Below, piece after piece: positions 1 through 48,368 of a DNA stretch of 48,368 nucleotides; the stretch's first letter is position 1; each line of letters starts with the position of its first letter. The stretch is from positions 1 through 48,368 of the IMG/VR virus record IMGVR_UViG_3300013132_000077; one strand, written 5' to 3'. A program made the position numbers and the translations under genes. The notes under the pieces were generated by a model, which saw only the letters and a list, made by a program, of their open reading frames with translations, made no database searches and had not been told where the DNA came from. Origin of the DNA: a virus.

Positions 1-99
1 GGTTTAAAAATATATGGTAAGGAACTTGCCATTACAAAGGTGGAGAGGAAATCAGACTTTGGAAACAAAGCATACTCTATGAAGCCTGAAACACATTAG
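1..99 (+). pseudogene. tnpB: C-terminal end of a TnpB (IS605-type) protein, cut by the window edge
   Basis: An open frame enters from the left edge and ends at TAG 97-99; the last residues are KAYSMKPETH. The protein tail alone is not diagnostic. The call rests on the DNA: its stop codon lies inside a hairpin followed by TAGTTCAT, and the same hairpin and tail end the clear TnpB fragment at 9958-10317 and the one at the right edge of the window. TnpB is the RNA-guided nuclease of IS200/IS605 elements, and its 3' end normally overlaps the right end and the guide RNA. Whether the gene is complete upstream cannot be seen here. Confidence 0.6.
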
Positions 100-122
100 T
101 CTTTAGCTAATGTGTAGTTCAT
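92..122 (+). mobile_element. IS605-type right-end hairpin, copy 1
   Basis: An 8-bp stem CACATTAG/CTAATGTG encloses the loop TCTTTAG and is followed by TAGTTCAT. The loop and tail are identical in copies at 10310-10340 and 48246-48276 (minus strand), while the stem differs with compensating changes. This fits the right end that a TnpA transposase would recognise and the 3' end of a TnpB guide RNA. The bases after 122 (TAAACGAAAAAAAC) would be the flank and guide. Confidence 0.7.
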
Positions 123-133
123 TAAACGAAAAA

Positions 134-162
134 AACACAGAATTTTTAGTATTCTGTGTTTT
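134..162. terminator. Bidirectional hairpin terminator
   Basis: ACACAGAAT (135-143) pairs with ATTCTGTGT (151-159), with A-runs before and T-runs after. It separates the TnpB end from the convergent HAD gene. Confidence 0.7.
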
Positions 163-167
163 ATCGA

Positions 168-704
168 TTAGTTCGTTGAAGAACCTTGTATTGTTGTCGC
201 TGTTTTTTTCACTACGTCTACTATAGTGTACTTTATATCTACTCCTTTAGACCATTCTACGAATTTTGGAAGATGTTCTTCTCTGTCGTCGTAGAATATC
301 AGCTCGGACACTCCAAGTCGTTTTATGGTCTGTTCTAGAAGGTGGCATTTGAATATGAATGTGTCTCCGCCCCAGTTTAGATGCACTTCGTCGAATTCTA
401 TATTGTTGTCTCTCAAAATCTTTTCGATATTTTCTTTCATGCCTGGAACTTTTGCGAGCCTGCCCGTTGCCAATATCACGTATGCTTTCGGGTCAGATAT
501 CGCATCTAGATACTTTTTGTAGGTCCATTCGTTTTTTGGAATGTCGAAAATCTCGTCGTCTATTGATTCCGGCTTTCCCCACCATCCTCTGTGTGGCCAT
601 TCCGTGCCGGTCTTTTCCTTCCATATCTCTTTTCCTTCTTCAGGAAGAGGCGTGTGGAACAGCGTGTCGTCGAAGTCGAAGCAGATGAGTCTTTCGTATT
701 GCAT
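168..704 (-). CDS. HAD-superfamily phosphatase, related to the HAD domain of Swiss-army-knife RNA repair proteins
   Basis: A 178-residue HAD hydrolase. Motif I is DFDDTL at residues 10-15, with D10 as likely nucleophile and D12 as general acid. Motif II is ILATGR, and the acidic motif IV is FYDDREEH. The short cap and the phrase ILATGR fit the HAD_SAK group (PF10307), whose members in RNA-repair fusions are thought to remove end phosphates. Free-standing copies occur in large phages. The substrate cannot be read from sequence. A TATATTTG element (723-730, minus strand) lies 18 bases before the ATG, so it is probably transcribed alone and early. It may work with the 2H phosphoesterase at 47029; that link is inference. 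Confidence 0.75.
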   Translation of the reverse strand: MQYERLICFDFDDTLFHTPLPEEGKEIWKEKTGTEWPHRGWWGKPESIDDEIFDIPKNEWTYKKYLDAISDPKAYVILATGRLAKVPGMKENIEKILRDNNIEFDEVHLNWGGDTFIFKCHLLEQTIKRLGVSELIFYDDREEHLPKFVEWSKGVDIKYTIVDVVKKTATTIQGSSTN

Positions 705-722
705 TTCTGTTTTTTTATTTTA

Positions 723-730
723 CAAATATA
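723..730 (-). promoter_or_regulatory. TATATTTG (-7 type) promoter element of the HAD gene
   Basis: TATATTTG on the minus strand, 18 bases before the ATG at 704. It fits TAnnTTTG of Bacteroidota. No clear -33 TTG is seen. The same element sits 16-17 bases before the genes starting at 7927 and 9156. Confidence 0.5.
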
Positions 731-773
731 TATAAATTATTTTGATATATAACCTAAAAAATAATACTTCTCT

Positions 774-1337
774 ATGATAAGGAATAAAATAATATTGTGG
801 CTTTCGCTGAGCGTCGTCGTTCTTTTTTCATCTCTGATGATTCTCTTTAGGCTGTATAAGAACGAGCGAGAAGAGAGTGCTCGATATCGAAACAACATGG
901 TTGCTTTGATAAAGGACAATTCCAGGCAGCAGTCTCTTACTATCCGAGAACTTAAAGACCTATATCCAAAATTCGACTCTATTGCCAAATCGCTTAATAT
1001 AAAGACGAAAAACATAACCAATATAGTAGATACTAGATATCGATTCAGAGATTCTATACTTACCACTACGGTTTTGAAAGTCGACAGCATATCCGAAAAG
1101 AAATTTTTTTCCATGAAGAATGGGTGCTATGATTTTTCTGGATATGTCGATAGAGATTCCATATCTTTCACCAACAAAGAGTTCAAAGATAACATAGCTA
1201 CTTTTCTATACAAAGATTGGGAAAAGAAGTATCTATGGGGTTTGATAAAGATACGGCCATATTATAGCGTCAAAGTATATAGCGAATGTATGAAAGACAC
1301 TATTGGCGTTGTGAACAATATAAAAATCAAAGATTAA
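774..1337 (+). CDS. Membrane-anchored coiled-coil protein (DUF6549-like, possible spanin)
   Basis: 187 residues. An N-terminal transmembrane segment (about residues 6-24) is followed by a charged helical stretch (about 27-70, KNEREESARYRNN onward) and a C-terminal half that looks like beta structure. This shape, one N-terminal anchor plus a periplasmic coiled coil, is that of inner-membrane spanins (Rz type) and of DUF6549 proteins common in Bacteroidota phages and prophages. No lysozyme, holin or outer spanin is visible next to it, so a lysis role is only a suggestion. Confidence 0.5.
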   Translation: MIRNKIILWLSLSVVVLFSSLMILFRLYKNEREESARYRNNMVALIKDNSRQQSLTIRELKDLYPKFDSIAKSLNIKTKNITNIVDTRYRFRDSILTTTVLKVDSISEKKFFSMKNGCYDFSGYVDRDSISFTNKEFKDNIATFLYKDWEKKYLWGLIKIRPYYSVKVYSECMKDTIGVVNNIKIKD

Positions 1338-1362
1338 AATCGAAAAAAACGGTATTTTATTG

Positions 1363-1374
1363 TTAATATATACC
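1363..1374 (+). promoter_or_regulatory. Late-type promoter motif TTAATATATACC
   Basis: Motif 22 bases before the ATG at 1397; one of the recurrent TTAATATATA sites that likely serve the gp55 sigma factor. Confidence 0.55.
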
Positions 1375-1396
1375 ATTATAAAAAATAAAGACAAAG

Positions 1397-1993
1397 ATGA
1401 AACATATCAGAAAATTTGAAAAGTTCAGAGTTCTGAAAAATAGAGAAGAGATAATCAGAGAATCTGTTCTTCAAGTGAACGATATCTACAAAGTCAAGAC
1501 TATGATAGACATACCACAGTCTTTGATCAACGCATATGTCAAGAAGGTTAAAGATACAACAGGAAAAAACCTGCGTCAGTTCTTCGGTGACGTTGATATC
1601 GCGGAAGAAATCGTTAAGTATATCACTATAAATAATACAGATGTAGAAAAGATACCAGGCAACGCTCTTATGGGTGGTGCTCAAGGTCAGGGACAAGGAC
1701 AAGTTCAGGTTCAGACTGACGCGGAGACTCAAGTTCAGTCACAGGTTCGGCCAGAAGGAGGACAGGGTCAAGGACAGGGACAAGGACAAGCTCAAGGACA
1801 AGCTCAAGGACAAGCTCAAGAAGGTGATTTTGAAGAACCGCAGGGTCAGACTCAAGTACAAGGACAGGCTCAAGTACAAGGACAGGCTCAAGTACAGGCT
1901 CAAGGACAAGGACAAGGACAGGCTCAAGGACAGGCTCAAGGACAAGCTCAAGGACAAGAAGAAGAGGAAGATGAAGAAGAACTTCCTGCATAG
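1397..1993 (+). CDS. Protein with capsid-targeting-like N-terminus and Gln-rich repeat tail
   Basis: 198 residues. It starts MKHIRKFEKF, the motif shared by a set of proteins in this window. Residues 1-90 look folded and mixed. From about 94 to 187 it is low complexity: repeats of QGQAQGQ and QVQ broken by short acidic patches, ending EEEEDEEELPA. The DNA of the tail is a run of CAAGGACAAGCT-like repeats. T4 internal head proteins carry a similar short leader, so this could be an internal or scaffold-like head protein; that is inference. A late-type motif lies upstream and a terminator follows at 2013. Confidence 0.75.
   Translation: MKHIRKFEKFRVLKNREEIIRESVLQVNDIYKVKTMIDIPQSLINAYVKKVKDTTGKNLRQFFGDVDIAEEIVKYITINNTDVEKIPGNALMGGAQGQGQGQVQVQTDAETQVQSQVRPEGGQGQGQGQGQAQGQAQGQAQEGDFEEPQGQTQVQGQAQVQGQAQVQAQGQGQGQAQGQAQGQAQGQEEEEDEEELPA
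1677..1962 (+). repeat. Tandem 6-bp-based repeats coding for Gln-Gly/Gln-Ala
   Basis: Irregular repeats of CAAGGACAAGCT, CAAGGACAGGCT and CAAGTACAAGGA, interrupted near 1820-1850 by a non-repeat acidic patch (GDFEEP). Such tracts are prone to change in copy number. Confidence 0.85.
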
Positions 1994-2012
1994 AAATAAT
2001 TAAATAAAGAAG

Positions 2013-2042
2013 CCCGTCAATTTAAAATTGGCGGGTTTTTTA
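2013..2042 (+). terminator. Rho-independent terminator
   Basis: CCCGTCAAT pairs with ATTGGCGGG (one G-T pair), loop TTAAA, then a run of T from 2036. Confidence 0.8.
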
Positions 2043-2050
2043 TTTTAATA

Positions 2051-2078
2051 TTGAGTAGTCGCAATTGCGACTACTCAA
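2051..2078. repeat. Perfect 28-bp palindrome centred on CAATTG
   Basis: Both arms read TTGAGTAGTCGCAA inward, giving perfect dyad symmetry over 28 bases, followed by TTTT and then the late motif at 2081. It follows directly on another terminator. It may be a second terminator, or a protein-binding operator in front of the gene at 2095. Confidence 0.8.
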
Positions 2079-2080
2079 TT

Positions 2081-2090
2081 TTAATATATA
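2081..2090 (+). promoter_or_regulatory. Late-type promoter motif TTAATATATA
   Basis: Ends 4 bases before the ATG at 2095, in the TTAATATATATCATATG context. Confidence 0.5.
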
Positions 2091-2094
2091 TCAT

Positions 2095-2322
2095 ATGAAG
2101 TATCTAAAGCTTTTTGAAGGATTCAAAGAATTGGAATTCTTAAATACGGTTACTTATAAGGGATATGTCAGAAATAGATTTCGGCCTGGAGATTTGGACA
2201 GCCTTTTGGATTGGAGATTTAGGCTTAAAGGCCTTAGAGACGAATCTTCGGACCAATTTGACATAGCCAATTATGACAAAGAGATAAAGGCGGTCGATTT
2301 TATAATATCAAGACATTTTTAA
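2095..2322 (+). CDS. Small protein with the MKYLKLFEGF leader
   Basis: 75 residues of unknown function. The ATG at 2095 is chosen over the TTG at 2065 because it begins the leader MKYLKLFEGF shared with neighbours, and because the earlier start would lie inside the palindrome. The body is mixed charged with RNRFRPGDLDSLLDWRFR. It is followed one base later by another small gene with the same leader. Confidence 0.65.
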   Translation: MKYLKLFEGFKELEFLNTVTYKGYVRNRFRPGDLDSLLDWRFRLKGLRDESSDQFDIANYDKEIKAVDFIISRHF

Positions 2323-2323
2323 T

Positions 2324-2416
2324 ATGAGATACATAAAGATATTCGAGCGATTTTCCAGCGAAGCCAAAATAGAGAAGAAGGTAAAGGAGATATGGAACGA
2401 TCTAGCTGACGATTAG
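2324..2416 (+). CDS. Very small protein with the same leader
   Basis: 30 residues: MRYIKIFERFSSE, then a charged amphipathic helix ending WNDLADD. It starts just after the stop of the previous gene, which suggests translational coupling. The leader is almost identical to that of the proteins at 2095 and 2452, and this is the main reason for accepting so short a gene. If the leader is cleaved in the head, only about 20 residues would remain. Confidence 0.5.
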   Translation: MRYIKIFERFSSEAKIEKKVKEIWNDLADD

Positions 2417-2437
2417 TGCATATTTTCAGGAAAGAAA

Positions 2438-2448
2438 TTAATATATAG
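2438..2448 (+). promoter_or_regulatory. Late-type promoter motif TTAATATATAG
   Basis: Ends 3 bases before the ATG at 2452. Confidence 0.5.
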
Positions 2449-2451
2449 TAT

Positions 2452-3111
2452 ATGAGATATCTGAAGACCTTTGAAAGCCACGTTCGCGAAAGCGGAGATG
2501 ACGTATTGATAATAGTAGATGTTCAGAAGTCTTTCAAGAAATTCTTTACCGACGCCTATGTCGACGCTCTCAAGAAATACTGCGATGGATTCAAGAAGGT
2601 CTATCAGATATGGGACAACCACGTAGATGGAAAGAACGTCGACAAAGACTACCTATACGACGAGGATCCTTCTGTAGTCGACCACTCGGACCTCTATGAT
2701 TTTCCAAACCAAGAAGAGCCTATAGAGAAAAGATATAACTATGATGTGGATGCTGACTTCTACAAGAACGTGCTCAGCGATGATGTTTATAGAGAGGTCA
2801 GCGAGAAGGAAGATTCGGGCGATCTCAGAAAAGGAGATGTTTTCCCTACTAAGGAAGGAACTCTTATCATTTATGTCGGCAACAACCACAAATGGTATCA
2901 TATGCCTAAGAGGCTGCATGAGCTGTTTGAAGAATTTTCGGAAGCGCAGTTGATGAATGAGTCTTTGGGAAAATTGAGAGATGTTGTTCTTGTCGGCGGC
3001 GCCGATGGCGAATGTCTCGAAGACATAAAGACCGCGGCGGAGGCTATGGGCGTCAGGCTTAGGATGGATCGAAAATACATCTACTCTGCTCAACATTGTC
3101 CTATAAAATAG
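2452..3111 (+). CDS. Isochorismatase-like cysteine hydrolase with capsid-targeting-like leader
   Basis: 219 residues. After the leader MRYLKTFESH comes an isochorismatase/nicotinamidase fold: LIIVDVQKSF (residues 19-28, with the usual catalytic Asp), and near the end VVLVGGADGECLEDI, which holds the expected nucleophilic Cys. A long insert (about 55-150) replaces the usual lysine region. Family members hydrolyse isochorismate, nicotinamide or related amides; the substrate here is unknown. The FES at 7-9 and a later MNES resemble possible prohead-protease sites. If the leader is functional, the enzyme may be packed in the head and delivered with the DNA; that is inference. Confidence 0.75.
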   Translation: MRYLKTFESHVRESGDDVLIIVDVQKSFKKFFTDAYVDALKKYCDGFKKVYQIWDNHVDGKNVDKDYLYDEDPSVVDHSDLYDFPNQEEPIEKRYNYDVDADFYKNVLSDDVYREVSEKEDSGDLRKGDVFPTKEGTLIIYVGNNHKWYHMPKRLHELFEEFSEAQLMNESLGKLRDVVLVGGADGECLEDIKTAAEAMGVRLRMDRKYIYSAQHCPIK

Positions 3112-3119
3112 AAAATATC

Positions 3120-3329
3120 ATGCCTGTAAAATCAAAGAACCAGTTCAAATATGTCTATGCCATGCGTAGAAAATATGGATCCAAAAAGAAGGCTCCTAAA
3201 AACATGAAATGGGTATTCAACCGCGATTGGACCGATAGCGTGTCATATAAAGATCTTCCTAAAAGGATAAAAGAAAGGTATATATTTGATTTTGTGGAAT
3301 ATATTAATGAGGTGCTACGCTACGATTAG
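3120..3329 (+). CDS. Small basic protein, unknown
   Basis: 69 residues starting MPVKSKNQFKYVYAMRRKYG, strongly basic in its first half. The ATG at 3120 is chosen; an upstream TTG at 3096 would overlap the previous gene. PVKSKNQFKY followed by a Lys-rich stretch is seen in small unnamed proteins of T4-like phages. Its 3' end overlaps the convergent gp25 gene by 15 bases. Confidence 0.6.
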   Translation: MPVKSKNQFKYVYAMRRKYGSKKKAPKNMKWVFNRDWTDSVSYKDLPKRIKERYIFDFVEYINEVLRYD

Positions 3330-3692
3330 ATATACATCCAGGTCTTTTATCTGGAAGAATACTTCCATTACTTCTTCGAATCTTTCCGGGTGTTCCAGAA
3401 AAGTTACTTTTAGCGTATAGTCTATTCCAGATATTTCCGGTATGTAGGTGCTTATCTGCATATGTAGATCCTCTTCTATTGTCTCGGATGACAGCTTTGT
3501 CTCGTGTAGATATATAGGAAGGTCGCCTCCGAATTCGAGGTCGAAAAGAACCTCTCCTTTGTTTGTGAAAAGAATCATTTCCCATTTTTGCACTATGACT
3601 CTGAGAACTTCGTCTTCTATCAGCGCCTTGTCTCTGAATCTTGGGTGTCCTGGATATCCTAGATAGAAATCCGTAAAGTTGAAGTTGGCCAT
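3315..3692 (-). CDS. gp25: Baseplate wedge protein gp25
   Basis: 125 residues, close to the T4 gp25 length. It has the GPW/gp25 domain: LGYPGHPRFRDKALIEDEVL, then RVIVQKWEMILFTNKGEV and a FGGDLPIYL segment. In T4 and other contractile systems gp25 lies in the inner baseplate wedge and joins the wedge to the sheath start. A TATATATAG motif lies just upstream on the minus strand (about 3697-3708). Minus-strand neighbour: gp44. Confidence 0.9.
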   Translation of the reverse strand: MANFNFTDFYLGYPGHPRFRDKALIEDEVLRVIVQKWEMILFTNKGEVLFDLEFGGDLPIYLHETKLSSETIEEDLHMQISTYIPEISGIDYTLKVTFLEHPERFEEVMEVFFQIKDLDVYLIVA

Positions 3693-3696
3693 ATTC

Positions 3697-3708
3697 TATA
3701 TATAAAAT
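3697..3708 (-). promoter_or_regulatory. Late-type TATATATAG motif before gp25
   Basis: On the minus strand TTTTATATATAG precedes the ATG at 3692 by a few bases, as with the other late-type sites. Confidence 0.4.
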
Positions 3709-3718
3709 CGGATATCTC

Positions 3719-4702
3719 CTATGTCGCCAATATCCTTTTCAGCTTTCCTATTATGGTCATTCCTATTATTATAGGATCCGCGTCGGATTCTATCTTTCCA
3801 CCATAGTCGGCTACTATGAAATTGCACTCGAATAGCTTATCTACGTTTTTTTGGTTTTGTATAGACCAGTCGATGAATGGCCTTCCCAATATCTTTATCA
3901 TCGATCCTATCTTTTCCGGACCAAACCTAGACATCAGAAAGTGATAGGTATCTTCGTATCCCGTATCTTCGTATAGATGCGAATATAGTTCTGATTTTGT
4001 CTTGGCGCTTATATTTGAAGATGTTCCGCTTATGTCTCCGGTTTCGATGAAATCCTGCAGGTCGACGAGTATGCTTCTAAAGTCTGGAAATTTCTTGTTT
4101 ATTATCTCTATTAGATTTTCTTTCGATATCTCCGCACCTTCCTTTGGCATTATCTCGTTCTGTATCTTTTTGTATATCTCGGTCTTCAGCTGCTTTTCTT
4201 CCTGCGTGTCCGTGCAGTCGAAGCATATTGACTTTATTCTGGACTTAAGCCCGTCCGATATCTTTTCTATATGGTTCGTTGTTATTATGAACCTCACGCT
4301 GTTGTTGTATTTTTCTATGAACGCCTTGAATGCGTCTTGGAATTGGGCGGATACTCTTTCGAATTCGTCCAAGAAGACGTATTTCACGTCTGATGACGAT
4401 TCGAACATAGGAGTGAACCTGCAGAAGTTCTGTATTTCCTCTCTTAGAACGTCTATAGAAGTGTCCATAGAGCAGTTCAGCTCTAGAAAGGGAGATTCCT
4501 TAGAGTATTTGCCTATCAGTATTCTTGCCAAGCTCGTCTTTCCGGTTCCGTAGTGGCCATAGAATATGTAGTGTTGGTTGACTCCGTTTTCGAATTGCTT
4601 CTTTATCCTGTTTGGGAGTATCGCGTCTTCCATTTTTTTTGGCCTCCATTTCTCCCATAGCAATATGCTGTTTGCAGACATCTTTTTATTGGTTTTTATC
4701 AC
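3719..4702 (-). CDS. gp44: Clamp-loader large subunit ATPase gp44
   Basis: 327 residues, against 319 in T4. The AAA+ core is clear: WRPKKMEDAI at the start, Walker A GHYGTGKTS (49-57), Walker B VFLDEFE (109-115) and sensor 1 IITTNH. The SRC motif of clamp loaders is seen as KSRIKS. With gp62 it loads the gp45 sliding clamp for replication and, in T4, for late transcription. gp62 and gp45 are not in this window. A 47-bp gap separates it from the divergent tail gene gp15. Confidence 0.9.
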   Translation of the reverse strand: MIKTNKKMSANSILLWEKWRPKKMEDAILPNRIKKQFENGVNQHYIFYGHYGTGKTSLARILIGKYSKESPFLELNCSMDTSIDVLREEIQNFCRFTPMFESSSDVKYVFLDEFERVSAQFQDAFKAFIEKYNNSVRFIITTNHIEKISDGLKSRIKSICFDCTDTQEEKQLKTEIYKKIQNEIMPKEGAEISKENLIEIINKKFPDFRSILVDLQDFIETGDISGTSSNISAKTKSELYSHLYEDTGYEDTYHFLMSRFGPEKIGSMIKILGRPFIDWSIQNQKNVDKLFECNFIVADYGGKIESDADPIIIGMTIIGKLKRILAT

Positions 4703-4734
4703 ATGATATATGCTTTCTTAGAGAGGAAGTTTAT

Positions 4735-4746
4735 TTAATATATAAC
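4735..4746 (+). promoter_or_regulatory. Late-type promoter motif TTAATATATAAC
   Basis: Ends 3 bases before the ATG at 4750, in the short gap between gp44 and gp15. Confidence 0.6.
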
Positions 4747-4749
4747 GGT

Positions 4750-5775
4750 ATGATAGGCGACAAGTTCAATTTCGAAGACGTATTCTTCAGAGACCTTACG
4801 GTCTGCGTGCTCGATACTCTCGAGGGTCAGCTAAAGTGGACAAATAGGTTTACTTCTGGTGACGTTTTCGTTCCGGTTCCTGTATACTATTCGCTTACAG
4901 GAGACGAGAGGTTTCTTCTGGATTCATTTTCTGACGATATCGTATCTGAGAACAGATTTGTCGAGCTCAACACGGACATCATTCCAAGAGGGCATCTTAC
5001 TATGACTGGATTCAACATAAAGTCCGACGAGTTCGCCAATCCGAATGTCTGGCTCAGGATGGTGGTGGAGAACGAGAAAGAGATAAGAAAGGTGCTCTCA
5101 AAAGTAAGAGCAGTTCCTATAACTGTCAACTACGATCTCACGATTCTTCTTTCTAGCGAGATAGACACTTTCAAATGCAGCCAGGCTATATTGGATACTC
5201 TTTGGATATACAAATTCATGTATTTCGAGCACAATTTCATGAACATAGACGCGGTCATGTTGATGCCTGACAGCAATTCTATAGAGATGAGCAGAGAAAA
5301 GAATCTCACAAGCGACAACAATATCAGGCTAAAATGCTCCTTTACGGTAGAGACATACTATCCTGCGTTTCGTGGAGATAGAGTCAACGATGTTGGCTAT
5401 CCTAGAGATTTTGGATCTGGAATGGTTGATGAGAATGGCTTCGTCCTTACTGGAGGATATTCCGACTACTTTCAACAACCTATTCCTTTGCAGCCTATTT
5501 CTTTGAATGAAAAATCCGATAGGTCAAAAGTTTGGAATGGCGGACCTTTGGAATTTCCGGCATATGGGCAGACTGGAAGTTTCTATAATACATCTAGGTC
5601 GGTTGGAGGATCTGATTTTCCAGGAACTTTGGCAAAAGAGGAAAACTCTGTTCTTCCTAAGAGGTCTAGATGGTTCAACAACATATTGCGCGCTAGGGAA
5701 CGAGCGGGCGGAAGCTCAGTCGATCCTGTTATATCGCAGCAGCAGGTCAAGCCTAGAGGCGATATAGAAAAATAG
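4750..5775 (+). CDS. gp15: Tail sheath stabiliser/completion protein, gp15-like
   Basis: 341 residues from the ATG at 4750; upstream in-frame starts lie inside gp44 and before the late motif, so they are rejected. The order of features follows T4 gp15: an early F-x-D-L stretch, SGDVFVPVPVYYSLTGDERF, a segment with RGHLTMTGF, then YDLTILLSSEIDTFKCSQAI and a late SFTVETYYP. gp15 forms the hexamer that caps the tail tube and sheath and joins the tail to the head. The last 120 residues (Gly/Pro/Ser rich) have no T4 counterpart that I recognise. Similarity is by pattern, not by strong identity. Confidence 0.7.
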   Translation: MIGDKFNFEDVFFRDLTVCVLDTLEGQLKWTNRFTSGDVFVPVPVYYSLTGDERFLLDSFSDDIVSENRFVELNTDIIPRGHLTMTGFNIKSDEFANPNVWLRMVVENEKEIRKVLSKVRAVPITVNYDLTILLSSEIDTFKCSQAILDTLWIYKFMYFEHNFMNIDAVMLMPDSNSIEMSREKNLTSDNNIRLKCSFTVETYYPAFRGDRVNDVGYPRDFGSGMVDENGFVLTGGYSDYFQQPIPLQPISLNEKSDRSKVWNGGPLEFPAYGQTGSFYNTSRSVGGSDFPGTLAKEENSVLPKRSRWFNNILRARERAGGSSVDPVISQQQVKPRGDIEK

Positions 5776-5795
5776 AAAAAAACGGCTTTTTGACG

Positions 5796-5806
5796 TTAAT
5801 ATATAC
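5796..5806 (+). promoter_or_regulatory. Late-type promoter motif TTAATATATAC
   Basis: 30 bases before the ATG at 5836, followed by an A-rich leader. Confidence 0.55.
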
Positions 5807-5835
5807 TCATATACATAAAAAAAATTATTGAAAAT

Positions 5836-7119
5836 ATGAAGAATCTTAAACTTGAACTGTTTAACTTTAAGAAGAATCTTTCGCTTGATCAAGAAGAGAT
5901 CTCTGTTATAGTTGAGGGACATATGAATGCTTGCAACACTGCTTCTGAAAAGAGCATCATTGCTTCTCTTAACGAGAGGCTCAAGCCATATACATATGAT
6001 AAGGACGTCAGGTCTCTTTTAGAGAGCCTTGGTGATGATATGAAGAACTTCGAGCTTCTTTATGAGCTTAAGAACCTATACAACGTTTTGAACACGAAAA
6101 ATGGAGGCGAGCTGTACAGACAGCCGATAAACGTGCTTCTTCAGACTATCAACCTCGAGTCAGACCAAGACAGGATGTCCAAGGTTCTAAACGAGCTCGC
6201 GGTTTATGATTGGGTTCCTGAAATAAAGCTTTTCGTGCACAACCTTACTAAATCTCCTGAAAAGAAAAACAACTTGCTAAGCGGTGGAAAAGGAGAGTCT
6301 ATATACACGATCGTCGAGTCTGTCGAAGATGGGCATATAGCGCTTGTAAGAGACTCATGGTTTCTTCTCAGCGAGAACATCATAGAAAAGACGCTTTTGG
6401 AAAATCACATAAAAGACGAAGAGGATCTTAAATCTTTGAGGATGCTCGAGACTGCGATGAAATATGCGTCCGTTACTGAAGACAGAGTGAATTTCAGGAT
6501 TTCCGAATATCTTACAATCGGTCTTTCCGTTGCTAAAAAGGGAAAAGTGTACATCAATGACGATGAGATGAACGAAGAGACTACTCTAGAGAGCCTTTTC
6601 AATTCTCCGATAGTTCCGATAGTGAACAAGAATTTCTATCCGATCCTTCTGGAGGTTTCTCAGAACCTTGATAAATTCGTGGAGCTTGACGTTGTTAAAA
6701 GAGTTAACAACCTAATAAACCCATACCTTGAGTGTTTCGCGTTCAATTACAAAAACGCTACTTTTCTATATAGGTGCGACGAGAGATATGGAAACTCTTT
6801 CTACAGATACGAATCTGCTCTCGAATTGGTAAATGAAGTTAGAAACGAGCTAAACTACGACCTTACATATTTCTACGAAAACAAGCTTGGAAAAGAGCTC
6901 ATCGTTAAGAGAAAGCTGGAAGACAAGGAAAGAGAAGTTTCTCTTAAGCTAGAAGATGTTGCCTACAACATAGACAAGCTAAGAGGTTCTATAAAAATGA
7001 TAGGCGAGTCTGAAGTTCTAACTACTGCTCTAAAAAATCTCGAAAAGAGAAAGTCTGTTCTAGACGCGGAGCTTCTAGGAGTGAAAGAGCTTCAATACAA
7101 AGAAAGAATCAAGATTTGA
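5836..7119 (+). CDS. Large helical protein, unknown, probably virion
   Basis: 427 residues. It starts MKNLKLELFNFKKNLSLDQEE and is mostly alpha-helical and charged. The last 60 residues (EDKEREVSLKLEDVAYNIDKL onward) form a likely coiled coil. It has no signal peptide, no transmembrane segment and no motif I recognise. Size, late-type promoter, A-rich leader and position after gp15 suggest a structural or head-associated protein. A strong terminator follows at 7138. Confidence 0.75.
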   Translation: MKNLKLELFNFKKNLSLDQEEISVIVEGHMNACNTASEKSIIASLNERLKPYTYDKDVRSLLESLGDDMKNFELLYELKNLYNVLNTKNGGELYRQPINVLLQTINLESDQDRMSKVLNELAVYDWVPEIKLFVHNLTKSPEKKNNLLSGGKGESIYTIVESVEDGHIALVRDSWFLLSENIIEKTLLENHIKDEEDLKSLRMLETAMKYASVTEDRVNFRISEYLTIGLSVAKKGKVYINDDEMNEETTLESLFNSPIVPIVNKNFYPILLEVSQNLDKFVELDVVKRVNNLINPYLECFAFNYKNATFLYRCDERYGNSFYRYESALELVNEVRNELNYDLTYFYENKLGKELIVKRKLEDKEREVSLKLEDVAYNIDKLRGSIKMIGESEVLTTALKNLEKRKSVLDAELLGVKELQYKERIKI

Positions 7120-7137
7120 TATTTATACAAATAAATA

Positions 7138-7166
7138 AAAAATCCCCTTTTACAGGGGATTTTTTA
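7138..7166. terminator. Rho-independent terminator
   Basis: AAAAATCCCC pairs with GGGGATTTTT around the loop TTTTACA. Confidence 0.85.
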
Positions 7167-7246
7167 TTTATAAACTTTTTATTTTGTATCTACTATAACA
7201 TGAAAGCATGAAAATCTTACGTGATTTTAAAAATTAATGCATATGA

Positions 7247-7612
7247 ATGTATCTTAACAACAGAGAACTCTACATCGAGCTTGTAGTGAGCAAAGCGCAA
7301 GGAAGGCTTACGCGAAACGCCCAAAAAATGCTCGAGCTTCTAGCCAAGAAGACCATCAAGAAGATGAGATATTGGTCCAACGACGACAAGCTAGATTGCT
7401 ACCAAAGCGGGCTGCTATACGTATTCCAGAACTGGCATAACTTCAACGAAGAAAAGTCCGTCAACGCCTTCGCCTATTTCACCGAGATATTCAAGCGAGG
7501 CATCGCCAAAGGCTACAACGACCTGTATAAGAAGAAAGGCGACAACGACCACCAGATAAGGCTGATCTCCATAGAGGGATCTAATGACGGAATGGGCCTA
7601 CACTCTCTATAA
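7247..7612 (+). CDS. gp55: Late-transcription sigma factor gp55
   Basis: 121 residues. The match to T4 gp55 is clear: LYIELVVSKAQGRLTRNAQKM, then CYQSGLLYVFQNWHNFNEEKS and NAFAYFTEIFKRGIAKGYND. The last two are the sigma region 2-like core that binds host RNA polymerase and melts the late promoter. T4 gp55 is about 185 residues; here both ends are short and the C-terminus is only EGSNDGMGLHSL. In T4 the C-terminal tip binds the sliding clamp; whether this short tail does is unknown. The gene overlaps the next start by one base (TAATG). It probably reads the TTAATATATA sites found across the window. Confidence 0.9.
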   Translation: MYLNNRELYIELVVSKAQGRLTRNAQKMLELLAKKTIKKMRYWSNDDKLDCYQSGLLYVFQNWHNFNEEKSVNAFAYFTEIFKRGIAKGYNDLYKKKGDNDHQIRLISIEGSNDGMGLHSL

Positions 7613-7755
7613 TGACAGATAAAATATGGACATACGACATAGTGATGCCGCCATCTTTTCAGATGGCTACTATGTCTTTTTCCATAAATCCTGCTAGATG
7701 CGTCGAGTATAGGAGAAAAAAGTCTATCGAGTCTATTTTTCCGTCACTTTTATGA
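7612..7755 (+). CDS. Small possible gene coupled to gp55
   Basis: 47 codons beginning at the ATG in TAATG at the gp55 stop (MTDKIWTYDIVMPPSFQMAT). It ends 23 bases inside the convergent gene at 7733. The overlap start suggests coupled translation, but the frame also runs through a terminator-like hairpin (7636-7682), so it may be spurious. Confidence 0.3.
   Translation: MTDKIWTYDIVMPPSFQMATMSFSINPARCVEYRRKKSIESIFPSLL
7636..7682. terminator. Two-part hairpin terminator after gp55
   Basis: Outer stem GACATAGT/ACTATGTC and inner stem GCCATC/GATGGC around loop TTTTCA, with a bulge on the left arm, followed by TTTTT. If the small frame at 7612 is real, this hairpin lies within it. Confidence 0.65.
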
Positions 7756-7927
7756 CAATCTCTACCTCTACGTTCTTGTCTTTGAACTGCTTCAGCGTAT
7801 TGTCTACGAAGTCTGACGGATTGTAGAGGCTTACTGCGTTCTTTCCTGTTGGAGTCTCGATTCCGAAGTTTTCTTTCGCTTCGAATACTCTACCTTCGTA
7901 TCTTTCCGTCAACAATGCCGATTTCAT
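7733..7927 (-). CDS. Small protein, unknown
   Basis: 64 residues (MKSALLTERYEGRVFEAKEN...), predicted as a small beta-rich fold with no recognised motif. It has its own TATATTTG element (7945-7952, minus strand) 17 bases before the ATG, so it is probably an early single gene. The hairpin at 7955 isolates it from the glutamine synthetase upstream. Confidence 0.65.
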   Translation of the reverse strand: MKSALLTERYEGRVFEAKENFGIETPTGKNAVSLYNPSDFVDNTLKQFKDKNVEVEIVIKVTEK

Positions 7928-7944
7928 ATCTGTCTTTTTAAATT

Positions 7945-7952
7945 CAAATATA
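7945..7952 (-). promoter_or_regulatory. TATATTTG (-7 type) promoter element
   Basis: Minus strand, 17 bases before the ATG at 7927. No -33 element at normal spacing. Confidence 0.5.
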
Positions 7953-7954
7953 AT

Positions 7955-7986
7955 AAAAAATTGCCTGATTTTTCAGGCAATTTTTT
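7955..7986. terminator. Strong terminator after glutamine synthetase
   Basis: TTGCCTGA (7961-7968) pairs with TCAGGCAA (7973-7980); A-run on one side and T-run on the other, so it can act in both directions. Confidence 0.85.
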
Positions 7987-7987
7987 A

Positions 7988-9031
7988 TTATTTCAGTATT
8001 GTCGTGACCATCTTTTCCACTATGAGATATGGATCTCCATTGGATGCTGGCCTTCTGTCTTCTATGTATCCTATTGAATCTGGATCCTGTATCGTCGATG
8101 GTATTCTTATCGATTTTGTCCTGTCTCCTATTCCCCATCCGAATTTTTCTATCGATGATGTCTCGTTGGCTCCTGTCAGTCTGGCCTCGTTGTTCTTCCC
8201 ATACACTTCGATGTGCTCAGCGTGCTTCTCTCCTAGCTTTTCGCACATCTCTATCGCTATCATCATCTTGTTGAGCTTGTCTTCTCTTATTGTTTTTGTG
8301 GAAAAATTCACATGCATTCCAGAGCCGTTCCATTCGTTTCCTGCGAATGGCTTTGGATCTAGCTCTATTCTGTATCCATATTTCTCGCTCAATCTGTGCA
8401 GTATGTATCTTGATATCCAAAGCTGGTCGGCACCTTCTTCCGCTGTGACCGTTCCTACTTGGTATTCCCATTGTCCTAGAGCTACTTCCGCGTTTATTCC
8501 GGATATCGATATTCCTGCGGATATGCAGAGGTCTGCATGTTCCTCTACGAATTCTCTTCCAGCGACGTTGTTCGATCCCACTGAGCAATAGTATTCTCCC
8601 TGTTCTCTCGGGCTTCCTTTTTCTGGCCATCCTATCGGCTTTTTGGTCTTTTGGTCGAATATGAAGTATTCCTGTTCCCATCCCCACATCGTCTCGTCGT
8701 CGTATTTGGATAGAGCATCCACCATCTTTTTTCTGGTGTTGCTCTCGTGTGCCGTTCCGTCGGTGTTGAATACCTCGCACAGAACCAATATCGAATCTTT
8801 CGCGAAAGGATTCATAAAGTAGTTTTTCGGAATTAGCGCGAGCTCTGATTTTGAAGTCTCTGCTTGATATGTCGAAGATCCGTCGAAGTTCCATATGGGT
8901 GCCTTCTTCTTCTTTGACTTGTATTGCTTTAGCAGTCTTTTAGTTTCCGTGTCGCAGTCTATTATCTTTGTCTTTGATCTCAGCTGTTGGGTTTCGCATC
9001 CGTCTAGCCATATGTATTCCAGCTTCTTCAT
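7988..9031 (-). CDS. glnII: Type II (eukaryote-like) glutamine synthetase
   Basis: 347 residues, full length for GSII (about 350-370). It makes glutamine from glutamate, ammonia and ATP. Signature blocks are in order: WNFDGSST (47-54), SELALIPKNYFMNPF, GWEQEY (117-122, with metal-binding Glu119 and Glu121), GINAEVALGQWEYQVG (178-193), NGSGMHVNFST (235-245, ATP site), ARLTGANET (283-291), SIRIP (307-311) and EDRRPASNGDPY (324-335). All expected active-site residues that I can place are present, so it is probably active. It may raise glutamine for nucleotide synthesis or change host nitrogen control. It is probably co-transcribed with the small gene at 9049. Confidence 0.93.
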   Translation of the reverse strand: MKKLEYIWLDGCETQQLRSKTKIIDCDTETKRLLKQYKSKKKKAPIWNFDGSSTYQAETSKSELALIPKNYFMNPFAKDSILVLCEVFNTDGTAHESNTRKKMVDALSKYDDETMWGWEQEYFIFDQKTKKPIGWPEKGSPREQGEYYCSVGSNNVAGREFVEEHADLCISAGISISGINAEVALGQWEYQVGTVTAEEGADQLWISRYILHRLSEKYGYRIELDPKPFAGNEWNGSGMHVNFSTKTIREDKLNKMMIAIEMCEKLGEKHAEHIEVYGKNNEARLTGANETSSIEKFGWGIGDRTKSIRIPSTIQDPDSIGYIEDRRPASNGDPYLIVEKMVTTILK

Positions 9032-9048
9032 TTTTTTTAAATATAATT

Positions 9049-9156
9049 TTATTTATTTATATTTCTAGTCATTGTTACTTGGTATTTAAAATACCCTGGG
9101 TGGTCTTTACTTTCTCTGATTAATTTACAATCAATTGCTTTTCTTCTTGTTTTCAT
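9049..9156 (-). CDS. Very small protein upstream of glutamine synthetase
   Basis: 35 residues, MKTRRKAIDCKLIRESKDHP and on, basic at the start. It is preceded by a TATATTTG element 16 bases before its ATG, the same spacing as for two other genes. It lies 17 bases before the glutamine synthetase ATG, so it may be a leader peptide or simply a small early gene in the same transcript. Confidence 0.5.
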   Translation of the reverse strand: MKTRRKAIDCKLIRESKDHPGYFKYQVTMTRNINK

Positions 9157-9172
9157 ATCTTATATTATATTG

Positions 9173-9180
9173 CAAATATA
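9173..9180 (-). promoter_or_regulatory. TATATTTG (-7 type) element, likely promoter of the 35-aa gene and glutamine synthetase
   Basis: Minus strand, 16 bases before the ATG at 9156. No other promoter-like signal is seen before glutamine synthetase. Confidence 0.5.
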
Positions 9181-9205
9181 AGGATAGTTTTTTGAATAAC
9201 TTAAA

Positions 9206-9217
9206 AATAATATATAA
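9206..9217 (+). promoter_or_regulatory. Late-type promoter motif AATAATATATAA
   Basis: Ends 3 bases before the ATG at 9221. Confidence 0.45.
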
Positions 9218-9220
9218 CAT

Positions 9221-9853
9221 ATGAGTATAATTAAGAAGTTTAGTATTTTTGAATCGGTTAGAAGAACCGAAGTTCCAAAACATTTTATTCCACTAAATAG
9301 TATAGGATACTATCTTGATCCAAATGATGGAAATACATATGCTATGTTAAAGACCGGCGGTTATGAAGACGAACCTTATAGTGCAGAAGAATATCTTCAA
9401 GAAGATGAAGAAACCTGGGAAGAGCTTTCGGATGAAGAAAAAGACTTAGTAAACTCAGTTTGTAAAAGTTGTGAAGATATAGTAGAACCTTTTATAGATT
9501 GGAATCTAATAGAGGACATTAAAGATGTGGCTCTAGCAAACGAGATATTAGATAAAGGATATACTTTAAAAATAGAGGTCAAAGAACAAGACGTTGCAGA
9601 AAAAATCTATGTTGAATGGGTCGCTCACGACTACGACTATAAACACTATTACAAATTTTTCAAAAGTTTATTTAGTCAGATAGAAAACACCAATGGTGAT
9701 TTTTCTTATAATATATCTGTATATAGAAAAAACGGACCGGGTGGATATCTTCCGATGGCCAAAGGTTCAAAAGATGAGATAGATGTTTTAGAAATGATTG
9801 AACAGGTAAAAGATATGAATCCAGATAAAAGCATTTTTATGAAACAGGATTAA
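9221..9853 (+). CDS. Acidic protein of unknown function in an AT-rich island
   Basis: 210 residues. It starts MSIIKKFSIFESVRRTEVPK, a variant of the shared leader (F-E-S). The rest is acidic (EEYLQEDEETWEELSDEEKD) with no motif I recognise. Its codons (TTA, AGA, GAA, many A/T thirds) are more AT-rich than in most neighbours, and it is followed by a broken Smr gene and a TnpB remnant, so the stretch may be a recent arrival. Confidence 0.65.
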   Translation: MSIIKKFSIFESVRRTEVPKHFIPLNSIGYYLDPNDGNTYAMLKTGGYEDEPYSAEEYLQEDEETWEELSDEEKDLVNSVCKSCEDIVEPFIDWNLIEDIKDVALANEILDKGYTLKIEVKEQDVAEKIYVEWVAHDYDYKHYYKFFKSLFSQIENTNGDFSYNISVYRKNGPGGYLPMAKGSKDEIDVLEMIEQVKDMNPDKSIFMKQD

Positions 9854-9869
9854 GAATATTCTATTCAAA

Positions 9870-9962
9870 ATGGTAAACAGATTAGATCTTCATGGAATAA
9901 AGCACGTTGATGTAGAAGTGTTAGTAGAAGACTTTATTCTTTCTGCTAAACCTACCTGTTAA
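9870..9962 (+). pseudogene. N-terminal fragment of an Smr-domain protein, cut by a TnpB insertion
   Basis: 30 residues: MVNRLDLHGIKHVDVEVLVE and DFILSAKPTC. LDLHGIKH is the start motif of the Smr domain, a nicking endonuclease/RNA-cleaving fold common as a small phage protein of about 80-90 residues. The frame stops exactly where homology to TnpB begins (near 9957). The missing Smr half is not found after the insertion, so the locus has lost sequence. Some bacterial Smr proteins cut mRNA at collided ribosomes, which is of interest beside tmRNA and RqcH parts, but this copy is dead. Confidence 0.65.
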
Positions 9963-10317
9963 ACACATTACAGATGCTTCATGGGGTAAATTCATTACTT
10001 TACTGGAGTATAAAGCCGTTTGGAATGATAAGCAGATAGTTAAAATTGATAGATTTTTCCCATCTAGCAAACAATGTAATAACTGTGGGTTTATAAATCA
10101 AAATTTAAAATTAGATTGTAGAGAATGGACTTGTCCATCTTGTAAATCTAAATTAGATAGAGATTTAAATGCTAGTAAAAATATCCTTAAAGAAGGAATT
10201 AAAATATCGTCCGGAACAGACGATTACAGACATGGAGCTCAAATAAGACCAGTTAAAACTGGCACAAGCGTCGAAGTGTTTAAAAAGAAGGAGCTTACGT
10301 CTCCGGAAACACGTTAG
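9958..10317 (+). pseudogene. tnpB: TnpB C-terminal half, 5'-truncated
   Basis: 119 codons without an own start, ending at TAG 10315. It has the RuvC/zinc part of TnpB: KIDRFFPSSKQCNNCG, then CREWTCPSCKSKLDRDLNAS. The CNNC and CPSC pairs are the zinc ribbon, and the D in DRDLNASKNI is the last RuvC acid. GAQIRPVKTGTS is typical of the tail. The N-terminal half and the left end are missing, so it cannot code an active nuclease. The stop lies within the right-end hairpin. Confidence 0.88.
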
Positions 10318-10340
10318 TCTTTAGCTAATGTGTAGTTCAT
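10310..10340 (+). mobile_element. IS605-type right-end hairpin, copy 2
   Basis: Stem CACGTTAG/CTAATGTG (one G-T pair), loop TCTTTAG, tail TAGTTCAT. Same structure as copies at 92 and 48246. The RNA 3' end of a TnpB guide RNA would fall here; flank after 10340 is ATTAGAAACTTTATCG. Confidence 0.75.
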
Positions 10341-10393
10341 ATTAGAAACTTTATCGCTATATTGCCATAAAATAGTATTCGTTTTTATATATT

Positions 10394-10693
10394 ATGAATA
10401 GGATAGTTTTGCAGCTATGGGAAGAGTCTGAAAGGATTCATGGTGTGCGTCCAGATGGATGCTCTATGCATATAGACATAGATTCTAGAGATTCATACGT
10501 ATCTTCTATATACTCTTCGAGAGACCCGTACAATGTTCCTGACGAGTATGAGAGGACTCTTGGGGGGCCAATAGTAGCTTATGTCAACGATTCTATGTTC
10601 GATGTGATATGTTCTGACAAGAGCATAAGAGTTGGTCAGAATCAGATGAATAATCTTATAGAGATGGAAGACATAATAATAAAAGAAGAATGA
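10394..10693 (+). CDS. Small acidic protein, unknown
   Basis: 99 residues (MNRIVLQLWEESERIHGVRP...). It is compact and mixed alpha/beta with no motif that I recognise. TTTTATATATT lies just before the ATG. The next gene begins inside its stop (ATGA), so the two are translationally coupled. Confidence 0.65.
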   Translation: MNRIVLQLWEESERIHGVRPDGCSMHIDIDSRDSYVSSIYSSRDPYNVPDEYERTLGGPIVAYVNDSMFDVICSDKSIRVGQNQMNNLIEMEDIIIKEE

Positions 10694-11037
10694 TAAGCAC
10701 ATTCTATTTGTTCTCGCTTGCGTTCATGTCAAACGAGATATATCACATATTCAATCGAAAGTGGCTAGACCTTCTATATAAAAACAAAAATCCCGAAAAT
10801 ATGAGAAGAGTGGACATAGTCTATTATCTTCTGAGGGTATTTTGCGTTTTCTGGACCATAGCGGGAATATTTTCATTCTGCTGGGGATTTTTCATAGGAT
10901 TGGCTTTGGCTGCGCTTTTCAAGTTCGCTGCCTACCATGCGGACGAGGATCTTTATAATCTCTATTCTCTGTATCTATATCCTTTTATATCTTTAGTATT
11001 GTATCTTTCGATATTCATGGCATGGCTTATACGTTGA
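10690..11037 (+). CDS. Small membrane protein
   Basis: 115 residues with probably three hydrophobic segments: about 46-70 (VYYLLRVFCVFWTIAGIFSF), an adjoining stretch to about 82, and the C-terminal YPFISLVLYLSIFMAWLI. It overlaps the preceding gene by four bases (ATGA). A holin or superinfection-exclusion role is possible, but nothing in the sequence fixes it. It ends 11 bases inside the convergent gp4 gene. Confidence 0.65.
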   Translation: MISTFYLFSLAFMSNEIYHIFNRKWLDLLYKNKNPENMRRVDIVYYLLRVFCVFWTIAGIFSFCWGFFIGLALAALFKFAAYHADEDLYNLYSLYLYPFISLVLYLSIFMAWLIR

Positions 11038-11554
11038 ATCTCTTCAGATGCTCTTCCGTTATTATGATGAAGTCGTAGCCTTTCTTGTCGCACCATTTTA
11101 TCATAGTCTCCCATTTCTGCTTGTTCTTGTATGCCATCTTCAGGTCGTACTCGAAGCTCTTCAGCTTCTTCATTCCTTTTTCCGGAACGGCGAGCCTGCC
11201 TTCGTTCAGATCCTGGACCATCTTGTATTCTTTCATTGGCTTTACTTCCATGACCACTTCTCTCAATATTCCTTGTGAATTCCTCATTTTGTAGAAGAAG
11301 TCCGGATAGTATCTGTGCGTCTTTATCTCTATGTTTCCGCCCTCGAAATGCGTCATCTGATAAGGTATCTCCAGGCACTCCGCTCCCCATTGGAATATCT
11401 CTTCTTTCATGTCTAGCCAGACCATTATCTTCTTTTCCCAAGAGCTTCTGTAGAAAACGCCGCCATAGGAGTTTAGCTTTATCACTTTTTCTTTGTTTTT
11501 CGGAACGTAGTTTCCTCCGTGATATTTGCTGTTGTTCGGCCTGGAGTTAATCAT
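11027..11554 (-). CDS. gp4: Head completion protein gp4
   Basis: 175 residues (T4 gp4: 150). The diagnostic run is GVFYRSSWEKKIMVWLDM, then a QWGAECLEIPY block, HRYYPDFFYKM and the late YDFIIITEEHLKRF. This is a nuclease-like fold (E...D...K) that acts with gp50 at the portal to finish the DNA-filled head before tail joining. The first 30 residues (NNSKYHGGNYVPKNKEK) match the usual gp4 start. A TTATATATAAA motif in the 44-bp divergent gap could serve this gene and the gene at 11599. Confidence 0.85.
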   Translation of the reverse strand: MINSRPNNSKYHGGNYVPKNKEKVIKLNSYGGVFYRSSWEKKIMVWLDMKEEIFQWGAECLEIPYQMTHFEGGNIEIKTHRYYPDFFYKMRNSQGILREVVMEVKPMKEYKMVQDLNEGRLAVPEKGMKKLKSFEYDLKMAYKNKQKWETMIKWCDKKGYDFIIITEEHLKRFNV

Positions 11555-11598
11555 TTTCGTATGCTTTTTTTTATATATAAATAAAAAATATCTTTTTT

Positions 11599-12294
11599 AT
11601 GGGAGAGCTGATGGAAAGAGTCAAGCTGAGCCTTCTCGTATATGGGAACGGAATAGAAGAAAATTTCAAGAACAATTCCGCTTTCATGGCAGATGCCTAT
11701 TCCAAAAGCTCTAAAATGGTCACTGCGGTGGATATTTCCAGAATACAGGCTGGATATTTCTATTTTTTCCATTATCTGGACTCTTCCAATTGGATGAAGT
11801 ATTCTCCTGTTTTCGTGGCAGGCCACAAAAAGTTTGGAAACCAAACAATCATATTCGGCATAAATCTGAATTTCATTCCTATAGAAGTTCGCGCGATGAT
11901 GTTCGACGAATATCTTACCCCGGAAGACATTGATGACGACCTTCCCATAAAGACCGAGTACGAGAAGACGTACAACGAGCTGAAGCAGGTCGGATTCGAA
12001 TATACGCTGATGGAGTACAATGCCATACAGATAAAGATGGTGCATAAGATAAATATGCAGATTCTGCCGAGATTTCTATATTCGCAGCACCCTTTGGCCA
12101 CATATGATCCGAAGAAGCTCGTCCAGATATGGAACAAGAAGCTTGAGACTAAAGAAGCCAGAGACAAAGAGATGATGAGCGCGCTCATACAGGACTTCTA
12201 TGATGTCAATAAGGAGATTTCCGATAGGTATGTCGTATTGAAGGAGCATATAAAGAGGCTTCAGAAAAGCGCTCGAAAATATGGAGGAAAATAG
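11599..12294 (+). CDS. T4-like virion or packaging protein, unnamed
   Basis: 231 residues. The central part reads GYFYFFHYLDSSNWMKYSPVF, then FGINLNFIPIEVR. This layout recurs in T4-like phages in a protein variously called DNA end protector or structural protein; I cannot assign it firmly. The C-terminal 50 residues are helical and charged. It lies between gp4 and the portal, which fits a head role. The ATG follows a long A/T leader. Confidence 0.6.
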   Translation: MGELMERVKLSLLVYGNGIEENFKNNSAFMADAYSKSSKMVTAVDISRIQAGYFYFFHYLDSSNWMKYSPVFVAGHKKFGNQTIIFGINLNFIPIEVRAMMFDEYLTPEDIDDDLPIKTEYEKTYNELKQVGFEYTLMEYNAIQIKMVHKINMQILPRFLYSQHPLATYDPKKLVQIWNKKLETKEARDKEMMSALIQDFYDVNKEISDRYVVLKEHIKRLQKSARKYGGK

Positions 12295-12305
12295 CAGGTT
12301 TTATA

Positions 12306-12313
12306 TATCTTTG
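12306..12313 (+). promoter_or_regulatory. TATCTTTG (-7 type) element
   Basis: 22 bases before the ATG at 12336; fits TAnnTTTG. Confidence 0.4.
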
Positions 12314-12335
12314 TAGAGTATTTAAACTTCTCAAT

Positions 12336-12782
12336 ATGAAATATTCCACATATATAGCTGCGGCAGAGCGTCTATCGATATTAGGACAGAAAAAAAAGGC
12401 TTCGGCGTTGGTTGACCACGCGATCATGCAGGAAAGAAAGAAGATCGACGAGCTCAATTTCAATATACTGGTCGGAGAAGTCCGAAATTTCAACGGCGCC
12501 AAATTCCATTCGGTTCAGGTATTGCGAGAAAGAGAAGCAAACACGCTGATGTGCATCTTTAATTCGAATGTCAACACGCATAGGATCTGCGCCAACCTTC
12601 GTCCGGGCGGAGATGTTGTCTGGTCTGACGGAAACCTTTTTTCGGATAGGCAGTCTGTCAGAAGCTATGAGAAGCTTTTGGCTTGCCTTTCATCATATCA
12701 TCCTGAAATAAAAAAGCTGCTCTCTGAAATAGAAGTTTCTAGAGAATCCATCAAGGTAGTCGGCCGCACTTTCTACGTGTAG
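12336..12782 (+). CDS. Protein of unknown function
   Basis: 148 residues. The N-terminus MKYSTYIAAAERLSILGQ is helical and recalls the capsid-targeting leaders of T4 internal proteins (MKTYQEFIAE). The centre is likely beta (RICANLRPGGDVVWSDGNLF). No catalytic motif is seen. It sits directly before the portal but has a host-type element upstream rather than the late motif. Confidence 0.65.
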   Translation: MKYSTYIAAAERLSILGQKKKASALVDHAIMQERKKIDELNFNILVGEVRNFNGAKFHSVQVLREREANTLMCIFNSNVNTHRICANLRPGGDVVWSDGNLFSDRQSVRSYEKLLACLSSYHPEIKKLLSEIEVSRESIKVVGRTFYV

Positions 12783-12800
12783 CATTTGCGAAGAGAGGCG

Positions 12801-12836
12801 CGAGATTTAATATATACGTTAAATTTCGCGTTTTTC
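12801..12836 (+). terminator. Terminator hairpin with a late promoter in its loop
   Basis: CGCGAGATTTAA pairs with TTAAATTTCGCG (one G-T pair) around the loop TATATACG, followed by TTTTT. The late motif TTAATATATAC (12807-12817) spans the arm and loop. Transcription from upstream would end here while the portal transcript starts at or after it. Confidence 0.7.
12807..12817 (+). promoter_or_regulatory. Late-type promoter motif TTAATATATAC of the portal gene
   Basis: 25 bases before the ATG at 12842. Confidence 0.6.
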
Positions 12837-12841
12837 TATAG

Positions 12842-14563
12842 ATGGCATCATATAATTACAACAACACCAAAGATTCGCAGGGAATGGGATTCGTCAATTC
12901 CGCGGTAGAGAACAAAGGACTCTTCAGCCGCATATTGAGAAACCTTTCCAATTATGGCATGAACTACGACGACATGATCGTCAGGAATCAGGTGGGTATA
13001 GGAATAAACGAAGATCCTTATGCGGCCAAGGGAAACTCCATGTACGACTTCTTTTCTCAAAGAGCGGTCGCTTCCGTCTTGAGCAGGAAATCCATACCTT
13101 ATCTAGACAAAGGATATGCGGACAAAAGAAGAATATTGAGAGAATATTCCATAAAGGACGAGATAAGAGACATGGTCAGCATGATTGCAGACGAGTGCAT
13201 CGTCTACAACGACGACAGAGACTTCTGCTCGCCTAGGCCTATAGGAAACGACTATCCTCAAGAGGTGCAGGACCGATACCAGGAATATTTCGAGAAGATC
13301 TACAGCAAATACGGCTTTTCTGACAGCATCACCGCATGGAACATGATGAAGGACTTCTTGGTGGATGGTTTCGTCGCGGTCGAGATAATATACGACGACA
13401 AAAAGAAGAACATAATTGGATTCAACAGGCTTAGGCCAGAGACTATCGTTCCCGCATACGAGCCTAACGTAGGCCATCTCTGGATACAGTTTCCTGAAGA
13501 TCCTCAGCTAAGGAGGATATTTCTCGATTCTCAGATAGTTTTCGTGTCGTATTCGACTCAGAACGACTATTCTGAGACATCATACGTAGAGGGGTTGATC
13601 AAGCCATACAACCAGCTGAAGATTCTAGAGCAGACGAGGATAATGTTCAACGTCATAAACGCTACTATATACCAGAAGTTCACTATTCCGATCAAAGGAC
13701 TCTCTAGGCAGAGAGCAGAAGAGCAGATTGGTCAGCTCATACACGACTATTCGGAAGAGGTGGAGTGGGACGACACTCTTGGAACTCTTACGATGAACGG
13801 AAACAAGCATCTTCCTTACAACAAGCAGATATGGTTTCCGGAAAGCGACGCGGGTACGCCAAACATGACATTAGAATCGCCGCAAGGACATGATCTAAAC
13901 GAAGAGAGCATGCTCAAATGGTTCCACCAGGCTCTCAAGAGGGCCTCCAAGATTCCTATACAGAGATTCGAAGCGGAAAGCGGCGGCGGTACTTTCATCG
14001 CGGATACCGCTGGCCTCACGAACGACGAGGTGAAGTTCCACAATTTCATAAGCAGATTGAGGGCGAATTTCAAAGAGCTTATAGTCAAGCCTCTTAAGCT
14101 TCAGATGCTTATAGAGTTTCCTGAGCTGAAAGACGACGAGATCATAATGAACCAGATGGATATCGTCTTCTATTCGAACCAGATATTCGAAGAATGGAAG
14201 AAGATCGCCAATCTGGCCAAAAGAGCCGAGGCCATAACTACGCTTACTGGAATAATGAACGGCGAGAAGCCATACTTCCATATTGAGTGGATCATGGATC
14301 ACGTATTCAAGCTTACTCCTGAAGAGAAAGCCGACAACCAGAAATACTGGGCCAAGGAAGCTGGCGGAGCTGGCGCTACTGGCGAGATTGCCGGAGGTGC
14401 TGAAGGAGGCGCTCCTGCACAAGGCGGCGGAGAGATGGGTGGCGAAGCACCGGTGCAAGGAGGCGCGCAGGCACAGGCACCAGCCGCGCAAGCCCCTGCA
14501 CAAGGAGGAGGACAGGCCGCGCCGGAAGCTCCTGCACAGGGCGGCGGAGAATTCGAATTCTAG
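12842..14563 (+). CDS. gp20: Portal vertex protein gp20
   Basis: 573 residues (T4: 524). The T4-type portal core is clear: RREYSIKDE-type start (RILREYSIKDEIRDMVSMIA), ECIVYNDD, FDGFVAVEII-like VDGFVAVEIIYD, and the long FRPETIVPAYEP-like RLRPETIVPAYEP. It also has GTFIADTAGLTNDEVKFHNF and a long C-terminal helix. Twelve copies form the ring through which DNA enters and leaves and on which the prohead starts. The last 60 residues are a Gly/Ala/Gln/Pro repeat tail (APAQGGGQAAPEAPAQGGG) that T4 lacks. A strong terminator follows. Confidence 0.92.
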   Translation: MASYNYNNTKDSQGMGFVNSAVENKGLFSRILRNLSNYGMNYDDMIVRNQVGIGINEDPYAAKGNSMYDFFSQRAVASVLSRKSIPYLDKGYADKRRILREYSIKDEIRDMVSMIADECIVYNDDRDFCSPRPIGNDYPQEVQDRYQEYFEKIYSKYGFSDSITAWNMMKDFLVDGFVAVEIIYDDKKKNIIGFNRLRPETIVPAYEPNVGHLWIQFPEDPQLRRIFLDSQIVFVSYSTQNDYSETSYVEGLIKPYNQLKILEQTRIMFNVINATIYQKFTIPIKGLSRQRAEEQIGQLIHDYSEEVEWDDTLGTLTMNGNKHLPYNKQIWFPESDAGTPNMTLESPQGHDLNEESMLKWFHQALKRASKIPIQRFEAESGGGTFIADTAGLTNDEVKFHNFISRLRANFKELIVKPLKLQMLIEFPELKDDEIIMNQMDIVFYSNQIFEEWKKIANLAKRAEAITTLTGIMNGEKPYFHIEWIMDHVFKLTPEEKADNQKYWAKEAGGAGATGEIAGGAEGGAPAQGGGEMGGEAPVQGGAQAQAPAAQAPAQGGGQAAPEAPAQGGGEFEF

Positions 14564-14581
14564 AAAACCATATAAAAAAAG

Positions 14582-14607
14582 AAAGCCTCTCGATCGAGAG
14601 GCTTTTT
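14582..14607. terminator. Bidirectional terminator between portal and the minus-strand gene
   Basis: Perfect 20-base palindrome AGCCTCTCGATCGAGAGGCT (14584-14603) with A and T runs on either side. Confidence 0.88.
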
Positions 14608-15078
14608 TCATGCCGCGTCTTTTTTGCCTAAGTATATGTAGAATCTGCTTATCTGGCCTTTTATGGTATGCTGTCGCATGGATAGTTCTACGCACGAGTC
14701 TATCAGCTCGGAGATTGTCTTTCCCATCGGAGTTTCCATCCTTCTGCATTTTAGAGTAAGCTTCTCCACTATACCCTCTTTGAGAATGAAACTCATACCC
14801 TTTATGTGAATTGCGGCCTTGCTCAGGCTTATGGCGTACGACAATGATTCTTCTATGCTGTCTTCCGCTGTCGCTAGAAGAGAAAGAGAGTCTATTTCGA
14901 ACTGGACTTTCCTTCCGGGATTCAGCAGGCTGGCCAGCTTTATCTCTCTTTTGGAAGAGATCCATTGCTGGTATTTGGATAGCATATCTTCGTATTGGTC
15001 GATATTGGATCCTTCCTGTTCGACTTCCCATTCGAACTCGCCGACATGGTCTTCTCCTTCAAGAAACATCTGTCCCAT
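14608..15078 (-). CDS. Protein of unknown function downstream of RNase R
   Basis: 156 residues, acidic N-terminus (MGQMFLEGEDHVGEFEWEVE) then helical, ending RFYIYLGKKDAA. I recognise no motif. It starts 2 bases after the RNase R stop and shares its terminator, so the two are probably one transcript and could act together. Confidence 0.65.
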   Translation of the reverse strand: MGQMFLEGEDHVGEFEWEVEQEGSNIDQYEDMLSKYQQWISSKREIKLASLLNPGRKVQFEIDSLSLLATAEDSIEESLSYAISLSKAAIHIKGMSFILKEGIVEKLTLKCRRMETPMGKTISELIDSCVELSMRQHTIKGQISRFYIYLGKKDAA

Positions 15079-15080
15079 TT

Positions 15081-16964
15081 TTAGAATCTAGTGAAGTTGA
15101 TCTGCTTCTTTTCCAAGTCTACCGACTTGACTACTACTTTGATAGGATCTCCAAGCCTTATCTGGTTTCCAGAGGCGTCGTATGCCAAATATCTGTCTGC
15201 GTCCGCTGTCCACTTTCCTTCGAGAGTCTCTATCCTTATCAGTCCTTCGCATTTGCTTTCCACGATTTCCGCGTAGATTCCTCTGTCGAGAACTCCGGTT
15301 ACTATAGCGTCGAAGACCTTCCCTATCTTGTCCTGTAGATATTCTGCCTGCTTGTACTTTATAGAGTCTCTCTGTGCTTTCGCCGCGATTAGCTCTCTGC
15401 TTGAGCACCATTTTGCCTGCTCTTCTATCTTTCCTGGATTTCCCTGCTTTCCGCTAGTCAGCTTGTCGAAAAGAATCCTGTGCGTTATAAGGTCTGGATA
15501 TCTCCTTATAGGAGATGTGAAGTGCGAGTAGTGTGTGAATCCCAGTCCGTAGTGTCCTATGTTCTTTATCGTGTATACCGCCTTTGACATGCATCTGGTA
15601 ACCAAAGTCTCTATCATGTTTTCTTCAGGAGTTCCTTTTATGTCCATTATGAGCTTGTTCAGGTTCTTTTTCAGCTGATCGCCTTCTTCCGATATCTCGA
15701 ATCCATATCCGAAGTTTTCGCATACTCCTTTTAGAGAAGCCAGCTTTTCCTCGTTTGGCTTGTCATGTACTCTATATACGTTGTGCCATTGGTCTCTAGC
15801 GAGAAGCTTGGCCACTGATTTGTTCGCCAATAGCATGTATTCTTCGATGAGCTTGTTGGCCTCTTTCTGCTCTTTGAAATAGACTCCTATTGGCTTTTTG
15901 TTGTCTTCTGCCAGCTTGAACTTAACTTCTATTCCGCCCATTTCTATAGATCCGTTTTTTATTCTAGCTTTTCTTATCCTTCGTGCCAGCCTGTCCAGCT
16001 CTCTTATCTCTTTGGAGTATTCTCCTTCCGATCCTTCTATTATGTCCTGTGCTTCTTCGTAGGTGAATCTCCTGTCGGAATGTATGATTGTTTTCCCATG
16101 CCACTCCTTCTTTGTCTTGCCTTCTTTGTCTAAGGTGAAGACCACCGAGAAAGCGAGCCTGTCCACGTTTGGCTTGAGCGAGCATATTCCGTTCGATAGC
16201 CTTTCCGGTAGCATCGGTACGCATCTGTCTACCAGATAGACGGATGTCGCCCTTCTGTATGCTTCTTTGTCGAGCTCTGTACCGAACTTGACATAGTGCG
16301 CGACGTCTGCTATGTGAACGCCCACATGTATATTGTCCGGGTCTCTCATGTCTATAGATATGGCGTCGTCGAAGTCCTTGGCGTCTACCGGATCTATAGT
16401 TATGGTAGTCACGCTTCTCATGTCTCTTCTGGATGCTATCTCCTTTTCGGTGATCACTTCTGGGACCATCTCGGATTCGTTGAGGACTTCCTGAGGGAAA
16501 TCCACTGGAAGGCCGTATTCGTACATTATGGCGTTCATCTCCGCGTTGTTCTCTCCTATCTCTCCCAATATCTTCTTTATCTCTCCTCTAGGAGACTTCT
16601 TTTCTGGGTTCCAGTCTATGAATCTGACCACTACTTTCTGTCCGTCTTTGGCATCATGTTCTCCTTTTATGTAGAAGTCTGCCGATATCCTTGGATTGTC
16701 CGCTATGACGAATGTGGTTTCTCCGTTCTTTTGAACCGTTCCTACAAACTCGGACCTGAATCTTTCCTTCACTTCCACCACTTTGGCCTCTAGCTTTTTA
16801 GGCCCTTTGAATATTTCAGCGGTCACTATATCCATATGCAGCGCGTTCAGCGTCTTTTTTCTGTGTATGAATATTTCCTTTCCTTCTGATTTTATGGTGG
16901 CGTTTCCTGACGACGTGAATTCTATCTGCGCGTCTATCCTGTCGCCCTCTTTTATTTTATTCAT
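15081..16964 (-). CDS. rnr: RNase R family 3'-5' exoribonuclease
   Basis: 627 residues. An N-terminal cold-shock-like part (to about 130) is followed by the RNB catalytic domain with TIDPVDAKDFDDAIS (189-203). Asp191, 197, 199 and 200 match the metal-binding acids of RNase II/R. Later come VHIADVAHYVKFGTELDKEA, SVYLVDRCVPMLPERLSNG and the HYSHFTSPIRRYPDL block. The C-terminal S1 domain begins at GKVFDAIVTGVLDRGIYAEI. It degrades RNA processively, including structured RNA. It is shorter than E. coli RNase R (813), lacking the Lys-rich tail and the N-terminal HTH. Bacterial RNase R degrades non-stop mRNA during trans-translation, and this phage also carries tmRNA. Confidence 0.93.
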   Translation of the reverse strand: MNKIKEGDRIDAQIEFTSSGNATIKSEGKEIFIHRKKTLNALHMDIVTAEIFKGPKKLEAKVVEVKERFRSEFVGTVQKNGETTFVIADNPRISADFYIKGEHDAKDGQKVVVRFIDWNPEKKSPRGEIKKILGEIGENNAEMNAIMYEYGLPVDFPQEVLNESEMVPEVITEKEIASRRDMRSVTTITIDPVDAKDFDDAISIDMRDPDNIHVGVHIADVAHYVKFGTELDKEAYRRATSVYLVDRCVPMLPERLSNGICSLKPNVDRLAFSVVFTLDKEGKTKKEWHGKTIIHSDRRFTYEEAQDIIEGSEGEYSKEIRELDRLARRIRKARIKNGSIEMGGIEVKFKLAEDNKKPIGVYFKEQKEANKLIEEYMLLANKSVAKLLARDQWHNVYRVHDKPNEEKLASLKGVCENFGYGFEISEEGDQLKKNLNKLIMDIKGTPEENMIETLVTRCMSKAVYTIKNIGHYGLGFTHYSHFTSPIRRYPDLITHRILFDKLTSGKQGNPGKIEEQAKWCSSRELIAAKAQRDSIKYKQAEYLQDKIGKVFDAIVTGVLDRGIYAEIVESKCEGLIRIETLEGKWTADADRYLAYDASGNQIRLGDPIKVVVKSVDLEKKQINFTRF

Positions 16965-17349
16965 CTTTTTTGTTCTTTTTTGAGATGTTGTCGACTCCGT
17001 ATTTTTCCATTAGGGTGCTTTTCATCTTCGACATCACCTTTTTGTTCTGTATTGGGTAGTCTACTCCGTAGTTTTTTCTTAGCGTCTCCTTCCTTTTCGC
17101 CTCTGAGCATTTCCTGCACGAGTAGTCTCCCCACTTATCGTTTCCGTATTTAAGGTAGTTTTTGTATATGACGTCCTTTTCTATGCCGCATGAATCGCAT
17201 TGGAACTTCACTTTGTAGTGCGATCCTTTTGGAAGAAGCTCTACGGGTATCGTTATGACTTCGCCTATGGATATCTCGTATCCCAGGTCTTCGTAATACT
17301 GGTAGTTCGACTCGCTTATCTTTATGTCTATCTGTCGCGTTATTATCAT
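16957..17349 (-). CDS. Homing-endonuclease-like protein, probably C-terminally truncated
   Basis: 130 residues. FQCDSCGIEKDVIYKNYLKYG and YSCRKCSEAKRKETL hold two Cys pairs (zinc-binding). They are followed by the KNYGVDYPIQNKKVMSKMKS and EKYGVDNIS repeats that mark DNA-binding regions of T4-type homing endonucleases. Family members continue into a nuclease domain; here the frame ends at KKNKKDE just inside the RNase R start (8-base overlap). It is probably a remnant left after RNase R and this gene were joined. Confidence 0.65.
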   Translation of the reverse strand: MIITRQIDIKISESNYQYYEDLGYEISIGEVITIPVELLPKGSHYKVKFQCDSCGIEKDVIYKNYLKYGNDKWGDYSCRKCSEAKRKETLRKNYGVDYPIQNKKVMSKMKSTLMEKYGVDNISKKNKKDE

Positions 17350-17467
17350 CTTGTAAAAAATCCGCCTATATGTTCTATTCTGGAAAGAAAATTTGTTTCG
17401 CTATTTCTTTCGGCTTCTTTCGATTTCTTTAAAAAATCCATCTATGGAAATTTTAAGTTTTTTAAAG

Positions 17468-17478
17468 TCAATATATAC
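17468..17478 (+). promoter_or_regulatory. Late-type promoter motif TCAATATATAC
   Basis: 33 bases before the ATG at 17512, followed by an A-rich leader with AAAAAAAAAA. Confidence 0.55.
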
Positions 17479-17511
17479 ACTATTGACTGAATAAAAAAAA
17501 AATCTTATTAC

Positions 17512-19611
17512 ATGAAGCCAGTTTTAATAGTAGAGAATTCTACGAATTCTCTTGTTAGAGAAAGCGCTGCAGGAAAGAAGGACTATGTTATGAGCGGTAC
17601 GTTCACTGAATTCGGAGTTAAGAACCGAAACGAGAGGATATACACTGCCGACAAATTCCTTCCTGCTCTTCAGGAGATGAATGAGAGGATGAGCAACCTT
17701 GGGGTTGTGTACGGTGAGTTCGATCACCCGGATGTCTTCGACACTTCTCTTTCGCGCGCTTCTCACGTGATCACGAAGGCTGATTACGTGGCCGAGTCTA
17801 ACCTAGTGGCCGGAGAAATCAGATTGCTAAGCACTTATTGGGGAAAAGAAGCAAAGTCGCTCGTGGATGACGGGTGTCCTGTATTCGTTTCTTCAAGAGC
17901 GGCGGGCATCACCGAATCTGACGGAACCGTTTCGTTGAAGAAGTTATTCACTTACGACATTGTCGCGGATCCTGGATTCGCCTCTGCTAAGATGAACGTT
18001 AAGGTTCTGAACGAGTCGCTTGGCTACGCTAACCCGAAATCTAACTTTAGGATATATGAAATGTCCGATGAGTCTAAAACCGAAGAGTTATTCAATATGA
18101 ACAAAAACGAATTCGTCACAAAGCAGCAGCTTACTGACTATTCTCAGTATTTGGTGAAGGAGCTCGCCTCTACTAAGAGCGTCGTTAAGAACGCCATCAA
18201 GAAAGGTGACATGAATCCTAAGAAGCTCGAGCAATTGCTGGAATACTATGAGGAACTTAACAAGACAAACTCTCAAGTAGTTAAATATCTAGACTATTTA
18301 GCTGAGAAAGTTCAAGTTATGGTAAATGAAAACAAGTCTTTGAAAGAGACTACTAAAAAGCTTATCAAGCACAACGACTATCTCGCTGAGAACCTCGAGA
18401 AGGCGGTTAACTATTCCGAGTATCTCGCTGAGAACCTCGACAAGAACATCGCTTATTCCGAGTATATCGCTGAAAACGTGGACAAAAACATCTCTTATAC
18501 TGAGTATGTTGCTGAAAACGTAGACAAAAACATCTCTTACTCCGAGTATCTCGCCGAGAACCTCGACAAGAACATCGCTTATTCCGAATATCTAGCCGAG
18601 AACCTCGACAAGAACATCGCTTATTCCGAGTATATCGCCGAGAACCTCGACAAGAACATCGCTTATTCCGAGTACATCGCAGAGCATGTGGACAATTCTA
18701 TAGCTTATTCCGAATATTTGGCAGAGCACGTTGAAGGCAACATCGCTTATTCCGAGTACATCGCAGAGCATCTTGATGACAACATCGCATACTCTGAATA
18801 CATCGCTGAAAATCTTGACAAATCTATTTCCTACCAGGGATTGATCGTTGAGAAACTGAATGGCGGAAAATTGAATGAGTCTGCTGAAGGCGCTTTTCCT
18901 TCTCTTAATTCCGCAGGATTCGAAAGAGTTGAAGAAGAAGACGAAGAAGAAGACGAAAACGAAGACGCTTATTCAAACAACGGAATCGCAGAAGTCGCAC
19001 CTAACCATGTTGACGCTCACGAAGACGAAGAGGACGAAGAGGACGAAGACGAAGACTGTGGTCCTAGCAAATACGAAATCTCCGGACATTCTCACTCAGA
19101 ATTGTCCGAATCAATAGATAAACTTATCGAAGAAGCTACCAAACGTAAAGTTTCTGAGACATCCGACATGAATTTCTTGAAGTTTTTGTCAAAATCGCAA
19201 GTTGACAGCTTCTATGCTCTTACAAACGAAGAGCAGGAGACGGTTAAGCTACACATAAACGAAAGCAGCTACTTCACTCAAAAAGAAGTATTGTCTCTTA
19301 TCGCTGAAGCATTGTCTACTAAAAACGAGACTCTTGAAGAAAGAGTTATCAGAATGATGCCTGAAAACACAAAGGCTATCTGGAATCAGCTGAACGAATC
19401 CGCTAAGAAATCTATCTTGTCTCAAGCTAGACTCTACCCTGTTGAAGTTCTTCAGACTGAATCTCAAATCGAGCATTTCTGGGCAACTAGAAACCTCAAA
19501 ACAAACGAATCTGTTACAAAAAAGCTGGTTTCTCACGAAGCTCTTATCCAAGAAGATAAGCTGTCCGACAATGAGGTTTCCGCTATAATGGAAAGATTCA
19601 AAAACATCTAA
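17512..19611 (+). CDS. gp21-gp22: Fused prohead protease (gp21-like) and scaffold (gp22-like)
   Basis: 699 residues. Residues 1-165 form a gp21-type serine protease: SGTFTEFGVKNRNERIYTAD, GEFDHP (68-73, catalytic His72 likely) and VFVSSRAAG (Ser127 or Ser128 likely nucleophile). Then comes a helical scaffold with eleven 14-residue repeats of YSEYLAENLDKNIA type (287-440), an acidic stretch (EEEDEEEDENED) and a helical C-terminus. T4 makes the two as separate proteins (212 and 269 residues). Candidate self-processing sites of [IL]xE type, LNE-S, occur at 166-168, 454-456 and near the C-terminus. The late motif and A-rich leader fit high late expression. Confidence 0.85.
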   Translation: MKPVLIVENSTNSLVRESAAGKKDYVMSGTFTEFGVKNRNERIYTADKFLPALQEMNERMSNLGVVYGEFDHPDVFDTSLSRASHVITKADYVAESNLVAGEIRLLSTYWGKEAKSLVDDGCPVFVSSRAAGITESDGTVSLKKLFTYDIVADPGFASAKMNVKVLNESLGYANPKSNFRIYEMSDESKTEELFNMNKNEFVTKQQLTDYSQYLVKELASTKSVVKNAIKKGDMNPKKLEQLLEYYEELNKTNSQVVKYLDYLAEKVQVMVNENKSLKETTKKLIKHNDYLAENLEKAVNYSEYLAENLDKNIAYSEYIAENVDKNISYTEYVAENVDKNISYSEYLAENLDKNIAYSEYLAENLDKNIAYSEYIAENLDKNIAYSEYIAEHVDNSIAYSEYLAEHVEGNIAYSEYIAEHLDDNIAYSEYIAENLDKSISYQGLIVEKLNGGKLNESAEGAFPSLNSAGFERVEEEDEEEDENEDAYSNNGIAEVAPNHVDAHEDEEDEEDEDEDCGPSKYEISGHSHSELSESIDKLIEEATKRKVSETSDMNFLKFLSKSQVDSFYALTNEEQETVKLHINESSYFTQKEVLSLIAEALSTKNETLEERVIRMMPENTKAIWNQLNESAKKSILSQARLYPVEVLQTESQIEHFWATRNLKTNESVTKKLVSHEALIQEDKLSDNEVSAIMERFKNI
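18370..18831 (+). repeat. Eleven 42-bp tandem repeats in the scaffold region
   Basis: Units code for [YH]xxY[LIV]AExxxxxI[AS], for example YSEYLAENLDKNIA. Units 5, 6 and 7 are nearly identical in DNA (CTCGACAAGAACATCGCTTA), which points to recent duplication. Confidence 0.9.
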
Positions 19612-19623
19612 TCTATAAAAAAT

Positions 19624-19650
19624 CCAAGCCTGTAAAATAAGGGTTTTTGT
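19624..19650 (+). terminator. Weak hairpin after the scaffold gene
   Basis: AAAAATCC and GGGTTTTT can pair imperfectly around a long loop (AAGCCTGTAAAATAA), then T-run. Low strength; may allow read-through into the capsid gene. Confidence 0.3.
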
Positions 19651-19651
19651 A

Positions 19652-19663
19652 CAGTATATATAG
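19652..19663 (+). promoter_or_regulatory. Late-type motif CAGTATATATAG of the capsid gene
   Basis: 35 bases before the ATG at 19699; followed by a leader of almost only A (AAAAAACAAAAAAAAAC), as in strongly translated Bacteroidota genes. Confidence 0.5.
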
Positions 19664-19698
19664 ATTATTAAAAAACAAAAAAAAACAAAAAAAAACTT

Positions 19699-21426
19699 AT
19701 GTCACACATTAGAATAGACAAGGCGAAAGCCACTAAGAAATGGGCACCGGTTCTTGAGAACATGGGTGTTACAGGTGATAGAGTAGAATGGATGGCAGAA
19801 TATGCTGAGTTCCACTCAATCAACGAGAACGCGTACGTTAACGCATCTAACGTAGCTGGTATGGGCGGTGTATTCGCTGCGCAGCCTGCTGCATACGCTG
19901 GTAACACAATCGGCGGTTCTTTGGCGACTGCCAATTCAGTAGGTCAAATCGGTTCAGGAGATGTTGGTCAAAACCTTCTTCCAGTTGCGATGAAGATCGC
20001 TGCTCAGACTATCGGTCTTGATCTAGTTGCTGTTAAGCCAACTCCAGGTCCGAAAATCGACCTTCTTTACATCGATTTCCAATACGATGATACAAGATTA
20101 GGAAACTCTGACGAAAGACCACAGGTTTTCAAATTGAACACTACTAACCCTACTACAGCTGCTCTTGCTGCTGCTATGAAGAGTGGTAACGGTGCTTCTA
20201 TCTCTGAAGTAACAGGCGGACTTAGAAACGGAAGATTCTTCTACTCTATCAACGCTACAGGTACTGCATCTTTGGGTGCTACCGTATCTACAGACGAACC
20301 TAGCAGCAAAGCAGGTGTTGTTGAGTTCCTAGGATTCTCTAGGATCGACGGATTCCCAATCTTCAGGGCTTTCAGACAAGCAAACACTGCTCACGGTGTT
20401 GTAGGTTCTGCTAACACTGCTTGGGCTTTCGACTCACAAAGAAACACTTTTGGTGCTACTTCTTCCATGGTTTCTCAAATCGAAAGAATCGCAGGCGTTG
20501 CAATATCCGCTGCTACTATCGAATTGGTTTCCGCATTAGAAGACCATATCCCAGGATTCTCTACTAACTTTGGAGGAGTTCCTTCAGGCGCTGCACAAGG
20601 TGCATACCCAATGTCAAGGCAAGAAGACGATGATTCTTATGCAGGAGTTATCGGTCCTAAAATCTCTTCTAAAACTATCGCGGTTGGTACTATCGAAGTA
20701 TCTTCAGCTCTTAGAAGAACTGAGATCGAAGACATCAAGGCTAACACAGGTATGGATATCGTTCAAAAAATGGAATCTATCCTTGTTAACGAATTGTCTC
20801 AAACAATCTCTAAGCAAATCGTTGCTAAAATCTTCGAAATGGGTTCTCTTAACAGAAAGTCTGCTCCTTTGAAATCAGGATCTTCTTACTCTGATACAGC
20901 TGCTTGTACACTTTTCGACCTTGATACATCTTACGTTTCAACAATGGCCGGTGGTGAGACTACTCACGCAGTTCAAAGAAAGCTTATCACTAAGATAGCT
21001 CATGCTTCCAACTACATCGCGACTGAAGGACGTGTAGGTCCTGCTCAGTACCTTGTAACAAACGGAGGTCTTGCTGCTGCTCTTCAAGACATCGCTGGAT
21101 ACACAATCAACCCAGTTAAGTCTAAATTAAACGGACAAGGTCAATTATACCCTGTAGGTTCAATAGGCGACATCGCTATCTATGTTGATCCATACATGAA
21201 GTATAACGACAACAGGATCGTATTGGGTAGAAAGAACAACCCAGACCAACCAGGTATCATCTTCGTACCATACTTGATGGCTCAGTCTATCTCAGTTATC
21301 TCTGAGGCAACTTTCGCACCAAGGATGTTGTTGAGATCTAGATATGCGGTTGCTGAAATCGGATGGTTCCCACAAAAACAATTCATGACTCTAGTAGTTA
21401 CTGACGCTGCTCAGTACCTCAACTAA
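19699..21426 (+). CDS. gp23: Major capsid protein gp23
   Basis: 575 residues (T4: 521). It has the T4/HK97-type capsid order: a helical N-terminal arm, GQIGSGDVGQNLLPVAMKI, GLDLVAVKPTPGPKIDLLY and RRTEIEDIKANTGMDIVQKM. Near the end are ATEGRVGPAQYLVTNG, YVDPYMKYNDNRIVLGRK and SEATFAPRMLLRSRYAVAEI. A likely maturation cut lies after INE (41-43, SINE/NAY), an [IL]xE site like that used by T4 gp21. Codons are more strongly biased than in neighbours, as expected for the most abundant protein. Two shorter paralogues of its C-terminal part are at 27159 and 41586. Confidence 0.95.
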   Translation: MSHIRIDKAKATKKWAPVLENMGVTGDRVEWMAEYAEFHSINENAYVNASNVAGMGGVFAAQPAAYAGNTIGGSLATANSVGQIGSGDVGQNLLPVAMKIAAQTIGLDLVAVKPTPGPKIDLLYIDFQYDDTRLGNSDERPQVFKLNTTNPTTAALAAAMKSGNGASISEVTGGLRNGRFFYSINATGTASLGATVSTDEPSSKAGVVEFLGFSRIDGFPIFRAFRQANTAHGVVGSANTAWAFDSQRNTFGATSSMVSQIERIAGVAISAATIELVSALEDHIPGFSTNFGGVPSGAAQGAYPMSRQEDDDSYAGVIGPKISSKTIAVGTIEVSSALRRTEIEDIKANTGMDIVQKMESILVNELSQTISKQIVAKIFEMGSLNRKSAPLKSGSSYSDTAACTLFDLDTSYVSTMAGGETTHAVQRKLITKIAHASNYIATEGRVGPAQYLVTNGGLAAALQDIAGYTINPVKSKLNGQGQLYPVGSIGDIAIYVDPYMKYNDNRIVLGRKNNPDQPGIIFVPYLMAQSISVISEATFAPRMLLRSRYAVAEIGWFPQKQFMTLVVTDAAQYLN

Positions 21427-21442
21427 TCAGTCTTAATGATAG

Positions 21443-21477
21443 GAAAATGTCGCTCTATGGGCGGCATTTTCTTTTTT
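21443..21477 (+). terminator. Terminator after the capsid gene
   Basis: AAAATGTCGC pairs with GCGGCATTTT (one T-G pair), then CTTTTTT. Confidence 0.85.
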
Positions 21478-21490
21478 ACGCATTGTGGAA

Positions 21491-21501
21491 AGAATATATA
21501 G
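21491..21501 (+). promoter_or_regulatory. Late-type motif AGAATATATAG
   Basis: Ends 3 bases before the ATG at 21505. Confidence 0.45.
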
Positions 21502-21504
21502 TAT

Positions 21505-21897
21505 ATGGGGAATATAGATAGCTTCGACTCGTTCTTCGAAAAGAAGGACAAGTTTCCTGACATAAAGAACTTGGACATAGACGGATTTGTCGTCTATATG
21601 GGCAGAGATGCCAAATCCAACGACTACCTGACATTCAATGTCGCTGACGAAGAGGATATATGGATGCACGCGAAAGGAGTTCCAGGAAGCCATGTCGTCA
21701 TACGAGTAAGAGAATCTCTTCCTACCGAAGAAGTGATAAAGAAGGCGGCGGCACTTGCCAAGAAGAACAGCAAAGGCAAGGATAAGGACAGAATCACGGT
21801 GGTATACTGCCAGAGGAAATTTGTCAATAAAGATCCTGGAATGAACGACGGCCAGGTGAAAGTCGACTATATAAACGCTAACGAAATAAAAATATAG
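21505..21897 (+). CDS. Single-domain NFACT-R (DUF814) RNA-binding protein, RqcH-related
   Basis: 130 residues that match the NFACT-R domain of RqcH/Rqc2 almost end to end: DGFVVYMGRDAKSNDYLTF (26-44), ADEEDIWMHAKGVPGSHVVI (47-66) and the AAALAKKNSK helix. In bacterial RqcH this domain binds tRNA and rRNA on split 50S subunits, while the NFACT-N, HhH and coiled-coil parts recruit Ala-tRNA; all of those are absent here. It could compete with or redirect host RqcH, or bind structured RNA in another role. It has its own late-type motif and ends 2 bases before the peptidase at 21900, so the two form an operon. Confidence 0.85.
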   Translation: MGNIDSFDSFFEKKDKFPDIKNLDIDGFVVYMGRDAKSNDYLTFNVADEEDIWMHAKGVPGSHVVIRVRESLPTEEVIKKAAALAKKNSKGKDKDRITVVYCQRKFVNKDPGMNDGQVKVDYINANEIKI

Positions 21898-21899
21898 AT

Positions 21900-23333
21900 A
21901 TGGCAGAAAAAAAGCATAAGATGGAGTTTTCAAAAGAGCTCGAGCAGATTTTAGCAAAGCTGGAAAAGCAGGGAAACTACGTCGCGTGGGAGCTGCTCCT
22001 TATGAACGATCCTGACGCGGGGTCAGAACTTGAGGACATAATACACAAATCTGGCGTCGAGAGAGTAGACGTTTCTGAAAAGGACTACAGCTTTGTCGTG
22101 GAGACCACTGACGGAAAGAAGACCGAGATGAAGATCGGCGCCTTCATAAGAAAGTTCTTCGGCGACTTCTATGCGAACCATGAGATAGAGAAATTCTCCA
22201 ACCTATACAACATTGCAAAAGGTGGTGGCAAGAAGAAAGGAGAGCCTATAAAGGTCGGCAAGTTCTCGTATGATCCTAAAGACGTTAGAAAGACCTTTCT
22301 TTCTCTGGTGACCAAGACCTATCCTCATGGACATGAGGATGAGCTGCTTGAGTTCCTTCCTGAGCTCAAAAAAGACCGCGTCGGAAACTACTACGTCATG
22401 ATAGGCGGAGATAAGCCTGAAACCATGTTCACTTCGCATCTAGACACCGCGGATAGATCGCAGAGGACTACATATCTCTTCAGCGACAAAGAAGGAGAAG
22501 ACGAAATCATAGTGACTGATGGAACTTCGGTGCTGGGCGCCGACGACAAGTCTGGCGTGACCGTAATGCTTTATATGATGGCACATGGAATATCCGGGCT
22601 ATACTATTTCTTCATAGGCGAAGAAAGAGGCGGCATCGGATCGCACGCGCTTGCGGACATCTTCGAAGAGGTCCCTTACCTTCACAATCTAAAGAGATGC
22701 GTTTCTTTCGACAGGAGAAACTACCATTCCATAATAACTTCCCAGATGGGTGGCGAATGCTGCTCGGATGAGTTCGCGGAAGCGCTTTGCGACGCGTACA
22801 ACCAGCATGGAATGAGCATGAAGCCAGACAATACTGGAATATATACAGACTCTGCTTCCTTCATAGACGATATACCTGAGTGCACCAACGTCTCCGTTGG
22901 ATACTTCAACGAGCATACCGGTAACGAGAAGCAGAACATATCTTTCCTGGAGAGGCTCTGCAAGGCATCTGTCTCCATAGACTGGGAATCTCTTCCGACC
23001 AAAAGGTCTCTAGAGGAGATCATCTCGTTCAGGGCGACTGAGAAGGCGGCGCGCTCGAGATATAAAGACCTGCTTGATGAGTTCAAGTCTGCCGCGCCTT
23101 CTTTGGATCGGCTTGTTTCCGTGGAATATGGAAAGACCTATGTCTGCTTCGACCTCGAAGGGTCGGACCTCGCCACGATACATGATACGCTGGAATCCAT
23201 ATTGGCGGTTATGAAGACCACCAACAATCGTCCTGAAATCGCTAAGTCTGTTCATACCTACGAACACAACTGGAGGGCAGGAAACTGTCCTGTGGAATTC
23301 GACGAGACCTATCTGAAGATAAGAATAGAATAA
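21900..23333 (+). CDS. M20/M28-like zinc metallopeptidase (copy 1)
   Basis: 477 residues. A 120-residue N-terminal extension precedes the peptidase core. The zinc and catalytic residues are in FTSHLDTAD (His180, Asp182), VLGADDKSG (Asp215/216) and GEERGGIGS (Glu241, Glu242); a later His in FNEHTG completes the set. The core is strongly similar to the protein at 44135, which lacks the extension. It probably cuts short peptides or acts as an aminopeptidase; a virion role is also possible. The extra C-terminal 110 residues (from FRATEKAARSRYKDLL) are unassigned. Confidence 0.85.
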   Translation: MAEKKHKMEFSKELEQILAKLEKQGNYVAWELLLMNDPDAGSELEDIIHKSGVERVDVSEKDYSFVVETTDGKKTEMKIGAFIRKFFGDFYANHEIEKFSNLYNIAKGGGKKKGEPIKVGKFSYDPKDVRKTFLSLVTKTYPHGHEDELLEFLPELKKDRVGNYYVMIGGDKPETMFTSHLDTADRSQRTTYLFSDKEGEDEIIVTDGTSVLGADDKSGVTVMLYMMAHGISGLYYFFIGEERGGIGSHALADIFEEVPYLHNLKRCVSFDRRNYHSIITSQMGGECCSDEFAEALCDAYNQHGMSMKPDNTGIYTDSASFIDDIPECTNVSVGYFNEHTGNEKQNISFLERLCKASVSIDWESLPTKRSLEEIISFRATEKAARSRYKDLLDEFKSAAPSLDRLVSVEYGKTYVCFDLEGSDLATIHDTLESILAVMKTTNNRPEIAKSVHTYEHNWRAGNCPVEFDETYLKIRIE

Positions 23334-23348
23334 AAAAAACGAATTGAG

Positions 23349-23744
23349 ATGAAAATCAAGAGATATGATAGATATATAGCAGAAGAGTCCGAATGGGATG
23401 ACGAATATCCATATGACGACGCCCAAGAAGAAGATGAAGATGAAGAAGAAGACGACGATGTGGCGCAGCATCTTCTTTATCTTTTGAGGTCCTATCTTTC
23501 CAAGGCGGGCATAAAGAACGCCGATGTCAGAGGAAACGCCGATGTCATAAAGATGGAGATAACTATGTCCAAAAAGGAGAATATGGCGGCCGTCATATCC
23601 ACTTTCGCGACTCTCAGAAAGATATCTGAAGAGATATTGCCGGACTACGACTGCGAGTTCGACATATGGAAGAACAAGAAGGGCGAGCCTCTGCTGATAC
23701 TCGACTTCTATTCCGAAGACGCTATGTCCGACGATGTTTTTTGA
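23349..23744 (+). CDS. Acidic protein with a leader-like N-terminus
   Basis: 131 residues. MKIKRYDRYIAEESEW resembles the T4 capsid-targeting leader (basic, aromatic, then E). It is followed by a very acidic run (YDDAQEEDEDEEEDDDVAQ) and a small alpha/beta domain. No motif is recognised. It starts 15 bases after the peptidase and is probably co-transcribed. After its stop comes the tmRNA promoter region. Confidence 0.65.
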   Translation: MKIKRYDRYIAEESEWDDEYPYDDAQEEDEDEEEDDDVAQHLLYLLRSYLSKAGIKNADVRGNADVIKMEITMSKKENMAAVISTFATLRKISEEILPDYDCEFDIWKNKKGEPLLILDFYSEDAMSDDVF

Positions 23745-23784
23745 TTTTTCAATCAACTTTTCGGAATATTAGAGATATTATATA

Positions 23785-23792
23785 TATCTTTG
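23785..23792 (+). promoter_or_regulatory. TATCTTTG promoter element of the tmRNA
   Basis: Fits TAnnTTTG and ends 23 bases before the first base of the mature tmRNA, leaving room for a short 5' leader that RNase P would remove. Confidence 0.55.
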
Positions 23793-23815
23793 TTGAAGAA
23801 ATCAAAGCAAAATAT

Positions 23816-24180
23816 GGGGGTGTCATAGATTCGCCTAGCAGAGTAGCGATGATTATGCAGGTATCGGGTGGCTGAATGTCCGATTTACAAATTAGGCGGC
23901 AAACGTTGTAAATGGCAACACAAATGAAGTAGGAACCCGTGAAGATCTAGTAGCGGCCCTAAAGTCAATCGGAGCTAACACTCCAGAGCTGGTTTAAGAG
24001 AGCAGCTTCAAAAAAAATTCTCCGCCTGTATCGCGCAGTCCAAATGCGAAAACCGTTCTGCGGATTCTTGGGTCAAGATCCGATATTTTGAGAGTTTAGA
24101 AAAACGTCTCTAAGCCTGTAAACGAATAATTGTTGGTAGCTGATTAGTACATGCCGGGCAGTGCGGCATCACCTCCACTA
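23816..24180 (+). ncRNA. ssrA: Transfer-messenger RNA (tmRNA)
   Basis: 365 bases, the usual tmRNA size (E. coli 363). The 5' end GGGGGTG pairs with CACCTCC near the 3' end (24170-24176), giving a 7-bp acceptor stem with the G3-U wobble that makes alanyl-tRNA synthetase charge it. GATTCG follows at 23829, as in most tmRNAs. The 3' end is ACTA (CCA not encoded). The bases before it (AAGCCTGTAAACGAATAATTG) resemble the conserved 3' part. The resume codon is probably GGC at 23914, 98 bases from the 5' end. The tag frame is unusually long (27 codons). The T loop is GGCAGTG instead of the usual TTC-type loop. A terminator follows. It rescues stalled ribosomes with SmpB; no smpB is in the window. 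Confidence 0.85.
23914..23997 (+). other. tmRNA tag-peptide reading frame
   Basis: From GGC the frame codes GNTNEVGTRED onward, passes LVAALKSI, and ends GANTPELV before TAA (27 residues). Normal tags have 8-15 residues and end in LAA. If one C of the run at 23957-23959 were absent, the tag would be 15 residues and end DLVAA before TAA. An alternative start at GGA (23971) would give GANTPELV, but it is too far from the 5' end. Confidence 0.55.
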
Positions 24181-24183
24181 AAG

Positions 24184-24213
24184 AGCCCTGATTCATCAGG
24201 GCTTTATTTTTTA
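24184..24213 (+). terminator. Terminator of the tmRNA gene
   Basis: AGCCCTGA pairs with TCAGGGCT around TTCA, followed by TTATTTTTT. Confidence 0.9.
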
Positions 24214-24214
24214 T

Positions 24215-24511
24215 ATGAGCAGGCATTCCAACAAACATTGGCTGAGAGAGAAGGAATACTATATTTTGAAGAAGATATACTATGACCTCTACTATACGCA
24301 TTCTTCCGCTGCCGAGTCAGAGATGAATAGCCGCCTTCGTCGAAAGTTCTGGAACGAGTTCTGCGGATACTTCAACACCGCTCCTAAGAAATACAGAAAG
24401 CAGCTCAACCGCCGCCAGCGCGCGAAGGCCAAGCAGGTCCTTCACGATATAATGCGCGGAAAGGAAAGGCCGTTCGAGGACAACTATCGAGACTGCAGTT
24501 GGTATTGGTAA
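24215..24511 (+). CDS. Small basic protein, unknown
   Basis: 98 residues, strongly basic and aromatic (REKEYYILKKIYYDLYYTHS, then KKYRKQLNRRQRAKAKQVLH), so nucleic-acid binding is likely. Its ATG follows directly on the T-run of the tmRNA terminator, so read-through, or a start within the terminator tail, is needed for its expression. SmpB is also a small basic protein, but its motifs are absent here. Confidence 0.6.
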   Translation: MSRHSNKHWLREKEYYILKKIYYDLYYTHSSAAESEMNSRLRRKFWNEFCGYFNTAPKKYRKQLNRRQRAKAKQVLHDIMRGKERPFEDNYRDCSWYW

Positions 24512-24542
24512 ACAATTTTCGCATATCGTCATATAATAAAGT

Positions 24543-25070
24543 ATGATAATAGACAGATTCGAAGGAAGATGGAGGTTTCTTTCCAATTTCCATCCGTGTG
24601 AAGTAGAGCATCAGGGAATAACATATCCTTCGGTGGAGCACTACTATGTCGCCATGAAGTGCAACAACGAGCAGATGCTCTATGGGAGGCACTATACCAT
24701 AGGAGACTTTCGCGAGATGATCGCCAACACTCCAAGTCCTGCATTAGTCAAGTCTATAGGGCAGAAGATGAAAGTAAGAAAAGACTGGGATGAGAAAAAG
24801 CTCGAGTTCATGCTATATGGAGTGAGAGAGAAATTTAAAGATCCTGACTTAAAAGAACTTTTGTTGAGTACCGAAGATTTTTCTTTAGTTGAATCGAATG
24901 ATTGGAATGATAAATTCTGGGGCGTGTGTCAAGGAAAAGGGTTAAACCATTTAGGCAGGATACTGATGAAGGTCAGAAAGGAAATCTCGGAAGAGCAGTC
25001 GTTGCCTTATCAGGAAGATAGGCCAGCGTCGCTTGAGGATTTTTTCAGACAGGCTGGACAGGCAAAATAG
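24543..25070 (+). CDS. NADAR-family N-glycosidase (YbiA/DUF1768)
   Basis: 175 residues. It has the NADAR signature: RWRFLSNFHPCEVEHQGITY, then YPSVEHYYVAMK and the final WGVCQGKGLNHLGRILMKVR. Family members cut N-glycosidic bonds, acting on riboflavin-pathway intermediates or removing ADP-ribose from guanine bases. A phage copy may therefore undo ADP-ribosylation by host defence. The segment 24830-24955 is visibly more AT-rich than the rest of the gene, like a recombination patch. The next gene starts 2 bases after its stop. Confidence 0.85.
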   Translation: MIIDRFEGRWRFLSNFHPCEVEHQGITYPSVEHYYVAMKCNNEQMLYGRHYTIGDFREMIANTPSPALVKSIGQKMKVRKDWDEKKLEFMLYGVREKFKDPDLKELLLSTEDFSLVESNDWNDKFWGVCQGKGLNHLGRILMKVRKEISEEQSLPYQEDRPASLEDFFRQAGQAK

Positions 25071-25072
25071 CA

Positions 25073-25300
25073 ATGGACGAGGAGATATACAGGATATCGA
25101 TGTCTGATGGGGTGTACGAGGTCTATATAGGCTTCTTTTCCAAGATGAAAGTCGCTAGACAGGACATTGTGGGCGATACTTGGTTCTTCTCCATAGAAAA
25201 CGGGGATGGAACTCTTTTATCCTTTTCTATATATGATGGATATTGGCAGCGCGCGAAGGCACATCTTCGAGAAATTAAGATAGATTCTGTGCTTGAGTGA
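25073..25300 (+). CDS. Small protein, unknown
   Basis: 75 residues, predicted beta-rich (ISMSDGVYEVYIGFFSKMKV). No motif recognised. It is coupled to NADAR by a 2-base gap and so may act with it. Confidence 0.6.
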   Translation: MDEEIYRISMSDGVYEVYIGFFSKMKVARQDIVGDTWFFSIENGDGTLLSFSIYDGYWQRAKAHLREIKIDSVLE

Positions 25301-25367
25301 AAAATAAACTTTCAATTTTCGCTTCGTACAACTTCGGAGGGAAACCGAGTCTTCTCATATATAATGT

Positions 25368-26207
25368 ATGAGAAAACTTATAGAACTTACAGAGAAACAA
25401 GAACAGGACCTATTCGAGAGAAGAGAGGCCGGTGAGAAAAGGAAAGACCTGATAAAAGAATTTGCGGTTTCCGATAGAGAATACAAAAAAATAATACTCA
25501 AACACGGCGGCGTACTGAAGAGTAAAGTGCAGAAGTACAACTTTAACGAGAGCTACTTCGAAAACATCGACACTGAAGACAAAGCTTACTTTCTCGGTTT
25601 CATCACTGCGGATGGATCTGTTAATGATGATTATGCGAAATTTGTAAAAATAAAACTGAATGCCGACGATTTCGGTATTCTGGAAGATTATATTTCATAT
25701 ACGAAATATGAAGGACCTGTTTATAAACACAAAAATGGAAAGTATTGTGAAGTTGCTTTATCGGGTAAAAAAGTCGTAAGCGATTTGAATAAACTGGGTA
25801 TACTACCAAACAAAACACATACCGTTGAGTTTCCTAAAATACCCGAGAATTTAGTACGTCACTATATGCGTGGTGTTTTCGACGGTGATGGTTGCATCTC
25901 AATACACAAAAAAAGAGAAGGATCTCGCGATACCTCTGATAGAGGTCAAGTGAACCTCTGTTCAGCAAGTAAGAACTTCATAGAGGAATACGTTGATCGT
26001 TTACAAGTATGTTGTGGTATAACAAAGAATAAAATAAGGAATCCGAAGGGTTCCTACTATGTCATCGACTGGGGTTCTTTTGCGGATATAGAGAAGTTTT
26101 ATTATTTCTTCTACTCTAACGCCAACGTCTACCTGAAAAGGAAAAAAGAAACTTTCGACATCGCTATCGGTATAAGTAAGACAAAGACTAGATATAGAAA
26201 AAAGTAA
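25368..26207 (+). CDS. LAGLIDADG homing endonuclease
   Basis: 279 residues, two LAGLIDADG motifs: LGFITADGS (76-84) and MRGVFDGDG (167-175), whose acids are the metal ligands. Such a monomer cuts an asymmetric site of about 20 bp. The N-terminal 55 residues are a helical, HTH-like basic part. It is free-standing between two genes, not in an intron or intein as far as can be seen. It is more AT-rich than its neighbours, so it probably arrived recently. A TATATAATG sequence precedes the ATG. Confidence 0.88.
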   Translation: MRKLIELTEKQEQDLFERREAGEKRKDLIKEFAVSDREYKKIILKHGGVLKSKVQKYNFNESYFENIDTEDKAYFLGFITADGSVNDDYAKFVKIKLNADDFGILEDYISYTKYEGPVYKHKNGKYCEVALSGKKVVSDLNKLGILPNKTHTVEFPKIPENLVRHYMRGVFDGDGCISIHKKREGSRDTSDRGQVNLCSASKNFIEEYVDRLQVCCGITKNKIRNPKGSYYVIDWGSFADIEKFYYFFYSNANVYLKRKKETFDIAIGISKTKTRYRKK

Positions 26208-26229
26208 AACCTAATATAATCAAGCAAAA

Positions 26230-27162
26230 ATGAGTGTTATAAGTTATTTTGGTGGCAAGGCCGCCTTTCAATCGTTCATAACTCCAAAGATTCCATTCAA
26301 AGAGTGCAAAACATATCTAGAGCCTTTCTCTGGATCTTTCGCCATATATCTGGATTCCAAGATGGAGTTCGAAAACGTGATATTCAACGACCGCAACAGG
26401 CATCAGGCCAACCTGATGAGATGCTGCGCTTCTCCGCAAGAATTCCTCGTAGAGCTGAAGGCTCTCTTGGCGCCAGGCGGGCTTCTGCATACTGTCGAGA
26501 CGTCGGTCGACAAGAAGTGGGACTTCTACAAGGCGATCTACCACAGATACGTTAAGAACGAATTCCTGGACAACATGGACTTCGAGATAGGAGACTTCAA
26601 GGTCGCCGCCATCTACGCGTTCCTCATCACTTCTTCGTTCTCGAGCGTCTATCCTAGAGGCGGCGGATTCACCGGATTCAAGAAGAAGAAAGACAAGCTC
26701 AACCTCTCTATACTTATAAACAAGCTAGAGAAGAACAAATACACCGACAGGCTGCAGAACATCACGGAGTTCAACAACATGGACTTCGAGGAAGTCATAC
26801 TCAAGCACGACTCGGAAGACACGTACATCTATCTGGATCCTCCATATGCTCGATTCAACGACGTCAAGAACGACGACGATGGCAGACGCCTGTTCTGGTA
26901 TGGGTGCGACGACGAGAACACGTTTGGAGTCGCTTCTCACAGGAGGCTTCTCGAGCTTCTGAAGACCACTAAGTCTAGATGGTCTCTGTCATACTACTAC
27001 TTCCCTCTTCTCGAAGAGATACTTCCGAAAGACAAATATGTCTGGACTTCTAAAGAGTTCCACAGGCCGTCCGCTGTGATAAAGACAGAAGGCGTGGAGA
27101 AGGAGAAAGGCGTCGAGCTGCTCATCATGAACTACGATCCCGAAACAGGAGAAAGAGTATGA
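26230..27162 (+). CDS. dam: D12-class DNA adenine N6-methyltransferase (Dam-like)
   Basis: 310 residues. It opens with SYFGGKAAF (AdoMet-binding motif X), EPFSGSFAIY (motif I), and has the catalytic motif YLDPPYARF (DPPY). An insert around 205-220 (NDVKNDDDGRRLFWYGCDDE) follows DPPY. It methylates adenine, target unknown, probably to guard phage DNA from restriction. The stop overlaps the start of the capsid-like gene (ATGA). Confidence 0.9.
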   Translation: MSVISYFGGKAAFQSFITPKIPFKECKTYLEPFSGSFAIYLDSKMEFENVIFNDRNRHQANLMRCCASPQEFLVELKALLAPGGLLHTVETSVDKKWDFYKAIYHRYVKNEFLDNMDFEIGDFKVAAIYAFLITSSFSSVYPRGGGFTGFKKKKDKLNLSILINKLEKNKYTDRLQNITEFNNMDFEEVILKHDSEDTYIYLDPPYARFNDVKNDDDGRRLFWYGCDDENTFGVASHRRLLELLKTTKSRWSLSYYYFPLLEEILPKDKYVWTSKEFHRPSAVIKTEGVEKEKGVELLIMNYDPETGERV

Positions 27163-27908
27163 TCGACGATATAAGGAAGGCAATAGAAGAAGGCAGGTTC
27201 GACATCTTCGAGCCTGCCGGATTCGTTAAGAAGCGAGCTTGCGGAAATCCTGAGAGGCTCAGGATTTCGTTCGGAGTTCCGATAGACGCATCGGCAGTCT
27301 TCGGCCTGAACGTCGACATGGTCGCGGAGTTCTTGGCGCAGCTCAGGAGAGGCGTTTCGGACCAATGTCACAAGAAGATATTCGGTTCGCTGTCTGGTTC
27401 CGAGAGATATTCGGTTCGCGACCTCAGAGGAATTCCGGAATTTATGGTGGCGAAAGAGCTGATTTCCGAGATAAAGAATTCCGGATTCAGGTATGTGCTG
27501 GCTGGATCCAGGATCGCCACCATTCTCCAGGACTCCAGCGAGTTCGTCATATCTTCCGATTCTCTTTCTTCTATATCGAAGAGCAATTCCAACGTGCATA
27601 TGATAGGAAGCATATACGGCTACCAGGACGTGTATCTGGACCCCTATATGAAGTGGAACGACTCTCGCGTTATCCTATTCTCCGAAGCGAACGCCCTCGC
27701 TTCTGGATTCAAGCTGGCCGAGGCAGCGGACGAAGCGACCTTCGCGCCGAGGATAATAATAGAGATGTCTCTAGAGCATTCTGTTGGAGATTCGATGGTG
27801 CTTTATGTGAGAGACGACGAGAATCCTGACCTAGATCCTGGATTGATAGCGCGGATGAGAGACCAGAAAATAGACAATCTGCTAGATGAAGAAGATAAGA
27901 GAAGCTGA
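27159..27908 (+). CDS. Shortened paralogue of the major capsid protein C-terminus (copy A)
   Basis: 249 residues. GSIYGYQDVYLDPYMKWNDS and RVILFSEANA, then DEATFAPRIIIEMSLEHSV match the capsid segments GSIGDIAIYVDPYMKYNDNR and SEATFAPRMLLRSRYAV. The start (KAIEEGRFDIFEPAGF) and the end (DLDPGLIARMRDQKIDNLLD) differ. The N-arm and most of the E-loop/A-domain of gp23 are absent, so it cannot be a full capsomer. It could be a vertex or decoration protein, or it could interfere with other phages' capsids. It is coupled to the methylase by ATGA. Confidence 0.75.
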   Translation: MIDDIRKAIEEGRFDIFEPAGFVKKRACGNPERLRISFGVPIDASAVFGLNVDMVAEFLAQLRRGVSDQCHKKIFGSLSGSERYSVRDLRGIPEFMVAKELISEIKNSGFRYVLAGSRIATILQDSSEFVISSDSLSSISKSNSNVHMIGSIYGYQDVYLDPYMKWNDSRVILFSEANALASGFKLAEAADEATFAPRIIIEMSLEHSVGDSMVLYVRDDENPDLDPGLIARMRDQKIDNLLDEEDKRS

Positions 27909-28113
27909 TTTTCAGATATTCAAGAAAGAGAGCGAGAAAGAGCTGGGCGCTGACCTAGAAGGCGTCACGAGGCTCGAAAGGCTCGTTCTGGTGGACCAGA
28001 AAGACGGAAAGGACTGGGAAGTCACATTGTATGACGGAAAGCTCTATATCGAGCCTTACGAGGAGGTGGACAAGAGAGAATACAGAATAAGCAAAGCAAT
28101 AGATGAGGACTGA
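27886..28113 (+). CDS. Small protein, unknown
   Basis: 75 residues, charged, with a beta segment WEVTLYDGKLYIEPYE. It overlaps the capsid-like gene by 23 bases and the next gene by 11, as in tightly packed phage operons. No motif recognised. Confidence 0.55.
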   Translation: MKKIREADFQIFKKESEKELGADLEGVTRLERLVLVDQKDGKDWEVTLYDGKLYIEPYEEVDKREYRISKAIDED

Positions 28114-28420
28114 AGACTTCGATAGGATAAACTCGTTGGGATTCTGGATAACGATCGACTGGAACCTGTGCTTTTCCGTGGACTTCCAGGAAGGATCCGC
28201 GAAAGGCGCGAACATAAACGTTTTGATATGCTCATACGAGATGTCTCCTGCCATAAAGTTCGTCGACATGGTGGACCAGTGCGTAGACATATTCTACGAG
28301 TGGTACAACGACAAATGCGATAGGATCGACAAAATGACCGAAGACGAGCTGTTCGAGTCCTCGCTGGGAAACATAACGAAGCGAGTCAGGAGGAACCTGA
28401 GCATAGACAAGCTTCTGTGA
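28103..28420 (+). CDS. Small protein, unknown
   Basis: 105 residues (MRTEDFDRINSLGFWITIDW...), mixed alpha/beta with a basic C-terminus (NITKRVRRNLSIDKLL). Last gene of the Dam operon; a terminator follows. Confidence 0.6.
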   Translation: MRTEDFDRINSLGFWITIDWNLCFSVDFQEGSAKGANINVLICSYEMSPAIKFVDMVDQCVDIFYEWYNDKCDRIDKMTEDELFESSLGNITKRVRRNLSIDKLL

Positions 28421-28424
28421 AGCG

Positions 28425-28452
28425 AAAAGAGAGCCAAACGGCTCTCTTTTTT
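28425..28452. terminator. Bidirectional terminator
   Basis: AAAAGAGAGCC pairs with GGCTCTCTTTT around AAAC; separates convergent genes. Confidence 0.88.
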
Positions 28453-28657
28453 ATTTCTTCTGGAACATCCCGTCCAATACCTGGTACATCGCGTCTGCGA
28501 CTCCGTACGAGTCCGCGCCAAACTTCCCAGAATATTTGTCGGCTATGTCCATCATGTCCTTTTCCAGTTCTGACCAGACGTCTTTCTCCTCTTTTCTCTG
28601 GTCTCTCAGGACTTCGTCCCAGTCGAACTCTTCGTTGAATCTCTTTAGATGCTTCAT
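28451..28657 (-). CDS. Small helical protein with the MKHLKRF leader
   Basis: 68 residues: MKHLKRFNEEFDWDEVLRDQ, then acidic helices and a C-terminal MYQVLDGMFQKK. The leader belongs to the set seen at 1397-2452. No other motif. Confidence 0.65.
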   Translation of the reverse strand: MKHLKRFNEEFDWDEVLRDQRKEEKDVWSELEKDMMDIADKYSGKFGADSYGVADAMYQVLDGMFQKK

Positions 28658-28664
28658 TTTTCTA

Positions 28665-29084
28665 TCAGTTGTTTATGAACAGCGTGTTTTGGAAGCGGTT
28701 GAAAATCCCGCTGTTTTCTATCGTCTCTATAGGATCTTCCTCGTGCTCCCATCCGTCTTTGTCGAGCTCTACGCCCATTTCAGGATCGAGCTTCTGAAGG
28801 TAAGCTATTAGGTGCTTCACCTTTACAGTGCTTTCCTCGTCGCCGAAGTCGTCTGGAAGGAATCCTTGAGTTTCTTTGATGTCTTCTATCGCTTCGATCT
28901 TGTCGTCTAGCTCGTCTTTCGTGACGGCCGTTATCTTTCTAGTCGCAGGATCGAATTCGTTCCTGGTGTTCGTCGCGTACTGCTGCTGGTCCGAGTTGGG
29001 TGTGAAAGACCTTCTGGTCTTCTTCAGCTTTCCTTTCTCGATTTCTCTCTCGAAGTCCTCGAATCCTTTGACTTTCTTTGCCAT
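28665..29084 (-). CDS. Protein of unknown function
   Basis: 139 residues. MAKKVKGFEDFEREIEKGKL is helical and charged, then a loop-rich centre and TVKVKHLIAYLQKLDPEMGV. That last segment resembles the small domain by which several phage proteins bind one another, but I cannot name it. It is co-directional with the genes on both sides with gaps under 10 bases. Confidence 0.6.
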   Translation of the reverse strand: MAKKVKGFEDFEREIEKGKLKKTRRSFTPNSDQQQYATNTRNEFDPATRKITAVTKDELDDKIEAIEDIKETQGFLPDDFGDEESTVKVKHLIAYLQKLDPEMGVELDKDGWEHEEDPIETIENSGIFNRFQNTLFINN

Positions 29085-29085
29085 A

Positions 29086-29781
29086 TTATTTGTTTTTTAG
29101 TTTTCTGTCCAATAGCTTGGCTATGTTGGATCCTATGAAGAAGTGTAGGTTCTTCAGCGTGTCCGCCTCTATCGTCTCTATTTCGTCCATGAACCTGAAC
29201 TGGTATCTGTATATGTCTTTCTCGTCTTTCTCTTCAGCGTCTATCTTCGATATGGAAAGCTCCATGTCGTAGTTGTCGTTGATGTTTATCTTGAAGTCGA
29301 ACGTAGTCTTGTCGCATGGAGTGGTCTTGAACTTAGGCTCGTATTCCACGTCGAATATGGAGTATTCGGTTATCTTTGCTCTTTTCATATAGTAGTTTAG
29401 GAACATCGCCGGCGCTTCGATGAAGTCGGAGAGTATCTGAAGGTCCTCTCCGAAGTTCTTCGATTGCACGATGTCTTCTATCTTCTTCTTCAGGTCTATT
29501 ATAGTGGCGAACTCTATCTTGTGGTAGATGCAGTTTATGTCGTAGAGGTATATGAAAGAGTCTTCTATTATCTCTCTCTTTTCCAAATCGGTCTTGAATA
29601 TGAACTTTGTGTGTATTATCGAAGTGTCTTCCAGCGTGAGTCCATGCACCGATATGACGAGCTTGAGAAAGTCCTCTTCCGGAGACATCTCGTAGACCGT
29701 CTCTATCGAGTTGACCATTCCATCTTCTTCGTCGAAGATTTCTTTGAATACTTCTTCTATTTCTGCTATCTTCTTCTTCAT
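29086..29781 (-). CDS. Protein of unknown function
   Basis: 231 residues, acidic, alternating helical and beta parts (EEVFKEIFDEEDG; FKININDNYDMELSISKID). No motif I recognise. Its start overlaps the stop of the nucleotidyltransferase (ATGA), suggesting a joint function. Confidence 0.6.
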   Translation of the reverse strand: MKKKIAEIEEVFKEIFDEEDGMVNSIETVYEMSPEEDFLKLVISVHGLTLEDTSIIHTKFIFKTDLEKREIIEDSFIYLYDINCIYHKIEFATIIDLKKKIEDIVQSKNFGEDLQILSDFIEAPAMFLNYYMKRAKITEYSIFDVEYEPKFKTTPCDKTTFDFKININDNYDMELSISKIDAEEKDEKDIYRYQFRFMDEIETIEADTLKNLHFFIGSNIAKLLDRKLKNK

Positions 29782-30542
29782 TTGAATTGTCTGTCATATG
29801 ATTTTCTCTTCATCTCCATCACTTTGTCGATGTATCCGTTTCTCCTGAGAAGCTTGAATACTAGGTTTCCTATAGAAAACTCTCCGCTCTCGCTCTCTAG
29901 TCCGGACTTTCTGAAGTCTTTGACTTTCTTCCAGACTTTGTCTATCTTTTCCTTGAATGTCGAATATTCGTCTTCTCCCGTCTCTCCTTCGAGCTCGTCT
30001 ATCTGCTCCATCACTGGTTCTGCCTTCTTTCTTATGGATTTCTCGTCTGGCTCGAATTCTTTCTTTTCGGGCTTCTTTATCCATTCGTCGGACATGAGAG
30101 AGTATACGCCACCCATTCTTCCAGCCTTTATCGATTTTGTCATGTCTGCCTTGTCTTGTATGGCAACTTCGACTTCGTATCCGGCGATCTTTATGTCATG
30201 TTGAGAGTTCCAAAGCTTCTTTGCCAGGTCACAGTGGCTTTCCGCAAGCTCGATGTTCTCGTCGATGTCCTTTAGGTCTATTATGATGTGAAGGTCGTAG
30301 TCTGAATACTTCTCTGACCAGTTGTAGTTGCATAGGGATCCGCATAGGACTATATCCTTCACGTCTGCTGATATTCCTGTTCCTTCATAGAAGTCCTGTC
30401 CTATCCTGAGAAGGTCTCTCCTTATTTCGTCGTCCAGTTCGCTTCCTTCCCATAGTTTGGGATTGAGCTCGTCCTTTATATAGAAGGACTGTATCGCGTC
30501 GAAGTCTGCCTGCACGAACTCGTAGAATCTTTCTAGCTTCAT
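29778..30542 (-). CDS. Predicted nucleotidyltransferase
   Basis: 254 residues. The pol-beta/MNT motif is clear: CGSLCNYNWSEKYSDYDLHI, with Gly68-Ser69 and Asp81-x-Asp83, and a third acid likely in EVEVAIQD. Such enzymes add nucleotides to RNA, proteins or small molecules; MNT members act in toxin-antitoxin pairs. The C-terminal 90 residues are charged and helical. Phage copies of this length are common and have no known substrate. A TTAATATATATAC motif precedes the ATG on the minus strand. Confidence 0.75.
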   Translation of the reverse strand: MKLERFYEFVQADFDAIQSFYIKDELNPKLWEGSELDDEIRRDLLRIGQDFYEGTGISADVKDIVLCGSLCNYNWSEKYSDYDLHIIIDLKDIDENIELAESHCDLAKKLWNSQHDIKIAGYEVEVAIQDKADMTKSIKAGRMGGVYSLMSDEWIKKPEKKEFEPDEKSIRKKAEPVMEQIDELEGETGEDEYSTFKEKIDKVWKKVKDFRKSGLESESGEFSIGNLVFKLLRRNGYIDKVMEMKRKSYDRQFK

Positions 30543-30546
30543 ATAG

Positions 30547-30559
30547 TATATATATTAAT
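30547..30559 (-). promoter_or_regulatory. Late-type motif TTAATATATATAC
   Basis: Minus strand, a few bases before the ATG at 30542. Confidence 0.5.
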
Positions 30560-30577
30560 TTATAATTGATAAAATAT

Positions 30578-32836
30578 CTATTGGAAGTATAGAGTGCATG
30601 CGAATCTTATGGCGGTCGCGGTTCCTGTTGGGTTCGCGGGCATTGTGGATATGTCCGCGGTGTTTGTTATTCCAAACGCGATGTCCGATATTCCCACGTC
30701 GTATACGGTCCTCCATGATGTTCCTGCGGGATAGTGTCCTACTACTATATCTTCTCCCGCTGTTAGACTAAGGCTTTGTCCAGGCGACGCTGTCAGGTTT
30801 ATCACGTTTGGTCCTATTCCGCAAAGCGCGCTTCCTTGTCCTATAAGAGTTTTCGTTCCTGTTAGAGTTCCTCTGTATATTCCAAAAATTACCGTGTCTG
30901 ATCCTGAGAATCCCCACAACTTTGCTTTGTTTATGGTTCCAGTCACTTCCGATATTGTTTGATAGTAGTATTGCGTCGTCGCCGCAGTCGGGGCGCTATC
31001 GCATGCCGATACGCTCATCGGGGAAAAGCATATTCCATTTGATATTCCTGAAGTTCCTGAAGATCCATCGATTCCGCTCGTTCCTGAAGTTCCGTTCTTT
31101 CCAGAGGTTCCTGAAGTTCCGCTTGTTCCGGAGATTCCAGAAGTTCCATTGATTCCAGAAGTTCCTGAAGTTCCGCTTGTTCCTGAAGTTCCGCTTGTTC
31201 CGGAGATTCCTGAAGTTCCATCGATTCCAGAAGTTCCTGAGGATCCATCACCTCCAGTTGGTCCCAACTGTGTGTACATTACTTGTGTGAAAGTCGATAT
31301 AACGCTTGGTGTTGCTGGATGTTCCGGATTTATACCTGATGGTAAATATTCTATTGAAACATTTGTGCTATCGCTGTGCCACCATAGTTCTACATAGTCG
31401 TTATGGTTAATTGATGTTCCTACATAATTAACGGTTGCGACGGTATATCCAAACTCTGTGGAGTTTTTTCTAGCAGGCACGTGAAATCTCGTGGTGCTGT
31501 TTGGATAATCAGAACCATTATATTTTAACCAAATATCGGCATAGTGAATTTCATTATCAATATTTTTCAATTGAATAGAATATATCATTGTATAAGTTCC
31601 AGGATTGCTTATTACAATTGATCCAGTTCCAATTATTGAAAATCCTGATGATCCTAAATCTGTATTTATAGCGACTATTTGCGTTTGGCCGGGTGCTAAG
31701 AATGGTTGATCAGTCGTATCTGCGAAATTTCCATAATATCCCAAAGCTCCGCCTGCACCATTAATTCCAGATGTCCCAGAAGTCCCGTCGATTCCAGATG
31801 TTCCAGAAGTCCCGTCGATTCCTGAAGTCCCGGAGGTCCCGTCGATTCCTGAAGTCCCAGAAATCCCTGAAGTCCCAGAGGTTCCGTCGATTCCAGATGT
31901 CCCAGAAATCCCGTCGATTCCAGATGTCCCAGAAGTCCCGTCGATTCCTGAAGTTCCAGAAGTCCCGTCGATTCCTGAAGTCCCAGATGTTCCAGAAGTC
32001 CCGTCGATTCCTGAAGTCCCAGAGGTTCCGTCGATTCCAGAAGTCCCAGAAGTTCCAGATGTGCCGTCGATTCCAGAAGTCCCAGAGGTTCCGTCGATTC
32101 CTGAAGTCCCAGAAATCCCTGAAGTCCCAGAAATCCCTGAAGTTCCAGAAATCCCTGAAGTTCCAGAAATCCCTGAAGTTCCAGAAATCCCTGAAGTTCC
32201 AGAAGTCCCAGAGGTTCCGTCGATTCCTGAAGTCCCAGAAATCCCTGAAGTCCCAGAAATCCCTGAAGTCCCAGAAATCCCTGAAGTTCCAGAAATCCCT
32301 GAAGTTCCAGAAGTCCCAGAGGTTCCGTCGATTCCAGATGTTCCAGAAGTCCCGTCGATTCCAGAAGTCCCAGAAGTCCCAGAAATCCCTGAAGTCCCAG
32401 AAATCCCAGAGGTTCCGTCGATTCCCGAAGTTCCAGAAGTCCCAGAAGTCCCGTCGATTCCAGATTTCCCAGAAGTCCCAGAAGTCCCGGATGACCCAGA
32501 TTTCCCTATTAGCATTTTTTGCCAATGTGTTGAGTCTTCTTCTGGCGATTGCCATGGCGATGATCCTTCTAATGTCTTTATATTAAGATATGCGGATTCG
32601 TTATATGTGACCAGGTCATAATAGAAATACATCATCATAGAATCCCATTCTCCTTGGAATACTATCGAGTTTCCTTGTGGGCCGGTCGGGCCCTGTGGTC
32701 CTATCGATGCTGTTCCGATTCCAATTTCTAGAAGGTTTCCAAATCCGTCATAGTATGTGTTTGGATTTCCAAGAACGACCTGCACGAGTCTCCCATAGGT
32801 TTGCGAGGCGGTAGATCCAGTAAGATTGTAGCTCAT
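30578..32836 (-). CDS. Collagen-like tail fibre or adhesin with GTSG repeats
   Basis: 752 residues. An N-terminal domain (1-110) includes a short GPQGPTGPQG collagen piece and a CBM5/12-like pattern (YYDLVTYNESAYLNIKTLEG). A long G-x-x repeat of GTSG/GIDG/GISG follows (about 111-357). Then come a jelly-roll-like domain (FSIIGTGSIVISNPGTYTMI...), a second repeat block (about 525-600) and a C-terminal domain with FSPMSVSACDSAPT. Trimeric collagen-like shafts with knobs are usual in host-binding fibres. Ser and Thr make up close to half of the repeat positions, an unusual density of possible O-glycosylation sites. Divergent late-type motifs lie just upstream. Confidence 0.85.
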   Translation of the reverse strand: MSYNLTGSTASQTYGRLVQVVLGNPNTYYDGFGNLLEIGIGTASIGPQGPTGPQGNSIVFQGEWDSMMMYFYYDLVTYNESAYLNIKTLEGSSPWQSPEEDSTHWQKMLIGKSGSSGTSGTSGKSGIDGTSGTSGTSGIDGTSGISGTSGISGTSGTSGIDGTSGTSGIDGTSGTSGTSGISGTSGISGTSGISGTSGISGTSGIDGTSGTSGTSGISGTSGISGTSGISGTSGISGTSGISGTSGIDGTSGTSGIDGTSGTSGTSGIDGTSGTSGIDGTSGTSGTSGIDGTSGTSGIDGTSGTSGIDGISGTSGIDGTSGTSGISGTSGIDGTSGTSGIDGTSGTSGIDGTSGTSGINGAGGALGYYGNFADTTDQPFLAPGQTQIVAINTDLGSSGFSIIGTGSIVISNPGTYTMIYSIQLKNIDNEIHYADIWLKYNGSDYPNSTTRFHVPARKNSTEFGYTVATVNYVGTSINHNDYVELWWHSDSTNVSIEYLPSGINPEHPATPSVISTFTQVMYTQLGPTGGDGSSGTSGIDGTSGISGTSGTSGTSGTSGTSGINGTSGISGTSGTSGTSGKNGTSGTSGIDGSSGTSGISNGICFSPMSVSACDSAPTAATTQYYYQTISEVTGTINKAKLWGFSGSDTVIFGIYRGTLTGTKTLIGQGSALCGIGPNVINLTASPGQSLSLTAGEDIVVGHYPAGTSWRTVYDVGISDIAFGITNTADISTMPANPTGTATAIRFACTLYFQ
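31765..32506 (-). repeat. Long collagen-coding tandem repeat
   Basis: 9-bp-based repeats (plus strand GAAGTTCCA, GAAATCCCT, GTCGATTCC) over about 740 bp. Longer blocks recur with few changes, for instance around 32100-32300, a sign of recent expansion. A second, shorter block is at 31040-31255. Confidence 0.9.
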
Positions 32837-32838
32837 GT

Positions 32839-32852
32839 CGTTATATATTAAA
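32839..32852 (-). promoter_or_regulatory. Late-type motif TTTAATATATAACG of the fibre gene
   Basis: Minus strand, 2 bases before the ATG at 32836. Confidence 0.55.
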
Positions 32853-32875
32853 CATATGTCTTCTGACGAATCTTA

Positions 32876-32890
32876 TTTTTAATATATAAC
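32876..32890 (+). promoter_or_regulatory. Late-type motif TTTTTAATATATAAC
   Basis: 14 bases before the ATG at 32905; back to back with the fibre promoter. Confidence 0.55.
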
Positions 32891-32904
32891 GAAAAAATAA
32901 ATAA

Positions 32905-33333
32905 ATGCCTCTAATTCCATCTTACATCTCTGGCGTATACCTTGGGGACCTTTTTTGGAGCGAATCTGAATATTCATCCAAAAAGAAGTTCTTGAAATGG
33001 GAAGAGCTTGATATCTCTTGGGATGATATAGATGTCGCATGGGAGGATATATTCGCAGTTGGTGTCTCTGCAAAGAGAGGCGGTGGAGGAATGGGTTCTC
33101 CCTATAGGGCGGAAGAGGATAGAATCTATGAGAAAGGCAATCCCTGGAAAATAAATTCTAAGGATATTCCTATTTCCGAAAAGGCGACGATAAAGGTTTT
33201 TTGCAGAATAAACGGAATAGACTATGAACAGAAAAGAGATTACTATTCTGGTGCCAAGGTTTCGATAAACGAGCTTGAACGCTTTGTCAGCGAAAAAGTG
33301 CGGGTAAAAATAGATTATAAAAAGAATATATAA
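32905..33333 (+). CDS. Probable virion protein, unknown
   Basis: 142 residues. YISGVYLGDLFWSESEYSSK starts it; WEELDISWDDIDVAWEDIF is a repeated W-[ED]-[ED] pattern. The C-terminus FVSEKVRVKIDYKK resembles the end of the next protein (LAREKVRVSVDKKRR), so the two may share a docking tail. Late-type promoter upstream. Confidence 0.65.
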   Translation: MPLIPSYISGVYLGDLFWSESEYSSKKKFLKWEELDISWDDIDVAWEDIFAVGVSAKRGGGGMGSPYRAEEDRIYEKGNPWKINSKDIPISEKATIKVFCRINGIDYEQKRDYYSGAKVSINELERFVSEKVRVKIDYKKNI

Positions 33334-33336
33334 ACT

Positions 33337-33867
33337 ATGGAAGAAAAAGACGACATATTTAGATTCGAGGATTTTTTGAATGGTGATAAAATCGAAGATC
33401 TTGCTAGGATGAAGCAGTCGCTGATTCAGGAGGGAATCTTCGAGGAAGAAGAATTTATCGAAGATTCAATTAGTCCCTATTTTGATAAGGAATCTGATAT
33501 ATCAGATTCAGAGGGATTCTACGAGCTATACCGAGACCGATCCGAAGAATTCGTCTGCGATATAGCCATAGAAGGTGCATCTCAGAAAGATACCGAAGTG
33601 AGGCTCATAGTCGAATCGGATGACTGGACGCTTATGTTTTCCGGAGAGATAAGAAATGGAAAATGCATAATTCCAATAAAGAAGCTAAGCCTTTTTTCTG
33701 AAGGACAGACTGGGTGTATCAAGCTCGAAGTCAATGCCGATGGAAACCTATTCATTCCTTGGGAAGACAGATTTGTCGTCAATGCTGCCAAAAAAGTAAC
33801 AGTCAGCATGAATGAATCTTTGGCTAGAGAAAAGGTGAGAGTTAGCGTCGATAAGAAGAGACGCTAG
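33337..33867 (+). CDS. Probable virion protein, unknown, related tail to its neighbour
   Basis: 176 residues. Acidic N-terminal half, then a beta domain: DWTLMFSGEIRNGKCIIPIK, KLSLFSEGQTGCIKLEVNAD and FIPWEDRFVV. I know this block from unnamed proteins of T4-like phages. It starts 3 bases after the previous stop. MNES near the end resembles a prohead-protease site. Confidence 0.65.
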   Translation: MEEKDDIFRFEDFLNGDKIEDLARMKQSLIQEGIFEEEEFIEDSISPYFDKESDISDSEGFYELYRDRSEEFVCDIAIEGASQKDTEVRLIVESDDWTLMFSGEIRNGKCIIPIKKLSLFSEGQTGCIKLEVNADGNLFIPWEDRFVVNAAKKVTVSMNESLAREKVRVSVDKKRR

Positions 33868-34244
33868 TATTTCTTATATCCTTTCTGCTCTCTTATTCCA
33901 GATCCCGATAAGATGTTTATCTGGTTCTTTAGCTCGAACCTTCTATCGTTCGTGAAGTATACGGCTCTTGCCTTTTCTATGAATTCTTTTCCGAAATCGC
34001 TTTTCGACTCTAATTCTCTCAGGTCGTCTTCTATTATCCATAGATCTGAGTTTACTTTCTTCAGCTCTTCGAATATTCCCGACACTTCTTTCGAAGAAAG
34101 ATATTCCTTTGATTTGTCGCTTAGTATTACAAGCTCGTTTTCTATGTGGCCAAGCTTTTCTTTGTCGGATATCCTATCTTTTTTTATCTGCAGTATCGTG
34201 AGCTTGTCGAGAAGCTCTCCTACGCTTACTTCTATTAGCGCCAT
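33864..34244 (-). CDS. DUF6165-family protein linked to glycosyltransferases
   Basis: 126 residues. MALIEVSVGELLDKLTILQI and KKDRISDKEKLGHIENELVI match DUF6165, small helical proteins found next to glycosyltransferase genes in bacteria. Role unknown; it may help organise or measure the glycosyltransferases. It is the last gene of the minus-strand glycosylation cluster, one base from the next. Confidence 0.75.
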   Translation of the reverse strand: MALIEVSVGELLDKLTILQIKKDRISDKEKLGHIENELVILSDKSKEYLSSKEVSGIFEELKKVNSDLWIIEDDLRELESKSDFGKEFIEKARAVYFTNDRRFELKNQINILSGSGIREQKGYKKY

Positions 34245-34245
34245 A

Positions 34246-35145
34246 TTAATTTATTTTTTTTATTTCTTCTATCATTAGATTCATGTTTTCCGGATTTTTC
34301 TCTCCATGGAAGAACAGAAGATCCTCCTCCATCCCCGGAATCGCCACCCATTCTCTCACGTAATTCTTGTTTCCTGTGAATCCTATAGAGTATGCTTCTT
34401 CTATGGAAGTCGCTCCTATGTTGACGTACATATATGGAATTCCTCCAAATGCCTTTTTCTTCCATAGCAGCACGTTCGCTATCGTCTCTTCGTTGAAGGG
34501 CGCGTATAGCCAGCAGTTTTCGGATATTTCTGGATCGGAGCACATCTCGTGCCATTCTTTCAGGAAAGGAATGCAATTTTGGCCGGATACGAAATATCCT
34601 GTCTGTCTGTAATCTTTCCTTACGGTCTGGTCTACTCCGAAGAATTCGCATGCTGGGTGTTCTAGGCTTCTGGTGAAGTCATCTCCGTAGATTCCGCCTC
34701 TTCCGCCCATGAATAGAACATCGTATATTCCTTCTACGAAGGATGGATATTCTTCTTCTGCATTTCGCATATCGAATATTCTATCCACATGCTTTGTTGC
34801 GACCGAGTCCGCGTCTATGTACGCCGCCTCTTCTGCGAAGTTTTCAAGCGCGTGCCTGACTACAGATGGTCTCTGTATAAGCATGGAATAGATGCTTTTG
34901 TTAGTCCTGTTTATATAGAAATTTTCTCCGTCGATAAAATATCTCTGAGAATCATCTTCCATCACGTTGCAGTCCCGTCTTATTGTTTCTACGCCATCTA
35001 CATCTATTTTTCTGTCCGAATTCATTACGTATGCCACTATGGGTATCTGGCTATATGTCCTTATAGATTTCGCGCACATCTCTGCCGTAGGAACGTATGC
35101 TTCGTCTGAGTAGATGACATAGCATCTTTTGTGTTTTCTATGCAT
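34246..35145 (-). CDS. Glycosyltransferase (GT-A type, nucleotide-sugar)
   Basis: 299 residues. RCYVIYSDEAYVPTAEMCAK is a typical GT8-like start, and AAYIDADSVATKHVDRIF holds a DxD metal/sugar-nucleotide site. A GGRGGIYGDDF loop and NTGYF-like YRQTGYFVSGQNCIPFLKEW segment follow. The donor and acceptor are unknown. It overlaps the heptosyltransferase-like gene by 8 bases. Confidence 0.75.
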   Translation of the reverse strand: MHRKHKRCYVIYSDEAYVPTAEMCAKSIRTYSQIPIVAYVMNSDRKIDVDGVETIRRDCNVMEDDSQRYFIDGENFYINRTNKSIYSMLIQRPSVVRHALENFAEEAAYIDADSVATKHVDRIFDMRNAEEEYPSFVEGIYDVLFMGGRGGIYGDDFTRSLEHPACEFFGVDQTVRKDYRQTGYFVSGQNCIPFLKEWHEMCSDPEISENCWLYAPFNEETIANVLLWKKKAFGGIPYMYVNIGATSIEEAYSIGFTGNKNYVREWVAIPGMEEDLLFFHGEKNPENMNLMIEEIKKIN

Positions 35146-36421
35146 TTTTTTTCCTTGTCAATATTATGTCTTCGGATCCTACGCTCCATTCTCCGGAATA
35201 TCCTTCTATTATATCGTAATCTTCTGATAGATATGACAGTATTCTTTTCCTGTCTGATTTGTTCATATCTTCTCTCTCTACCAGCCCGCTAGTGAGTATC
35301 CTGTCTATCACCATCTGCCCGGTTATCGACTTGCTGCATTCGAACTGTCTTGGAGTTCCTTTGTGGTCGGGACACCAGTTCCAGTCTCCTGGATCGAATT
35401 GGTGTCTGGACCAGCAGTCGTTGCACACGCTCTTGTTGGATATCCTGACTACTCCTTCTTGTGGCTCAAGCGCGTCCGCGGTGAATCCGGATATCAATAC
35501 CGTCGGTATTTCCAGAGACCATGCCAGCCAGCTGAGTCCGCTGCTTATTCCTATGAAGAATTCGCATGAAAGAAGATTGGATATAAGGTCTTCCACGCTT
35601 TCTTCTTTGAGCTTTTTGGCCCCTTTCGGAAAGAAGTTTTCCATATATCCGTCGCTTTCCTTCGACATTATCGCGACTTCGTATCCTCTCGATATCAGAA
35701 AGTCGGTCACTTCTTGCCATCCTGTAGGATTGTTCCAATATTTTGTCTGCGCTGTAGAGTGGAAGCCAATTCCGACTCTCTTCTTCTTCTCGAAAGCGGG
35801 CTTCGCTATCTTTGGCCTAGCTTCGCTCTCTTCGAGTCCGAGTATGTCTGTCGCTATTTTTATCAGCGATATCTTCGCTGGATTTGTAGGGTGCATGCTG
35901 TAGTTCGGGCCTCCGTCTTTCTTGAAGAATCCAAGCTTGTATGTTGCGTATGTTTCCGCGACGGCCGTTCCTGGACTGACGAACTCGATCTCTGGATATT
36001 GAGACTCGAACAGGCTGTTCCAAAACGTAGAGCATATCAGCTTGCAGTCCCATTTCTTCCTGAACTCCTCTGCTCTAGGAAACCATGCCATCGTGTCTCC
36101 GACCGATTTGGAGTCGAGAACTATATAAACTCGCTTTCCTTTCGCGTCGTATTTCTTTTCATAGATGCATCTTTCTATGTCTAGGTCCCATACTCTGCAG
36201 GTATATTCTTCGAAATATTTCTTGTTCGTCCTGCACCACATATTGGATTCTATCTCTGTCTTGAACTCTATGTTTCCCGAGGCGTCTATTATTTCCACTC
36301 TGAATCTTTTGTCCAGAGACGATGTCACTTCTACGTAGGCTCCGTCGTTGAAGTTCATATTGACTTTCACGTCTTTGAACTCTCTTATTATGTTGTCGTT
36401 CTTTATCAGCGATCTGTACAT
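35138..36421 (-). CDS. Autotransporter heptosyltransferase-like glycosyltransferase (TibC/Aah family)
   Basis: 427 residues. After a beta-rich N-terminal part (NMNFNDGAYVEVTSSLDKRF) comes a GT-B fold: VYIVLDSKSVGDTMAWFPRA, VGIGFHSTAQTKYWNNP and GISSGLSWLAWSLEIPTVLI (291-310). Four cysteines are spaced C333-x2-C336-x13-C350-x11-C362 within NDCW, NWCP and FECS, the iron-binding pattern of bacterial autotransporter heptosyltransferases. Those enzymes put heptose from ADP-heptose on Ser of repeat adhesins (TibA, AIDA-I). Here it lies in an operon with other sugar enzymes beside the Ser-rich collagen-like fibre. The last 50 residues are an extra part. Confidence 0.8.
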   Translation of the reverse strand: MYRSLIKNDNIIREFKDVKVNMNFNDGAYVEVTSSLDKRFRVEIIDASGNIEFKTEIESNMWCRTNKKYFEEYTCRVWDLDIERCIYEKKYDAKGKRVYIVLDSKSVGDTMAWFPRAEEFRKKWDCKLICSTFWNSLFESQYPEIEFVSPGTAVAETYATYKLGFFKKDGGPNYSMHPTNPAKISLIKIATDILGLEESEARPKIAKPAFEKKKRVGIGFHSTAQTKYWNNPTGWQEVTDFLISRGYEVAIMSKESDGYMENFFPKGAKKLKEESVEDLISNLLSCEFFIGISSGLSWLAWSLEIPTVLISGFTADALEPQEGVVRISNKSVCNDCWSRHQFDPGDWNWCPDHKGTPRQFECSKSITGQMVIDRILTSGLVEREDMNKSDRKRILSYLSEDYDIIEGYSGEWSVGSEDIILTRKKNA

Positions 36422-36428
36422 TTTATTT

Positions 36429-38063
36429 CTATTTTTTTCTGTTGTCTATATAGACCATTACTTCGGTGTAGTATTCTACGAACCTGTCAGACCATACGTC
36501 CCATTTTATGTCTACTCCGTCTACGGAGAATATCCTGTAGTCTTCGCAGTCCAGCAGATATGTGTTTCGGAATTCTTTGAATTTCTCTTTAAGCGCAGGA
36601 GTGCTCAGATGCCATTCTCCAGCGATCTTTCCTACTCTTTCCTTTATCAGATCCTCGTTTTCGAGAGTGAATATGTCATATTCTCCGCCTTCGCAGTCGG
36701 TCTTCAGAAAGTCTATGCTATCTATTCCGAATCTATCGAATAGCCCTTGCAGGCTTATCGTCCTCATTTTGGCGGATTCTCTTCCGAAGATATATTCGCC
36801 ATCGATTTCGGATTCGTCTATTTTCGATATTCCCCTGTTTATGCATATCGCCTGCGTTCCTTCCATGTTCTTCTGAAGCGTTTCGAACATCTCGGGGCTT
36901 GGCTCTATGCAGAATATCCTTTCCGGGTTTTTGTGAAGTATAGAATAGGAAAATGGCCCGATGCTCGCTCCTATGTCGACGACCGTGTCTCCTTCCTCTA
37001 CGTAGAAGTATTTCTCGTATATGTTTTCCGAAAATATTTCTTTCATTATTATTTCCTTGAAGTTGGCGTGCGGCTCTTTTTCGCCCCAGTCGAAATTCTT
37101 GAAGTCGAATTTTTGCTCTACTCCGTTGAGCATTCTTTCCACATTCTTCTTGTTTGCCGCTTGGTCGCTTGATATATAGGTCACCTTTCCGTCATATGAC
37201 GACTTGTATGTGTGCAGCCTCTTTATGAAAGTAGGAAGGCCATAGCTGAGCGCCTCTTTGACTGCCAATGGATTAAGCTCGAAGTTTGAGGTGAAGTAGA
37301 AAAGGTCTGATGCCATATAGAATAGCTCGACATCGCTTCTCTCTCCATGCACTATGCAGTTGCTTGGCTTGTCCTGCATTATCGGCTCCCAATATTCTTT
37401 GAAGTTTACTGCTTGGTTTCCAACAAAGTGAAACATGACTTTTTCCTTTTCGAACATCCTTGCCAGCTCGAAGAGCTCTCCTTGGTTCTTGCCTCTCGTG
37501 AACAGGCCTACGTTTAGAACATGCTTGTACGATGGGTCGAATCCCGCCTCTTTCTTGGCTCTTTCCTTGTCGTAGCGGACTTCGTTTATCGGATATTCCC
37601 ATATCGAGCACGGTATAGATTCTCCATAGTATTCCATGAATCTGTCCTTGCTCCATTCGGACACCAGCACGAACTCGTCTGCCGTGTACATTATGCTGTC
37701 CGGATCCGTGTTCGAAGAGTGCGTCGTCACTACTATATAATATGGCCTTTCGCTTCTGTATATGGCGTTGAGCATTTCCTTTCCTATGAATGTCTCCGGA
37801 ATCTCATGGAAGTGTATCGCTAGCGGTTTCACCTCGTCTATTATCTCCAGAAGATCCTCTTTCCTTTCTCCGAGCGACCTGAACCTTTCTTCCACCGCTT
37901 CTTTTATTCGGTTTCTCTGAACAACGTACAGGCCGCCCGTTATGTCGGCCCACTCCACTACATGAACCTCGTATTCGTCTCTCAGAGACTCTATCTGCTT
38001 GAAAAGGTATTGCGGCATTCCTCCAGTGGATAGATGCGGCGCAACGAATAGTATTTTATCCAT
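36429..38063 (-). CDS. Fused GT4 glycosyltransferase and FkbM methyltransferase
   Basis: 544 residues. The N-terminal half is a GT-B, GT4-like enzyme: APHLSTGGMPQYLFKQIESL, NVGLFTRGKNQGELFELAR and FELNPLAVKEALSYGLPTFI. The second half is FkbM: DTVVDIGASIGPFSYSIL (AdoMet-binding), FCIEPSPEMFETLQKNM and LKTDCEGGEYDIF. It would transfer a sugar and methylate it, or methylate the product of its partners. It is the first gene of the minus-strand cluster, which continues with the TibC-like enzyme 8 bases on. Confidence 0.85.
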   Translation of the reverse strand: MDKILFVAPHLSTGGMPQYLFKQIESLRDEYEVHVVEWADITGGLYVVQRNRIKEAVEERFRSLGERKEDLLEIIDEVKPLAIHFHEIPETFIGKEMLNAIYRSERPYYIVVTTHSSNTDPDSIMYTADEFVLVSEWSKDRFMEYYGESIPCSIWEYPINEVRYDKERAKKEAGFDPSYKHVLNVGLFTRGKNQGELFELARMFEKEKVMFHFVGNQAVNFKEYWEPIMQDKPSNCIVHGERSDVELFYMASDLFYFTSNFELNPLAVKEALSYGLPTFIKRLHTYKSSYDGKVTYISSDQAANKKNVERMLNGVEQKFDFKNFDWGEKEPHANFKEIIMKEIFSENIYEKYFYVEEGDTVVDIGASIGPFSYSILHKNPERIFCIEPSPEMFETLQKNMEGTQAICINRGISKIDESEIDGEYIFGRESAKMRTISLQGLFDRFGIDSIDFLKTDCEGGEYDIFTLENEDLIKERVGKIAGEWHLSTPALKEKFKEFRNTYLLDCEDYRIFSVDGVDIKWDVWSDRFVEYYTEVMVYIDNRKK

Positions 38064-38111
38064 GGAATTTTATATCCTTTATTTTTTTGTTTGTTTTGCC
38101 AGACTTGCCAT

Positions 38112-38125
38112 CTTTTTATATATAA
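38112..38125 (+). promoter_or_regulatory. Late-type motif TTTTTATATATAAC
   Basis: 46 bases before the chosen ATG at 38172, with an A-rich leader between. Confidence 0.45.
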
Positions 38126-38171
38126 CACAATCGATAAAAAAACAAAAATCGACAACAATAGTATAAACGAT

Positions 38172-39500
38172 ATGGGAAATCTTATAAACCTAAACGAATC
38201 CGACAGCAAGGAGCTTCTGGACCAGATATTCGGAGACGATCTTATAATAATAGAAGATGTTCAGGGATCGAAGATTTGGGTCAACTGGAACGGAAAGGAA
38301 TTTTCTATAAAGCCTAAGTCTTTGGGTAGCGAAGAGATAAACATGATAGACCTGGCGATGCAGAACTACTACAATCCTGCGGTCAGATATCTGGATTCTA
38401 TGGATTTCAGAGTAAAGTCTCTTTTGAACAGGAAATGGTGGTTCTGCTTCGAGTATTTTCCGGACGAGCAGCCGGCGAACATAGAGTATAAGAGGATGCC
38501 TAAAAACGGAATGGTTCTGTCTGGAATATACAAGCCCGGAAAATATACGTTCGAGCTGGACGAGATGGCGGAATACGCTAGGCTTTTCGACGTGGACATG
38601 ATACCTGTCATATTCCAGGGAAGGCTTTCGGAAAGGATGATCGAGGCCATCAAGTATTTCCTGAACACCAGCGAGGACGACCTGGAATATGTCTTTGGCG
38701 AGAAGAGCTTCGCGTTCTTCTTCTACAAGATGCTGGACCCATCTTCCGAAGGGTCATTCCTTATGGAAGACGACTTCCAGAAAAATCTGGAAAAGCTGAT
38801 CATAAGAAGCAAGACCAGAGAAGTCAGCTTCGAGCTTCTGAATCCCCTCTACTCTAGAGTTAGCGATACCAACAGCACGGATTTCGTGGAGATATACACT
38901 CTGATACTGGTCAATTTCATGAATTTCTGCCAAAGCATCGATTTGAAGGACATAAAGATGAAGGCGCAGACAAAAGACGAAGCCTACATATACATGATCA
39001 GCAGGCTGTACAACTTCTATGTTGCCGAGCTCAAGCAGGACCTTCTCGACTTCGACTTCGTAGTGCCCGAATTCTTCGACAAGGAGAAGTTCAAGATAAA
39101 TTCCGAGCTAATAGAAAACCGGATGACGCGAGAATACATATCCGAAAGCCCTAAGCTTGAATACATATTCAAAGTCATACTCGGATCCTTCAATAAGAAG
39201 AGGAAAAAGCCGATAGGAGTATTTACCGAAAGCACCGTCAAGCTCTTCAATCTATTCGTAGACGAGATATTCTGGCACATAGATTCCTATATGAACAAGA
39301 TGCACGAGCTCGAGCTTACTAGGGCTGGCCTTCTCGACTTCGGAGACTTCTTCGAGATACAATACGACGTCGATGGCGAAGGCGAAGTATATCCTGACGT
39401 CTATACGGAGTTCGAGAAAGGATCCGGAGATGGAAAAGGAAAGAAAGGAAAGGGGAAAGGAATCAAGTCCGTTCCGGACGCCAAAGAGCCTATAAAATAG
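38172..39500 (+). CDS. Large protein of unknown function
   Basis: 442 residues from the ATG at 38172. An in-frame ATG at 38091 would place the late motif inside the gene, so it is rejected. The start MGNLINLNESDSKELLDQIF has an LNE-S site. The segment KWWFCFEYFPDEQPANIEYK, then RMPKNGMVLSGIY resembles, loosely, the nucleotidyltransferase part of phage RNA ligases (F-E-Y-F-P, then NIxYxRxPKNG). No KxDG lysine motif is seen, so activity is doubtful. The C-terminus is Lys/Gly-rich (KGSGDGKGKKGKGKG-like). Confidence 0.65.
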   Translation: MGNLINLNESDSKELLDQIFGDDLIIIEDVQGSKIWVNWNGKEFSIKPKSLGSEEINMIDLAMQNYYNPAVRYLDSMDFRVKSLLNRKWWFCFEYFPDEQPANIEYKRMPKNGMVLSGIYKPGKYTFELDEMAEYARLFDVDMIPVIFQGRLSERMIEAIKYFLNTSEDDLEYVFGEKSFAFFFYKMLDPSSEGSFLMEDDFQKNLEKLIIRSKTREVSFELLNPLYSRVSDTNSTDFVEIYTLILVNFMNFCQSIDLKDIKMKAQTKDEAYIYMISRLYNFYVAELKQDLLDFDFVVPEFFDKEKFKINSELIENRMTREYISESPKLEYIFKVILGSFNKKRKKPIGVFTESTVKLFNLFVDEIFWHIDSYMNKMHELELTRAGLLDFGDFFEIQYDVDGEGEVYPDVYTEFEKGSGDGKGKKGKGKGIKSVPDAKEPIK

Positions 39501-39515
39501 ATATTAGATCTTAAC

Positions 39516-39686
39516 ATGAAGACCTTCGAGGTAAAGGCAGGAGCAAGGCCTTTAAGAGTCGCTTGGACGCGCGAGATGGCTGCCGACCTGAATTCGATGC
39601 ATTCCATGGATATCGAAAAAGGATTGGAGTCCATATTCAGGTCGCACTCCAGGATGAACAAGATCCTAAAGATCTTTCGAAGATGA
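39516..39686 (+). CDS. Small protein coupled to the polymerase-like gene
   Basis: 56 residues: MKTFEVKAGARPLRVAWTRE, MAADLNSMHSMDIEKGLESI and a basic end. EVKAxARPLRVxWTxEMAxDL is a pattern I know from short N-terminal pieces in T4-like phages. Its stop overlaps the next start (ATGA at 39683), which supports both. Function unknown. Confidence 0.6.
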   Translation: MKTFEVKAGARPLRVAWTREMAADLNSMHSMDIEKGLESIFRSHSRMNKILKIFRR

Positions 39687-40954
39687 CCGAAACATATTCG
39701 GCTGGCGTCGATATAAAATCTATGAACACCAAGACCGTTTCTGAGGCTTCTTTCGCATGTAGATCTCGAATAAGAAAGAAGCTAGAGCAGAAGAAGCACA
39801 GCCTTCAGTTCCTTCCCTCTCAGATGGAAGATATGTCGAAAAGCAAGACATTCGAATATAAAGGAGTCCGCCTAAAATCTTCATATGCTATAGATATAGC
39901 GCACAATCTGATATTGAAATACTATTTCAAGAAAGACAACAGCTTCAGCCTGATGTCGACTATCCTGAAAGAAAAATACGGACATCTCTACAACTACTAT
40001 ATGGACTGGCTTCTGGAATCGGGAGTCATATATATGTCTAGAAACTACAATGCCGGAAGAAACGCGCGCGTCTATAAGATAGCAGATTCGGTGCTTAAGG
40101 GAAATATAAAGAGGTATGTCAACAAAGACGCCATACTTCTGAAGAAATACAAAAACAAAGTTTCTCAGGTAGAAGAAGAGGGCTTAAGAGACGGCCTCAT
40201 AGACCATGACATAAAGGCTGCTCTGGTAGACGATTTGTTCCATGCCGAGATACAATTCGACCGAGCCATATTCTATCTCGACAATATAGCGCACGACGAT
40301 ACCGACATATACAACCGAAACAGATATTCTGTGGAATGCGTCAACGACAAGCATATATTCTACCACTTTGATGGATATGGCCGGATGCATACGAATTTCA
40401 CCATATTGAAGTCTTTCATAAGAAAGAATTGTCTCATGCTTGACGGAGAAGAGACCCATGAGCTGGACATAAAGAACAGCCAGCCTCTCTTCCTAAACAA
40501 GATAATATCCGATTCTGGAACCAGATGGGTCAATTCGGAAGAGCTCGACCTTTTCAGGACTCTTACCGTCGACGGAACCTACTACCAATATGTCATGGGA
40601 CACATAGGGACTTCCGACAAGAAGAAAGTCAAGGAAATGACCTACAAGGTCCTTTTTGGGAAGAACATGCACAACAGCAAAGCCGACCAGGTATTCAGAG
40701 AGCTATTTCCGACTATACACAATTTCATAAAGCTTTACAAGAAAGATAGAGGAGACTACAGAGTATTGGCATATGAGCTGCAGCGCGCCGAGTCAAATCT
40801 TATATTCAACAAGATCGTAAGATATATAAAGGAAAACTGCGAGGATATGAAGATAGTTACCGTTCATGACAGCATAATCGTTCCCAAAAGCCGCAGAGAA
40901 GAGGCTGAGGCGATATTCAAGATGAAGCTGTATGAGGAATTTCTCCTTTTTTAG
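39683..40954 (+). CDS. Short family A DNA polymerase-like protein
   Basis: 423 residues from the ATG overlapping the previous stop; a longer frame from 39563 would lie inside the upstream gene. The C-terminal half carries the palm/finger signature: motif A HELDIKNSQP (Asp262), a motif B-like KKVKEMTYKVLFGKN (about 314-328) and motif C VTVHDSIIV (His395-Asp396). GYGRMHTNFT and YELQRAESNLIFNKI also fit. The N-terminal half has a helical, HTH-like part and no 3'-5' exonuclease. Such proteins occur in Bacteroidota plasmids and phages. It could be a repair or translesion polymerase or a primase-like enzyme. The full T4-type polymerase gp43 is not in the window. Confidence 0.65.
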   Translation: MTETYSAGVDIKSMNTKTVSEASFACRSRIRKKLEQKKHSLQFLPSQMEDMSKSKTFEYKGVRLKSSYAIDIAHNLILKYYFKKDNSFSLMSTILKEKYGHLYNYYMDWLLESGVIYMSRNYNAGRNARVYKIADSVLKGNIKRYVNKDAILLKKYKNKVSQVEEEGLRDGLIDHDIKAALVDDLFHAEIQFDRAIFYLDNIAHDDTDIYNRNRYSVECVNDKHIFYHFDGYGRMHTNFTILKSFIRKNCLMLDGEETHELDIKNSQPLFLNKIISDSGTRWVNSEELDLFRTLTVDGTYYQYVMGHIGTSDKKKVKEMTYKVLFGKNMHNSKADQVFRELFPTIHNFIKLYKKDRGDYRVLAYELQRAESNLIFNKIVRYIKENCEDMKIVTVHDSIIVPKSRREEAEAIFKMKLYEEFLLF

Positions 40955-40968
40955 TTTAATATATAACC
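40955..40968 (+). promoter_or_regulatory. Late-type motif TTTAATATATAACC (first of two)
   Basis: Overlaps the stop region of the polymerase-like gene; a second copy follows at 40984. Confidence 0.55.
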
Positions 40969-40983
40969 TATCGGAAAACTATA

Positions 40984-40997
40984 TTTAATATATAAAG
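40984..40997 (+). promoter_or_regulatory. Late-type motif TTTAATATATAAAG (second of two)
   Basis: Directly before the ATG at 40999. Tandem copies 29 bases apart are unique in the window. Confidence 0.55.
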
Positions 40998-40998
40998 A

Positions 40999-41556
40999 AT
41001 GATAGGACTGGAACATCCCCAAATATCTTATATGATTTTATCTGCTTCTATGCAAGAGCAGGTCTGTTCTGTGCTTTATTCAAAAGGCTATCAGCTACTT
41101 TCTATTTCAGGATATTTTGAGGGCAGGTTCGACGAGTCTATAATGGCTTTTGGATCCGGCACGAACGACGATATGAGAAGAGACGCGCTCTTCGTTCTTG
41201 GAAAGTTTCATGAAAAATCGGCCATACTTAAATATCTTGGCGAATCCGAGGCCAAAAGGATATTCTTCGACGGCTCCGAAGATCCTATGGAGATAGTCAT
41301 GTACAATACGGACTCTTCCAAGAAATCTTATATACATGAAGGCATATCATTTTCTTTCGCGGAGAAGCAGAGATATTGGATGCCTAAGAGGCAGGAGGAT
41401 ATAAAGGCAGGAATGGTCGTCGAATATATGAACAACAACAAATGGTATGAGAGGATCGTCGTCGATCCTAGAATAGAATGGGAAAAGATGTATAGGCTTC
41501 TCGTCAAATACGAGAAGATAAGGATTCCTTCAAATCAAGAACGGATATTTTCATGA
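40999..41556 (+). CDS. Protein of unknown function
   Basis: 185 residues. SASMQEQVCSVLYSKGYQLL is helical; SYIHEGISFSFAEKQRYWMP and WYERIVVDPRIEWEKMYRLL follow. No motif recognised; the fold may be alpha/beta. It has two late-type motifs before it and a strong bidirectional terminator after it. Confidence 0.65.
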   Translation: MIGLEHPQISYMILSASMQEQVCSVLYSKGYQLLSISGYFEGRFDESIMAFGSGTNDDMRRDALFVLGKFHEKSAILKYLGESEAKRIFFDGSEDPMEIVMYNTDSSKKSYIHEGISFSFAEKQRYWMPKRQEDIKAGMVVEYMNNNKWYERIVVDPRIEWEKMYRLLVKYEKIRIPSNQERIFS

Positions 41557-41560
41557 AAGA

Positions 41561-41586
41561 AAAAGAGAGCTTAGGCTCTCTTTTTC
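41561..41586. terminator. Bidirectional terminator
   Basis: AAAGAGAGC pairs with GCTCTCTTT around TTAG, with T-run; between convergent genes. Confidence 0.88.
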
Positions 41587-42326
41587 TATTTTATCCTGAA
41601 CCAGGCATACTGCCTTTCCCAGTCATGCGTCTCTTTTATGAAATATGTAGAGTCTGCGGTGCAGCTCACGCACATAAGGCCCGGATTGTCCATCCTTCCG
41701 CCTCTTGCCACTATGACCTTGTCTGGCTCCATCTTCGGCTCCAATATCACTACCATGTTCATCGAAAGACCATGCTCCTGGCATAGTTCCATCCATTTCC
41801 AGCAGTCCGGTCCTGCTATGACGGCAGTAGCCGGTCCTATCCTTCCCTCGACCGCGATAAGGTTGCTGGCCATCATTATCTTGGCGATTATCCTCCTGGC
41901 GTTTGCCATCTCGTTCTCGCTTTCGCTGAGATGTTCTCCGAAGCTCGATATGGCTATGTCTAGGCTGACAGGGCCATGGCATGCGCCTCTGGTGTTCTGG
42001 TCGAGGAAGCTGATCGCCTCGAAGTATGCTCGGTCTTCGTCTATATGCCGGGCGCTTGCCTGCACGATCATTATCCTCGGCGCTATGGTCGGAATCTCCG
42101 AAGAACCGAGTCCGATTCCGACTACTTCGTATTCCGAAGCGTCTTCGCTCACCTCGTCGAGAACGGTGTCTATCGCTAGGCTCCTGTTCTTCATCTTCTT
42201 CTCGAGCTTTTCCTTCTCGCTTTCGACTGCCATCGATATATAGCTGATGCTCAGCGCCGGGCCTACGCTCTTCGTGTGCTCGCTATAGTTGCATATGGCC
42301 TTGAGACTGTCTTTAGTAGTTGTCAT
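41586..42326 (-). CDS. Shortened paralogue of the major capsid protein (copy B)
   Basis: 246 residues. ARRIIAKIMMASNLIAVEGR and IGPATAVIAGPDCWKWME match the capsid stretch KLITKIAHASNYIATEGRVG, PAQYLVTNGG. PDKVIVARGGRMDNPGLMCV matches NRIVLGRKNNPDQPGIIFVP. The N-terminal 120 residues (SYISMAVESEKEKLEKKMKN) keep some of the capsid spine but not the arm. With copy A at 27159 this makes three gp23-type proteins of three lengths. The gene overlaps the glycosyltransferase by 14 bases. Possible roles: vertex protein, internal head part, or interference with foreign capsids. Confidence 0.7.
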   Translation of the reverse strand: MTTTKDSLKAICNYSEHTKSVGPALSISYISMAVESEKEKLEKKMKNRSLAIDTVLDEVSEDASEYEVVGIGLGSSEIPTIAPRIMIVQASARHIDEDRAYFEAISFLDQNTRGACHGPVSLDIAISSFGEHLSESENEMANARRIIAKIMMASNLIAVEGRIGPATAVIAGPDCWKWMELCQEHGLSMNMVVILEPKMEPDKVIVARGGRMDNPGLMCVSCTADSTYFIKETHDWERQYAWFRIK

Positions 42327-43074
42327 ATTTGTATTTCATTCCCGATCTAGGTGCGGTGGTCCTTATCACTTTCTGCAAATCATCTCTTTCCATTTCCGAT
42401 AGCTTCTTTAGAAGATGCAGGTTTCTCTGATACCACTTCATGTCTGGCGCTGGCCTGTCGTGATGCAGGTGGTAGCATTTCGCTTCCTGCTCGTGCCATG
42501 TTAGGAACTGCTTCACTTTTATAGATTGGAAGTCGTCTTCTCCGCCCCATCCTATGAAGTCTTCGTGCCATCCTCCGATCCTTGCTATCGCGTCTCTCCG
42601 GAATATGCATATTCCTCCGCACATAGGCACCTTCTGTATGTCTGTCTCTCCTCTTCCTGGTCTGGATATCTTAGATATCGTTTCCAGGCTTTGCGAAGAT
42701 TCCTGAGGAGTCAGGTCTATGACGGAATTGTATGGATTCACCATCTCGTACTTTTCGATCATCTTGACCGCCGATACGAACTTTTCCGAATCCATTATGA
42801 GATCCGAGTCGCCGAAGACTATTATTCCGCTGTTCGCCATTTTCATTCCTATGTTGAATCCCCATGCCTTGTTGAACGGCATCTTCGACTTCACGAAAAC
42901 ATGCTTGCATGCTAGGTGCAGATCTGCTATTTTTGAGTGAGAATCCTGCTCTACCACTATTATTTCTGCCCCGGTGAATCGGTTTATCCATTCGAGCGTC
43001 CTCTTCAAGTTGTTCAGCCTCTCGTTGGAATGCCTGTAGCTTATTATATAAGTGAATGAGTAAGGAAATTTCAT
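42313..43074 (-). CDS. Glycosyltransferase, GT2/GT7-like
   Basis: 253 residues. SFTYIISYRHSNERLNNLKR starts a GT-A fold; IVFGDSDLIM has the DxD-like metal site; GGWHEDFIGWGGEDDFQSIK is the C-terminal motif of galactosyltransferase-type enzymes. Donor and acceptor are unknown. It is separate from the 34-38 kb cluster but may serve the same glycan. Confidence 0.82.
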   Translation of the reverse strand: MKFPYSFTYIISYRHSNERLNNLKRTLEWINRFTGAEIIVVEQDSHSKIADLHLACKHVFVKSKMPFNKAWGFNIGMKMANSGIIVFGDSDLIMDSEKFVSAVKMIEKYEMVNPYNSVIDLTPQESSQSLETISKISRPGRGETDIQKVPMCGGICIFRRDAIARIGGWHEDFIGWGGEDDFQSIKVKQFLTWHEQEAKCYHLHHDRPAPDMKWYQRNLHLLKKLSEMERDDLQKVIRTTAPRSGMKYKYDNY

Positions 43075-43110
43075 CTTTTTTTTTTGTTTTTTAATTTTAT
43101 CCTTTTTGGG

Positions 43111-43118
43111 TATCTTTG
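43111..43118 (+). promoter_or_regulatory. TATCTTTG (-7 type) element
   Basis: 23 bases before the ATG at 43142; a TTG lies 24 bases further upstream, slightly beyond the usual spacing. Confidence 0.45.
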
Positions 43119-43141
43119 TTTAGTTGAATCATATAATATCT

Positions 43142-43531
43142 ATGAAATTGGTCGGCAGGTCTGAAAAGGTCTATTTTCCTTCGCTCGGAGATAGTTTGTT
43201 AAGCGCCAAGATAGATACTGGCGCATATGGCAACAGCATGCATGCTGAAGAAGTTTCTGTTTCCGAAGGAGTGCTTAGCTTCGTTTCTATGGGCAGGCGG
43301 CATTCTTTTTCGGAATACAGGACGGTCTTGGTCAAGAACAGCTTTGGTGAGTCTCAAGAGAGATATTCCGTCGATGTCCCTATCTCGATAGGAGGCACCA
43401 CTTATCTTCTGGCGTTCTCCCTCGCAGACAGGAGCAGGCTGAAGCATCCAGTGCTCATAGGTCGCCGATTCCTCAGGAAGTTCGGCTATTTCGTAGACGT
43501 TAGAAAGAAAGACATAAATGATAAATCTTAG
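43142..43531 (+). CDS. Retropepsin-like aspartic protease (RimB/ATP-dependent zinc protease fold)
   Basis: 129 residues from the ATG at 43142 (an in-frame TTG lies upstream). LVGRSEKVYFPSLGDSLLSA, then KIDTGAYGNSMHAEEV carries the aspartic protease D-T-G-A. PVLIGRRFLRKFGYFVDV is the second conserved block. These proteins are annotated as zinc proteases but fold like retropepsins; bacterial members sit beside RimK, which adds Glu to ribosomal protein S6. No RimK is seen here. Confidence 0.8.
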   Translation: MKLVGRSEKVYFPSLGDSLLSAKIDTGAYGNSMHAEEVSVSEGVLSFVSMGRRHSFSEYRTVLVKNSFGESQERYSVDVPISIGGTTYLLAFSLADRSRLKHPVLIGRRFLRKFGYFVDVRKKDINDKS

Positions 43532-44063
43532 CCAGACAAACTACTTCACTGGAGAGATATCTCCCGTTTCTTCTGCTGTTTCCAAGATCGTGCAGTTCTT
43601 GGAAATAGACGGATCTAATCCTATATTCCTGACTCCTTCTATATCCAATCTTTCCAGCAATTCCAATACGATAGGGAAGTCGTGCACCATAGTGCCTAGA
43701 GTAGAATTCGCGGGAATCGCGGACTTCGACTATAAGCTCGCGGACAGAGGGCTGATGTTCAGATGCAACCTTATAGTCGCCGATTTGTGGCACCTCGACA
43801 GGACAGGAGTCGGAAACTACAGAAAGATGCTTGTGGAGACAGGCATAAGGCATATAATAATGGCGAGGGAATACCACTATTCCGAAAGTGAGGACGTCTC
43901 TGACTTCCACGTAGTCGTCAAATACGAAGGATCTATTCAGCTCGGATTCAAGTCCGAGACTACGATAACCGAAAAGAGGCAGAATTGGAAAGCCACTCTC
44001 GAAGAGCTGAAGAAAGGCTTCATAAGAGACCGCAGGCTAGACGGCCTTCTCGGAGAAGATTAG
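43518..44063 (+). CDS. Protein of unknown function
   Basis: 181 residues. SNLSSNSNTIGKSCTIVPRV and FAGIADFDYKLADRGLMFRC suggest a beta-rich enzyme-like fold; REYHYSESEDVSDFHVVVKY follows. No motif recognised. It overlaps the aspartic protease gene by 14 bases, so they are coupled. Confidence 0.6.
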   Translation: MINLSQTNYFTGEISPVSSAVSKIVQFLEIDGSNPIFLTPSISNLSSNSNTIGKSCTIVPRVEFAGIADFDYKLADRGLMFRCNLIVADLWHLDRTGVGNYRKMLVETGIRHIIMAREYHYSESEDVSDFHVVVKYEGSIQLGFKSETTITEKRQNWKATLEELKKGFIRDRRLDGLLGED

Positions 44064-44097
44064 CCGAAAATTGTGGATAAGTTTTGAAAATTTTCCT

Positions 44098-44105
44098 TAT
44101 ATTTG
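44098..44105 (+). promoter_or_regulatory. TATATTTG (-7 type) element
   Basis: 29 bases before the ATG at 44135, in CCTTATATTTGCATATAAC. Confidence 0.5.
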
Positions 44106-44134
44106 CATATAACGTTCATTAAACATACTATAAA

Positions 44135-45274
44135 ATGAGGATAACCAAAAAGTTCCTTTCTCTTACGAAAAAGACCTACCCTCACGGAAAAGAGCGCGAG
44201 CTCATATGCCATCTCCCATCCGGATACAAAGAAGACGGATTCGGCAACTTCTATCTGCAGATAGGAGACTCTCCTTCTACTATGTTCACTTGCCATCTAG
44301 ACACCGCGGACCGTTCGCAGTCCGAAGTGAGGCACGTCTTCCAGGGAAACATAATCAAGACAGACGGAAAGTCCATATTGGGAGCAGACGACAAAGCGGG
44401 AATGACCGTTATATTGTATATGATATCGAAAGGAGTCCCAGGCCTCTACTATTTCTTCGTAGGCGAAGAAGTAGGCTGTGTCGGTTCCAAGAAGGTCTCT
44501 GCGGCATGGCAGTCTCTTCCCTTCTCCGAGCATGTTACTAAAGTAGTATCCTTCGACCGAAGAGGCAACGAGTCCATCATAACACACCAGATGTTCGGCA
44601 GATGCTGCTCCGAATCTTTCGCGACAGAGCTTGCAAGCAGGCTGAACGCCGCAGGATGCGGGCTTTCTATGAGGCTCGACGACACGGGAATACTCACAGA
44701 CTCGGCCAAGTTCATGTCTATCGTTCCAGAGTGCACCAACATCTCCGTAGGATACCAGGCAGAGCACACTTTCGGGGAGTCTCAAGACATCGAGTTCTTG
44801 AAGAAGATAGCGAGAGCCGCTTCTCTGATAGACTGGGAGACTCTTCCGGCGACGAGAGACCCTAAAGTCGAAGACGACTGCGACTACTACGGATGGGGAT
44901 CCTTCGGCGGGTCTAGATACGACACCGGAAACTACTCGGACAAAGAGAGGGATTCCGACAAGTGGAAGGAAGAAAACTACACGCACGTCAAGCTGGATGG
45001 CAAGACTAAGAGAGTGTATATCTCGACTGATCAGATAGAAGAAGAGAAGGCTCTTATATACAAATGGCTCGGCGACCATCCAGAGTATTACGACATACAG
45101 TCTATCGTCTGGAACGGCAACTCTCTGTATTTCGAGTCGAGAAGCGGCGTTATGGAGTTCGTAGGGTCGAGATCCGAGCTGATGGACATGATTCCAGAGC
45201 TCGCGAGCGTTCCGAAGAGCGCCATATCCGAAGTCTTTCCTGGAAAGAGGAAGACCTTCATAAACTCTCTATAG
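44135..45274 (+). CDS. M20/M28-like zinc metallopeptidase (copy 2)
   Basis: 379 residues. MFTCHLDTAD (His54, Asp56), ILGADDKAG (Asp85) and VGEEVGCVGS (Glu111, Glu112) keep the zinc site, and SVGYQAEHT the last His. It lacks the 120-residue N-terminal extension of copy 1 at 21900 and differs after the core, with an acidic, Tyr-rich stretch (EDDCDYYGWGSFGGSRYDTG) and a small C-terminal alpha/beta domain. It has a host-type promoter element, while copy 1 follows a late-type site, so the two may act at different times. Confidence 0.85.
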   Translation: MRITKKFLSLTKKTYPHGKERELICHLPSGYKEDGFGNFYLQIGDSPSTMFTCHLDTADRSQSEVRHVFQGNIIKTDGKSILGADDKAGMTVILYMISKGVPGLYYFFVGEEVGCVGSKKVSAAWQSLPFSEHVTKVVSFDRRGNESIITHQMFGRCCSESFATELASRLNAAGCGLSMRLDDTGILTDSAKFMSIVPECTNISVGYQAEHTFGESQDIEFLKKIARAASLIDWETLPATRDPKVEDDCDYYGWGSFGGSRYDTGNYSDKERDSDKWKEENYTHVKLDGKTKRVYISTDQIEEEKALIYKWLGDHPEYYDIQSIVWNGNSLYFESRSGVMEFVGSRSELMDMIPELASVPKSAISEVFPGKRKTFINSL

Positions 45275-45277
45275 AAG

Positions 45278-45306
45278 AAAAGAGGCCATTTGGCCTCTTT
45301 TTTTTT
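45278..45306. terminator. Bidirectional terminator
   Basis: AAAGAGGCC pairs with GGCCTCTTT around ATTT, with T-run; between convergent genes. Confidence 0.88.
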
Positions 45307-45496
45307 ATCCTAGTATGATTCCAGGAGTCTTGTATTCCTTCTGAGATGAGATCTCGAGCATCTGGCTCGTAGTCAGCTCTCTCGGATTCCATCCTTTCTT
45401 CTTGGAATATTCGCTGATGAACTTCTCTCTGAGAAGCGTAGACTCTTCCGTGCTGATCGGATCGTTCTTGATCATCTTCATGTTCTTGTCTTCCAT
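45305..45496 (-). CDS. Small protein, unknown
   Basis: 63 residues: MEDKNMKMIKNDPISTEEST, then KKKGWNPRELTTSQMLEISS. WNPRELTTSQMLEI looks like an HTH-like or docking helix pair. A CCAATATATAAAAAC motif precedes the ATG on the minus strand. Confidence 0.6.
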   Translation of the reverse strand: MEDKNMKMIKNDPISTEESTLLREKFISEYSKKKGWNPRELTTSQMLEISSQKEYKTPGIILG

Positions 45497-45512
45497 GTCT
45501 TTTCTTTTGTTT

Positions 45513-46038
45513 TTATATATTGGATCTTAGCCATTCCACCTTTTCCATCTCTATCATAAGGCAGTTCGCGTCGGTGAAGAACTCGAATCCCAGCCTCTTC
45601 TTCACAACCGTGTCTCTTAGGCTCGACAGCTTCGTCTTCGCCATCGTGGAGAAAAGCTCTTCCTCAGGCGCCTGGAATCCAGGATCGTACTGCCTTAGCA
45701 GAAAATGTTCGTCGCTGAACTCCTCGTCCGAGAACTTCGCCATCAGCGCCAGGTCTGGCATGCACGCGAAGACCAGGCTGCCTCGGCACCGGATAGCCTT
45801 TCCTGTCGTCGAAGAAATCCTTGTATCTGTAGCTTCCTATCGTGCCCCTCCTGTCCGCGGAAAAGAACAGGCCAAAAGGCCCGAAGTTCGCGGCCTGCCT
45901 CCAGAGCAGGCTGTTGTCGAAAGAGAAATTCTTGCAGTTCTCTCTGAAGACGCGAAGGAATTCCTCTTCGTCTATCGACTTGGTCCTGGTCGGCGACTCT
46001 CTGTCCGCGAACTCCAGGAATTCTAAAATCTTCCTCAT
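45513..46038 (-). pseudogene. Gene with an apparent frameshift, unknown function
   Basis: Two overlapping minus-strand frames join well near 45780. The first (46038 down) gives MRKILEFLEFADRESPTRTK and on to FFDDRKGYPV; the second continues RGSLVFACMPDLALMAKFSD to the end VEWLRSNI. Removing one C in CCGGTGCCGAGG restores a protein of about 174 residues. Beyond the join the first frame becomes Arg/Pro/Gly-rich, as expected for an out-of-frame read. It may be a broken gene, a sequencing error or a programmed shift. Late-type motif upstream. Confidence 0.6.
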
Positions 46039-46041
46039 ATA

Positions 46042-46053
46042 GGTATATATTAA
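46042..46053 (-). promoter_or_regulatory. Late-type motif TTAATATATACC
   Basis: Minus strand, a few bases before the ATG at 46038. Confidence 0.5.
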
Positions 46054-46076
46054 GGATATAATCCGTATATTAGCGT

Positions 46077-46532
46077 ATGGAAAAGCAGCTAAAAAACTCA
46101 GACGCGCTGAAGTTCGTCTTCGCGGGAAACTCTACTGTCACGTTCTTCAACTCCGAGACTCAGAACAGGTTCACGTTCAAAGTCAAGAGATGCAAGGACA
46201 AAGATAAGCTGCTGTTCTTCGTCAGCGTATTGACCGGTCCTGGGCAATATTCCTATATGGGAACCTTCGCCAAAGGAAAGTATTCGCATGGAAAGAAGTC
46301 TGCCATGTCCGCTTCGGCGCAGTCCGCCAAAGTATTTCCATACGTGATCGACAAGCTTAGAGAAGGAACGCTTCCTTCGCAAGTAGAGATATGGCACGAA
46401 GGCGCTTGCGGAAAATGCGGTCGCCAGCTTACCGTTCCCGAGTCTATCGAGACCGGCATCGGCCCGGAGTGCGCGAAGTCTCTTTCCAAAGAGGAGAAGA
46501 GAGACATGGTACTTTCTAAGATATTGGGATGA
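46077..46532 (+). CDS. DUF6011 zinc-ribbon protein
   Basis: 151 residues. The C-terminal ACGKCGRQLTVPESIETGIG, PECAK is the DUF6011 zinc motif (CxxC ... C), common in phage proteins that bind nucleic acid or partner proteins. The N-terminal 100 residues form a beta-rich part (FVFAGNSTVTFFNSETQNRF). Its stop overlaps the next start. Confidence 0.75.
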   Translation: MEKQLKNSDALKFVFAGNSTVTFFNSETQNRFTFKVKRCKDKDKLLFFVSVLTGPGQYSYMGTFAKGKYSHGKKSAMSASAQSAKVFPYVIDKLREGTLPSQVEIWHEGACGKCGRQLTVPESIETGIGPECAKSLSKEEKRDMVLSKILG

Positions 46533-47008
46533 TGATAGTCTTCACCATACTGCAGTCCGCGATAATAGTCTTCTCGGTCATATACACCGGCCGCAGAATG
46601 AAGAAGTGTGAGCCTATTTCCTGGAAAGTGAAGAAAGGCATGAGATGCTATTCCTGCGCCGCGCCTCTTTGCAGCGATGCGGAAGAGACGGCCGCTAGGC
46701 TGTTCTCCGAAACGGAAGAATTCCGCCTGTGCAAGGCGTGCGAACGAGAAGAGAAGCTAGGCGTTGCGCTCGGATCCAAAAAGACGAAATACATCAACAG
46801 ATTTAAGAAGTTCTGCCATTCCGACAAATCCTACAAGATCAACATATACTTCGCGATGGGGCTGTTCGCCTGCATAATTCTCTCGGTGCTCGGAAAGGCG
46901 TTCTGGAAGACAGACTTCTATGGCATACTTTCTTTCTTCGCCAACGCGATCTACTGGGGATTATTCGTATACAGGTCTAAAATCTGCTTCGAGGAGGAAT
47001 CGAAGTAA
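46529..47008 (+). CDS. Membrane protein with Cys pairs
   Basis: 159 residues. Transmembrane segments at about 3-20 and two near 105-150 (YFAMGLFACIILSVLGKAFW; ILSFFANAIYWGLFVY). Between them are CYSCAAPLC and LCKACE, likely a cytoplasmic zinc-binding part. Coupled to the DUF6011 gene by ATGA. Role unknown. Confidence 0.65.
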   Translation: MMIVFTILQSAIIVFSVIYTGRRMKKCEPISWKVKKGMRCYSCAAPLCSDAEETAARLFSETEEFRLCKACEREEKLGVALGSKKTKYINRFKKFCHSDKSYKINIYFAMGLFACIILSVLGKAFWKTDFYGILSFFANAIYWGLFVYRSKICFEEESK

Positions 47009-47016
47009 TAAATGGC

Positions 47017-47024
47017 TATATTTG
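47017..47024 (+). promoter_or_regulatory. TATATTTG element close to a start
   Basis: Only 4 bases before the ATG at 47029. If used, the mRNA would begin near or at the ATG, so it may be chance. Confidence 0.3.
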
Positions 47025-47028
47025 CCTT

Positions 47029-47562
47029 ATGTTTGAGATAAAGGGAATATTGGAATTCGATCCTGTGAACGTTTCCAGGAAACACGAGCAGCAAGCCGCT
47101 TGGAAGAAGGTGGCCATGGTTCGCTTTGGCTCTCAGGACGAGACATACAGATACTACAAATGGCTTCTAGAGCAGAGATTCGGCCTGAGGGTTCCCGACG
47201 TGGATCCTTTCGTATGGAAGGGAAGGCTGAACGACCCCGTGAGAGGAACGCACGTCACCGCCATCAACGAGATAGTAGACGACGAGATATACGAGCAGGC
47301 TCGCAAGATGTTCCACGGAACGGAAGTGAGAGTCGCCTACGATCCTACTCTGATAAGATGCAACCGAAAAGGCGAAAGGATGTGGTGGCACATCAAAGCG
47401 TATTCAGACGATATAATGAACATACGCTCCGCCATGGGACTTGGACAGCCATACCACAGCCTGCACATGACTATAGGGCTCGTGAACCCGAAGTTCATAG
47501 AGCACACAGAATATATATTAAGCTCTTGCGAGAAGCTCGGGATCTACAATCCGATAAGATGA
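47029..47562 (+). CDS. 2H phosphoesterase-like protein
   Basis: 177 residues with the two H-x-T motifs of the 2H family: GTHVTAIN (His75, Thr77) and SLHMTIG (His146, Thr148), 71 residues apart, the usual spacing. 2H enzymes open 2',3'-cyclic phosphates in RNA repair or cut cyclic (oligo)nucleotides; T4 gp57B (Acb1) uses this fold to defeat CBASS. Which applies cannot be told from sequence. With the HAD gene at 168 it could form an RNA end-healing pair. Its stop overlaps the next start. Confidence 0.75.
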   Translation: MFEIKGILEFDPVNVSRKHEQQAAWKKVAMVRFGSQDETYRYYKWLLEQRFGLRVPDVDPFVWKGRLNDPVRGTHVTAINEIVDDEIYEQARKMFHGTEVRVAYDPTLIRCNRKGERMWWHIKAYSDDIMNIRSAMGLGQPYHSLHMTIGLVNPKFIEHTEYILSSCEKLGIYNPIR

Positions 47563-47888
47563 TGAAGGAATACGAAGAGATAAAGAAAGAAGAGGAAGAA
47601 TACACGCGAGGATTCTCCGAGAAGAAGCTCGACCGATACATAGGTGTATACAAGATTTTAGACAAGATATTGGACATGAGAGTCCTATGGGCCATCTCTG
47701 CCCTTATCTTCCTGGCCATACCTCTGGGTGTTCACTTTTCGGGAATCTTGTCTTTCGGCCCTATCGAGGCGCTGGTCATCACCATAGCGCACTATCTGTA
47801 TTGGAAGCTCAAAGGAGAGAAAGAGACTCTGAAGCTCTTGGACGATTGCCTGAGCTGTACATGGCGATTCGCGCGCTGCATGAGATAA
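47559..47888 (+). CDS. Small membrane protein with acidic coiled N-terminus
   Basis: 109 residues. Start at ATG 47559 (or the adjacent ATG 47562), overlapping the 2H gene stop. A longer frame from 47100 is rejected because it lies inside the 2H gene. MMKEYEEIKKEEEEYTRGFS is a charged helix, and two hydrophobic segments follow (VLWAISALIFLAIPLGVHF; ALVITIAHYLYW). The basic C-terminus ends RFARCMR. Coupling to a possible anti-defence enzyme is worth noting. Confidence 0.6.
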   Translation: MMKEYEEIKKEEEEYTRGFSEKKLDRYIGVYKILDKILDMRVLWAISALIFLAIPLGVHFSGILSFGPIEALVITIAHYLYWKLKGEKETLKLLDDCLSCTWRFARCMR

Positions 47889-47904
47889 AAAGAGGAAAGA
47901 AAGA

Positions 47905-48246
47905 ATGGATGATTTTTTCGACAGCTTCAGAAAGCCAGAGAAGAAGCACGAGCACAAAATAAAGGTGGTCCACTTCAAGAAGGAGCCATACGACGTCTAT
48001 ATAGGCAGGCTTCCTGGCGGGAAATACAACAAATGGGCCTATCCGAAAGAGCTTAGAGAGAGCTTTCCCGAGGGGACGCCGAGAAAGCAGATAGTCGCCG
48101 CGTACGAACAGTATCTTCTGTCCAACGAGGATCTGATGTCTTCTCTATGCGAGCTGAAGGACAAAGTGCTTGGATGTTGGTGTCGTCCTAAAAGGACATG
48201 TCATGGTGACATATTGGCCAAATGGGTTAAGAAGAAATGTAACTGA
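47905..48246 (+). CDS. DUF4326 protein
   Basis: 113 residues. KVVHFKKEPYDVYIGRLPGG, KYNKWAYP, QYLLSNEDLMSSL and KVLGCWCRPKRTCHGDILAK are the DUF4326 landmarks, with the CWC...CHGD block probably binding metal. Often found in phages near NADAR-like or nucleotide-processing genes; function unknown. The stop codon abuts the end of the TnpB element on the other strand. Confidence 0.85.
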   Translation: MDDFFDSFRKPEKKHEHKIKVVHFKKEPYDVYIGRLPGGKYNKWAYPKELRESFPEGTPRKQIVAAYEQYLLSNEDLMSSLCELKDKVLGCWCRPKRTCHGDILAKWVKKKCN

Positions 48247-48276
48247 TGAACTACTTATTGGCTAAAGACCAATAAG
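48246..48276 (-). mobile_element. IS605-type right-end hairpin, copy 3
   Basis: On the minus strand: stem CTTATTGG/CCAATAAG, loop TCTTTAG, tail TAGTTCAT. Compared with copy 1, stem bases differ on both sides while pairing is kept. Confidence 0.75.
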
Positions 48277-48368
48277 TTTCCGAACCATAAAGGTTCTTCT
48301 CTTTAAACGTTTCAACGCCTGTGCCATTTGGTTAATCCTTTAGGTCTTATTTGAGCTCCGCGTCTGTA
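48251..48368 (-). pseudogene. tnpB: TnpB C-terminal end with a frameshift, running off the window
   Basis: On the minus strand the frame YRRGAQIRPKGLTKW enters from the edge. It matches YRHGAQIRPVKTGTS of the copy at 9958. A one-base loss near 48324 then shifts to the frame TGVETFKEKNLYGSETYWSL, ending at TAG 48251-48253. The stop found in the other copies (TAG in the stem) is here TGG. The shift suggests a decayed gene, but the upstream part is not visible. Confidence 0.75.

Follow-up and report, generated by a model that had tools for sequence, protein, structure and literature searches.

A minimal, fast-diverging capsid paralogue in a Dam-linked cassette and lineage-specific, mostly C-terminal tags in huge phages

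What role might a shortened relative of a phage's major capsid protein play when it is encoded directly beside a DNA methyltransferase? The question is raised by gene A (27159..27908, +; 249 aa), which lies in a 48,368-bp stretch (hereafter the window) that constitutes a whole IMG/VR virus record. An earlier note, made from the sequence of the window, had described A as a truncated capsid paralogue coupled to a Dam methylase—a “half-capsid” protein that could occupy vertices, act inside the head or poison the assembly of other phages. The window phage is a huge phage near LR756502 (642 kb) and LR745206 (635 kb). Its major capsid protein (MCP; gp23 family, 575 aa; 19699..21426, +; Pfam Gp23 E 2.6e-28) shares 73–74% identity with the MCPs of LR745206 and LR756502, and 51–52% with the proteins from LR756504 (636 kb) and LR756501 (735 kb). 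We take these four genomes to be members of Mahaphage, a clade of the huge-phage study published in 2020. Excerpts of that study place all five genomes >634 kb in Mahaphage, with Bacteroidetes as predicted hosts (PMC7162821); its main text does not name LR745206, and the assignment is ours.

To avoid bias, related loci were fetched by MCP instead of by A, and the best 80 of 215 matches were retained, 47 of them with at least 9.5 kb of sequence downstream. The A profile matched 22 times in these 80 loci and 21 matches were true A; the one dropped (L279) is a C-terminal MCP piece in a locus from which the whole MCP ORF is absent. Identical A proteins were counted once, leaving 18 distinct loci. 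ORFs were called greedily as the longest non-overlapping frames per piece, with pieces mostly of 20 kb, so that any gene running from one piece into the next drops out and some of the short ORFs are perhaps false. LR756502 and LR745206 were read entirely; the sequence read amounted to 200 kb of LR756504 in earlier tag analyses and 600 kb in later ones, about 250 kb and later about 650 kb of LR756501, 300 kb of LR756500, 280 kb of phiKZ, 400 kb of Lak-A2 (TAG translated as a residue) and 15 kb of T4 initially, 120 kb later. The window also encodes a 752-aa protein with long GTSGTSGID-type repeats (30578..32836, −) and two related peptidase genes (21900..23333 and 44135..45274), the first with a weak M28 match and located shortly downstream of the MCP.

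The capsid ancestry claimed for A is well founded. BLASTP against the window's MCP aligns A 111–201 with MCP 450–545 (31% identity, E 6e-11), profile–profile comparison of the A and MCP families extends over 153 columns (E 4.4e-19; MCP positions ~343–542), and PHROG 28442, the best PHROG of the MCP, matches A as well (E 6.6e-8). The capsid blocks reported earlier are present, i.e., YLDPYMKWNDSR for YVDPYMKxNDxR, together with ATFAPR, and Pfam Gp23 (PF07068) reaches 20.9 bits (E 2.7e-4), failing its gathering cut-off of 24.4. An AlphaFold2 model of A (seven sequences in the input; pLDDT 81, pTM 0.77), aligned to gp23 and gp24, shows a gp23-type fold: residues 17–222 of A (200 residues) align with residues 105–521 of gp23 from the unexpanded T4 head (Z 13.5), the second-best solved structure is gp24 (Z 12.5 over 204 residues), and other HK97-fold proteins, encapsulins included, rank below these two. 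Foldseek returns 123 matches for the model at E ≤0.001.

The model contains an HK97 fold with spine helix and P and A domains. The propeptide, N-arm and insertion domain have no counterpart in A, the E-loop is mostly missing as judged by length, and an extra C-terminal helix (aa 227–248) extends past the capsid fold; homology begins at MCP ~343 by profile, and the structural alignment at gp23 residue 105. The earlier description, that A lacks the N-arm and most of the core, is thus right about the arm and wrong about the core, given the 200 residues that align to gp23. As modelled, A is an HK97 core pared down to its minimum but whole. Of the earlier interpretation the gp23-type fold and the link to Dam stand, and the outcome named there as its refutation, a lack of similarity to the gp23 fold, did not materialise; the “half-capsid” does not stand.

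The link to Dam extends well beyond the window. The stop codon of the Dam-type, D12-class N6-adenine DNA methyltransferase gene (26230..27162, +; PF02086 MethyltransfD12 E 4e-20, cut-off passed) overlaps the start codon of A (ATGA), and Dam lies upstream of A on the same strand in 18/18 distinct loci (from the best 80 of 215), separated from it by −56 to +6 nt in 14 and by 165–792 nt in the remaining 4. In two lineages (L248, L264) Dam and A run opposite to the MCP and are still together. In 16 of these 18 loci Dam is preceded, on its own strand, by a NADAR-domain gene (24543..25070, +; Pfam NADAR E 2.1e-25) of the guanine de-ADP-ribosylation family (background in excerpts of PMC11125620), and between the two the window has a LAGLIDADG homing-endonuclease-like gene (25368..26207, +) that finds a match in only some relatives. 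This NADAR–Dam–A cassette and the C-terminal tag described below, both missed in the first reading, hold most of the information at the locus. Both complete genomes, LR756502 and LR745206, also encode A. Among the 47 MCP loci with at least 9.5 kb downstream (from the best 80 of 215), A is within reach in 16; in the other 31 it may be absent or located elsewhere. A scan of viral contigs with A alone found no relatives, and one with a three-sequence A alignment reached them.

Within this conserved arrangement, A itself diverges rapidly. Across the 18 loci (from the best 80 of 215), identity to the window is 24–37% for A vs 72–85% for MCP and 58–92% for Dam, with medians of 28% (A), 64% (Dam), 74% (MCP), 81% (protease) and, over 15 loci, 78% (portal); even in L216, one of the closest loci, Dam is 90% identical and A 37%. 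In five close pairs dN is 0.27–0.69 for A, 0.03–0.08 for Dam and 0.08–0.11 for MCP. The gene-wide dN/dS of A is 0.29–0.43 in the three close pairs with estimable dS (for A or Dam it could not be estimated in the other two), which indicates purifying selection that is weak but present. Together with the recurrence of A in relatives' genomes and loci, these values identify A as a gene and not a remnant. An MCP duplicate in decay that hitchhikes with Dam would fit the high divergence and the low Pfam score, but A keeps an open frame of 223–264 aa in the loci that bear it (from the best 80 of 215), its dN/dS is well under 1 and its tag is conserved, and we regard decay as having next to no probability. 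A is a hypervariable, functional-looking HK97-fold paralogue of the phage's own MCP.

The same divergence bears on whether A occupies vertices. T4 does have a single known full-length paralogue, gp24, as the earlier note said, and the rank of gp24 among the structural matches would suit a shrunken gp24 analogue, i.e., a vertex or size-determining minor capsid protein. Yet gp24 is full length (427 aa), whereas A is without N-arm, insertion domain and propeptide; A was not found near the MCP in 31/47 loci (from the best 80 of 215); and A diverges far faster than the MCP against which it would pack, which makes vertex occupancy less likely. We consider this role improbable. T4 Inh, a minor head protein of small size whose gene lies close to gene 24, was also tried as a relative of A and rejected (hhalign probability 0.1%, E 0.72, a weak test with Inh as a single sequence); Inh itself gave no Gp23 match.

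What distinguishes A from a plain capsid core is its C-terminus, RDQKIDNLLDEED. A ends in MRDQKIDNLLDEEDKRS and holds, within the predicted C-terminal helix, the core RDQKIDNLL (aa 234–242; 27858..27884, +). This core is one form of a tag with the consensus R[DE]xK[IL][DN]x[IL]L, found mostly at most 10 aa from the C-terminus of otherwise different proteins. In the window, a 75-aa orphan (25073..25300, +) ends in LREIKIDSVLE, a 181-aa orphan with tagged homologues (43518..44063, +) in IRDRRLDGLLGED, and a 151-aa orphan (46077..46532, +) in the weaker form KRDMVLSKILG (10.4 bits). A further 75-aa gene overlapping the end of A (27886..28113, +) has a degraded form in the window, KREYRISKAIDED, while its relatives end in the tag (e.g., KREYKLNKILK). 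A 156-aa orphan beside the portal gene (14608..15078, −) has an internal tag-like stretch, found also in LR756502 and LR745206. The MCP has no tag.

The enrichment of the tag at protein ends is pronounced. By regular expression, the motif lies at most 10 residues from the end in 57/1032 ORFs of LR756502 and 54/1013 of LR745206, with 1.3 expected from the internal rate in each. A weight matrix was initially trained and applied on the same genomes, an overlap answered by a held-out test: trained on LR745206, the matrix tags 114 of 1032 LR756502 ORFs (0.95 with shuffled ends, 1.28 at the internal rate) and, trained on LR756502, 109 of 1013 LR745206 ORFs (0.70 and 1.20), i.e., ~11% of ORFs in each genome. 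The corresponding counts are 4/65 ORFs in the window (0.00 and 0.11) and 45/1420 distinct ORFs in the best 80 of 215 MCP loci (1.15 and 2.65), where all 21 true A matches are tagged. Reciprocal-best pairs with a tag on either member number 45, and in 27 of them both are tagged; in some orthologues the ending RDxKLxxLGI stands in for the tag. Tagged LR756502 proteins are short (median 119 vs 145 aa), 57 of them yield only 2 Pfam and 3 PHROG families with one member each, and outside the tag the tagged proteins are mostly unrelated to one another.

Two other causes of this recurrence were considered and rejected. For gene-family expansion, a tagged same-genome paralogue was found for only 4/136 and 2/135 tagged ORFs once the last 22 residues were removed; in LR756504 and LR756500 the same count is 6/18 and 4/8. 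For a DNA-level cause in the 640-kb group (terminator, promoter or repeat), 116 of the 120 six-frame matches of at least 14 bits in LR756502 are in the gene frame, as are 116/125 in LR745206. Codon use in the tag tracks that of the genome in this group, with ATA over-used at position 8.

Other huge phages have tags of their own. LR756501 uses the unrelated DPYGEExW, with 82 copies of DPYGEE in 72/947 ORFs, up to four per protein and at the C-terminus in about half of these ORFs, and the motif is absent from the other genomes read (examples lie at 154863..158564, L152, and 44452..46983, L162). In one protein of 1233 aa the motif occurs four times, once ahead of a deaminase domain and three times in the stretch that separates this domain from a CCA-adding enzyme. 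The codons of DPYGEE are biased in LR756501 (CCT 53/82, TAC 59/82; 40 distinct 18-mers), which makes some DNA-level spread likely there. A third ending, RKxxI[NDE]xLL, occurs at the C-terminus of 27/893 LR756504 ORFs and internally in none, and a weak fourth in 8/413 LR756500 ORFs, both patterns being post hoc, i.e., written after the endings of those genomes had been viewed. The largest enrichment z is 35 in LR756502, 31 in LR745206, 24 in LR756504, 17 in LR756501 and 13 in LR756500; Lak-A2, phiKZ and T4 show no such ending enrichment (largest z 7–9) and no matrix matches. If each lineage has replaced the tag by an unrelated sequence, a private, fast-changing receptor would be implied. In open-access titles and abstract openings we found no account of this tag pattern among huge- or jumbo-phage C-terminal motifs or tags, unrelated usage only of the string DPYGEE, and no description of such MCP paralogues in jumbo phages.

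A is not the only capsid-derived protein to be tagged, a point in favour of a capsid link. Gene B (41586..42326, −; 246 aa), a second capsid-derived paralogue, is related to MCP ~414–517; its homologue in L010 exceeds the Gp23 cut-off (26.8 bits) and in several relatives it has a tag-like stretch at aa ~45–55. Its structure prediction (pLDDT 33) was left unused, a viral-contig scan with the B profile gave no matches, and no PADLOC model matched A or B. A glycosyltransferase-family gene (42313..43074, −) overlaps the start of B, in an order kept in LR756502 and LR745206. The MCP profile found further small MCP-like ORFs in five huge genomes, but the MCP alone in Lak-A2, PTm1, PAU and T4, and nothing in phiKZ. 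Own-lineage tags mark 61-aa and 75-aa MCP ends and an A-domain piece of 59 aa in the 640-kb pair; in LR756501 they mark MCP pieces of 101, 78 and 169 aa. In two differently tagged lineages, several MCP-derived fragments thus bear the local tag, which supports the capsid link.

On the contrary, four small MCP-like ORFs of LR756500 (a 462-kb phage) and several of LR756501 are untagged, which counts against a head address. Among the untagged are miniature MCP-like proteins of 169–196 aa (LR756501 276342..276932 and 565330..565899; LR756500 252195..252704), all three with a propeptide-like start, a spine-like helix and C-terminal strand segments. Four untagged short proteins (LR756502 80294..80539 and 542908..543423; LR745206 93266..93520 and 554784..555284) have in common the MCP ~30–90 region (GMGxVxxxQPxxLxGxT...GSGD), perhaps the region processed by the prohead protease. 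With MCP-like pieces partly tagged and partly untagged, the tag–capsid association, as judged from these counts, is frequent and not universal. Two further ORFs were noted: in a 408-aa ORF (LR756500 128896..130122, −; L125) a capsid segment like that of B is joined with a SIS sugar-isomerase domain, and a tagged 146-aa protein (LR756501 553796..554236, −) resembles the C-terminal part of relatives' tail-sheath-type protein.

The fold of A, its pairing with Dam, its hypervariability and its tag we hold, jointly, to be facts with high confidence. How they fit together is a matter of interpretation, and the reading we tentatively favour, while placing it well below an even chance, is that A is an accessory prohead-associated counter-defence protein and the tag a head address. 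The tag would bring tagged proteins to one common partner, the prohead core or the inside of the head being the likeliest, in the manner of the T4 capsid targeting sequence. With neither N-arm nor insertion domain, A may enter or line the prohead without joining the lattice, and may act with Dam and NADAR in shielding phage DNA from host attack, a logic like that of P1 Dar; its rapid divergence would then reflect an arms race with host defences. We favour this combination on the strength of that shared logic: according to excerpts of two sources, the T4 internal proteins are a diverse counter-defence set with only a capsid targeting sequence in common (PMC3012670), and P1 DarB enters the head via a targeting sequence (PMC9024508). 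The earlier suggestion that A acts inside the head is likewise compatible with a common targeting-like tag. Against a head address are the position of the tag, C-terminal or internal where the T4 sequence is N-terminal, the internal motifs in helicases and in the LR756501 deaminase/CCA-adding fusion (odd head cargo), the ClpA/B/C-type unfoldase that strongly tagged genomes also encode, and the presence of A in only 16/47 MCP loci with enough sequence downstream (from the best 80 of 215).

The internal motifs and the unfoldase invite a different partner, with the tag directing docking or fate at some other hub of the phage (a replication compartment or condensate, or the phage's own Clp-type unfoldase) and A as one client. 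The ClpA/B/C-type unfoldase is encoded in LR756502 (440544..442667), LR745206 (423224..425329), LR756504, LR756501 and the 476-kb contig of L010, i.e., in strongly tagged genomes, which makes a proteolysis signal possible; it is absent from LR756500, phiKZ, T4, PTm1 and PAU, and Lak-A2 has a partial match. Two small tagged proteins also resemble the UVR segment of this unfoldase. However, internal positions are ill-suited to a terminal degron, LR756501 has no ClpP match (LR756502 and LR745206 have two to three), and the tagging of capsid-derived fragments is left unexplained. We judge another hub unlikely, though a serious contender.

Counter-defence might also take the form of a decoy, A being a soluble MCP mimic that occupies capsid-recognising host immune sensors and diverges fast because the sensors do. 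In favour, A retains the A/P-domain core of the MCP without assembly arms, is hypervariable and neighbours NADAR and Dam, both readable as counter-defence; excerpts of published work describe capsid-sensing bacterial immunity in CapRel (PMC9712102) and a TIR system (PMC11312562). An A–MCP identity of only ~30% is low for a mimic, however, and the tag is left unexplained, and we think a decoy rather unlikely. The third of the earlier suggestions, a poison subunit that joins and spoils the capsid assembly of competing phages, would draw on the possibility that an armless subunit caps growing shells and a lineage-specific tag marks self, but the phage's own MCP would have to be spared; we regard it as very improbable.

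We would put at slightly under an even chance the broader statement that huge phages of the window's clade use lineage-specific, mostly C-terminal tags as an address for about one-tenth of their proteins, minimal or fragmentary capsid paralogues included, that each lineage swapped its tag for an unrelated sequence, and that A is, within an anti-defence cassette (NADAR–Dam–A), the protein with both tag and capsid fold and may anchor the other tagged proteins to the prohead. Should the tag direct packaging into the head, sequence alone would predict which of the hundreds of unknown huge-phage proteins enter the host by injection at infection; should it serve another hub, it would mark a sorting system so far undescribed, in phages that are among the largest known. 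In both cases it offers a concrete way into large sets of orphan genes, and A represents a capsid fold that a fast-evolving cassette has taken up alongside enzymes acting on DNA.

Among known systems, A has the same HK97 fold as T4 gp23 and gp24, and the DPYMKxND and ATFAPR blocks are found both in A and in the phage's own MCP. Yet gp23 and gp24 measure 521 and 427 aa against the 249 of A, which is without propeptide, N-arm and insertion domain, falls below the Pfam cut-off, is hypervariable and adds a C-terminal tag helix. The T4 internal proteins are likewise unrelated, diverse small proteins with one short common sequence. The T4 capsid targeting sequence is N-terminal, however, whereas the tag here is C-terminal and sometimes internal, marks ~11% of ORFs and is not the same from one related phage to another, and packaging is here a proposal. 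The P1 Dar proteins, as head-associated counter-restriction proteins, resemble A in logic, but A has a capsid fold and its neighbour Dam is a gene of its own. The cargo-loading peptides of encapsulins are short and C-terminal and load cargo into an HK97-fold shell; here, with no sequence resemblance claimed, it is the shell-fold protein A itself that bears the peptide.
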